The notes under the pieces were generated by a model. That model made no database searches. It was given only the letters and a program-made list of their open reading frames with translations, and was not told the DNA's origin. Positions 1-39,481 of a stretch of 39,481 nt of DNA are shown piece after piece. Location of the stretch: the NCBI GenBank assembly GCA_021787555.1, contig JAJYLS010000009.1:1-39481 (forward strand). Reading direction: 5' to 3'. Both the position numbers and the translations under genes were made by a program. The DNA is from Acidobacteriota bacterium. GTDB taxonomy: Bacteria > Acidobacteriota > Terriglobia > Bryobacterales > Bryobacteraceae. The first letter of the stretch is position 1, and each line of letters starts with the position of its first letter.

Positions 1-263
1 CGATCTATCGAGTCCGTGGACCGCAGCGGCGTCGCCGACGCCCCCAGTGGGACGAAATCCGCGTAGCTGCGGACTTCAACCGCCTGGTTCGGGCAGATCT
101 TCACGCAGTTGTAGCACTCCCAGCACATCGAGACGTCCCGGTTATAGGCCTTCATCTTTTCCTTATCCAGGACCATCAGGTCGTTGGGGCAAATGTACTG
201 GCATGCCGTCTTGTCCAGCGCCTTGCACCCATCGCACTTGTCCGGATTAACGTAACTCGGCAT
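1..263 (-). CDS. aprB: Adenylylsulfate (APS) reductase beta subunit, partial
   Basis: AprB is the electron-transfer subunit of cytoplasmic APS reductase, which interconverts APS with sulfite plus AMP; it carries two [4Fe-4S] clusters. The first 87 residues are visible and the C-terminus lies beyond the window edge. The start MPSYVNPDKCDGCKALDKTA is characteristic of AprB. Cys10-X2-Cys13-X7-Cys21-X3-Cys25 forms the first, unusually spaced cluster site, and a MCWECYNCVKICP motif forms the second. The typical AprB stretch PLGASATPLRST follows. The ATG overlaps the stop of the upstream MarR-family gene by one base (TAATG), so the two are very probably co-transcribed and translationally coupled. 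aprA would be expected next, off the window. Whether the enzyme runs in the reductive or oxidative direction cannot be decided from this sequence. Confidence 0.95.
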   Translation of the reverse strand, partial: MPSYVNPDKCDGCKALDKTACQYICPNDLMVLDKEKMKAYNRDVSMCWECYNCVKICPNQAVEVRSYADFVPLGASATPLRSTDSID

Positions 264-850
264 TAATTGACCTCTCCTTCTTTAGGCTTCGCCTTGTGAT
301 GTTGATAAAAACAGTTCCGCCGGCCATACTCCCCAAACCGGCAGTGGTCGCGGTAGTAAATCTCGCACTGCATGCATACCGCGTTTGCATCCGCGCTGCT
401 GGACACAATCGCCCCCGCAAGCCGGTCCAGAAGCTCCGCGGTCTTCTTCAGTTCCTCCGCCGGGAACTGCTGGAGCGCCAGCCTCGTCCGGTAATCCCGC
501 GCTGCCTGGTACGCTTCCATGAGCTTCCTGCTCGTTTCCGTCAGCGACAACCGGAACGACCGCCGGTCTTCCGCCGGCGCCACCCGCCGCAGCAGCCGCC
601 GGTGCACCAGTTTGTCCACCGCCCGGCTCGCCGCCCCGCAGGTCACCCCCAAAAACGCCGCGGCGTCCCCGATGTTCAGCGAGTCCGTGTGCGCCACCAG
701 GTACAGCAGCTTAAGCTGCGAAAACGTCAGCTTGTCGCCCGCCACCTCGCGCAGCACCGTGCGCTCGATCACCTCCCGTACGCTCCACGCGAACACGCGC
801 GCGCTCGAGAGGAATTCGTTGCTCAACTCCGCCGGAATCGTCTCATCCAT
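263..850 (-). CDS. MarR-family regulator with a four-cysteine C-terminal tail
   Basis: Predicted DNA-binding transcription factor of 195 residues. A winged helix-turn-helix covers about residues 35-110, with the recognition region SLNIGDAAAFLGVTCGAASR and the wing motif APAEDRRSFRLSLTE. After the dimerisation helices comes a short tail with Cys159-X2-Cys162-X7-Cys170-X9-Cys180, followed by a basic end. Ordinary MarR proteins are about 140-160 residues and lack this tail. The cysteine spacing suggests an Fe-S or zinc site and hence redox, oxygen or sulfur sensing; this is inference. The ATG at 850 was chosen over an in-frame TTG at 871, which has no ribosome binding site. It is coupled to aprB, so it probably controls the apr operon. 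A palindrome lies about 40 bases upstream. Confidence 0.85.
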   Translation of the reverse strand: MDETIPAELSNEFLSSARVFAWSVREVIERTVLREVAGDKLTFSQLKLLYLVAHTDSLNIGDAAAFLGVTCGAASRAVDKLVHRRLLRRVAPAEDRRSFRLSLTETSRKLMEAYQAARDYRTRLALQQFPAEELKKTAELLDRLAGAIVSSSADANAVCMQCEIYYRDHCRFGEYGRRNCFYQHHKAKPKEGEVN

Positions 851-887
851 GGCGCCCTGATCTTTGATCAACTCGAATGTAAGACCA

Positions 888-902
888 CGTCAACTATTGA
901 CG
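888..902. promoter_or_regulatory. Palindrome upstream of marR-aprB, candidate operator
   Basis: CGTCAACTATTGACG is a perfect 6-base inverted repeat around a 3-base centre (CGTCAA / TTGACG). It lies 37 bases upstream of the regulator start, where an autoregulating MarR protein would bind. On the minus strand it contains TTGACG, which could double as a -35 element. Assignment to this regulator rests on position and symmetry only. Confidence 0.45.
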
Positions 903-1151
903 CAAGCGTATTTTCGATATTTTCAGATTTCTTTATCGGAAAGCCCCCTCAGGCGTTATTTTATCGAATTTCGCCGCCTCCTGCTACTCCCGCCAGCCCC
1001 GCCGGCGCACCCTTTCCGTCGCCCATTTCGGCGGTCCAACCCCTCAAATCCCCACATCCCCTTACGCAGGACCCATAAACTCCGCGAGTGTAGAATTCTG
1101 AATCCAGAAATGCCGGATCGAAGGCTCTCCAACCCCAATAAGCAAAAAAAA

Positions 1152-1222
1152 TCACCACAGAGCCGCGGAGGCACGGAGAAAATCATTGCCTTTTGCTCCG
1201 TGCCGCCCTGTCTCCGTGGTGA
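1152..1222. repeat. Long imperfect inverted repeat (CACGGAG/CTCCGTG family)
   Basis: The two arms start TCACCAC and end GTGGTGA, and contain a perfect inner stem GGCACGGAG / CTCCGTGCC around a 17-base loop. It lies just after the 3' end of gltA (stop at 1241 on the minus strand), so it could act as a terminator or transcript stabiliser. The repeated CTCCGTG unit recurs at 4845-4884, so this looks like a member of a dispersed intergenic repeat family. Confidence 0.6.
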
Positions 1223-1240
1223 ATGGGGTGAATTGAGGCC

Positions 1241-2548
1241 TTACACCGCCGCGCTGGCCTGGATCGCCGGCCGGTTCGCCGGCAGGTGCCGCTCCATGAC
1301 CCCGGTGTAGATCTGCCGCGGCCGCGCGATCTTCTGCTCCGTGTCCCGCATCAGCTCATCCCAGTGCGCCAGCCAGCCGACCGTCCGCGGAATGGCGAAC
1401 AGCACCGTGAACATGTCCGGGCTGAACCCCATCGCCTGGTAGATGATCCCCGAATAGAAATCCACGTTCGGGTACAGCTTCCGCTTGATGAAATATTCGT
1501 CTTCGAGCGCGATCTTCTCCAGCTCCAGCGCCATGTCCAGCCGCGGGTTCCTCCCCGTCACCCGGAACACCTGGTCCGCCGCCCACTTGATGATCCGAGC
1601 CCGCGGGTCGTAGTTCTTATACACCCGGTGCCCGAATCCCATCAGCTTCAGCTTGCCCGCCTTCACCTGTTCGATGTACGCCGGAATATTCTCCTTCGTC
1701 CCGATCTGGTCCAGCATCCGCAGCACCGCCTCGTTGGCCCCGCCGTGCAGCGGCCCCGACAGCGCCGCTGCCGCCGCCGCCACCGACAGGTATGGATCCG
1801 CCTGCGAACTCCCGACCGCCCGCATCGTGTTGGTGCTGCAATTCTGCTCGTGGTCCGCGTGCAGGATGAACAAGACCGAAAGCGCCCGCGCCATCACCGG
1901 GTGGGCCGCATACTTCGGCTCCACCATCCGCCACAGCATGTTCATGAAGTTCCCGGTGTAGTTCAGATCGTCGTCCGGATACACGTACGGAAGCCCTTTG
2001 CTGTGCCGGTAGGTGTACGCCGCAATCGTCGGCACCTTGCCGATCAGCCGCACGATCTGCCGCCTCCGGTTCTCCGCATCCAGCACGTTCCGTGCTTCCG
2101 GATATACCGTCGAGAGCGCCGCCACCGTGCTCACGAACATCCCCATCGGATGCGCGTCGTAGCGGAACCCCTCCAGAAACTTCTTCGTGGTCTCGTGCAG
2201 CATCGTGTGATGCTTCACTTCGTTCTGCCACTCCTTCAACTGGTTGTCCGTCGGCAGCTCCCCGTTCAGGAGCAGGTACGCCACCTCCAGAAACGTGCAC
2301 TTCTCCGCCAGCTCCTCGATCGGATAGCCGCGGTACCGCAGAATCCCTTTGTCACCATCGATATATGTAATGCTGCTCTTGCAGGACGCGGTATTCATGA
2401 ATGCCGGGTCGTAAGTCATGAGCCCGAAATCTTCCGCACCCTCCTTCATTTGACGAAGTTCCATCGCGCGGATGGTCCCTGCGTCGATAGGCAGGACGTA
2501 GGTCTTGTCCGTGCGCCCGTCCGTTACCGTTAAGACGTTCGCTTTCAT
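1241..2548 (-). CDS. gltA: Citrate synthase
   Basis: Condenses oxaloacetate with acetyl-CoA to citrate, the entry step of the TCA cycle, in the cytoplasm. The 435-residue length matches bacterial hexameric type II synthases. Catalytic residues fall where expected: His268 in GPLHGGANEAV, His307 in MGFGHRVYKNYDPRA and Asp363 in YPNVDFYSG. HADHEQN at about 230 is also conserved. The N-terminal domain (residues 1-60) carries the small beta-rich region seen in Gram-negative enzymes. The ATG is preceded by GAGGTG. It is divergent from the sulfur-associated genes that start at 2685 and shares a 136-base control region with them. Confidence 0.97.
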   Translation of the reverse strand: MKANVLTVTDGRTDKTYVLPIDAGTIRAMELRQMKEGAEDFGLMTYDPAFMNTASCKSSITYIDGDKGILRYRGYPIEELAEKCTFLEVAYLLLNGELPTDNQLKEWQNEVKHHTMLHETTKKFLEGFRYDAHPMGMFVSTVAALSTVYPEARNVLDAENRRRQIVRLIGKVPTIAAYTYRHSKGLPYVYPDDDLNYTGNFMNMLWRMVEPKYAAHPVMARALSVLFILHADHEQNCSTNTMRAVGSSQADPYLSVAAAAAALSGPLHGGANEAVLRMLDQIGTKENIPAYIEQVKAGKLKLMGFGHRVYKNYDPRARIIKWAADQVFRVTGRNPRLDMALELEKIALEDEYFIKRKLYPNVDFYSGIIYQAMGFSPDMFTVLFAIPRTVGWLAHWDELMRDTEQKIARPRQIYTGVMERHLPANRPAIQASAAV

Positions 2549-2684
2549 TGATCACCTCGTGCCGCCGGAGTCGGCAAAAAAAGAACTGGGGTTGTGCTTC
2601 CCCCGATCAAAGTATGCTATAAATCGATCAGAGATTACAAGTATTTAAGACCTGATGATCCGGGATATCGGGTGGAGAATTGCG
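2549..2684. promoter_or_regulatory. Divergent promoter region, gltA / TauE operon
   Basis: Divergent spacer with an AT-rich core around 2607-2648 in otherwise GC-rich DNA. Two GATC-ended segments flank the TATGCTATAAAT stretch, which resembles an extended -10 element for the rightward operon. No exact copy of the palindrome at 888-902 is present here, so co-regulation with apr by the MarR protein is not supported by a shared site. Confidence 0.4.
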
Positions 2685-2975
2685 GTGTCTATTACCGTGC
2701 GCCTGACTCGAGCTCGCATCGCCCTCCTGGCCCTTCTTTTCACTGCCTCCGCCGCCGCCAAGGAAGCCGACCGCGTGGTCCTGGTGGCCGACAGCCGCCG
2801 CTTTACCGGCTGGGAAGCCTGGTGGGCCAACCTTTACGATGACAGCCGTTTCTATTTCGCTCTGCTGACCATTCTGATCATCCCCGGCCTCGGCTTGCTC
2901 CTGGCCAAACTCACCGACCTGCTGCTCGCGCGCCTCGGCATCAATCTCCGCTCGCGCGTGGTTTCGGAGCGCTAA
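2685..2975 (+). CDS. Small exported membrane protein preceding TauE/SafE
   Basis: Predicted 96-residue protein with an N-terminal signal segment (RARIALLALLFTASAAAKEA), a short exposed part containing WEAWWANLYDDS, and a C-terminal transmembrane helix (YFALLTILIIPGLGLLLAKL) ending in a basic tail. The GTG at 2685 was chosen because GGTGGAG sits 7 bases upstream; an ATG at 2655 in the same frame has no ribosome binding site. It ends 2 bases before the TauE/SafE gene. Short proteins of this shape accompany TauE/SafE genes in sulfate-reducing bacteria as far as I recall, so a role as accessory subunit of the transporter is plausible but unproven. Confidence 0.75.
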   Translation: MSITVRLTRARIALLALLFTASAAAKEADRVVLVADSRRFTGWEAWWANLYDDSRFYFALLTILIIPGLGLLLAKLTDLLLARLGINLRSRVVSER

Positions 2976-2977
2976 TT

Positions 2978-4039
2978 ATGGATTGGCTACACATCTGGAT
3001 GCCCATCGCCAACGTCCCCATCGCTTGGCCCGGTCTCGTTATCCTTGGCCTCGGCGTCGGCATGATCTCCGGCTTCTTCGGGATGGGTGGCGGATGGATG
3101 ATGACCCCCGGCCTCAACATCCTCGGCTTCCCCATGGCCTTCGCCGTCGGCACTGGCGTGACCCAGATGGCCGGCTCCTCGCTCGTCTCCGCGCGCCGCC
3201 ACGCCCACTTCGGCAACGTCGATTACAAGCTCGGCATGATCATGATCCTAGGCGCCATCTGCGGTTTCGAGCCCGGCGCGCAAATCGTCATGTGGCTCGA
3301 ACGCCAGGGCAAGGTCGATCGTTACGTCCAGGACGGTTACGTCGTCCTGCTCTCTTTGATTGCCTGGCTGGTCTTCACCGACCTCTCCCGCAAGAAATCC
3401 AAGGAGCGCGAGGCCCTCACCTCGGGCCGCGCCGCCGCGTCCGTTTCCGGTGGCATCGAGTGGCACAAGACCCTCCACAAAATCAAGGTCCCGCCCATGA
3501 TCGAGTTTCACAAGGCCGGCGTCCGCTGCTCCCTCTGGCTGCCCGTGGCGGTCAGCTTCCTCACCGGCCTCATGGCCGGCATCCTGGGCATCGGCGGCGG
3601 CGTCATCTGCATGCCCGCGCTGATTTACCTGATCGGTTGCCCCACCCACGTGGCCGTCGGCACCGACCTCTTCCAGGTCACCGTCTCCGTCCTCTACGGC
3701 GCGGCCTCCTACAGCTATAAGGGCCGCACCGAGTTGCTCGCCGCCATCATCATGTTGACCGGCGCTGCCATCGGCGGCCAGATCGGTGCCATCGCCACCA
3801 AGTACGTCCGCGGCTATGGCATCCGCGTCTTCTTCGGCGTCGCCGTGGTCGGCTGCGCCGTGTCCATCGTCCTCAAGCTCATCCCCGTTGGCAACCCGGC
3901 GTTCCGCGCCTTCCTGGACGACACCGCCGCCATCCTGATCCTCGGTCTCGTCGGCGCTCTGGCGCTCTATATCTTTCTCCAATTCCTTCGCGGCGTGCGC
4001 CAGGAGCGTGCCGCCCGCGCAGCCGTGGCCGCCGTATGA
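2978..4039 (+). CDS. TauE/SafE-family permease, probable sulfite or sulfur-anion exporter
   Basis: Inner-membrane permease of 353 residues. The two internal repeats of the family are visible: GFFGMGGGWMMTPGLN near residue 30 and GILGIGGGVICMPALIYL near 205, each followed by a conserved AVGT motif (AVGTGVTQMAGSS and AVGTDLFQVTVS). A cytoplasmic loop of about 60 residues (roughly 125-185, rich in Lys/Arg/Glu) separates the halves. This makes the protein longer than the usual 250-residue members and like those of sulfur-metabolising bacteria. Family members move sulfite, sulfoacetate or related anions. Proximity to aprB, whose reaction involves sulfite, supports sulfite transport, but the substrate is inferred. 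It overlaps the next gene by ATGA. Confidence 0.88.
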   Translation: MDWLHIWMPIANVPIAWPGLVILGLGVGMISGFFGMGGGWMMTPGLNILGFPMAFAVGTGVTQMAGSSLVSARRHAHFGNVDYKLGMIMILGAICGFEPGAQIVMWLERQGKVDRYVQDGYVVLLSLIAWLVFTDLSRKKSKEREALTSGRAAASVSGGIEWHKTLHKIKVPPMIEFHKAGVRCSLWLPVAVSFLTGLMAGILGIGGGVICMPALIYLIGCPTHVAVGTDLFQVTVSVLYGAASYSYKGRTELLAAIIMLTGAAIGGQIGAIATKYVRGYGIRVFFGVAVVGCAVSIVLKLIPVGNPAFRAFLDDTAAILILGLVGALALYIFLQFLRGVRQERAARAAVAAV

Positions 4040-4470
4040 AAATCCTCGCGCTTCTGACAGCTTCTCTCGCGCTCGCCGCCTGCGGCCGCTTCGGAACCGT
4101 CAACCAGGGCCGCGTCGTCGCCTTCGACCGCGCCCAGGGCCTCGTCACCCTGATTTCCGACTCCAACTATCGCGATCCCGCTCATCCCCGCTTCGATCGC
4201 CTCCCGCCCGTCACCATCCACGTCCCCGCCGATCGCAATGAAATGGGCCCCGAGCCCCAGCCGGGCCTTCTCCTCAGTCTCGATTGCGCCCACCGCGGCG
4301 CCGTGCTCTTCGATCCCGCCACCCAATCCCTGCGCACGCTTCCGTGTGACTCGCCCGAGTACCGGAATCTTCCTTCCGAGGCCCGCCGCTTCGGCGACGA
4401 AATCCGCTACTACTACAAGGACCCCGCCGTCGCCCTGCGCCTCATGAACGTCACCAAAACGGTGGAATAG
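4036..4470 (+). CDS. Lipoprotein resembling DUF4881
   Basis: A 144-residue predicted lipoprotein: the signal sequence ends in a lipobox, LALAAC, with Cys16 as the lipidation site. The mature part reads GRVVAFDRAQGLVTLISDSN, then LPPVTIHVPADRNEMGPEPQPG, then LFDPATQSL. I recall this combination from DUF4881 proteins of sulfate-reducing Deltaproteobacteria. The function is unknown. It is coupled to the TauE/SafE gene through an ATGA overlap, so it is the third gene of the same operon and likely an envelope partner of the transporter. Its stop lies 3 bases from the stop of the convergent permease relic. Confidence 0.7.
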   Translation: MKILALLTASLALAACGRFGTVNQGRVVAFDRAQGLVTLISDSNYRDPAHPRFDRLPPVTIHVPADRNEMGPEPQPGLLLSLDCAHRGAVLFDPATQSLRTLPCDSPEYRNLPSEARRFGDEIRYYYKDPAVALRLMNVTKTVE

Positions 4471-4473
4471 GCC

Positions 4474-4839
4474 TCACTCCGCCCGGAGCGCCACCGCCGG
4501 ATCGATCCGCGCCGCCCGCCGCGCCGGAACGATGCACGCCACCACCACCACCGCACCCAGAGCCGAAAAGCTCTTCGTCCGCTCCTCCAGCTCAACAAAA
4601 TTGGTCCCTGAAAAATTGCCCCAGTACTCCGGAAACCGCGCCTGCCGCTCGCAAACCTCCACCAGCCGTTCCGGTTCGGGATAAGGCAACGCGCGAATCA
4701 GGGTAGAATTGACCAGGCTGAAAATCGCCGTATTCGCCCCGATCCCCAGCGCCAGCGACGCCACTGCGACACTCGTGAACCCCGGACTGTTCCTCAGCCT
4801 CCTCGCCGCATAAGCGATATCCTGCCAAATGCCGCTCAT
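4474..4839 (-). pseudogene. ADOP-type ABC permease with an in-frame internal deletion
   Basis: A 121-residue open frame that joins the two ends of a protein normally about 800 residues long. Residues 1-95 are a typical ADOP N-terminus: [20 protein letters not shown], then [20 protein letters not shown] and [12 protein letters not shown]. The last 25 residues are the family C-terminus ([19 protein letters not shown]). The roughly 690 residues between, covering the periplasmic domain and most membrane helices, are missing, yet the frame is kept. The full-length paralogue at 16707-19163 shows what has been lost. It cannot work as an ABC permease. A short membrane peptide might still be made, but a decaying relic is the simplest reading. 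Confidence 0.85.
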
Positions 4840-4844
4840 GCATT

Positions 4845-4884
4845 CCTCCGTGCTTCCTCTGTGTTCTCCGTGACTCCGTGGTGA
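4845..4884. repeat. Tandem CTCCGTG/CTCTGTG repeat
   Basis: Several imperfect copies of a 7-9 base unit (CTCCGTG, CTCTGTG) in tandem, ending CTCCGTGGTGAAAT. The same unit and the same GTGGTGAA(T) end occur in the hairpin at 1152-1222, which indicates a dispersed intergenic repeat. It separates the permease relic from the ABC exporter genes. No coding potential was seen. Confidence 0.5.
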
Positions 4885-4905
4885 AATCCGGCCCGCCCGC
4901 CCTGC

Positions 4906-5676
4906 CTACCCCACCGCCTTCCCATTAAACTTCCTCAATCCCACCACCAGCAGCGCCATGTCGACCCCCGCCAGCACCCCGATCGCCACGGCCATCGAAA
5001 TATGCGGCACCTCCGGCGCCAGCGCCCCGCGCAGCCCCTCGCTCGCGTACACCATCGGATTCACCAGCACCGCGTATTGCAGCACGCGAAACGCCTTCAG
5101 CGTGCTCCACGGATAATACGCGCACCCGAACATCATCATCGGCGCGATCACCAGCGTGAACATCAGCCCCACCTGCTGCTGCCCGATGCTCGATCCCAGC
5201 GCCAGCCCGCCCGCCGCCGCGAACAACGCCACCAGAAAGCACATCGCCAGCAATTCCACCGGGTGCCCGAGGCTGATCTCCACTCCCTTTCCCATCACCA
5301 GCCACGCCGACGGAATCACCACCAGTCCCGCCACCAGCGCCTGGATCATCCCCGCCACCACCTTCTCCACCGCCAGCCAACCGTTCTCGATCGGCGCCAG
5401 CAGACGGTCTTCGATCTCTTTGGTCCACTGGAATTCGCTGATTAGCGGCATCGCCACCGCCCACACCCCGGAAATAATCATGCTGATCGACATAATCCCC
5501 GGCAGCAGTATGTTCTTATAACTTGCGTGCATCATCCCGCTGGTCGTCAGGATGCGCCCGAACACGAAGGTAAACAGTAGCGGCTGCAACAGGTTTTGCA
5601 GCAGCACGAAAACCAGGTTGCGCCGGGCCACGTGCCCGTCGCGCTGCAGCAGCGCATAAAAGGTTTTCCAGTTCAA
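4906..5676 (-). CDS. ABC-2 type transporter permease
   Basis: Inner-membrane permease of 256 residues, about six transmembrane segments, from the DrrB/ABC-2 family. It pairs with the ATPase encoded just upstream. Visible family features are an N-terminal amphipathic segment (FYALLQRDGHVARRN), the first helix around FVLLQNLLQPLLFTFVFGRI, the motif EFQWTKEIEDRLLAPIENGW and a loop FGCAYYPWSTLKAF before the last helices. The start is a TTG at 5676 (TTG AAC TGG) that overlaps the ATPase stop; GGAAGGAG lies about 10 bases upstream, while a longer frame runs back through the ATPase gene. The exported substrate, possibly a lipid or drug, is unknown. Confidence 0.88.
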   Translation of the reverse strand: MNWKTFYALLQRDGHVARRNLVFVLLQNLLQPLLFTFVFGRILTTSGMMHASYKNILLPGIMSISMIISGVWAVAMPLISEFQWTKEIEDRLLAPIENGWLAVEKVVAGMIQALVAGLVVIPSAWLVMGKGVEISLGHPVELLAMCFLVALFAAAGGLALGSSIGQQQVGLMFTLVIAPMMMFGCAYYPWSTLKAFRVLQYAVLVNPMVYASEGLRGALAPEVPHISMAVAIGVLAGVDMALLVVGLRKFNGKAVG

Positions 5677-6695
5677 TCTCGCAGGCTCCTTCCCGTGTGG
5701 TACAGAAACAGCGTCTCCAGGCTCGGCTCCTGAATATGTACATCGCACAGCGCCACTCCCGCCACCTGCGCCGCGTTCACCACCGCCGGGATGAGCGATC
5801 CGCCGCGGTCGGCGTAAATATCCGCTGCCGTGTGGTCCGCCGCCCGCACCTCCGTCACCCCCGCCAGCTTCCCCAGTTCGCCCAGCAGCCCGTCCGGCAC
5901 GGCGTCGAACCGCACCCGCAGCAGGTATCCGCCCGGAATCGACGATTTCAATTCGCCCGGCGTCCCCTGCGCGATGATCTTCCCGTGGTCGATGATCGCC
6001 AGCCGCCCGCACAGCGCATCGGCTTCATGCATATCATGCGTCGTCAGCACGATGGTCTTGCCCTGCCGGTTGTAATCCCGCACCAGGTCCCACAGCAGCA
6101 GCCGCGTCTGCGGATCCAGCCCCGCCGAAGGCTCGTCCAGAAACAGCACCTCCGGATCGTGCATCATGGCCCGCGCGATCGAAAGCCGCTGCATCATCCC
6201 GCCGGAAAATCCGTGGAGCATGTTGTCCGCCCGGTCCGTGAGCTGGAATCTTTCCAGCAGTTCGTCCGCGCGCCGCGCGCGCTCCTTTGCGCTCTGCCCG
6301 AAATACGCACCGTGGAACAGCAAGACCTCGCGCGCCGTCAGCGAAAAATCCAGGTTGGGCCGCTGCGGCACCACCCCGATCAGCCGCTTCACCTTCACCG
6401 GCGCCCTGCGCACCTCGTACTCCCCGATATACGCCTGCCCGCCGGTCGGCACCACCCGCGTGGTCAGGATCCCGATGGTGGTCGATTTGCCTGCGCCATT
6501 CGGCCCCAGCAACCCGAAAATCTCGCCCGCCTCGATCTCCAGCGAGATCCCCGCTACGGCGATCACCTCCCCGTTCTTCTTCTTCTCCCTGGATCGCCGG
6601 ACCGTGAGCGGCGTAAACCGCACGCCCCCCGCCGACCCCGCCGGCGGCGAGACGTACACTTTCCGCAGCTCCTCGATCCGGATTCCCACCCCCAT
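5673..6695 (-). CDS. ABC transporter ATP-binding protein (DrrA-like)
   Basis: A 340-residue ATPase that powers the permease encoded downstream. Walker A is GPNGAGKST (about residues 64-72), the signature is FSGGMMQRLSIARAM, and Walker B with the D-loop is VLFLDEPSAGLD; the switch histidine is in TTHDMHEAD. After the nucleotide-binding domain comes a C-terminal extension of about 100 residues of the DUF4162 type found in DrrA-like exporters. Residues 15-43 form an unusual basic insertion (SREKKKNGE) between the first strand and the core. The ATG at 6695 overlaps the padR stop (TGATG). Upstream in-frame codons lie within padR and were discarded. Confidence 0.93.
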   Translation of the reverse strand: MGVGIRIEELRKVYVSPPAGSAGGVRFTPLTVRRSREKKKNGEVIAVAGISLEIEAGEIFGLLGPNGAGKSTTIGILTTRVVPTGGQAYIGEYEVRRAPVKVKRLIGVVPQRPNLDFSLTAREVLLFHGAYFGQSAKERARRADELLERFQLTDRADNMLHGFSGGMMQRLSIARAMMHDPEVLFLDEPSAGLDPQTRLLLWDLVRDYNRQGKTIVLTTHDMHEADALCGRLAIIDHGKIIAQGTPGELKSSIPGGYLLRVRFDAVPDGLLGELGKLAGVTEVRAADHTAADIYADRGGSLIPAVVNAAQVAGVALCDVHIQEPSLETLFLYHTGRSLRD

Positions 6696-7228
6696 CAGAG
6701 TTTTTCCACCTCGCTCCGCGCCCGCTCCAGAATCTCCCGCACGCGCTCCGTGCCCACGCGCCCCGCCGCCCGCATGCTCGCCTTCGCCAGCGTGCCGATC
6801 GTCGGCAGCAGCGGCCACACGTCCGGCCCCATCGCGTGCATGGTCTGGCCCCAATCCTCGTACCGCTCCGCCCGCTCCCAGATCCGCCGCACGGCCTCCG
6901 GGTCGCGCTCCAGTTCCTTTTGCCCTTCCTCGGTCAGATGGTAGACACGCCTCCCGCTCTGCGTTTCCGCCTCCACCATCCCCTCGTCTTCCAGTTGCTG
7001 AAGCGTAGGATACACCGACCCCGCGCTCGCCCGGTACAGCCCGCCCGAGCGCTCCTGCATCTCTTTCATCAATTGATATCCGTGCTTCGGCCCTTCCGCC
7101 AGCAGCGACAGCAGCGCCAGCCGCATCTCGCCGCTTTCAAAGAACCGCCGCCCAAACCTGAATCCCATCCCGGGGAATGCGCCCGGAAATCCAAAGAATC
7201 CGCTTTCCGACCACGTTTGCTTGCTCAC
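6695..7228 (-). CDS. PadR-family transcriptional regulator
   Basis: First gene of the ABC exporter operon and its probable repressor. The 177-residue protein has a winged helix at about residues 33-105 with the family hallmarks LLSLLAEGPKHGYQLMKEM, GSVYPTLQQLEDEGMVE and GRRVYHLTEEG. A glycine/phenylalanine-rich N-terminus (FFGFPGAFPGMGFRFGRRFF) and a C-terminal helical part follow the common layout of PadR proteins that accompany exporters. The start is GTG with AGGAGG 7 bases upstream. A strong palindrome 40 bases upstream (7268-7299) is the expected binding site. Such regulators usually release DNA when they bind the transported compound. Confidence 0.92.
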   Translation of the reverse strand: MSKQTWSESGFFGFPGAFPGMGFRFGRRFFESGEMRLALLSLLAEGPKHGYQLMKEMQERSGGLYRASAGSVYPTLQQLEDEGMVEAETQSGRRVYHLTEEGQKELERDPEAVRRIWERAERYEDWGQTMHAMGPDVWPLLPTIGTLAKASMRAAGRVGTERVREILERARSEVEKL

Positions 7229-7267
7229 AAATACCTCCTCACGAACCGCGCACCTTTCGCGCGATCC

Positions 7268-7299
7268 GATATATCTTACGATATATCAGAAAGTATATC
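7268..7299 (-). promoter_or_regulatory. PadR operator and promoter region
   Basis: GATATATC-TTAC-GATATATC is an inverted repeat with a 4-base centre, followed by a third related half (GTATATC). It lies 40-70 bases upstream of the padR GTG. AT-rich dyads of this kind upstream of padR-exporter operons are typical autoregulatory sites. The first part overlaps the last codons of the TtcA-like gene, whose stop is at 7276-7278. Confidence 0.65.
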
Positions 7300-8058
7300 G
7301 AAGCAAGCCTTCCCCGCCGGCCCCTGCTGGCCGAGAAACCGCGTATCCAGCAACCGCCCCGTATCCAGGTTCCCCATGGCGGAAAGGATGTTCTGCTTCA
7401 AATGCGGGTATTCGCGTTCCAGCCCCGCAAACAGGTCGCGCAGCGCCCGCCGCACGGTCCCGGTCTTCTGCGAGCACCCGCACGGCACCACCGGGATGCC
7501 GCGCGCCTCGGCGTAAGCGCGCGTGATGTCCTCGGTCACGTACACCAGCGGCCGGATGAGCCGGTATTCGCGGTCGCGCGACGCCGTCACCGGCGGCAGC
7601 GCGCTCAGCTTCCCGGTGAAAAGCGTGTTGCGCAGCAGCGCCTCGCAGAAATCGTCGGCGGTGTGCCCGAAAGCAATCACGTTCGCCCCCAACCCGTGCG
7701 CGATCTCGTACACTGCCCGCCGCCGGTAGCGGCTGCAAAGGTCGCACCCGTGCTCCGGCTGGTCCTCGATCAGCCGCAGCGAAGGCTGGTCGCGGAAGTA
7801 AGTCCATGCCACCCCGCGCTGCTTGAGGTATTCGCCCAGCGGCTCGATGGGCCGCAGAAACTTCCCCTGCTCCACGGTGAACGCGCACACGCTGAACTCG
7901 ATCGGCGCGCGCTTCTCGAGCAGCAGCAGCGCCTCCAGCAGCGTGGCCGAATCCTTCCCTCCCGACAGCGCCACCGCCACGCGGTCGCCGTCGCGAATCA
8001 TCTTAAAGCGGTCGATGGCCTCGCCGACCTTGCGCAATAGTGCTTTTTCCAGCTCCAC
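7276..8058 (-). CDS. TtcA-like tRNA 2-thiolation ATPase
   Basis: Cytoplasmic PP-loop ATPase of 260 residues, related to TtcA, which thiolates cytidine 32 of tRNA using ATP and an Fe-S cluster. The PP-loop SGGKDS is at 32-37. CDLCSRYRRR carries the Cys105-X2-Cys108 pair, GHTADDFCEALLRN the conserved GHxxDD motif, and VVPCGCSQ supplies Cys193/Cys195 near the place of TtcA's third cluster cysteine. The GTG at 8058 was chosen because residues before it come from a dispersed repeat (8074-8140). TtsA-like or other PP-loop thiolases with another tRNA target remain possible, as the family is hard to split by motifs. The 3' end runs into the padR operator. Confidence 0.82.
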   Translation of the reverse strand: MELEKALLRKVGEAIDRFKMIRDGDRVAVALSGGKDSATLLEALLLLEKRAPIEFSVCAFTVEQGKFLRPIEPLGEYLKQRGVAWTYFRDQPSLRLIEDQPEHGCDLCSRYRRRAVYEIAHGLGANVIAFGHTADDFCEALLRNTLFTGKLSALPPVTASRDREYRLIRPLVYVTEDITRAYAEARGIPVVPCGCSQKTGTVRRALRDLFAGLEREYPHLKQNILSAMGNLDTGRLLDTRFLGQQGPAGKACFDILSDIS

Positions 8059-8073
8059 TGCTTCAATTATAAG

Positions 8074-8140
8074 GTGGGGCAGGCATTCAGCCTGTCCGCG
8101 CTTGCGCGTCGCGAAGCGGCGCACAGCGCGTCCGCACGGT
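8074..8140. repeat. Dispersed GTGGGRCAGG palindromic repeat, copy 1
   Basis: Begins GTGGGGCAGG and pairs with CAGCCTGTCC, then continues with a GCGAAGCGGCGC segment. The same order of pieces occurs at 11311-11380, and the palindrome alone at 22454-22480. This copy extends into the 3' end of the YfhO-like gene and encodes about its last 17 residues, so insertion or gene extension by the repeat is likely. Confidence 0.65.
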
Positions 8141-10315
8141 CACCGCAATTTCCAGCCACCGGAATTTCGGACGGCGCCAGTCCCCAAGCGCCACCACCGC
8201 CAGCGCGGCGAACGCCGCCAGGCTGATCGCCGCGGCCGGCAACAGATAAGGCGTCCGGTATTCGAACACGACGCTGTGTGCCCCGGCCGGCACCGCGATC
8301 GCCTGGAACGCCCCGTTCCAGCGCTCGATCTTCACCGCGCGGCCATCCACCGCCGCGCTCCAGCCGGGATAAAACTGCTCGATAAAAAAGAACCGCCCGC
8401 CGCGCTCCGAACTTGCCGCGAAAGCGCGTCGCTCGGGCATCCAGCCCGTGGGGCGCACGGCGCCGGAGCCGTCCGCGAACCCGTAGGGCGCCTTCGCGCG
8501 CAGGTATTCGTAAACCCGGTAGTAGGAATCGTCGGGGCCAATCAGCCGGAACCTCCGGTCCGCGGCCAGCCGCGCGGAACGGCCCGCCCCTTCGTGCGTG
8601 ATCACGTACCGCACGCCCAGCGCTGCGAGCATAGGCTCGTTTTCGAAATCCACCTGGAAGGTGCGGTTGGTGTCGAACCGGACGAACTGCTCGATGAACC
8701 CGCGGTATTGTGCCGGGAGGAACGGATCGAAGCCCTGGGGCGAAGCCAGCCCCCACCGGCGGTAATCCGTCGGGGGGGGGGCCAAGTCCCCATCGCTCGC
8801 AATCCGGTAATCGCGGTTCGCCCGGATCGCCGCGTACGCCTCGCTGTTCATGCCGAGGATGCCGCCGCCGGCGTCCTCGGCCTCGGCCGCCTCGCCGTCT
8901 TGAGCGTTGAAACGGCGGCTGGCGCCGTACACCATGTAATCGATCCCGGCGGTGGCAACCAGAGCGACCGCCAGCCAGCGGCGCCGCCTGCCGGATTCGC
9001 CGCGCACCGTCCAGAGCGCCATCGAGAAGAGCGCAACCGCGGCGCAGGTCTGAGCCATGGCGCGCAGCTCCGTGGGGAACGATCCGCCATGCCGCGAGAG
9101 CAGAATCTGGTGTGCCGACCACGCGCCCAGCGCCGCCATCGCCAGGGGTGCCAGAACCCGCGGCGGAGGTTTTTTCACCGGCGAGCGGAGGAAATCGTCG
9201 AGCGCCAGCGCCGTCATCAGTGCGGCCATCGCGGCGATTCCTTCGTAGAAGTTGTAGCATTGCACCGTGCGCTCGAGCAGCGGGAGGTGGACCATCAGCC
9301 TCCACACGAGATCGCCCGGATTGGTTGCCAGGATCAGGCAGAAGCCGGCGGGGATCAGCGGCTGCCAGTACGCCTTCGCCTTGCGCCGCCAGAGCACCCA
9401 CCCGAGCGCGAAAATAGCGGGCAGCCCGAGATAGACGAAGAAGGCATCTGCCTCCGGCAGCGCGGAGTGCCGGTTATAGTCGGACCAGTTCGGGATGAAG
9501 AATTCGAGAACCTGGGCCCAGCTATGGGCTCCGTCGCCGTACTTGTCGTCCGGAAGCATCAGGCCACGCGCCTGCAACGCGGGGACCCAGGGCGCCATGG
9601 CGAGCAGCACCGACGCGGCGATGGCCGCGCTGGCTCCGGCGGCCGCGCGCCAGCGTTCGCGGCTGCATAACGCGTAGAGGAAAATCGTGGCGCAAAAAAC
9701 CAGCCACGACGGCGGGTAGCCCGCCAGGAAAGCCATCGCCGAGGCCAGCGCCGTTTTCCAGAGCGGCCGCCAATTGCGGCGCTCCACCGCTTCGTCGATC
9801 CCCCACAGCCCCAGCGGCATCCAAGCCAGCGCCGTGACCGAGCCCAGGTGCACGATCTGCGAAACCATGTACCCGCCGAACGCGAAAACGCCGCCGCCCA
9901 AAACGCTGGCCAGAACACCCAGCCGCCGCGCGCGCAGCCACATGTAGCACAGCAGGAACCCCAGCCACACGTGGGCGAAGGCGAAAACCTCCAAGGCTTC
10001 AAACGGAATCCGCGGATGCCGCCAGCACGCGGCGTACAGCAGCCAGGACGGCGGATAGAACACGGCCGCCTGTAGATTCCCGGCGAACGTGATCCCGCAA
10101 TAGATCGAGGGATCCCACTGAGGGAAGCGGCCGTGCTTCAGCGAACCGAAGGCATAAAGTTCGAGCGGATAGTGAAAACCTTCGATGTCGGAATAAAGAT
10201 GGATGTGCGAGAACGGCGGCAGGTACTGGTAAAAGAATCCACAGGTGAAAACGAGCGCCAGCGCCGCCGCGGCCAGACGCTCGTTCCAGGGCAGGCGAAT
10301 GGTAAAGCGGGTCAC
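8087..10315 (-). CDS. YfhO-like multi-pass membrane protein
   Basis: A 742-residue inner-membrane protein with about 12 transmembrane segments in the first 430 residues, one or two further helices near 660-700, and a periplasmic beta-rich domain between. Features shared with YfhO/DUF6798-like proteins are the early loop YSDIEGFHYPLELYAFGSLK-HGRFPQWDPSIYCG and, late in the protein, FYPGWSAAVDGRAVKIER. The fold is that of GT-C glycosyltransferases. YfhO in Firmicutes glycosylates lipoteichoic acid; a cell-surface sugar transfer role here is inference. The GTG start overlaps the DUF1080 gene stop (GTGA). A run of ten C within the gene (8772-8781) could cause slippage, and the C-terminal tail derives from a repeat. 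Confidence 0.82.
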   Translation of the reverse strand: MTRFTIRLPWNERLAAAALALVFTCGFFYQYLPPFSHIHLYSDIEGFHYPLELYAFGSLKHGRFPQWDPSIYCGITFAGNLQAAVFYPPSWLLYAACWRHPRIPFEALEVFAFAHVWLGFLLCYMWLRARRLGVLASVLGGGVFAFGGYMVSQIVHLGSVTALAWMPLGLWGIDEAVERRNWRPLWKTALASAMAFLAGYPPSWLVFCATIFLYALCSRERWRAAAGASAAIAASVLLAMAPWVPALQARGLMLPDDKYGDGAHSWAQVLEFFIPNWSDYNRHSALPEADAFFVYLGLPAIFALGWVLWRRKAKAYWQPLIPAGFCLILATNPGDLVWRLMVHLPLLERTVQCYNFYEGIAAMAALMTALALDDFLRSPVKKPPPRVLAPLAMAALGAWSAHQILLSRHGGSFPTELRAMAQTCAAVALFSMALWTVRGESGRRRRWLAVALVATAGIDYMVYGASRRFNAQDGEAAEAEDAGGGILGMNSEAYAAIRANRDYRIASDGDLAPPPTDYRRWGLASPQGFDPFLPAQYRGFIEQFVRFDTNRTFQVDFENEPMLAALGVRYVITHEGAGRSARLAADRRFRLIGPDDSYYRVYEYLRAKAPYGFADGSGAVRPTGWMPERRAFAASSERGGRFFFIEQFYPGWSAAVDGRAVKIERWNGAFQAIAVPAGAHSVVFEYRTPYLLPAAAISLAAFAALAVVALGDWRRPKFRWLEIAVTVRTRCAPLRDAQARTG
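8772..8781. repeat. Homopolymer run of ten G (C on the coding strand)
   Basis: Ten consecutive bases inside the YfhO-like gene, coding for the PPP of LAPPPTDY. The reading frame is intact at ten. Such tracts are prone to polymerase slippage, so this may be a phase-variable site or a sequencing-sensitive position. Confidence 0.7.
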
Positions 10316-11277
10316 TTGATCAGCGGCGTCACCACGATGTTCCGGAACTGCACCGGGCCGTGATCGCCTTGCAACACGATGGGCCCGGGTTCCGCTTCAT
10401 GCGAGTCGATGGCGATCGCCGTGAGGCCTTCCACTTCGCCCTTGTCGATGATCTTCTTCCCGTTGAGCACGATCGTCACCTGCCGGCCCACCAGCCGGAT
10501 GTCGTAGGTCTGCCATTCGTTTGCCGGCTTGCTCGCGTTCTCGCTGGGCAGGATGCGCGCGTACAGCGCCCCGTTGCCGTGCGTGTTCGGCGGCCGCCCG
10601 TAATCGTCCAGGACCTGCACCTCGTACCGCCCGCGCAGCCCGATGCCGCTGTTGGCGTGCTCGGCGGGCTTGAATTCGACGTGCAAAATGAAATTCCAGA
10701 ATTTCGCGTCCGAGGCGATGTCCTTGCCTTTGCCCGTAGTCGAGAGCACCCCGTTTTCGATCGACCAGCCGGTCTCATTCGTCGGCACGATGGTCTTCCA
10801 CCCGCTGAGGTCCTTGCCGTTGAACAGCACCACCGGTTTGCCCTTGCGCCACGAGCCGTCGTCTCTGTCCTTGATGACCGGCGCGCGCACGCCGGCCCAG
10901 GTCACCGGCGGCTGCTGCTGGCCTTCCATCTCGAACGTGCCTTCCAGACGGTTCCCCACAAGCTTGGCCTTATAGACCAGGTGCGCGGGGCTCATCCCGC
11001 CCTTTCTTCCTTTGCCCGGGCGGCCCGGCCGGCGGAAACCGAAGGTGAGTTCGCCGGGCGTGATCGAGATTTCCTGGATGGTGTTCATGTCGCCGCCATA
11101 TGCCGACACGAATTTTCCGGCGGGATGATCCGTCTCGGCGCCGGTGATTTCCAGCCACCAGGCGTTGTGCGTATCGCGCTGGGCGGTGATATCCCAACGG
11201 CCGTTGAAACGGGCGTCGCCAGCGGCAAAAAGGGGCACGGCTCCCAGAAGCGTGAGGACTAATAAGGTGCTTCGCAT
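10312..11277 (-). CDS. Secreted DUF1080 (3-keto-disaccharide hydrolase-like) protein
   Basis: A 321-residue exported protein: signal peptide MRSTLLVLTLLGAVPLFAAG, an N-terminal beta domain of about 110 residues, then a DUF1080 domain from about 140 to 320. The latter has the landmarks VVLFNGKDLSGWK, GWSIENGVLSTTGKGKDI, NSGIGLRGRYEVQVLDDYG and IVLQGDHGPVQFRNI. DUF1080 has a concanavalin/laminin-G type fold, and some members cleave 3-keto-glycosides; others may only bind sugar. It is coupled to the YfhO-like gene, with the stop and the downstream GTG sharing GTGA. A role in carbohydrate breakdown in the periplasm is likely, but the substrate is unknown. Confidence 0.88.
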   Translation of the reverse strand: MRSTLLVLTLLGAVPLFAAGDARFNGRWDITAQRDTHNAWWLEITGAETDHPAGKFVSAYGGDMNTIQEISITPGELTFGFRRPGRPGKGRKGGMSPAHLVYKAKLVGNRLEGTFEMEGQQQPPVTWAGVRAPVIKDRDDGSWRKGKPVVLFNGKDLSGWKTIVPTNETGWSIENGVLSTTGKGKDIASDAKFWNFILHVEFKPAEHANSGIGLRGRYEVQVLDDYGRPPNTHGNGALYARILPSENASKPANEWQTYDIRLVGRQVTIVLNGKKIIDKGEVEGLTAIAIDSHEAEPGPIVLQGDHGPVQFRNIVVTPLIK

Positions 11278-11724
11278 AGCGCTCCAGTGTAACTCAGGGC
11301 GGGCTGCTTGGTGGGACAGGCGATTCGCCTGTCCGTGCTCGCGAGCCGCGAAGCGGCGCGCGGCGCGCTCCGCGCGACCGCCGACGGATTCCCATCTGCG
11401 GGGAAAGACTGTCGGCGGGCCTCACCATTCCACTGGGGATTGACACCTCACGCCAAAATGACGAGGTGCCGATTGCTCTTGCCGCCATTGTCCTGGGCCC
11501 CGCATTGGGAACCGCGGGTTACCTCATCGGTCACTTTCTGGACAGGCCCGCTCCCGAATTCGTGATCCAGTGAAGCGACCACCCCAAACGGAGCCGCGAC
11601 CGAAGGGAGCGGTCCTGCGGAATCCGTCGCCGGACTTTTGGAACGATGTACTGAGGCTGGAATGCCGCGGACGCTGTAGCACTGGATCGTAGCGCGTTCC
11701 CGGCGTTCCGGGCCCGAACTGAGC
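11278..11724. other. Intergenic region with repeat, no clear gene
   Basis: About 450 bases. The left third is the dispersed repeat (11311-11380), whose extension to about 11460 also looks repeat-like. From 11475 a short hydrophobic plus-strand frame beginning GTG CCG ATT (34 codons, ending at 11573) can be read, but it lacks a convincing ribosome binding site and I recognise no similarity. The rest, up to the TonB receptor stop, holds nothing recognisable. An open frame on the minus strand here runs antisense to the receptor and was rejected. Confidence 0.5.
11311..11380. repeat. Dispersed GTGGGACAGG palindromic repeat, copy 2
   Basis: GTGGGACAGGCGA faces TCGCCTGTCC, followed by a GC-rich stretch GCGAGCCGCGAAGCGGCGC with its own dyads. 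It matches the repeat at 8074-8140 piece by piece. Located between a DUF1080 gene and the end of a TonB receptor gene. Confidence 0.65.
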
Positions 11725-14700
11725 CTAGAACTCCAGCCGCGCCCCCAGCGTGACGCTCCGCATGCTCTTCGCCCGGCTGATCGTCCCGCCGCTGAGAATG
11801 TCCACGCGGTTCTCTGGCAGGTTGAAATTCGGGTGGTTCGGCAGGTTCAGCGAGTCGGCGCGAACCTGCAGCAGCCTGCCCTCCGCCAGCATGAACCTGC
11901 GGGAGAGCCCCACGTTGAGTTGCAGCGTGCCCGGCCCATCCAGAATGTTGCGGCCCGAACTCCCGAAGCGGTACGAGCCCAGCGGCACAATCGGGAACGC
12001 CGTGCGGTCGAACCATTGGTCCACGGTCGGATTCGCCAGCGTGCCCTTCGCCACCCGGTCGGGCCGGCTGGCGCTGCCGTTGGTGTAGTCCACCGTCCCC
12101 AGCTTCGGAGTGAACGGCGGCCCCGTGTAGATCGTGCTCGTCCCCGATATCTGCCAGTTGCGCAGCAGGAGGTTGTGCGAAATCCGCGGCGCCACCACGA
12201 AGCTCAGTGCGAACGAGTGGCCGATATCGAAATCCGACCGCCCGCGCTCCGCCCTCAGGTTGCGCGAGTCCTGTGCCACCGGGAAGTTGTACTGGATCGT
12301 GCCGCCGGTATTCGAGGAATAGTCGATCGACTTCGCATAGGTGTACGCCGCCCGCACGAAGAACTGGTTGCTCAACCGCCTCCGCAGCGTCAGCGATCCC
12401 GAGTTGTAGATCGAGTTCGACGAGGGCGCGATGATGTTGATCGTCGAAAACGCCGGGTACGGCCTCAGGTTGCGCAATGCCTCCTCGCGATAGGCTTGGT
12501 TCACGTCGTAGCGGCGCTCCAGGTGCGTCCCCTTCGATCCCGCGTAGGCCACCTCCAGCGCCGTTCCCTGCGCCAGTTCCCGCTCCAACGTCAGGTTCCA
12601 CGATTGGATGTACTGCGATGCCGGCGAGGTGTTCGGCCGGCCGTAAGTGCTCGTCAATCCGCTGGTCTTCTCCCGCGAGGTCGGGAACGGGTTGGACATG
12701 CTCACCATCGTCGGGTTGCTCGAATTCACCGAGTATGTGTTCGTGATCGAGTACGGGAACGTGTCGCTGTACTCGTCCATGCGGTACAGCGAACTGCTGC
12801 CGTAGAAAATCCCGTAGCCGCCGCGAAGCACCATTTTGGCGTGCCCGAACGGCCGCCACGCAAACCCCAAGCGCGGCGCGAGGTTGTTCCAATCCGTGCG
12901 CACGATCGTGTCCGGCAGCCCCAGTTCCTGCGCCATCGCCACGATGCCGCTCCCCACCGTTCCGATGTTTTGCTCGAATTGGGTTTGCGTGAGGTTTCCG
13001 CTGCCCGCCATCACCTGCTTGCCCAGGTCCGTGATGAACATCGATAACGCGTTGAGCTTCTCCTTCGGCGGCTTCATCACGTCGTAGCGCACCCCCAGGT
13101 TCAGCGTCAGGTTCGGGCTGACTTTGAAATCGTCCTGCACGAATCCCGAGTAGCTCGAAAGCAGGTCATACGGCCCCCCCGCATCCATCTGGCGCCGCGA
13201 ACTGCTCAGCCACCCCAGTTCCATATCCGCGAACGGTTGGCCCGTAAATCGCCCGTTGAATTGGAAGCGCCCGCGCGTGTCCCCGTAAGACCGCGAGAAG
13301 TATTGGTACCGCAGAAAATCCGCCCCGAATTTCAGGCTGTGCCGGCCCTTGATCCAGGTGAGATTGGCGTTGTACTGGTAATTGTTATACGTCCAGATCT
13401 TCGGCAGATCGTATGCCGGCCCCAGCAGGATGTAGCCCACCGCTTCCACCTGCGGCAATCCCTTGGCAATCGGGTTCGTGGTGCCGCCCGAGAACCCGAT
13501 TGTGGATGCGTCATACGCCGGATTGTACGGCCACGCCTGGCTGTTCGTCTTGCGCGAGAAGTTCGCCGAGGCCTCCAGGTACATGGTCGGCCTGAGGATC
13601 CGCACGTACCGCAGGTACGAGAGCACGTTCAGCGGATTGTTGGCCGACCCGAAAATGGGCAGCGGTGAACGGCTGTCCGCCACCGGGTCCCACGAGTTGG
13701 TGGTCTGCCAGAAGGCGCTCGCCGTGAGGCGGTCCCGCTCGGTGATGTTGTGGTCGATCTTGATCCCGAAATTGTCGAAATTGGATGTAGCGTTCCCCTG
13801 CGCGATGAAGTTGTTGGCCGAGCCCGTCAGGTTGGGCGCGGGGAAGTACTTCGCCATCGCCATCGAAACCGGATCCATGCGGCTCACCGGAATCTGGTTG
13901 TTGGGGAAGGGAGCTTTCGCCAGCGTGTCCGTGATCTTCAGCGGCTTGCCCATCGCGTCCACGGCGCGGGAGAAATCCCCGCAAAACATCTCCGGCGTGG
14001 GCACGATGCCCCGCTGCGTCTTGCCCGTGATGGCGCGCAGGCTCTCCCACGTCGCCATGAAGAAGGTCCGGTTCTTCCCGTTGTACAGCTTGGGAATGTA
14101 AACCGGTCCCGAGACCGTGGCCCCGAACTGATTGCGCCGCAGCTTGGATTTCTCCACGTCGAAGTAGCCCCCGGCGTCCAGCGCATCGTTGCGCAGGAAT
14201 TCGTAAAGCGCGCCTTTCAGCCGGTTGGTGCCGCTCTTGGTCACCACCGTTAGCATGCCTCCCGCGTAGCGCCCGTATTCGGCCGAAAAACCCGAGGTCA
14301 TCATCCTGAATTCCTGCACCCCTTCCAGGGGCGGGTTGATCATGGCCCCGGTGTTCCGCCGCTGCGTGTTGTTCATGCCGTCCATGATGAAGCCGGCGTT
14401 GTCGGCGCGCGCGCCGTTCACCGCAAACGCTCCGTCGCCGCCATCCCCCTTGGGAATAACGCCGCCGGTCAGATAAGCCAGGTCGGAGAAATTGCGCCCG
14501 TCCAGCGGGATCTCCGCAATCTCCAGGTTTGTAGTCACGTCCCCGCGCGTGCCGCTCTCGGTATTGAGCGCGGTCGGCGTGTCAGTGACCGTGATGCTCT
14601 CCGCGGTGGCGCCAACCTCGAGTTGGATGTCGAGGCGCAGCGACTGCGCCACTTCCAGTCCGAACTCGCTCTGTTTGTAAGTGCGGAATCCCCCGGCCGA

Positions 14701-14943
14701 TGCGTCCAGCGTGTATCGTCCTGGTTCCAGGTAGGGAACGGTATAGTCGCCCGCTTCGTTCGTCGAACTCTGGTGCGTGGCGTTCGTAGCCAGGTTCGTC
14801 AAGCGGACGGCCACCCCGGATACCACACCGCCGCTGGCATCCGTGACACGGCCAACCAACGTGGCCGTGGATGTCTGCGCGCCTGCGCCGGCGGCCAAAA
14901 AGGTAAGTGAGATCATTGTGATGACAATCGTCGTCGATTTCAT
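11725..14943 (-). CDS. TonB-dependent receptor, Oar-like, with carboxypeptidase-regulatory-like domain
   Basis: Outer-membrane protein of 1072 residues. A signal peptide (cleavage after GAGAQ, about residue 23) is followed by a carboxypeptidase-regulatory-like (CarboxypepD_reg-like) domain at about 25-115 with GRVTDASGGVVSGVAVRLTN and GDYTVPYLEPGRYTLDASAGGF. Then comes the plug: IPLDGRNFSDLAYLTGGVIP, INPPLEGVQEFRMMTSGFSA and EYGRYAGGMLTVVTKSGTN. The rest is a large beta-barrel ending with an aromatic residue (VTLGARLEF). Such receptors take up sugars or peptides in acidobacteria; the ligand is unknown. No SusD partner is present. GGGAGG precedes the ATG, and a good sigma-70 promoter lies upstream. 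The nearest genes are on the same strand but not coupled. Confidence 0.95.
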   Translation of the reverse strand: MKSTTIVITMISLTFLAAGAGAQTSTATLVGRVTDASGGVVSGVAVRLTNLATNATHQSSTNEAGDYTVPYLEPGRYTLDASAGGFRTYKQSEFGLEVAQSLRLDIQLEVGATAESITVTDTPTALNTESGTRGDVTTNLEIAEIPLDGRNFSDLAYLTGGVIPKGDGGDGAFAVNGARADNAGFIMDGMNNTQRRNTGAMINPPLEGVQEFRMMTSGFSAEYGRYAGGMLTVVTKSGTNRLKGALYEFLRNDALDAGGYFDVEKSKLRRNQFGATVSGPVYIPKLYNGKNRTFFMATWESLRAITGKTQRGIVPTPEMFCGDFSRAVDAMGKPLKITDTLAKAPFPNNQIPVSRMDPVSMAMAKYFPAPNLTGSANNFIAQGNATSNFDNFGIKIDHNITERDRLTASAFWQTTNSWDPVADSRSPLPIFGSANNPLNVLSYLRYVRILRPTMYLEASANFSRKTNSQAWPYNPAYDASTIGFSGGTTNPIAKGLPQVEAVGYILLGPAYDLPKIWTYNNYQYNANLTWIKGRHSLKFGADFLRYQYFSRSYGDTRGRFQFNGRFTGQPFADMELGWLSSSRRQMDAGGPYDLLSSYSGFVQDDFKVSPNLTLNLGVRYDVMKPPKEKLNALSMFITDLGKQVMAGSGNLTQTQFEQNIGTVGSGIVAMAQELGLPDTIVRTDWNNLAPRLGFAWRPFGHAKMVLRGGYGIFYGSSSLYRMDEYSDTFPYSITNTYSVNSSNPTMVSMSNPFPTSREKTSGLTSTYGRPNTSPASQYIQSWNLTLERELAQGTALEVAYAGSKGTHLERRYDVNQAYREEALRNLRPYPAFSTINIIAPSSNSIYNSGSLTLRRRLSNQFFVRAAYTYAKSIDYSSNTGGTIQYNFPVAQDSRNLRAERGRSDFDIGHSFALSFVVAPRISHNLLLRNWQISGTSTIYTGPPFTPKLGTVDYTNGSASRPDRVAKGTLANPTVDQWFDRTAFPIVPLGSYRFGSSGRNILDGPGTLQLNVGLSRRFMLAEGRLLQVRADSLNLPNHPNFNLPENRVDILSGGTISRAKSMRSVTLGARLEF

Positions 14944-14972
14944 CCAAAAGCCTCCCGGTAGAGTATGCCTGG

Positions 14973-15001
14973 ATTGTAGCCGCCCGCAGGTTGGAAGTAA
15001 A
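14973..15001 (-). promoter_or_regulatory. Sigma-70-like promoter for the TonB receptor gene
   Basis: On the minus strand TTTACT, a 17-base spacer, then TACAAT. The -10 element matches 5 of 6 and the -35 4 of 6 of the consensus. It lies about 30 bases upstream of the receptor ATG at 14943. Confidence 0.6.
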
Positions 15002-15123
15002 CTCTTTCAGACCTTAATATCTGTTTTTAGGGAGACCGTAGATTGCGAACCGGATGAATAGAAGTACAGAGCGGCCGAACCAGAGGGCGCTCAAAACCTC
15101 GGCGCCTCGGCGGTGAACTCAGT

Positions 15124-16341
15124 TTACCCCTTGCGGAACGCCATCCCCGCGAAGCTCACCACGCTGTGCTCGTCGATGTTCCACTGCTCGTAATTGAGCA
15201 GCTCCCCTCGCGCTTTCCCCGCAGTCTTCAGGAACGTGTAGAACGGCGCCGACCCGCACCATTTCAAGTCGTCGTGGTTCTTCCGCACCAGTTCCCAGAA
15301 CCCGCCCGCGTCCCCCGCCTGGATTGCCTCGATGCGCTGCTGATCGCGCGCCTGCACCTCGCTCATGACCCCCTCCCCGGCCACCGCCGCGAAGTCGTCG
15401 CGGTACCGAGCTCCCATGTGCGCCATGTCCACGCCCAGCACCCAGAACAGCCGGTCGCCTTCGCGCTCGCGCATCTCCCCCAGCGCGTCGAGGAAGGCTT
15501 TCACCCCTTCGTGCTGCTCCGGCAGACCGCCGTTGTACAAGCTGTGTGCGAACGGCCCGCAGAGAATCGGCAGGATCCGCACCTCCGGCCCCAGCACCTG
15601 CTGCAAAAAGATGAGCTCCAGCTCCACCGTGTGCTCGAATGAATGGCAGTAGTCCTCCATCTCCACCGCCTTCGGCGCGCGCGCCGCCAGCCACTCCACC
15701 AGCCGTTCGTCCGTCGCGCATTCCCCCAGCGGCGTGACGAAGCGCTTCCGCGTCAGCCCGAACCGTTCCGGCTCGCCGTAGTGCGACGTCGCCAGAATCA
15801 CGAACGTCCGGTCCTTCAGTTCCGGTCCCAGCGCCTGGTACGCCGCGCGGTACGACTGCCACCCGCCCGACGGGCTCACGTGCGGCGCCGCAATCGCGAA
15901 CAGTCCGTCCGTCCCCGTCCGCGCGCCTCCGTCCATGTACTGCGCCAGCGTCTCCCGCAGTTCTTCCGGCTCCGCCGGATACGCCGACCCCGCGTGCGCC
16001 GGCTCCCGCACTTCCTGCTCCGCAAACTCCTGCCGCCGCGCCTGCTGCATCCGCGCGAAATTCTCGTCCTCCAGAAACCCCGCCTCGCTCAGCGTCTCCA
16101 CCAGCGCTCGCTCGATCTCCCCGACGTCAAAATCGTTCGTGATCCGCACCAGCGCCGCCCGCAGGTCCAGGTCCGTCTGCCGCCCGTCGAAGCATTCCAG
16201 GCACGCCACCAGCGGCGGCGGTATGATCAGCATCGCCTCCGAATAGCGATACGGATCCCGGATAAACAACCCCGGATTCTCCGGGGAAGGCGACGGCATG
16301 AAGTCGAGATTCAGCCGGATGCGTGGAAGAGTCTGCGCCAA
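15124..16341 (-). CDS. MEMO-family protein (AmmeMemoRadiSam system protein B-like)
   Basis: About 405 residues. Roughly the first 120 residues form an added N-terminal domain with a PqqD-like winged-helix look (IIPPPLVACLECFDGRQTDLDLRAALV). The MEMO fold follows, from HAGSAYPAEPEELRETL to the end. Likely metal ligands are present: His in AAPHVSPSGGWQ, His in LATSHYGEPE and Cys in KWCGSAPFY, plus GVDMAHMGARY. MEMO proteins bind iron or copper and often occur with AMMECR1 and a radical SAM protein; neither is in this window. The start is uncertain: TTG at 16341 keeps the conserved-looking LPRIRLNLDFMPSP, ATG at 16299 would remove it, and a TTG at 16428 seems too far upstream. Confidence 0.85.
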   Translation of the reverse strand: MAQTLPRIRLNLDFMPSPSPENPGLFIRDPYRYSEAMLIIPPPLVACLECFDGRQTDLDLRAALVRITNDFDVGEIERALVETLSEAGFLEDENFARMQQARRQEFAEQEVREPAHAGSAYPAEPEELRETLAQYMDGGARTGTDGLFAIAAPHVSPSGGWQSYRAAYQALGPELKDRTFVILATSHYGEPERFGLTRKRFVTPLGECATDERLVEWLAARAPKAVEMEDYCHSFEHTVELELIFLQQVLGPEVRILPILCGPFAHSLYNGGLPEQHEGVKAFLDALGEMREREGDRLFWVLGVDMAHMGARYRDDFAAVAGEGVMSEVQARDQQRIEAIQAGDAGGFWELVRKNHDDLKWCGSAPFYTFLKTAGKARGELLNYEQWNIDEHSVVSFAGMAFRKG

Positions 16342-16439
16342 ATCCCATGGTAACGTGCCGCCTGAAAATATTTCTGCGATTTTTTCCGGCGTGCCAGTCC
16401 GCCAGCGCCATCGCGAACCCCACCGCAAAATTAGCCAAA

Positions 16440-16667
16440 CCGCTCGCGCGCAAGCGGTCTTTATCTCCGATCCCCTTTGTTTTCACCAAAACGCTGCTTG
16501 TGCACAAGCGGTTGGGCCTGCCGGGTCCAGGTCGAATTCCACCGCCGCGGCTGGCGCTGCGGAATATCCAGGCGGTGCGGCCCGGGATGCGGGCTTTGAC
16601 TGTCTCGGCAAAAACCGGGTGGAACATGGACGCGTGGCTCGATTTACTTCGCGACCGCCTGCGGTGA
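16440..16667 (+). pseudogene. Relic of a GTPase C-terminus, HypB-like
   Basis: The final part of a plus-strand frame reads RNIQAVRPGMRALTVSAKTG followed by WNMDAWLDLLRDRLR and a stop. This resembles the end of HypB, the nickel-inserting GTPase of hydrogenase maturation, where a VSAKTGEGMDAW-type motif (G5) closes the protein. Upstream, pieces reminiscent of the G4 region (VFTKTLLV) appear only after frame changes, and the P-loop half is missing. It lies within the 365-base gap between the MEMO gene and the ADOP permease. I read it as a decayed fragment; chance similarity to another small GTPase is possible. Confidence 0.4.
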
Positions 16668-16706
16668 GCTGCCGCTCCCGGGCACTAGCGGCGCTACTAT
16701 AAACCC

Positions 16707-19163
16707 GTGATGACGACGATTGGCGGCGAATTGCGCTGTGCTCTGCGCACTCTTGCCAAAGCTCCGGGCTATGCGTTGACCTGCATCCTGGTCCTGGCGG
16801 TCGGGATTGGCGCGAATACGGCCATCTTCAGCATCGTTTCAGCGGTCGTTCTCAAGGCGCTGCCCTACCCCGAACCGTCCCGGCTGGTGTTTGTGCGGGA
16901 GCGTTTTCCGTTCGCATCGGACCCGCTGTTTGCGCACATACGCGCGGCGCGCGCGAACTATCGGGAGTGGAAGCGCTCCAACACGGTTTTTGAAAGCATG
17001 GCGGCATTTGACCAGAGGTCGCTCAACGAAACGGTGAACGGAGAAGTGCGCTCGACGAAGGTGGGGTTTGGCACGGCCGGTCTGTTCCCGATGCTGGGCG
17101 TGCGCGCCCGCTTCGGCCGCCTCTTTGGAGCAGACGAAGAGCGAGCCGGCGCCCTGGTGGCAGTGCTCAGCGATGAGTACTTCGAGCGCCGCTTCCATCG
17201 CGCTTCCGCCGCTCTGGGAGCCTCGCTCAGGCTGGGTGACTCCATCTACACGGTTGTGGGTGTCTTGCCGCCGAGGTTTCACCTGCCTTCAACGGATAGC
17301 GGCGACGATCAGCTCAAGGCGGAAGTGTGGGTCCCGCTCTCCCGGCTCTTCAAGACCACGGACGACGACAACCGGCGTGATTTGCTGGTGGCCGCGCGGC
17401 TGAAACCCGGCGTTTCGCTCGCGCGGGCGCGAGCCGGGATGACCGCCCTCGCCGCGCGGCTTGCCAAGTCGAACCTCAAGCTCGACGAGGGCTGGACCGC
17501 CGCTGTCTCCACCTTCGAGGCCGAGGACACGTCTCCCAAACTGCACCGCGCGCTGTTCGTGCTGATGGCGGCGGTGGGATTCCTGCTGCTGATCGCCTGC
17601 GCGAACCTGGCGAACCTCACGCTGGTGCGGGCGGTATCGCGGTCGCGTGAAATTGCCATCCGCCTGGCCCTGGGGGCCGGCCGCGGGCGCGTGGTGGCGC
17701 ATCTGCTGACGGAATCCCTGCTGGTATCGAGCGCGGGTGCGGCACTGGGCGTGGCATTCGCATGGGGGGCGCTGAAGTTGATGCTGGCGCTCAAGCCGCC
17801 CGATATACAGCGGCCGGAGCTGATCGGAATCGATGGCACCGTGCTGGCTTTCACGGCGTTGGCAGCGGTTCTCACAACCCTGCTGTTCGGCCTCGCGCCG
17901 ATCGTCGCCGCCTCGGGATCCGATATTCAAGGCGCCCTGCGGGCGGGCGGCGGCTGGGGCGCTACGGCCGGGCGCCAGCGCGCCACGCAGTCGCTGGTGG
18001 TCGTGGAGGTGGCTCTGGCGCTTGTCCTGGTGACGGGCGCCAGCCTGATGATCCGCAGTTTTCAGAACCTCGTCGCGATGGGCGTCGGCTTCCAGACAGC
18101 GCACCTGGAAGTTGCGGATGTCCAGTTGCCCGAACAGAGCTATCCAGATGCGGCTGCCCGCGCGCGGTTCTTCCAAACCCTGCTCGAACAGGTGAGAGAC
18201 CTGCCCACGGTCACCGGTGCCGCCCTTACCGACAACTTGCCTCTGCACTCGGTCTCGGCAGCCAATTTCTATATCGCGGGCAGGCCGGACCCAGACGTGC
18301 TTCCAATGGCCGACATTGCCAATACCAGCGCGAACTATCTGGCGCTGCTGGGGCTGCCGATTCTGGCGGGCCGTCCGCTGACCGATGCGGATGTCGAGGC
18401 CACCGAGCGGGCTCTCACGGACCCGAAAGGCGGCATCGGGTTCTGTGTGGTGAACCGGGCGTTTGCCCGCAAGTTTTTCGGAGGGTCGAGCGCGATCGGC
18501 CAGCGGTTGCTCCAAGGCGACCAAAAGCACGGCTGCCGGGTCGTAGGGGTGGTGGCGGACTACCGGCCTCTCGGCGCTGAAAACGGGCCGCGGCCGCAGA
18601 TCTTCTGGCCCAATCTTGGCGATCGGAGCGCTTCGCTGGTGGTGCGCACGACCGGCGATGCGGAAGCCGCCGCGCGCGCCATTCGCGGCACGGTGTTTGG
18701 CTTGGATCGCGGCTTGAATCTGGATACGGTCGAGCCCCTCGATCACTGGGTGGACGAGTGGCAGTCGCAGCGGAGATTCAACACGCTTCTGCTTTCCGTA
18801 TTCGCGGGGTTGGCGCTGTTGCTGGCGCTGGCCGGCGTGTACAGCGTTCTCTCCAACATTGTGGCTTCCAGGACGCGTGAGATAGGCATCCGGGTGGCGA
18901 TGGGGGCGCGCCCGGCACAGATCGGCGGCCTGGTTTTGCGTCAGAGCCTGACTCCAGTGGCGATAGGCCTGGGAATCGGGCTCGGGGCCAGCATTCTGCT
19001 GGCGCGATTCCTGGAATCGTTATTGTTTCAGATCAGCGCACGGGACCCCATCGCACTCGCAGCGGCGGCCCTTGCCATTCTGGTTCTTTCGCCGGTTGCG
19101 GCGTTCGTGCCTCTGCGGCGAGCCTTGGCCGTGGACTGCGCGGTTACCTTGCGGGAAGAGTGA
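16707..19163 (+). CDS. ADOP-type ABC permease (MacB/FtsX family), full length
   Basis: Inner-membrane protein of 818 residues made of two MacB_PCD-FtsX units. The N-terminal ADOP signature includes [40 protein letters not shown] and LPYPEPSRLVFV. A periplasmic domain runs to about residue 280, and the first FtsX unit follows (CANLANLTLVRAVSRSREIA, IRLALGAGRGRVVAHLL). A second periplasmic domain lies between about 450 and 690, and a final FtsX unit holds ASRTREIGIRVAMGARPAQI and the end PLRRALAVDCAVTLREE. No ATPase gene is adjacent, as is usual for this group. The start is GTG 16707 or the next codon, ATG 16710; CTATAA at 16697-16702 is very close upstream, so the transcript may be nearly leaderless. 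Transported substrate unknown. Confidence 0.93.
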   Translation: MMTTIGGELRCALRTLAKAPGYALTCILVLAVGIGANTAIFSIVSAVVLKALPYPEPSRLVFVRERFPFASDPLFAHIRAARANYREWKRSNTVFESMAAFDQRSLNETVNGEVRSTKVGFGTAGLFPMLGVRARFGRLFGADEERAGALVAVLSDEYFERRFHRASAALGASLRLGDSIYTVVGVLPPRFHLPSTDSGDDQLKAEVWVPLSRLFKTTDDDNRRDLLVAARLKPGVSLARARAGMTALAARLAKSNLKLDEGWTAAVSTFEAEDTSPKLHRALFVLMAAVGFLLLIACANLANLTLVRAVSRSREIAIRLALGAGRGRVVAHLLTESLLVSSAGAALGVAFAWGALKLMLALKPPDIQRPELIGIDGTVLAFTALAAVLTTLLFGLAPIVAASGSDIQGALRAGGGWGATAGRQRATQSLVVVEVALALVLVTGASLMIRSFQNLVAMGVGFQTAHLEVADVQLPEQSYPDAAARARFFQTLLEQVRDLPTVTGAALTDNLPLHSVSAANFYIAGRPDPDVLPMADIANTSANYLALLGLPILAGRPLTDADVEATERALTDPKGGIGFCVVNRAFARKFFGGSSAIGQRLLQGDQKHGCRVVGVVADYRPLGAENGPRPQIFWPNLGDRSASLVVRTTGDAEAAARAIRGTVFGLDRGLNLDTVEPLDHWVDEWQSQRRFNTLLLSVFAGLALLLALAGVYSVLSNIVASRTREIGIRVAMGARPAQIGGLVLRQSLTPVAIGLGIGLGASILLARFLESLLFQISARDPIALAAAALAILVLSPVAAFVPLRRALAVDCAVTLREE

Positions 19164-19408
19164 AGCGATTCCAGGCTATTGCCGGTCGTAGACGATTTTG
19201 ATTGCCGTCCTTCCATTTTGAATGTGTAGGACTGGCCTTCGAGGGTGGCTTGCATTTCGCGCGAGGGGAGTTGGGCGTAGGTGAGGGTGAAGGAGCCGAA
19301 ATCGCTTTTGGTGGCGTTCAGCTTCCACTTGCCGGCGTACGGCGCGTCCGCGGCTGCCAGAGCCGCTGCGCCCAGAACCAGGGAAAGGCCCACGTTGAAC
19401 AGGCGCAT
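19028..19408 (-). pseudogene. Truncated small secreted protein running antisense into the ADOP gene
   Basis: The ATG at 19408 has GAGGAG 7 bases upstream, and the first 66 residues look real: a signal peptide (MRLFNVGLSLVLGAAALAAA), then APYAGKWKLNATKSDFGSFT and a beta-rich stretch to YTFKMEG. After about 19200 the frame continues only as the antisense of the last codons of the convergent ADOP permease (QSKSSTTGNSLESLHSS onward), with different composition. Proteins of this kind in acidobacteria are usually about 150 residues with a continuing beta domain, so the 3' part appears lost. It follows two PQQ-type propeller genes on the same strand, 10 bases after the second. Function unknown. Confidence 0.65.
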
Positions 19409-19418
19409 GATGTACTCC

Positions 19419-20867
19419 TCATTCGCGTTCGATCCAGAACCCGAATGCGTAGAACATACCATCGTTGGCGCCCAAATACAACTGGGAATCGCTGGCGGAG
19501 AGGCCGCCGCGGCGCGCGGAGGCGGCGATGGCGCGGCCGCTGGACCAGAGCACTTTCCCGGTGTCGCCGTCGAGGGCATAGACGACGGCCGGGGAGGCGG
19601 AAGTGCCGGTAGAGGCGGCGAAGACCACGCCGTTGACGATCATGGGAGCGAGCGGCTTGGGGAGGTCGTGCGCCCAGGCGCGTTGGAGTTGTTGGCCGGT
19701 GAGCCTCCAGGCGGTGATGGAATCGGGCAGCGAAACGAGGAGCCAGCGGGCGCCGGCGGAATCCTGCCAAGTGGCGAGAGCGGTGGGCGCGGCGCCGAGC
19801 GATGCAACGAGGTAAGGTTTGTCGAGCGTGGCGGCACCGAGGATGTGGAGGCGGCCGTCTTTGGTGGCGGCGGCGATCAGGGTCTTGCCGGCATCGCGGA
19901 AGATCACCGGGGCGGTGGCGAAATCCTGGCCGGCGGAGTAAGAGGATTTCACGGCGAGGGTTTTGGGATCGAGGGCGACCAGTTTTCCGCGAGCGGCGGT
20001 GTAGACCGTGCCATCGGGACCGATGCTGGGGGCGGAAGCGGCGCCGGGAAATTTGGAGACCTCTTTGGTGGCGAGGTCGAGCGCCCAGAGGGTGTCGGGC
20101 GCAGCGGTGCAGTTGGGCGCGCTGGCGGCGTAGGCGACATTATTGACGACGATGAAACCGTGGGCGGCGGAATTGGCGGGGAGGAAGGGGACCGCCGGTT
20201 TGGGCTCTTCGCCATTGGAGAGATACAGGGCGTGGAAGCGGCCGTCGGCCGTAATGGCATAGATGTAGTCGGGGATGCGCTCGCCGCGGAAGCGGCCATA
20301 GCTGCCACGTCCGGCGGGTCCGGCCAAGAGTTTGGCGCGGGCTTCGGCCTGGGCGATGGTGACGGCGCCCTGGTCGGGCAGGCCGGCGGAGCTGACCGCG
20401 GGTGTGTAGCGGTGGCGGAGGGCTCCGAGACCCGCTTCGGGCGCGGGCACGATGGTGGGGGAGGCGGCGCGGGTCAAGGCGATGCCGCAGCCGGAGGAAC
20501 CGGGGAAGGTCTTGCGCCATTCGACGTAGCCGAGGTCGGTCTCGATGGCGGCGATGGTGTTGCCGCTCGAGACGAAGGCGAGCGCCCGGAATCCGCGATA
20601 GCCGATGTAGCGGTTGAGCAGCAGGGCGGGCGAGACGGAAGCGGGCAGCTTGATCTTCCAGAGGAAATGGAAGTCGGGATTGGGAATGCTCTGGGGCGAG
20701 ATCTTGGGATCGGTGCGGACCCACCGGTCGCGTTGCGCGTCACTGCCGCCGGTGAACCAGTCGGCGCGGACTGCGGGGACAATGGCGGCGGCCAGGAGGA
20801 GGAAAAGCAGGGGGCTGGGGATAGGGGCTAGGGGTTGGGTAAAGGAAGAAGAGCGTTTTTTGAACAT
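19419..20867 (-). CDS. Secreted PQQ-type beta-propeller protein
   Basis: A 482-residue exported protein: signal peptide to about residue 35 (PSPLLFLLLAAAIVPAVRA), then a seven- or eight-bladed propeller of the PQQ/BamB-like type. Blade motifs are GNTIAAIETDLGYVEWRKTF, DTLWALDLATKEVSKF, GKLVALDPKTLAVKSSY and VVYALDGDTGKVLWSSG near the end. No quinoprotein dehydrogenase cofactor residues or cytochrome c motif are evident, so a scaffold or binding role is as likely as an enzymatic one. The ATG at 20867 lies 2 bases after the upstream gene with GAGAGG as ribosome binding site. It is a divergent paralogue of that gene. Confidence 0.85.
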   Translation of the reverse strand: MFKKRSSSFTQPLAPIPSPLLFLLLAAAIVPAVRADWFTGGSDAQRDRWVRTDPKISPQSIPNPDFHFLWKIKLPASVSPALLLNRYIGYRGFRALAFVSSGNTIAAIETDLGYVEWRKTFPGSSGCGIALTRAASPTIVPAPEAGLGALRHRYTPAVSSAGLPDQGAVTIAQAEARAKLLAGPAGRGSYGRFRGERIPDYIYAITADGRFHALYLSNGEEPKPAVPFLPANSAAHGFIVVNNVAYAASAPNCTAAPDTLWALDLATKEVSKFPGAASAPSIGPDGTVYTAARGKLVALDPKTLAVKSSYSAGQDFATAPVIFRDAGKTLIAAATKDGRLHILGAATLDKPYLVASLGAAPTALATWQDSAGARWLLVSLPDSITAWRLTGQQLQRAWAHDLPKPLAPMIVNGVVFAASTGTSASPAVVYALDGDTGKVLWSSGRAIAASARRGGLSASDSQLYLGANDGMFYAFGFWIERE

Positions 20868-20869
20868 GG

Positions 20870-22420
20870 TTACCTCTCGATCCCGAAGCAATAAAGGTCG
20901 CTGGTGAAGGTGCCGATGTAGACGTGGCCGTTGGCCTCCGAGATGCCGGACCAGTGGTTCCAGGATTCGATCTGGTCGCCGCTGTTCCAGAGCTCCTTGC
21001 CGGTTTCGGCATCGAGGGCATAGAGGACCGCGTGAGTGGAGCCGGGAATGCGGCGCGCGGCGGTGTCTTCCAGGCCGACATCGGGATAGGCTTGATCGGT
21101 GTCTTCGCCGTTGCCGTAGGCGAAGACGATGCCGTTGACGACGAGGGGCGGCTCGGCGCGGTTCATGTCGCGGGACATCCAGGCGGGGACCAGTTTCCAT
21201 TTGCCGCCTGTCTCTTCGACCTTAAAGGCAATGATGGCGCCGTGGGTGACGGGGCCGTGCTCGATGGCGGCGTGGAAGCTGGAGTGCGGCTTGCCCCAGA
21301 TGGGAGTGAGGACCCACTGGGTGCCTTTGGCGTCGCGCCAGTTGGCCATGGAGCCCCAGATGCCGGCGGAGGCGAAGTTGATGCTTTGATTGCAGAGCTG
21401 CGAGCTGCGATAGAGCGGGGTGCGGTGATCGTCGCCGCCGATGGAATCGCTATCGAGGAGGTAGGCGCGGCATTCCTTGCCGGCGGTGACCATGAGCTCC
21501 TTGCCCTTGTAATTGAAAATCGTGGGGGTGACCTGCATATCGAGGTCACGGCGGTAGAGCCACTCGGCGTTGGTGGGGGAGTAGTAATCGGAGAGCTCGG
21601 CAGCCTTGGTTTGGGGGTCCTGCTGGATGCCGATGATGGCGTTGCCGAAGATACCTTCTTCGGGAAACCAGGGGCCGTCGCCGGTGCCGATGAACATGGT
21701 GTCATTGTGGGCGGCGATGGCGGGACCGCTGCGGCCCCACATGCCGCCGCTGGCCGGACCCCAGGAGCCGACCTTGTGGGTGGTGAGGTCGTAGGTGTAG
21801 ACGTCGTTGGGATTGCCGCCGCAGCCCTGCGCGGTTTCGGTGTAGATGACATTCTTCCAGAGGTTCAGGGCGTAGGGCTTGCCGTTGGGCGGCATGAACT
21901 TGGAGGGCGGGACGACGTCTTCGCCATCGGCGACGTTCAACTGGTGGAGCATGCCATCCCACGATGCGGCGTAGACGGTGTACTTGCCGGGCGTGGAGGT
22001 GGGTCCGATGACCGGAGTAGCGGTGATGCCGCCGGGACAGAGGACGCCGCCGGGACGGGCGCCGGGCTCGTCGTGGAACGAGCTGTCGAAGTGCTTCTGC
22101 CAGAGGAGCGTGCCTTTGCCGGCGTCGACGGCGAAGATGTGGTCGGAGACACCGGCGACGATGACGATCTGCTTGACGCCGTGCTCGGTGTTGACGTGGC
22201 CGACGACCAGCGCGGGAAGGAGGGCGTGCATCTGGCGGGGCTGGTTATCGAGGTGAATCTTCCAGAGCAGCCTGGTCCGATGGACGTTGGACAGGGTGAA
22301 GAGGTGATCGTCTTTCTGCCAGAAAGTGCGCTGGGAATTGTAGCCGTCGGTAAGCCAGTCGGCGCCAGCGGCGAGTATGGAGGCGCAAGCGCCCGCGAGG
22401 AGGAGGGTAGAAATTCGCAT
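20870..22420 (-). CDS. Secreted PQQ-type beta-propeller protein
   Basis: A 516-residue exported protein. Signal peptide [19 protein letters not shown] is followed by [20 protein letters not shown] and propeller blades such as [39 protein letters not shown] and [20 protein letters not shown]. The DWxTxGxNxQRT start is shared with the downstream gene (DWFTGGSDAQRDRW), which shows that the two are related. Six or more Cys residues, including CGGNP and ECRAY, may form disulfides. It follows the TonB receptor by 64 bases that contain a repeat hairpin, so receptor and propellers may form one unit with reduced downstream expression. Role unknown; handling of the receptor's ligand is a guess. Confidence 0.86.
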
Positions 22421-22453
22421 CCCGTAGATCCTGCTGTCTATCTGTTATAGCAG

Positions 22454-22480
22454 GTGGGACCGGCGATTCGCCTGTCCCAC
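22454..22480. repeat. Dispersed GTGGGAC palindrome, copy 3
   Basis: GTGGGAC and GTCCCAC frame an almost perfect 27-base palindrome (one mismatched pair, single central base). It lies between the TonB receptor and the first propeller gene, where it would form a strong RNA hairpin. This could lower downstream expression or stabilise the upstream mRNA. Related copies are at 8074 and 11311. Confidence 0.7.
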
Positions 22481-22484
22481 CACG

Positions 22485-25400
22485 TCAGAAGAGGAAGCGC
22501 ATGGAGAGGACGGTGTGGCGCGCCTGGACCTGGGCGCCCTGGATCACACCGAAGCTGGCGTTGGTCTGCGCACCGGTGAGGTAGTCGTAACGCAGCGAGG
22601 TGTTCGGGATGCCCGGATTGAAATGGTTCAGCGTGTTGAAGGTTTCGATGCGCAGTTCGAGCGTGTACCTTTCTTTAATGCGGGTGTTCTTGGCGAGAGA
22701 AAAATCGAGATTGAAGACGCCGGGGCCGTAGAACATGCTGGGCGGGGTGTTGCCAATGCCCAGAGAGCCAGGCGGCGGCAGCGTGAAATTGGCGGCGTTG
22801 AGCGCCCATTGGAGGCGGGGATCCTCGGTTGCCTTGGGGACTTGGCCGTTGGGGAGGAAGATATTGTTGCCCATTTCGCAGCGGAACGGAATGCCGCCGG
22901 TGGGAGTGCCGGTCCAAAATCCGGGCGGCGCGTTCTGGGCCGAGCAGTGGACGGTGAAGGGGTTGCCGGCATAGATGGCGCCATCGCCGTTAATGTGCCA
23001 GCCGTCGAGGACGGCCCGGGTGAAGCTGTTGTTCCAGAGGCGGCTGCCCATGGGAAAATCGTAGCCCATGTTGAAATTAACAGCGTGGGGGCGATTGGCT
23101 ATGTTCTTGCCCAACTCGGTGTTCACCCATTGATGAAAAGCATAAACGATCGTTCTGGAGTAGGTGTAATTGGCGTTCCATTGGAAATTTCCCATGCGGC
23201 GATTGAGCTGCACCTGGAGGGAGTTGTAATTGCTCGAGCCGAGGTGCGTCCAGATAGGGATCTGGCCCAACCCGGAGTAGCCCACCATGGAGCGAATGAG
23301 GCTAGTGGAGTAGAAGCCGCTCGAAGTGGGATCGCGGAAGGCGGGGTCGGCGCCGGTGGTGGGATTCCAGGTGGTGTAGGGCGGGACGGCGTTGAAGTCG
23401 ATCGCCTCGCCATAGCCATGGCGGAGGGCGTTGGCCACGTAGGAGACGTCGAGGATGAGGCCATGGGTGAGGTCGCGCTGCACGCCGAGGCTCCAGTTGT
23501 AGGTTTCCTGGGGGATGTCATACTGCGGCCCGCCGATCGCATCCTGCGGCGTAAAGTAGGGCTGGGCGGAAGCGAGGTTGTCAAAATTGGTGTACAGAAT
23601 GATGGGCGCCTGGAAACTGGGGGGCGCCATCATGGGGCCCTGGCCGGCGCTCAAGGCGCCGATGTCATCGACGGTCCAGTTGCGGCCCACGATGATACCG
23701 AAGCCGCCGCGAAGGGCGGTCTTGCCGTCGCCGAAAATGTCCCAGGCAAATCCGACGCGCGGGCCGAGGGAGACGGGCGGCTCTTTGAAGAAATGGCTGT
23801 TGTATTGGGCGATGCCGGAGAAGGGGGTTCCGCCGGCAGGATACGAGGAGGTGTCGAAGGTGCCCTGACGGACGTACGGGAAAGTGGCGCCGGTCGCCGG
23901 GTTGATGGCGATCTTGTCGGGCTTGGGACAAACGCCGCTGGTCTGGATGGAGCAGGCGGGGAAGAGGAGTTGGCCGACCTTAGCGGAGTTATAGTCCTGG
24001 GCGCTGAACAGGCCCAGCGTGGCGCCTTGCGAATAGAGGTCGCCGACACGGGTGAAGCGGATGCCGGCATCGACCGTGAAGCGGCGACTGACCTTCCAGG
24101 TGTCCTGCAGGAACCACTCCAGTTGCGTGTAGCGGGCGTGATTGATCTGCCTTTCGTTGTCCTGTCCGTAGGCGAAAATGCTGCCCAGCAGCGCGTTGGA
24201 ATAGGGGTAGCCGCTATCCAGCGCGGCGGCCCGATCGGAACCGAAATAGTAAGAGCCGGCGGTGTTGAAGACTGAATAAACGCTGACGTTGCGGGCCATG
24301 CGCTCGAGATAGATGCCGGCCTTGAGGTTGTGCGAGCCCTTCAGCCATGTGATCTTCTCATCGACGGTTTGGAGTTGGTCGGTGCCGGTGAACGGCCAGC
24401 GGGAATCGTTGGCGAAAGTGGGGGCGTTGCTGATGGGCTGTCCGGCGGATTGCGGGCTGAAGCCGGCGGGGAAGCCGAAGTTCACCGCCGGAAGCAGATT
24501 GAGCGCATTGACGCCTTCAAATATGCCGGGCAGGGCGATGGGGTTGCCGTTGGCGTCTTTAAGCGGCAGGAGGCTTTGCTGGAAGGTTTTCGCGCCGCCG
24601 GTGGCGGTATCCGCGCTGGTGTCGCTGAGCGGATCGACGCCCTGCCGGCCGCGGTTGATGCCCCAGGAGACTTCGTTCACGAGATTGGGAGTGGCGGTGT
24701 AGATCAGGGTGCCCACAGCGCCGGCGGCCTGGACGTGATAGCTGGCGGGGAACTGTCCCCATCCGCCGCCAGGCGGGTTGACGGTGCCGGCGTAGCCGTT
24801 GACGGCCTCGTAGTTCTGTAGCAGGCGCACGAACGTCTGGACCTTGGGCGAGACGTTGTAGTCGATGCGCAGGGTCTTGTCGTCGAGGGGGCGCTGCTGC
24901 GGAAGGATGGTCTGGAAATTATAGCGGCGCTGGCCGGTGGGATCGAGCGCCAGGCCGAGCGGGCTGGGGAGCGGCAGGAGGTTCAACATGGCCTCTCCCG
25001 CCGGGTTGATGCGACTGACAGGGATTTTGTTTCCGGGAAACGGCGCGCGGGTATTGGGATCGTAGATCGGAACCAGTACTCCCTGGGTGGTAACGGTTTG
25101 CGAAAAATCGCCTTGGCGCTCGAGAGCCGAGGGCATGGTGTAGTTGTGCGTCGTGGTGTTGGCGTTGAAGAGTTTGTCGTAGCCGAAGAAGAAGAAGAGC
25201 TTCTGGCGGTTCTTATTGAAGCGTGTGCCGGGGATGATGAGCGGGCCGCCAATCGTGCCGCCGGGATTCTGGTAGCGGTACTTTGGCTTCTGAATGCCGA
25301 GCTTATTGTTGAACCACTCGTTGGCGTCGAACATTTCGTGACGCCAGTAGTAATAGGCCGTGCCGTGAAACTGCGAGGTTCCGTTTTTGGTGGTGAAGGT

Positions 25401-26120
25401 CAACTGGCCGCCCGTGCGGCCCCCGTATTCGGCGGTGTAGTTGGAGACCAGGAGCTTCACTTCGCCGATGGTGTCGATGCTGGGAGAAATGTAACCGGGG
25501 TTGAGGTTACCGGAGTCCTGGCTGGAGACGCCGTCCACACTGAGGATGATCTGCCCGGTGTGGCCGCCATTGACGGGCGGGATGCCGCCGCCGGACCAGC
25601 CGCGGTAATCGCCGCTTTGCAGAGTCTGCACGCCGGGGAGCGTCATGATGAGGGAGACCGGGTTGCGGCCGCGGGTGGGGGTGTCTTCGATCTGGCGGAG
25701 GTCGATATTCACGGAGCGGTCGGAGCTGTCGGTGGCAACGTGGACCGTGTTGCCCTGCACCTCCACGGTGCTTGTGACCGCACCAACTTCGAGGTGGATC
25801 TGGTGCAGATCGACGCTCTCCTGGGCAGAGACAGTGATGCCCCGCTGGCCATAGATCTTAAAGCCCGGCTGAGTGATCTGAATGCTGTAGCTTCCGGGCA
25901 CGAGGCCAGTGAAGGCGAAGGAACCGCTGGATTCGGTGATGAAGCTGCGGGTCTGCTGCGAAAGGTCGTTCGTCAGCTTGACATGAGCGCCTGCAATGGC
26001 GGCACCGCTGGAATCGACAACCGTTCCGGAAATCTGGCCCGTGATGCTCTGGGCCGAGAGCGGGGTTAGAGACACCACCGCGCAGAAGACCACCCATACC
26101 GCAAAGCGAAAATCTTGCAT
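22485..26120 (-). CDS. TonB-dependent receptor, Oar-like, with carboxypeptidase-regulatory-like domain
   Basis: Outer-membrane receptor of 1211 residues. The signal peptide ends near SLTPLSAQ. The carboxypeptidase-regulatory-like domain at about 25-115 has GQISGTVVDSSGAAIAGAHV and GSFAFTGLVPGSYSIQITQP. The plug has IEDTPTRGRNPVSLIMTLPG, IILSVDGVSSQDSG and NYTAEYGGRTGGQLTFTTKN. The barrel ends in VLSMRFLF, with a terminal aromatic residue as required for outer-membrane insertion. It is only distantly like the receptor at 11725-14943, so it is not a recent duplicate. It is followed by two secreted propeller proteins on the same strand. Ligand unknown; glycans or peptides are the usual guesses for this family. 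Confidence 0.95.
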   Translation of the reverse strand: MQDFRFAVWVVFCAVVSLTPLSAQSITGQISGTVVDSSGAAIAGAHVKLTNDLSQQTRSFITESSGSFAFTGLVPGSYSIQITQPGFKIYGQRGITVSAQESVDLHQIHLEVGAVTSTVEVQGNTVHVATDSSDRSVNIDLRQIEDTPTRGRNPVSLIMTLPGVQTLQSGDYRGWSGGGIPPVNGGHTGQIILSVDGVSSQDSGNLNPGYISPSIDTIGEVKLLVSNYTAEYGGRTGGQLTFTTKNGTSQFHGTAYYYWRHEMFDANEWFNNKLGIQKPKYRYQNPGGTIGGPLIIPGTRFNKNRQKLFFFFGYDKLFNANTTTHNYTMPSALERQGDFSQTVTTQGVLVPIYDPNTRAPFPGNKIPVSRINPAGEAMLNLLPLPSPLGLALDPTGQRRYNFQTILPQQRPLDDKTLRIDYNVSPKVQTFVRLLQNYEAVNGYAGTVNPPGGGWGQFPASYHVQAAGAVGTLIYTATPNLVNEVSWGINRGRQGVDPLSDTSADTATGGAKTFQQSLLPLKDANGNPIALPGIFEGVNALNLLPAVNFGFPAGFSPQSAGQPISNAPTFANDSRWPFTGTDQLQTVDEKITWLKGSHNLKAGIYLERMARNVSVYSVFNTAGSYYFGSDRAAALDSGYPYSNALLGSIFAYGQDNERQINHARYTQLEWFLQDTWKVSRRFTVDAGIRFTRVGDLYSQGATLGLFSAQDYNSAKVGQLLFPACSIQTSGVCPKPDKIAINPATGATFPYVRQGTFDTSSYPAGGTPFSGIAQYNSHFFKEPPVSLGPRVGFAWDIFGDGKTALRGGFGIIVGRNWTVDDIGALSAGQGPMMAPPSFQAPIILYTNFDNLASAQPYFTPQDAIGGPQYDIPQETYNWSLGVQRDLTHGLILDVSYVANALRHGYGEAIDFNAVPPYTTWNPTTGADPAFRDPTSSGFYSTSLIRSMVGYSGLGQIPIWTHLGSSNYNSLQVQLNRRMGNFQWNANYTYSRTIVYAFHQWVNTELGKNIANRPHAVNFNMGYDFPMGSRLWNNSFTRAVLDGWHINGDGAIYAGNPFTVHCSAQNAPPGFWTGTPTGGIPFRCEMGNNIFLPNGQVPKATEDPRLQWALNAANFTLPPPGSLGIGNTPPSMFYGPGVFNLDFSLAKNTRIKERYTLELRIETFNTLNHFNPGIPNTSLRYDYLTGAQTNASFGVIQGAQVQARHTVLSMRFLF

Positions 26121-26362
26121 CGTAAGCTCCTAGGCTTTGAGGAACAGGGATCGAAGAGCGTGCAGTGTTCGGTTTTGGCCGCTGACAGCGGGCAGGGCAG
26201 ACAGGGAGCTAAGCTCGAAGCCCGCGCCACAGGGCGAATTATGTATCACCCCAATCCGTCCCCGTTCGGACGTTTCTACAACGATATGGGATTAGGATAC
26301 ATGATATTTACTATGCTTCACTACTGCGTTTTCTGTATTTGTGCGGATCTGTACGAGGAGCC

Positions 26363-27502
26363 CTACGCCGAGCGAGAGGGATCGAGCGGATGGGTCCAGC
26401 CGAGGTTGAAAGGCACTTCGGTCATGGGGCCTTGCCACTTGAGTTCGAGCTCGATGTCGGGGTGGAGGCGGTATTTCTTGGTGAGGTCTTCGAGCTTGGC
26501 GCCGACGATATCGATGTGGGCGCGGTCGTACTGGCCGAGGCCGAGGTCGCAGCAATATTTGGCGTAGCCGAGCCAATCGGGATTGATGCCCATGGCTTCG
26601 ACGCCGATGCGGTCGGCGGCGACGAAATCGAGCGAGGCGATGGCCAGGTGCGAGGGAACAGGCGTGCCGGAATTGGGGCCGTTGCCTTCCATGCCTTCGA
26701 AGCCGTCGATGACGGAGGCGCCCCAGGTGGGCGCGAGGCGCTGGGCGGTGAGCAGCATATTGTAGTGCATCTGGCGGAGGCCGACGTGGTACTTGCGCTT
26801 CTCGTTCCAATGCGGGGTTTCGCCGGGCGCATAGTGGAGCGGCGCGCCGAGGACCAGGTTCTTGATGGAGAGCGAAGCGATCACCGTGTTGTGGCACTTC
26901 AGCATGGCGGAGGAGATGACGAAGGCTTCGGGATCGAAGAGGCGGGCGGCGAGGCGGACGGGGGTGATGTGGAGGTCGGTGTCGAGGAGGGCGATGCGCT
27001 CGAATTTGGCCTCCTGGTTCAGATCGATCAGCTTGACGCCGAGGCGCTTGTATTCGCCGGGGAGAGTGGTGTAGTGGAAATTTTCGAACCCGGTGCGGGT
27101 ATCGCCGGCGGCGGCTTCGGCGATGACGACGGGACCTTTGACGCGGCCATCGAGGTAATCGAGGATGCCGCGGAGGGCGTCGGCGTGCGTGGAGGCAAGC
27201 TGGTTGACCATGTTGACGTTATTGGGCTTGATGACCACGTATTTTTTGGCGCGCAGCTTGGGGCGGAGGTCCTGATCGATGGCGAGCAGGGCCTGGTAGA
27301 CGTTCTTGCGGCGGTCGGGGCCGCCGATGAGCGCGACGGTGGAGCGGCGGTCGAGGGCAGGGAACGGCTCGGGGTTAGAGCCGGAGCCGAGGCGGCGGCG
27401 CGAGGCGGGGCGCTGCTGCTGGGCACCGGCGATACGGGCACGGAGCAGGGCGGCGGCTCCGGCGAGTTGGAAAAGACTGCGGCGTTGGAAAAGATTGGGC
27501 AT
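26363..27502 (-). CDS. Tat-exported DUF362 protein
   Basis: A 379-residue protein. The N-terminus MPNLFQRRSLFQLAGAAALL has the twin arginine, hydrophobic stretch and later AxA-like site of a Tat signal. A DUF362 domain fills most of the rest: KKYVVIKPNNVNMVNQLAST, GPVVIAEAAAGDTRTGFENF, DPEAFVISSAMLKCHNTVIA, SLSIKNLVLG and SLDFVAADRIGVEAMGINP. The C-terminal ferredoxin domain seen in some DUF362 proteins is absent. DUF362 function is poorly known, though links with Fe-S redox chemistry are common. It is third in an operon with a ferredoxin-type aldo/keto reductase and a DUF6599-like protein. The ATG at 27502 has AGGAGG upstream. Confidence 0.85.
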   Translation of the reverse strand: MPNLFQRRSLFQLAGAAALLRARIAGAQQQRPASRRRLGSGSNPEPFPALDRRSTVALIGGPDRRKNVYQALLAIDQDLRPKLRAKKYVVIKPNNVNMVNQLASTHADALRGILDYLDGRVKGPVVIAEAAAGDTRTGFENFHYTTLPGEYKRLGVKLIDLNQEAKFERIALLDTDLHITPVRLAARLFDPEAFVISSAMLKCHNTVIASLSIKNLVLGAPLHYAPGETPHWNEKRKYHVGLRQMHYNMLLTAQRLAPTWGASVIDGFEGMEGNGPNSGTPVPSHLAIASLDFVAADRIGVEAMGINPDWLGYAKYCCDLGLGQYDRAHIDIVGAKLEDLTKKYRLHPDIELELKWQGPMTEVPFNLGWTHPLDPSRSA

Positions 27503-27513
27503 AGGGGGACCTC

Positions 27514-28323
27514 CTAGGGAATCCGGGCGGCGAAGGCGGTGGACAGCGCGGCGGCGTCCTGGCCCTCGGCTATGTTGGCGTAGCCGGCCACGTAGCGGCC
27601 CTTGCGGAAGATGCAAAGGCGGCCGAGATAAGGATCGTTGGCGGAAAAGGCTTCGGCGGCAACCGAGACCGGGGCGGTCTGGCCGAAGTGGGCGCGGAGA
27701 TCGCGCATGAGCGCGGCTGCCGCGGCGTCGGAATCTTCGGCGACGAGGAAAGCCTTTCCGGATGGATATTCGGCGGCGTAACCGCGCTTGAGGAGGTGGA
27801 TGCCGAGGACGCTTTCGGGGACCAGACGGAGGGATTGCTGGTTTTCGGCGGGGAAGCAGGCCACCTCGGGCGGCGGGTCGGTGCGGCCTTCGAGGGTGCT
27901 GGCGAGCGCATCGGCCCAGTTCTGGAGGACGGCGGAGTAATCGCCTTCGGGATTGGCGGCGATCTCGACGTAATACTTGCCCTTGGCAAAGATGGCGCGG
28001 CGGGGGACGATCTGGCCGCCCATACCGATCTTGGTCGAGGGGAGGCGCGGATCGCGGGTGGAGGAGAACATGCCGTAGGCGGACTCGGGGTCGCCGAAAT
28101 CGGAGATATCGACGATGAGGGTGACGCCGGCCTTTTCGCAGGTGATGCCCTGCATGGTCTGGAAGCCGTAGAGCAGGTAGCCTTCGGAATTGCCGTCCAT
28201 GTACTCGAACAGGTTGTCGGCGGTGTAGGCGCGGGCGGGACCGTGCTGGGTCCAGCCGGACTGGCAGGTGGGCGCGGCGGTCAGGAGCGTTAGGGCGAAC
28301 AGCAGGCCGGCGGCGGCCCTCAT
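27514..28323 (-). CDS. Secreted DUF6599-like protein
   Basis: A 269-residue exported protein: Sec signal peptide (MRAAAGLLFALTLLTAAPT), then a single domain with ADNLFEYMDGNSEGYLLYGF, FGDPESAYGMFSSTRD and KGKYYVEIAANPEGDYS. I associate this pattern with DUF6599, of unknown function. The ATG at 28323 overlaps the stop of the upstream aldo/keto reductase gene (ATGA), and an 11-base gap separates it from the DUF362 gene, so all three are one operon. No cofactor motif is apparent. Confidence 0.75.
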   Translation of the reverse strand: MRAAAGLLFALTLLTAAPTCQSGWTQHGPARAYTADNLFEYMDGNSEGYLLYGFQTMQGITCEKAGVTLIVDISDFGDPESAYGMFSSTRDPRLPSTKIGMGGQIVPRRAIFAKGKYYVEIAANPEGDYSAVLQNWADALASTLEGRTDPPPEVACFPAENQQSLRLVPESVLGIHLLKRGYAAEYPSGKAFLVAEDSDAAAAALMRDLRAHFGQTAPVSVAAEAFSANDPYLGRLCIFRKGRYVAGYANIAEGQDAAALSTAFAARIP

Positions 28324-29483
28324 GCGAGGGCCTCCTGGGCGCGCGCCACGTGCCGCGCGACATGCACGCCGTAGGGGCAGGCGACGGTGCAGGAGGGGCA
28401 ATCGCCGCAGCGGGCGGAGACGTGGTGCGGAGGCATTTCGAGGTAGCGTTCGCGCGCGAGCGTGAATTGGCCGTAGCCTTCGGCGTAGGTGAGGAAGCGG
28501 AGAACGTCGTGGACGGGAAGTCCCTGGCGGCACTGGCCGGCGCACTCGCCGCACATCCGGCAGTAGGACGGGGCGATGCGGTCCAGGTGCATGGCGAGGA
28601 GCTTTTCATCTTCGGGGCCGAAGGTCTGGGACATGGCGCGGAGGTTGTCGTCGAGCTGGTCCATATCGGTCATGCTGGGGACGGTGGTGGAGACGTTGGA
28701 ATTGCGCAGGACCCATTTGAGCGCGGCGGGCATGGCGCCCTGCTGCTGCAACTTGGCGAGATTGGGATCGCCGCGGCGGAGGCGGCGCGCGCCGCCGGCC
28801 ATGACCTTCATGGCGACGACGCCTTTGCCCGCTTTGACCGCTTGCTCGATCACGGAGTTCATGAAGGGTTCCATGGTGAAGTTGTAGACGGTGAGGATGA
28901 CGTCGATGTGGGGATTGGCGGCGAGCGAGGGGATGAGCTCGCGCTGGCCGCCATGGGTGCTGACACCGGCGAAGCGAATTTTGCCGGCCTTTTTGGCGGC
29001 CTGCTGGGCTTCGATCAGATCGTCGGTGACGGCGGCGGGGCTGGTTTTGCCGTGGAGATACCAGATATCGACGAAATCGGTACCGAGTTCCTGGAGGCTT
29101 TTATCGAGCTGGTCGAGGGCTTCCTGGCGCGAGCTGGCCTCGGTCTTGGTGGAGAGGACCAGGTGCTGGCGCTTGCCCTTGAGCGCGGCGCCGACCATGC
29201 GCTCGTTCTGGCCGTGTCCATAATTGCGCGCGGTATCGAAATAGGTGATGCCGAGGTCGGCGGCGCGTTCGACGACGCTGCCGTCGGAGGTGATCATGCA
29301 GCCGAAGCCGAGGGTGGTGACGCGCAGGCCGGTCTTGCCGAGCGTCCGGTAGCGGAACTCGGGCGCGAAGGCGCGGCGCGGGGCGGGGGGCGCGGCCGGC
29401 GGGGCCTGCTGACCGGGTTTAGCGGTGGCGGCGACCGGCAGCGCGAGCCCGGCCGCCAGAAAATTCCGGCGCGAAGAAGACAT
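28320..29483 (-). CDS. Tat-exported aldo/keto reductase with two ferredoxin-type Fe-S motifs
   Basis: A 387-residue oxidoreductase. The start MSSSRRNFLAAGLALPVAAT is a textbook Tat signal. An aldo/keto reductase barrel follows with a full catalytic tetrad: Asp83 and Tyr88 (TYFDTARNYGH), Lys113 (STKTEA) and His144 (WYLHGK). The C-terminal part (from about 316) holds CRMCGECAGQC and CGDCPSCTVACP, each with C-X2-C-X2-C-X3-C spacing, enough for two [4Fe-4S] clusters. The Fe-S tail suggests that electrons pass to or from a partner rather than only NADPH. Export means cofactors must be loaded in the cytoplasm first. It heads an operon with DUF6599-like and DUF362 genes and is divergent from a Tat-tagged DegT aminotransferase. 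Confidence 0.93.
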   Translation of the reverse strand: MSSSRRNFLAAGLALPVAATAKPGQQAPPAAPPAPRRAFAPEFRYRTLGKTGLRVTTLGFGCMITSDGSVVERAADLGITYFDTARNYGHGQNERMVGAALKGKRQHLVLSTKTEASSRQEALDQLDKSLQELGTDFVDIWYLHGKTSPAAVTDDLIEAQQAAKKAGKIRFAGVSTHGGQRELIPSLAANPHIDVILTVYNFTMEPFMNSVIEQAVKAGKGVVAMKVMAGGARRLRRGDPNLAKLQQQGAMPAALKWVLRNSNVSTTVPSMTDMDQLDDNLRAMSQTFGPEDEKLLAMHLDRIAPSYCRMCGECAGQCRQGLPVHDVLRFLTYAEGYGQFTLARERYLEMPPHHVSARCGDCPSCTVACPYGVHVARHVARAQEALA

Positions 29484-29591
29484 GGATCCTCCCTAAAGAG
29501 AGTATAGGGGATTCAGGTGTGGAATAGGAGTCACGGAGTTGAGGAGTCAGGAGCCGAAGGGGTGTAGAGTAGGGATGGAAAGGAGCCGGGC

Positions 29592-30893
29592 ATGATCGAT
29601 CGGCGCACATTTCTGGCCGCGGCTGCCGCTGCCGGTGCGGCGGCGGGCGCGGAGGCAGCGGACGAAAAACTGGCGGTGGCGGGAGGAATGCCGGTGCGGC
29701 GGCAACCTCTCAAAACCAAGAACTGGGGGCCGGAGTTTTACGACGACAAAGAGCGGCAACAACTCGACGACGTGGTGGAGATGCGGAACCCGTTTCGCTT
29801 CGCCAACCCGGAGGACCGGTCGAAGGTGGCGGCGTTCGAGCGGGAATACGCGGCGTATGCGCACACGAAATACGCGCTGGCGGTGACCTCGGGGACGGCG
29901 GCGCTGCACTGCGCCATGGCGGCGCTGGAGGTGGGGCCGGGCGACGAGGTGATTCTGCCGGCGTGGACGTGGTACTCGTGCTACAACACCGTTATCCAGG
30001 CGGGGGCGCTGCCGGTATTCGCGGAGATCGACGAGTCGTTTAATATCGACCCGGCGGATATCGAGCACCGGATCACGCCGCAGACGAAGGTCATCATGGC
30101 GGTGAGCCTGCAAGGGAACCCCGCGGATATGGACCGCATCCTGCCGGTTGCGCGGAAGCACGGGCTGAAGGTGCTGGAGGATTTCAGCCAGAGCGTGGGC
30201 GCGAAGTACAAGGGGCGGCCGCTGGGGTCGATGGGGGACATCGGGATCAGCAGCCTGCAACAGAGCAAGACGATTACGGCGGGCGAGGGCGGGGCGGTGG
30301 TGACCAACGACGCGCGGCTGTACGAGCGGGCATTCCGGTTTCACGACGTGGGCATGCTGCGCGGTGCGGATGGGAAGCGGAACTTCTTTCCGGGGCTGAA
30401 TTACCGGATGAACGAATTCACCGGCGGGGTGCTGCTGACGCAATTGCGGAAGCTGGACACGATTGCGGGGGCGGTGCGCGCCAACGCGGGGCGGGTTTAC
30501 GGCGGCATCCGCGATTTGCCGGGAGTGCGGCTGCGGAAGTTGCCGGACCCGGAGGGAGAGTTGGGGACGGGGATCTTCATCGGGTTCAGGACGAGCGGTG
30601 AGCGGCAGCGGTACGCGGAGGCGATGCGGGCGGAGAACGTGCCGGTGTCGAGCCCGGGCGGGTCGGTGGTGCTGCCGGTGGTGCCGGAGATCGAGAATAA
30701 GGTGACGGTGGCGCCGGGGTGGCCGTCGTTCCAGACGGAGCGAGGCAAGGCGATCCGGTACGGGCGGGAATGCTGTCCGCGGACGATCGATATACTGAGC
30801 CGGTTCGCGGGGGTGATGATGGACCCGAAATTTACCGAGCGGGACACGGCGGACGCGGTGGCGGCGATCCGGAAGGTGTATCCGGCGATCTAA
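29592..30893 (+). CDS. DegT/DnrJ/EryC1/StrS-family aminotransferase with a Tat signal
   Basis: PLP-dependent enzyme of 433 residues. Family motifs are TSGTAALHCAMAALEVGPGD, VILPAWTWYSCYNTVIQAGA, VLEDFSQSVGAKYKGRPLG and SLQQSKTITAGEGGAVVTND, with Lys226 as the PLP-binding lysine and Asp197 contacting the pyridine nitrogen. Members normally transaminate nucleotide-linked keto-sugars in the cytoplasm. Here the N-terminus is MIDRRTFLAAAAAAGAAAGA, a clear Tat signal, so the protein is predicted to be exported, which is unusual for the family. AAGGAG sits 8 bases before the ATG. It is divergent from the exported aldo/keto reductase operon across 108 bases, so co-regulation is plausible. Substrate unknown. 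Confidence 0.93.
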   Translation: MIDRRTFLAAAAAAGAAAGAEAADEKLAVAGGMPVRRQPLKTKNWGPEFYDDKERQQLDDVVEMRNPFRFANPEDRSKVAAFEREYAAYAHTKYALAVTSGTAALHCAMAALEVGPGDEVILPAWTWYSCYNTVIQAGALPVFAEIDESFNIDPADIEHRITPQTKVIMAVSLQGNPADMDRILPVARKHGLKVLEDFSQSVGAKYKGRPLGSMGDIGISSLQQSKTITAGEGGAVVTNDARLYERAFRFHDVGMLRGADGKRNFFPGLNYRMNEFTGGVLLTQLRKLDTIAGAVRANAGRVYGGIRDLPGVRLRKLPDPEGELGTGIFIGFRTSGERQRYAEAMRAENVPVSSPGGSVVLPVVPEIENKVTVAPGWPSFQTERGKAIRYGRECCPRTIDILSRFAGVMMDPKFTERDTADAVAAIRKVYPAI

Positions 30894-31040
30894 AAATACA
30901 CTTTGGCGGCGATCTGGTTCTCGCGGTTGTTGCCGATGGTGCTGTTGATGGTGCCCACGGCGGGGTTGCCGACGGTGGTCGAAGTCCATCATGCCGGGCG
31001 CGCGGAGAATGTTGCGGCCGGAATTGCCGAAACAGATGCA
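30890..31040 (-). pseudogene. Relic of a TonB-dependent receptor C-terminus
   Basis: On the minus strand FGNSGRNILRAPGMMDFD can be read. This matches the conserved region about 100-150 residues before the end of Oar-like receptors; the intact receptor at 11725 has FGSSGRNILDGPG. After a frame change of one base the strand continues TVGNPAVGTINSTIGNNREN and QIAAKVYF with a TAG stop, a typical barrel end with terminal Phe. The two pieces sit closer than in an intact barrel, so an internal deletion plus frameshift is likely. Everything upstream is gone. The TAG shares two bases with the stop of the convergent DegT-family gene. Confidence 0.6.
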
Positions 31041-31246
31041 GGTGGGGGGCGAAGGCCGCGGCATCGGTGGGGCAGTAGGAGCGATTGCGCCACCGGCCCC
31101 GGCAGCGGTTCTCCGCTGCGGCCGCGTTCTGCCTCTGCCCGGGCGTGGCCCGAAAGGGCTAGGCGCCGGAGGCTCCGCGGCACCATCTCAAAGAGGGTGC
31201 ATTCTTATATCATAGAAATTAAGCTTTTAGCCCAGCGTTTTCCTTC
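31041..31246 (+). promoter_or_regulatory. Upstream region of the RND efflux operon
   Basis: Between the receptor relic and the efflux pump gene. It contains GC-rich short dyads (31085-31190) followed by an AT-rich stretch (TTCTTATATCATAGAAATTAAG, near 31200-31222) in which the promoter of the efflux operon most likely lies. No clear -35/-10 pair, regulator binding site or regulator gene was found nearby. The pump ATG lacks a good ribosome binding site. Confidence 0.35.
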
Positions 31247-34200
31247 ATGTGGATAGTACGGCTCGCCCTCAGGCGTCCTTATACGTTTGTCGTCGTCGCG
31301 CTGCTGATTGCCATACTCGGCGTGACCGCCATCGTCACCATGCCGGTGGATATCTTTCCGTATATCGATATCCCGGTGGTGAGCATCGTGTGGACCTACG
31401 CCGGCCTTTCGCCGGAAGAGATGGAAGGGCGCATGGTCACGATCTTCGAGCGGGCCCTGACGACGACGGTGAACGACATCGAGCACATGGAGTCGCAGTC
31501 GTATAACGGCATCTCCGTGACACGCGTGTACTTCCAGCCACACGCGAAAGTGGAGCTGGCGCTGTCGCAGGTGACGGCCATCGCGCAGACGCTGCTGCGG
31601 ATCTTTCCGCCGGGGACGACGCCGCCGTACGTCGCCAAGTACGACGCTTCGAGCGTTCCGGTGCTGCAACTGGGGATGGAGAGCAAGACGCTCAGCGAGC
31701 AGGAACTGTATGATATCGGGCACGTATTCATTCGCACGCCGCTGGCCACCATTCAGGGCGCATCGCTTCCGCTGCCGTACGGCGGGAAGAACCGCGTGGT
31801 GATGGTGGACCTGAATCCGGAGCAACTGTATGCCAAGGGGCTTTCGCCGGCGGACGTTTCGAATGCGCTGGGCAGTCAGAACCTGATTCTGCCGGCGGGG
31901 GATGCGAAGATCGGCGGCACGGACTACCTGATCCGGGTGAACAGCAGCCCGCGGATCCTGGACGAAATGAACGCGCTGCCCATCAAGGTAGTGAACGGGG
32001 CGACGGTATATCTGCGGGACGTGGGGCAGGTGCACGACGGCTATTCGATCCAGACCAGCATCGTGCGGACGAACGGAACGCGCGGCGCGCTGCTGACGGT
32101 ACTGCGGAGCGGGCAGGCGTCGACGCTGGCGGTGGTGAACGCGGTGAAGAAGGCGCTGCCGAAGATCCTGGCGGGGCTGCCGCCGACGCTGGAAGTGCGG
32201 CAGTTGTTCGACCAATCGATTTTCGTGCGGGCGGCCATCAACGGCGTGGTGCGGGAAGCGGTGGTCGCGGCGTTTCTCACCGGGCTGATGATCCTGCTGT
32301 TTCTGGGAAGCTGGCGCAGCACGGTGATCGTGTGCATTTCGATTCCGCTTTCGATTTTGACGTCGCTGATCGTGCTGAGCATGCTGGGCCAGACGGTGAA
32401 CGTGATGACGCTGGGCGGACTGGCGCTGGCGGTGGGAATCCTGGTGGACGACGCGACGGTGGAAATCGAGAACACGCACCGCAACATGGCGATGCGGAAG
32501 CCGCTGGTGCGGGCGGTGCTGGACGGCGCGCAGCAGATCGCGGCGCCGGCGTTCGTTTCGACGCTCTCGATCTGCATCGTGTTCGTGCCGGTGCTGCTGC
32601 TGACGGGCGCGGCCAAGTACCTGTTTACGCCCCTGGCGCTGGCGGTGGTGTTCGCCATGATGGCTTCGTACCTGCTGTCGCGGACGCTGGTTCCCACCAT
32701 GGTGCACTACATGCTGCGGCCGGAAGTGAAGCTGTACGCGCAGGGGAAGCACGGCGAGACGTCGGGCGGCAAAGGCATCATCTGGAAGGCGCACTACATT
32801 TTCAACCGGCGTTTCGAGCTGATGCGCGCGTCGTACGCATCGCTGCTGCACTGGGCGCTGGATCACCGCACGCCGGTGCTGATCGGGTTCGGGCTGTTCG
32901 TGGCGGGCTCGCTGGCGCTGGCGCCGCTGGTGGGCGAGGATTTCTTCCCGACGGTGGATTCGGGGCAGATGCGGCTGCACGCGCGAGCGCCGACGGGGAC
33001 GCGGATCGAAAAGACGGAGCAGATTTTCGCGCAGATCGAGGACCAGATCCGGCAGGTAATCCCGCAGCGGGAGATCGACAACATCATCGACAACATCGGG
33101 CTTCCGAACAACGGGCTCAACCTGGCGCTCGGGGACACCGCGACGATCGGCACGGACGACGGCGACATCCTGATTTCGCTGAAAGGCGAGCACGGCTCGA
33201 CGGCGGAATACACCGACCGGCTGCGGGAGCGGCTGCACGAGAGATTTCCGGACGTGGTGTTCTTTTTCGAAGCGGCGAACATCACCAACCAGATCTTGAA
33301 TTTCGGCCTGCCGGCGCCCATCGACGTGCAGGTGGTGGGGCGCGACAAGGAGGCGAATTACAAGATCGCGCAGCAGATCGAGGCGCAGATCGTACGGATT
33401 CCGGGTGCGGCGGACGTGCATATTCACCAGGTGGTGGACTATCCGGAGATCCGGGTGAACGTGGACCGGGACAAAGCGGGACAGGTGGGGCTGACGCAAG
33501 GGGACGTGGCGAACAGCCTGCTGATTTCGCTGAGTTCGAACTCGCAGATTGCGCCGACGCAATGGCTGGACTGGAAAACGGGAATCAGCTATTCGGTTAT
33601 GGTGCAGACGCCGCAGTATCGGGTGGACTCGCTGGAGGCGATGATGCGCACGCCGCTCGCGGCGATGGCGGGGAACGTGAAGAGCACGACGCCGGCTTCG
33701 CTGGCGGGCGTGTCCGACCAGGGGAACTCGGCGGTGGGCAGCGGGCCGAGCCAGAATTCGGCGGCGTACGGCAATCCGGGAACGGCGAGCACGGGACCGC
33801 AACTGCTTTCCAACCTGGCGGGGGTGACGCGCGCGGTGACGCCGGAAGTCGTGAGCCACTACAATGTGCAGCCGGTGTTCGACATTTACGCGAACGTGGA
33901 TCGGCGGGACCTGGGCGCGGTGGGCACGGCGGTGGAGAAGATCGTGGCGCAGGCGGAGCGGAAGCTGCCGCGCGGGTCGTCGATCGACGTGCGCGGGCAG
34001 ATAGCCACGATGGAAACCTCGTTCCGCCGGCTGGGGCTGGGGATCGTTTTCGCGATCGTGCTGGTGTACCTGCTGATGGCCATCAATTTTCAATCGTGGC
34101 TGGACCCGTTCATCATCCTGATGGCGCTGCCGGGCGCGCTGGCGGGGATCGTGTGGATCCTGTTTATGACGCAGACGACGTTCAGCGTGCCGTCGCTGAT

Positions 34201-34594
34201 GGGCTCGATCATGTGCATCGGGGTGGCGACGGCGAACAGCATTCTGCTGGTGGTCTTCGCGAACGACCAGCGGGAGGAGGGCCTGGACGCGCGGTCGGCG
34301 GCGCTGGCGGCGGGGCACACGCGGATCCGGCCGGTGCTGATGACGGCGAGCGCGATGATTATCGGCATGCTGCCGATGGCGCTGGGAATGGGCGAAGGAG
34401 GAGAACAGAACGCGCCGCTGGGGCGGGCGGTGATCGGCGGGCTGGTACTGGCTACCGTCACCACGCTATTCGTGGTTCCATTAGTATATAGCGTGCTGCG
34501 GAAGAACCCGCCGGTGGATTACGAACGCAGAATCGTCGAGGAGGAACACGAGTACTTGCGGGATGAGATGATGCAGGGCGAGGAACTGCCATGA
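31247..34594 (+). CDS. RND efflux pump, AcrB/HAE1-like
   Basis: Inner-membrane proton-driven exporter of 1115 residues with the usual 12 helices and two large periplasmic loops. Family landmarks are the first helix (MWIVRLALRRPYTFVVVALL), VDIFPYIDIPVVSIVWTYAG, the proton-relay helix GILVDDATVEIENTHRNMAM with its Asp pair, and near the end GVATANSILLVVFANDQREE and RPVLMTASAMIIGMLPMALG. Around residues 800-855 there is a Ser/Gly/Asn-rich insertion (from about KSTTPASLAG to GPQLLSNLAG) in the second periplasmic loop. It is coupled to the adaptor gene by ATGA. Pump before adaptor is the reverse of the acrAB order. Substrates unknown. Confidence 0.95.
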   Translation: MWIVRLALRRPYTFVVVALLIAILGVTAIVTMPVDIFPYIDIPVVSIVWTYAGLSPEEMEGRMVTIFERALTTTVNDIEHMESQSYNGISVTRVYFQPHAKVELALSQVTAIAQTLLRIFPPGTTPPYVAKYDASSVPVLQLGMESKTLSEQELYDIGHVFIRTPLATIQGASLPLPYGGKNRVVMVDLNPEQLYAKGLSPADVSNALGSQNLILPAGDAKIGGTDYLIRVNSSPRILDEMNALPIKVVNGATVYLRDVGQVHDGYSIQTSIVRTNGTRGALLTVLRSGQASTLAVVNAVKKALPKILAGLPPTLEVRQLFDQSIFVRAAINGVVREAVVAAFLTGLMILLFLGSWRSTVIVCISIPLSILTSLIVLSMLGQTVNVMTLGGLALAVGILVDDATVEIENTHRNMAMRKPLVRAVLDGAQQIAAPAFVSTLSICIVFVPVLLLTGAAKYLFTPLALAVVFAMMASYLLSRTLVPTMVHYMLRPEVKLYAQGKHGETSGGKGIIWKAHYIFNRRFELMRASYASLLHWALDHRTPVLIGFGLFVAGSLALAPLVGEDFFPTVDSGQMRLHARAPTGTRIEKTEQIFAQIEDQIRQVIPQREIDNIIDNIGLPNNGLNLALGDTATIGTDDGDILISLKGEHGSTAEYTDRLRERLHERFPDVVFFFEAANITNQILNFGLPAPIDVQVVGRDKEANYKIAQQIEAQIVRIPGAADVHIHQVVDYPEIRVNVDRDKAGQVGLTQGDVANSLLISLSSNSQIAPTQWLDWKTGISYSVMVQTPQYRVDSLEAMMRTPLAAMAGNVKSTTPASLAGVSDQGNSAVGSGPSQNSAAYGNPGTASTGPQLLSNLAGVTRAVTPEVVSHYNVQPVFDIYANVDRRDLGAVGTAVEKIVAQAERKLPRGSSIDVRGQIATMETSFRRLGLGIVFAIVLVYLLMAINFQSWLDPFIILMALPGALAGIVWILFMTQTTFSVPSLMGSIMCIGVATANSILLVVFANDQREEGLDARSAALAAGHTRIRPVLMTASAMIIGMLPMALGMGEGGEQNAPLGRAVIGGLVLATVTTLFVVPLVYSVLRKNPPVDYERRIVEEEHEYLRDEMMQGEELP

Positions 34595-35901
34595 ACGAGG
34601 TGGGCGCCCAAACCACCGAAGAGCGATTGCGCGCGGAAATCGAAGCGCTGAAGCGGAAGCTTGCGCAGCGCAGCGCGGAGCGGCCTCCGAAAACCGGGCC
34701 ATCGACGGGCGCGCTGGTGGTAATCGCGGTGGTGCTGGTGGCGCTGGTGGTGGCGGGATTTTTCGCGGGATATCTGCCGCGGCAGCGAAGGGAACGGGTT
34801 TTGGCGGCCGAGTCCAGGGCCGAAAGCCAGGCGCGGCCGGTGGTGAGCGTGCAGGCGGTGAAGCGCGAGGCGCCGCACGACAACCTGGTGCTGCCCGGCA
34901 ATATTCAGGCGGTGACGGAAGCGCCGATTCTGGCGCGGGCCAACGGATACATCAAGCAGCGGTTCGTGGATATCGGCGACCACGTGGCGGCGGGGCAAGT
35001 GCTGGCGATCATCGAGGCGCCGGAATTGATGCAGCAAATCCGGCAGGCGCAGGAAGCCGTGGACCAGGCCAACAGCAACATCCAGCAGGCGGAAGCGGCG
35101 CTACAGCAGGGGCAGGCGAACCTGACCCTGGCGCGGGTGACCTCCGAGCGCTGGCAGAGGCTGGTGGTGAAGGGCGTGGTCTCGAAGCAGGAGAACGATA
35201 CGTACTTCGCGCAGTACCAGGCGCAGCAGGCCAACGTGCATGCGCTGGAAAAGGCGGTGGCGGCGGCGCGCAGCAACGCCGGCGCAGCGGAGGCGAACCT
35301 GGGGCGGCTGGACGAACTGGTGAGGTATCTGAACGTGAGCGCGCCGTTCACGGGCGTGATCACGGTGCGCAACGTGGACGTGGGCGCGCTGGTGAACGAA
35401 GGGACGACGCTGCTGTACCGCATCGCGCAAGCCGAACGGCTGCGGATTTTCCTGAACGTGCCGCAGGCGGATTCGGGATCGGTGCGGGTGGGGCAGAAGG
35501 CGACAATCAGACTTCCCGACCGGCCGGGCATGAAATTCGACGGCGAGGTGACGCGGAGTTCGGATGCGCTGGATCCGGCGTCGCGCACGCTGCTGACCGA
35601 GGTGCAGGTACCCAATTCCTCCGGCCTGCTGCTGCCCGGAATGTACGCGCAGGTGGACCTGCTGGTGCCGCGCAAGAACGCGCCGCTGGTGATCCCGGGC
35701 GGCGCGCTGGTGGTGCGCAGCAACGGGACGCAGGTGGCCGTGGTGGGCGCGGACGGCGTGGTGCACTTCACCCGCATTCAGTTAGGCCGCGATTTCGGCG
35801 ACCGCTTGGAAGTGCTCGGCGGGTTGCAGGACGGCGACCAGGTGGTGATGAACCCGAGCGACGCCGTGCGCGAAGGGGTGAAGGTAAAGCCGGTGAAATA
35901 A
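34591..35901 (+). CDS. RND efflux periplasmic adaptor (membrane fusion protein)
   Basis: A 436-residue adaptor. The N-terminus is a cytoplasmic coiled coil (TEERLRAEIEALKRKLAQRS) followed by one transmembrane anchor (GALVVIAVVLVALVVAGFFA) rather than a lipoprotein signal. After it come the lipoyl halves (ARANGYIKQRFVDIGDHVAA and LNVSAPFTGVITVRNVDVGA), a helical hairpin between about 145 and 230, a beta-barrel domain (DSGSVRVGQKATIRLPDRPG) and a membrane-proximal domain ending KVKPVK. It joins the pump encoded upstream to the TolC-like channel encoded downstream. Its ATG overlaps the pump stop. Confidence 0.94.
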   Translation: MNEVGAQTTEERLRAEIEALKRKLAQRSAERPPKTGPSTGALVVIAVVLVALVVAGFFAGYLPRQRRERVLAAESRAESQARPVVSVQAVKREAPHDNLVLPGNIQAVTEAPILARANGYIKQRFVDIGDHVAAGQVLAIIEAPELMQQIRQAQEAVDQANSNIQQAEAALQQGQANLTLARVTSERWQRLVVKGVVSKQENDTYFAQYQAQQANVHALEKAVAAARSNAGAAEANLGRLDELVRYLNVSAPFTGVITVRNVDVGALVNEGTTLLYRIAQAERLRIFLNVPQADSGSVRVGQKATIRLPDRPGMKFDGEVTRSSDALDPASRTLLTEVQVPNSSGLLLPGMYAQVDLLVPRKNAPLVIPGGALVVRSNGTQVAVVGADGVVHFTRIQLGRDFGDRLEVLGGLQDGDQVVMNPSDAVREGVKVKPVK

Positions 35902-35981
35902 GTTGTGAGTTATCAGTTATGAGTTTTGGGTTTTGAGCTCCGGCTGCTCATACTCATAACTCACGACTCAAAACTGAGAGC
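35901..35981. repeat. Cluster of short direct and inverted repeats between adaptor and channel genes
   Basis: Phrases GTGAGTTAT, AGTTATGAG and GTTTTGAG occur and are mirrored by ATAACTCAC, CTCATAACT and CTCAAAAC in the second half, around an AGCTCCGGCTGCTC centre. The transcript could fold into alternative hairpins. Position inside the efflux operon suggests an effect on relative expression of the channel gene; this is inference. Confidence 0.55.
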
Positions 35982-35986
35982 TTTAT

Positions 35987-37819
35987 ATGTATAAATCCAT
36001 TGGCATCCTTTTCGTCGCGGTCGGGCTCTCGGCTCCCCTCGCGGCGCAGACCGGCCCGCCGCTGAATTTTCAGAATTCGCAACGCGTCCACGAGCTGATC
36101 CGCGCGGGAAATATGTATCTTTCACTGCACGACGCGCTGGCGCTGGCGATCGAAAACAATCTCGACATCGAGTTGGAGCGCTACACGCAGCCGGCGGCGA
36201 GCACGGAACTGCTGCGCACGCGCGGCGGCGGGCTGGCGCGCGGACTGGATTTCACGGTGGCGGAGGCGCCCACGGGCGTGGGCGGACCGCTGGGTCCGCT
36301 GGTGACCAACACTGCGGCGGCGGGGCAGGCGGTCACGGGATCTTCGGTGGCGACCAATCCGATCGAACTGGGCGCGCTCACCGAACCGCTGGACAACCTT
36401 TCGGTCGCGGGGACGACGCCGCCATCGACAGGCACGCCGGTGCCTATTTTCGATCCGTCGCTGGTGGGGGAATTGAACTGGACGCACGCGACGGCACCGC
36501 AAAACAGCCTGCTGACCTATGGCACGAGCGCGCTGGTGAGCAACACGACCATCGCCAATGCGGGAATCGAGCAGGGGCTTGCGACGGGCGCGCAGGTGGG
36601 GCTGAACTTCGACAACAACCACACGTCGCTGAACGCGCTGACCACCGGGTACAATCCGTTCACCGAATCGAACCTGGGGCTGACGGTGACGCAGCCGCTG
36701 CTGCGCGGCTTCGGGATGGGCCTCAACCGGCGGTTCATCCGCATCGCCTTCAACGAACAGAAAATCTCCAGCCTGCTTTTCCAGCAGCAGTTGATCGCGA
36801 CGGTGTATGGCGTGGTGCGGCTGTACACCGATTTCGTGGCGCTGACCGAAGACGAAAAAGTGAAGGAGGAGACGCTGGCGGCGGCGGAGAAGCTGTACTC
36901 GGACACCAAGGACCAGGTGGAGGAAGGCACGCTGGCGGAAGTGGAGATGACGCGCGCGGACGCGCAGGTGTTTTCCGCGCGGCAGGACCTGATCAACGCG
37001 CGCGGGCTGCGCGACGAGCAGGAGGCAATTCTGAAGAACGTGCTGACGCGGCGGGGGAATGAAGATCCGGAAGTGGAATCGGCGCACATCATTCCGACGG
37101 ACGTGCTGACGATTCCGGCGCAGGACCAGGTGCGGCCCATGCAGGACCTGATCGTCGAAGCGCTGGCGCGCCGGCCGGACTTGGGGCAGGCGGTGCTGCA
37201 AATCGAGAACTCGCGCATCGGGCTTCAGGGCGCGAAGAACGCCACGCTGCCGGAAGTGGACCTGGTAGGGATCGCGGAGAATAACGGCATGGCGGGCGCG
37301 GTGAATTCCTTCGCGCCGGGCACGGTGGCGCCGGGGCCGGTGGGCGGACTGGGCGGCGCGCTGGACCAGATTTTTCTGCGCAAGAACCCGACCTACGGAG
37401 TGGGCGTGCAGGTGACGCTGCCGATCCGCAACCGCATCGCCGAAGCCGACCTGGCGCGCGACCAGATCCAGGTGAAGAAGTCGGAGATCCGGCTGCGGCA
37501 AATGCAGAATGAGGCGCGGCTGGAGGTGGAGGATTCGCTGATCGCGATGCGGCGCGCACGGTCGTCGTACGAGGCGGCGGTGCAGACGCGGAAATTCCAG
37601 GAGCGGTCGCTCGAGGCGGAGCAGGCGAAGTTCGACGTGGGGGCGTCGACGGCGTTTTTCGTGATTCAGTACGAGAGCCTGCTGGCGCAGGCGAAATCGA
37701 CCGAGGTGGCGGCGAAGAGTTCGTACGTGAAGGCGAAGGCCGCGCTGGAGCGGGCCATGGGGACGATCCTGGACGACAACCGGATTTCGGTGGAAGCGGC
37801 GGTGAAGGGGCGGATGTAG
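35987..37819 (+). CDS. TolC-family outer-membrane efflux protein
   Basis: A 610-residue outer-membrane channel, the exit duct of the efflux pump. The signal peptide ends at about SAPLAAQ (residue 21). An opening helix LSLHDALALAIENNLDIELE is typical, and the paired repeats of the family show as SNLGLTVTQPLLRGFGMGLN and, in the second half, YGVGVQVTLPIRNRIAEADL with long helices after each. The protein is longer than TolC (about 470) because of a Gly/Thr/Pro-rich stretch of roughly 100 residues (about 75-175) before the first strand and a second loop around 430-460. Third gene of the operon, 85 bases after the adaptor gene. Confidence 0.93.
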   Translation: MYKSIGILFVAVGLSAPLAAQTGPPLNFQNSQRVHELIRAGNMYLSLHDALALAIENNLDIELERYTQPAASTELLRTRGGGLARGLDFTVAEAPTGVGGPLGPLVTNTAAAGQAVTGSSVATNPIELGALTEPLDNLSVAGTTPPSTGTPVPIFDPSLVGELNWTHATAPQNSLLTYGTSALVSNTTIANAGIEQGLATGAQVGLNFDNNHTSLNALTTGYNPFTESNLGLTVTQPLLRGFGMGLNRRFIRIAFNEQKISSLLFQQQLIATVYGVVRLYTDFVALTEDEKVKEETLAAAEKLYSDTKDQVEEGTLAEVEMTRADAQVFSARQDLINARGLRDEQEAILKNVLTRRGNEDPEVESAHIIPTDVLTIPAQDQVRPMQDLIVEALARRPDLGQAVLQIENSRIGLQGAKNATLPEVDLVGIAENNGMAGAVNSFAPGTVAPGPVGGLGGALDQIFLRKNPTYGVGVQVTLPIRNRIAEADLARDQIQVKKSEIRLRQMQNEARLEVEDSLIAMRRARSSYEAAVQTRKFQERSLEAEQAKFDVGASTAFFVIQYESLLAQAKSTEVAAKSSYVKAKAALERAMGTILDDNRISVEAAVKGRM

Positions 37820-37839
37820 AAAAGGGCGCCTCGGCATTG

Positions 37840-37860
37840 CGCTTGACGTATGTACAAGCG
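37840..37860. promoter_or_regulatory. Inverted repeat upstream of brnTA, candidate promoter/operator
   Basis: CGCTTG-ACGTATGTA-CAAGCG is a 6-base perfect dyad around nine bases. It contains TTGACG as a possible -35 element and a weak TCCAAT 17 bases later. BrnT-BrnA pairs are autoregulated through dyads at their promoter, and the distance to the antitoxin gene fits a promoter that once served the whole toxin-antitoxin pair. Confidence 0.45.
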
Positions 37861-37948
37861 TTGAATCCAATCCGGCTGAACAGCGATTTGTGACTCCGCT
37901 CGTCCCGCCGAACCGCATGAACGCCAGGAATACGAGGCAGGATTATGA
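37861..37948 (+). pseudogene. Relic of BrnT toxin, 3' end only
   Basis: One frame ends SARPAEPHERQEYEAGL and stops at TGA (37946-37948), overlapping the BrnA ATG as ATGA. BrnT proteins end with an ISAR.A...ER..YE pattern and overlap brnA in this way. Just upstream a second frame reads EQRFV; adding one base near 37893 would join it as EQRFVISARP, so a one-base deletion is likely. Only about 25-30 codons remain of the roughly 90 in BrnT, and the N-terminal and catalytic parts are absent. The toxin cannot be made. Confidence 0.6.
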
Positions 37949-38214
37949 AGGATCGCTACGATTTCAGCAAGGGCAAACGCGGCAGGGTTCTTCCGCCGGA
38001 ACCCGAGCCGGAGGGCACGACCCGGATTACGATTCGGCTCGACCAGGATATCGTGGACCGGTTCTTTGAAATGGCGGAGCATTCCGGGGGTGCAACCGGG
38101 TATCAAACGCTGATCAACGCGGCGCTACGGGAATATCTCGATGGGAAGGCGCCGAGATTCGAAGATACGCTGCGGCGCATCATTCGAGAGGAATTGAAGT
38201 CCAGCGCGGCCTGA
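37945..38214 (+). CDS. brnA: BrnA-like antitoxin (ribbon-helix-helix)
   Basis: An 89-residue protein of the BrnA/CopG type. The N-terminal part is basic and extended (DRYDFSKGKRGRVLPPEPEP). The DNA-binding part is the strand TRITIRLDQDIVDRFFEMAE, then GATGYQTLINAALREYLDGK, the usual helix end of BrnA. BrnA neutralises the ribonuclease toxin BrnT and represses the operon. Here the gene overlaps the stop codon of a BrnT relic, so it is an orphan antitoxin that may persist as a repressor or protect against BrnT encoded elsewhere. It ends 4 bases from the convergent PHP-type gene. Confidence 0.82.
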   Translation: MKDRYDFSKGKRGRVLPPEPEPEGTTRITIRLDQDIVDRFFEMAEHSGGATGYQTLINAALREYLDGKAPRFEDTLRRIIREELKSSAA

Positions 38215-38218
38215 TTCG

Positions 38219-39481
38219 CTACCTTCCCGTCCACACGGGCGCGAGCCATGCCACGGGCTTGGACGGGTCGGCGCCGGGGGCGTCGCCGCCGCGGCCGGTC
38301 CACACGCGCACGAAGAAGTACTTACTGGCGGAATCCTTAATCTCCGGTGTCCAGTGGATGGAAGAAGCCGGCGCGGGATTGTAAACTTCCGCTACCTGGC
38401 CTCCGTCTTTGACGATATCCAACTTCGTAATCTTGTCGTCGGGATCGCTGACCTTGACATCGAATTTCAGGGCGGACGGGCGGTTGAGCGTCGAGCCCAT
38501 GATCTCGCCGTTCACCGAGTATCTGCACTGGATGTCTTTATCGAGCGAAGCATAAGTCCGACGGTGCTTCATGGCATCCAACATAGCTACCTTGCCGAGG
38601 CTGGTCGCCAGGATGAAGGTGCGCGAGGTGTGCTTGGTGATGCCCGAAAAACCGTGGTTATCGTTGCCGCAGATGGGAGACACTTTCCAGCCGTGGTCGA
38701 GCGCACTGATAAATGCCGGGTAATGGATCTTATTATTTGAGTTAATTACTTCCAGCATCGTAATGATATCGGTAACTTGCGGAGTGCGATAATCCCAATT
38801 ATTGTACTGGTCCGGCCCGGGGTGGTTGAAGCTGGCGACCACGGGGCCCTGGCCGTTGGCCTCGGCGGTGGCGAGCCACTTATAGAACTGCTGCAGGCCG
38901 ATGCCGGGGGCGAGCGCGTTCATGATATCCGAGCTGTTGAACACGTTGATGTGGCCCTTTCCGTCGGGGCCGTCGTTCTCCGAATATTCGAAGCCGGCGA
39001 TGGCCAGAAACTTGCTGTCGGTCGCGGCGGCGGCCTCGTGCTTAACGGCCAGCCAGGCGGGATTTTCGGGGCTGGGCGGCTGGAAGGCGCCTTCCTGCGA
39101 ATGGTCGGTCGTGGCGTAGAAATCGTAGCCGGCTTCCTTGGCGCGGCGGAAATGCTCCGAGGGCGGCCCCTGATACTTTTGCCAGTCCGGTTTCAGCGGC
39201 ATGCCGGGAGCGGGGATCTGCGCGCCATTAATGACGTAAATGCCCGGGCAGCCGTTCTTGGTCTTCACATAACCCTGGGTCCATACGTAGGCGACCGGGT
39301 TTTTGGGATCGGGGCCATAGACCTCGATGCCGGAGCAGCCGCTCTTGGCGAGATGCTCGCCGTGAGACCAGGTATAGGCGGTATGCGAATGGGTGTTGCC
39401 GGCATAAATGTGATAGTCGTCCGGCGTGGGCGCGTGCTGGGCAAACGCCAGCGCGGCCAGCGCGAACGAGACCGGCAGTAG
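38219..39481 (-). CDS. Secreted PHP-type metal-dependent hydrolase-like protein, partial 5' end
   Basis: The frame is open to the window edge, so the start codon is outside; 420 residues are visible. The first visible residues, LLPVSFALAALAFAQ, are the end of a signal peptide. Then comes a PHP-like domain with probable metal-binding motifs IYAGNTHSHTAYTWSHG, YDFYATTDHSQEGAF and VVASFNHPGPDQYNNWDY and a late SPICGNDNHGF. The last 100 residues are a beta-sandwich-like tail (LKFDVKVSDPDDKITKLDIV). PHP domains hydrolyse phosphoesters or similar bonds. Exported members occur in acidobacteria and planctomycetes, with unknown substrates. A GTG at 39268 could be read as a start but would cut the THSH motif, so it was rejected. 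Confidence 0.85.
   Translation of the reverse strand, partial: LLPVSFALAALAFAQHAPTPDDYHIYAGNTHSHTAYTWSHGEHLAKSGCSGIEVYGPDPKNPVAYVWTQGYVKTKNGCPGIYVINGAQIPAPGMPLKPDWQKYQGPPSEHFRRAKEAGYDFYATTDHSQEGAFQPPSPENPAWLAVKHEAAAATDSKFLAIAGFEYSENDGPDGKGHINVFNSSDIMNALAPGIGLQQFYKWLATAEANGQGPVVASFNHPGPDQYNNWDYRTPQVTDIITMLEVINSNNKIHYPAFISALDHGWKVSPICGNDNHGFSGITKHTSRTFILATSLGKVAMLDAMKHRRTYASLDKDIQCRYSVNGEIMGSTLNRPSALKFDVKVSDPDDKITKLDIVKDGGQVAEVYNPAPASSIHWTPEIKDSASKYFFVRVWTGRGGDAPGADPSKPVAWLAPVWTGR

Follow-up and report, generated by a model that had tools for sequence, protein, structure and literature searches.

A Tat-signalled aldo/keto reductase with ferredoxin motifs, a DUF6599 protein and a DUF362 protein form a conserved gene module in Acidobacteriota

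Enzymes of the nicotinamide type are considered rare in the periplasm, where free NAD(P)H is not available. A locus of an Acidobacteriota bacterium, in which putative redox and PLP enzymes with export signals stand side by side, raises the question of whether such neighbours work together outside the cytoplasm and, if so, which of them belong to the set. The window, i.e. the whole stretch of DNA analysed (39,481 nt, contig JAJYLS010000009.1), holds the features of interest at 26363-30893. A preliminary description had placed four adjacent genes with export signals here, three of them of the Tat type, and this was borne out: the leaders of the aldo/keto reductase (AKR), DUF362 and DegT proteins carry a twin arginine (RR), and DUF6599 has a plain Sec-type leader. 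Pfam assigns each of the four proteins to its family, and the features are as follows.

29483-28320, minus strand: AKR-Fd, a Tat-signalled aldo/keto reductase with C-terminal 2x[4Fe-4S] motifs, 387 aa, leader SRRNFLAAGLALP (PF00248, E=4.7e-35)
28323-27514, minus strand: DUF6599 protein with a Sec-type leader, 269 aa (PF20244, E=4e-32)
27502-26363, minus strand: DUF362 protein with a Tat signal and a predicted LarA-like fold, 379 aa, leader QRRSLFQLAGAAALL (PF04015, E=2e-22)
29592-30893, plus strand: Tat-signalled DegT/DnrJ/EryC1/StrS aminotransferase, a divergent neighbour outside the module, 433 aa, leader DRRTFLAAAAAAG (PF01041, E=9e-77)
29484-29591, no strand: AKR-DegT intergenic region, 108 bp separating the two start codons

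The AKR, DUF6599 and DUF362 genes form a tight run on the minus strand, in which the DUF6599 start codon overlaps the AKR stop codon in an ATGA and DUF362 starts about 12 bp past the end of DUF6599. DegT is encoded on the plus strand, divergent from AKR, with the start codons 108 bp apart. An RND efflux set (AcrB-type pump, HlyD-type adaptor and TolC-type OEP; 31247-37819, plus strand) begins 354 bp past DegT and could be co-transcribed with it. Elsewhere in the window, a 121-aa ORF at 4474-4839 resembles the N-terminal part of an 817-aa MacB/FtsX-type permease (16710-19163) and is an apparent remnant.

The conservation of this arrangement was followed over 80 loci, retrieved by DUF6599 alignment from data with one genome per species; the search patterns were built from Bryobacterales sequences, and a wider spread may be missed. 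All 80 loci are labelled Acidobacteriota and hold AKR-DUF6599, DUF362-DUF6599 or all three genes. The ATGA/GTGA overlap is shared by 46 of the 63 AKR/DUF6599 pairs, and DUF362 is divergent from AKR/DUF6599 in 49 of the 57 loci that have it, the gap being mostly about 50-120 bp where AKR is the divergent partner. The place divergent from AKR is usually taken by DUF362 in the relatives and by DegT in the window; a tandem order like that of the window is also found (L108), and some loci carry two AKRs. That AKR-Fd, DUF6599 and DUF362 are a conserved module, co-inherited in Acidobacteriota and mainly in Bryobacterales, is well supported; its carriers include many soil-dwelling members of the phylum. 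A literature search that covered few subscription papers returned no published description of the trio, no paper on DUF6599, no DUF362 paper naming the trio in its title or abstract, and no paper uniting Tat, aldo-keto reductase, ferredoxin and periplasm.

Two further regularities were seen around these genes. The short DUF362-AKR intergenic regions, read as promoter regions shared by the two divergent genes, contain near-palindromic A/T-rich elements in L081 and other loci, e.g. AATAGGATTTTAAAATCCTATT, which may be a shared operator. Likewise, a Tat-signalled protein of about 630 aa, often beginning MIRREFL and having a proline-rich stretch, recurs beyond DUF362 in L096, L101, L105, L109, L110 and L111.

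The aminotransferase behaves differently. DegT adjoins the module in none of the 80 loci, and no conserved neighbours were found in the gene contexts of its orthologues, which occur in 21 of 61 genomes and mostly keep the Tat motif. In the sister genome G018, DegT is present at 87% identity, and AKR-Fd and DUF6599 were not found. Over 37 genomes, the co-occurrence of DegT with the module gave an odds ratio of 4 within one family and was not significant (Fisher p=0.09). On these grounds DegT was rejected as a module member; context and distribution together identify the trio as the unit and DegT as its neighbour. Of the four-gene grouping proposed earlier, the linkage of AKR-Fd, DUF6599 and DUF362, as predicted exported redox proteins that depend on cofactors, stood and the inclusion of DegT fell. 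With DegT outside the set, the proposed exported pathway that would first reduce and then aminate a carbonyl compound loses its basis. The export signals and adjacency of all four genes in the window genome, along with the odds ratio, speak for such a pathway, but it is largely refuted by the gene context, no exported amino donor system was seen, and it is now highly improbable. Nothing supports periplasmic amination by the trio with DegT.

DegT itself would act as an independent exported PLP enzyme. This is a real and separate observation as far as the Tat motif of most orthologues can indicate, and the protein combines the PF01041 match with the PLP-lysine motif SKTITAGEGG, its closest solved relative being the 8-amino-Kdo transaminase 5k8b. 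The Tat-bearing DegT family (29592-30893 in the window, L132-L153 elsewhere) is stand-alone and spans about 20 genera with mostly conserved signals.

Homologues that keep the gene order also keep the export signals almost throughout, the opposite of what the preliminary description had named as its refutation. An RR motif within the first 40 residues is borne by 71 of the 72 AKRs that could be scored and by 56 of 58 DUF362s of the 80 loci, and in the alignments the RR pair is invariant (49/49 AKR and 48/48 DUF362 homologues) at leaders where most other positions vary. The start-codon rule slightly favours RR; the invariance of the RR column is independent of that rule. In both families the twin-arginine motif is followed by a hydrophobic stretch, as in Tat substrates, and the window genome encodes TatC. 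The Pfam TAT_signal profile gave weak, sub-cut-off matches on the window AKR and DegT and no match on the window DUF362, so the Tat assignment rests mainly on leader conservation. The window DUF362 leader is the weakest of the three, with an arginine inside its hydrophobic part, and it failed a strict test of the leader hydrophobic core.

It may be argued that the Tat signals are real and that the trio is only a chance draw from many Tat proteins, with no joint function. Tat-like leaders are indeed common, occurring on 38 of 717 flanking genes (about 5%, computed on flanks of related loci with a custom gene caller), and AKR domains are numerous, with 7 matches in the genome. Against this, a background of about 5% implies that the Tat pattern is not chance; gene order, ATGA overlap and the divergent promoter region are conserved over dozens of genomes; and the window genome has a single AKR-Fd and a single close DUF362 copy. 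A chance assembly is therefore very unlikely.

The catalytic and Fe-S residues of AKR-Fd are conserved. The protein combines the PF00248 match with the Asp-Tyr-Lys-His tetrad of the aldo/keto reductase superfamily, in which D83, Y88 and K113 are present in 49/49 aligned homologues and H144 in 48/49. Two CxxCxxCxxxC motifs at the C-terminus (C308/311/314/318 and C359/362/365/369) are likewise found in 49/49 homologues, with Fer4 matches that fall below the Pfam cut-off. The intact tetrad and the two Fe-S cluster motifs described earlier are thus confirmed as conserved residues, from which the clusters themselves are predicted. AKR-Fd is the sole AKR of its type in the window genome, since the other AKR matches stop short of the Fe-S tail.

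DUF6599 is a secure family assignment, with 111.7 bits against a cut-off of 27 for the window protein and PF20244 matches in 53/53 homologues. Two cysteines, C20 and C62, are invariant (53/53) and suggest a disulfide. The AlphaFold2 model (pLDDT 94) has two tandem sensor-like halves; VIA half-matches, mostly of the second half, were to PknH sensor, TiME, TM1622, TP0453 and RseB-type structures at a modest Z of 8-11, and Foldseek gave no match under E 0.001. Neither search found an enzyme fold, and an enzymatic role was set aside. A redox-only role for the family was also rejected: other DUF6599 genes adjoin SecA or unrelated genes, so the domain by itself is no sign of a redox role. For example, L161, L162, L163 and L167, from several acidobacterial genomes, have an exported DUF6599-like protein directly adjoining secA.

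The ten best structural matches of the DUF362 AlphaFold2 model (pLDDT 87) are all of the LarA type (Z 15.0-17.6), nine of them lactate/malate racemases or LarA-like enzymes and the tenth 4nar, an uncharacterised Thermotoga protein; the next, unrelated, match has Z 6.2. The model accordingly is predicted to have the LarA N-domain fold, in agreement with the Pfam clan CL0471 common to DUF362 and DUF2088 (PMC11770544). Among DUF362s that share about 20% identity, K92, N94, K202, H204, K214, N215, H239, D266, G275, P276, D292 and D297 are invariant, giving the pattern K92xN94, K202xH204-x9-K214N215, H239. The spacing of H204 and K214 equals that of H174 and K184 in LarA, where residue roles, including the NPN-contact residues R75, K184 and H200, have been described (PMC7583248), and the downstream H239 may stand for H200. 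By spacing and order, it is plausible that K214 and H239 are the equivalents of LarA K184 and H200.

The resemblance has clear limits. Conserved counterparts of LarA D72, R75 and H108 were not found in the DUF362 alignment, the R75 position being mostly Thr. Of the LarA catalytic set D72, H108, H174 and K298, only an H174-like histidine (H204) is present, and DUF362 was therefore not filed as LarA; a LarA subgroup with a single catalytic histidine is known (PMC12611868). Neither shallow nor more diverse hhalign profiles of DUF362 gave a significant match to LarA, a low-probability alignment pairing H204 with H174 and K214 with K184 is not proof, and a comparison of DUF362 with PDB sequences returned nothing relevant. 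LarC, used in making the nickel-pincer cofactor, is encoded in 21/21 genomes and makes that cofactor available, yet canonical LarA, present in most of these genomes, explains LarC there.

DUF6599 and DUF362 also occur together apart from AKR-Fd. In L181, of the same family, the pair recurs with a membrane polyferredoxin alone. In the AmmeMemoRadiSam clusters L170, L175, L176 and L177, DUF6599 is either fused to a polyferredoxin or comes after it, with genes nearby for a MEMO-AMMECR1 protein and for two Tat-tagged proteins, DUF362 and a radical SAM protein; L170 (5156-10787, G000:C247) belongs to the window's own genome. A similar cluster in L179, near a contig end, has no listed polyferredoxin. 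Pfam families were assigned in L170, L177 and L181, and sequence likeness identified the other loci. The common theme, as read from the genes, is an Fe-S electron carrier with DUF362 and DUF6599, all predicted to lie outside the cytoplasm, and the Tat tags suggest a putative exported version of the AmmeMemoRadiSam system.

This recurrence bears on the main rival explanation, namely that DUF362 and DUF6599 act as factors that assemble or mature an exported Fe-S protein and that DUF362 binds a metal or cluster and not a metabolite. A constant DUF6599/DUF362 pair with a varying Fe-S carrier (AKR-Fd, the polyferredoxin of L181, or those of L170/175/176/177) is what such factors could show, and the two halves of DUF6599 look like PknH-sensor/TiME-type domains rather than enzymes. 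However, several loci keep AKR-DUF6599 without a nearby DUF362, and the LarA fold of the model with its conserved His/Lys/His suggests catalysis by DUF362. Maturation is a somewhat unlikely reading.

In the preferred reading, the co-inherited AKR-Fd, DUF6599 and DUF362 work as one exported redox/epimerisation unit supplied through Fe-S clusters, and its chances of being correct are about even. Gene linkage, the conserved Tat motifs, the tetrad and Fe-S cysteines, the LarA-like model with its invariant residues, the recurrence of DUF6599 and DUF362 with polyferredoxins and the presence of LarC speak for it. Some loci hold AKR-DUF6599 with no DUF362 within 10 kb and others hold DUF362-DUF6599 without AKR, and both kinds count against it, as do the LarA residues without a counterpart, the lack of a profile signal and the explanation of LarC by canonical LarA. 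In such a unit, AKR-Fd and DUF362 would fold and load their cofactors in the cytoplasm and exit via Tat, and DUF6599 would exit via Sec and serve, with a disulfide bond and no enzymatic role, as their partner or docking protein. The pair of Fe-S clusters in AKR-Fd may carry electrons to or from a carbonyl or hydroxy compound held by the AKR barrel outside the cytoplasm. Since free NAD(P)H is not expected there, the AKR would need a locked cofactor or another donor, and its NAD(P) would have to travel out pre-bound. DUF362, with its LarA-like fold and His/Lys/His, may use hydride chemistry to epimerise, reduce or oxidise that compound or an intermediate. In this scheme the contacts between the proteins, their cofactors, the substrate, the reaction and the direction in which electrons flow are all putative.

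A bolder extension, for now rather improbable, is that DUF362 is a second, Tat-exportable branch of the LarA type that would use, outside the cytoplasm, an organometallic cofactor of the nickel-pincer or a related kind and be coupled via DUF6599 to interchangeable Fe-S carriers, either AKR-Fd or membrane polyferredoxins. As a conserved, predicted exported AKR with two putative Fe-S clusters, AKR-Fd would be well suited for testing how a nicotinamide-type enzyme is powered in the periplasm. Similarly, DUF362 domains are very common and uncharacterised, and the predicted LarA fold makes them candidates that can be tested for an organometallic cofactor; their occurrence with DUF6599 beside polyferredoxins and AmmeMemoRadiSam genes provides an entry to that system.

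Among known systems, the nearest kind to AKR-Fd is presumably the COG1453-type aldo/keto reductases with a C-terminal ferredoxin domain, which share the AKR barrel with its tetrad and the two [4Fe-4S] motifs; AKR-Fd differs in having its own Tat signal and a fixed linkage to DUF6599 and DUF362. The glucose-fructose oxidoreductase of Zymomonas, which is Tat-exported with bound NADP, is a precedent for a nicotinamide enzyme leaving folded with its cofactor, but it has a Gfo/Idh/MocA fold and no Fe-S clusters. The nickel-pincer nucleotide 2-hydroxyacid racemases of the LarA type (DUF2088, Lar_N) resemble DUF362 in predicted fold, His-x9-Lys spacing, the later His and clan CL0471. In contrast to LarA, DUF362 lacks D72/R75/H108 counterparts, gives no profile signal and bears a Tat signal, which none of the four LarA homologues inspected showed. 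In the genomes that carry the trio, the cluster of the AmmeMemoRadiSam system (AMMECR1, MEMO1 and radical SAM) includes a Tat DUF362 and a polyferredoxin that is joined to DUF6599 or adjoins it; that cluster has no AKR, whereas the module of the window has no MEMO or radical SAM protein.
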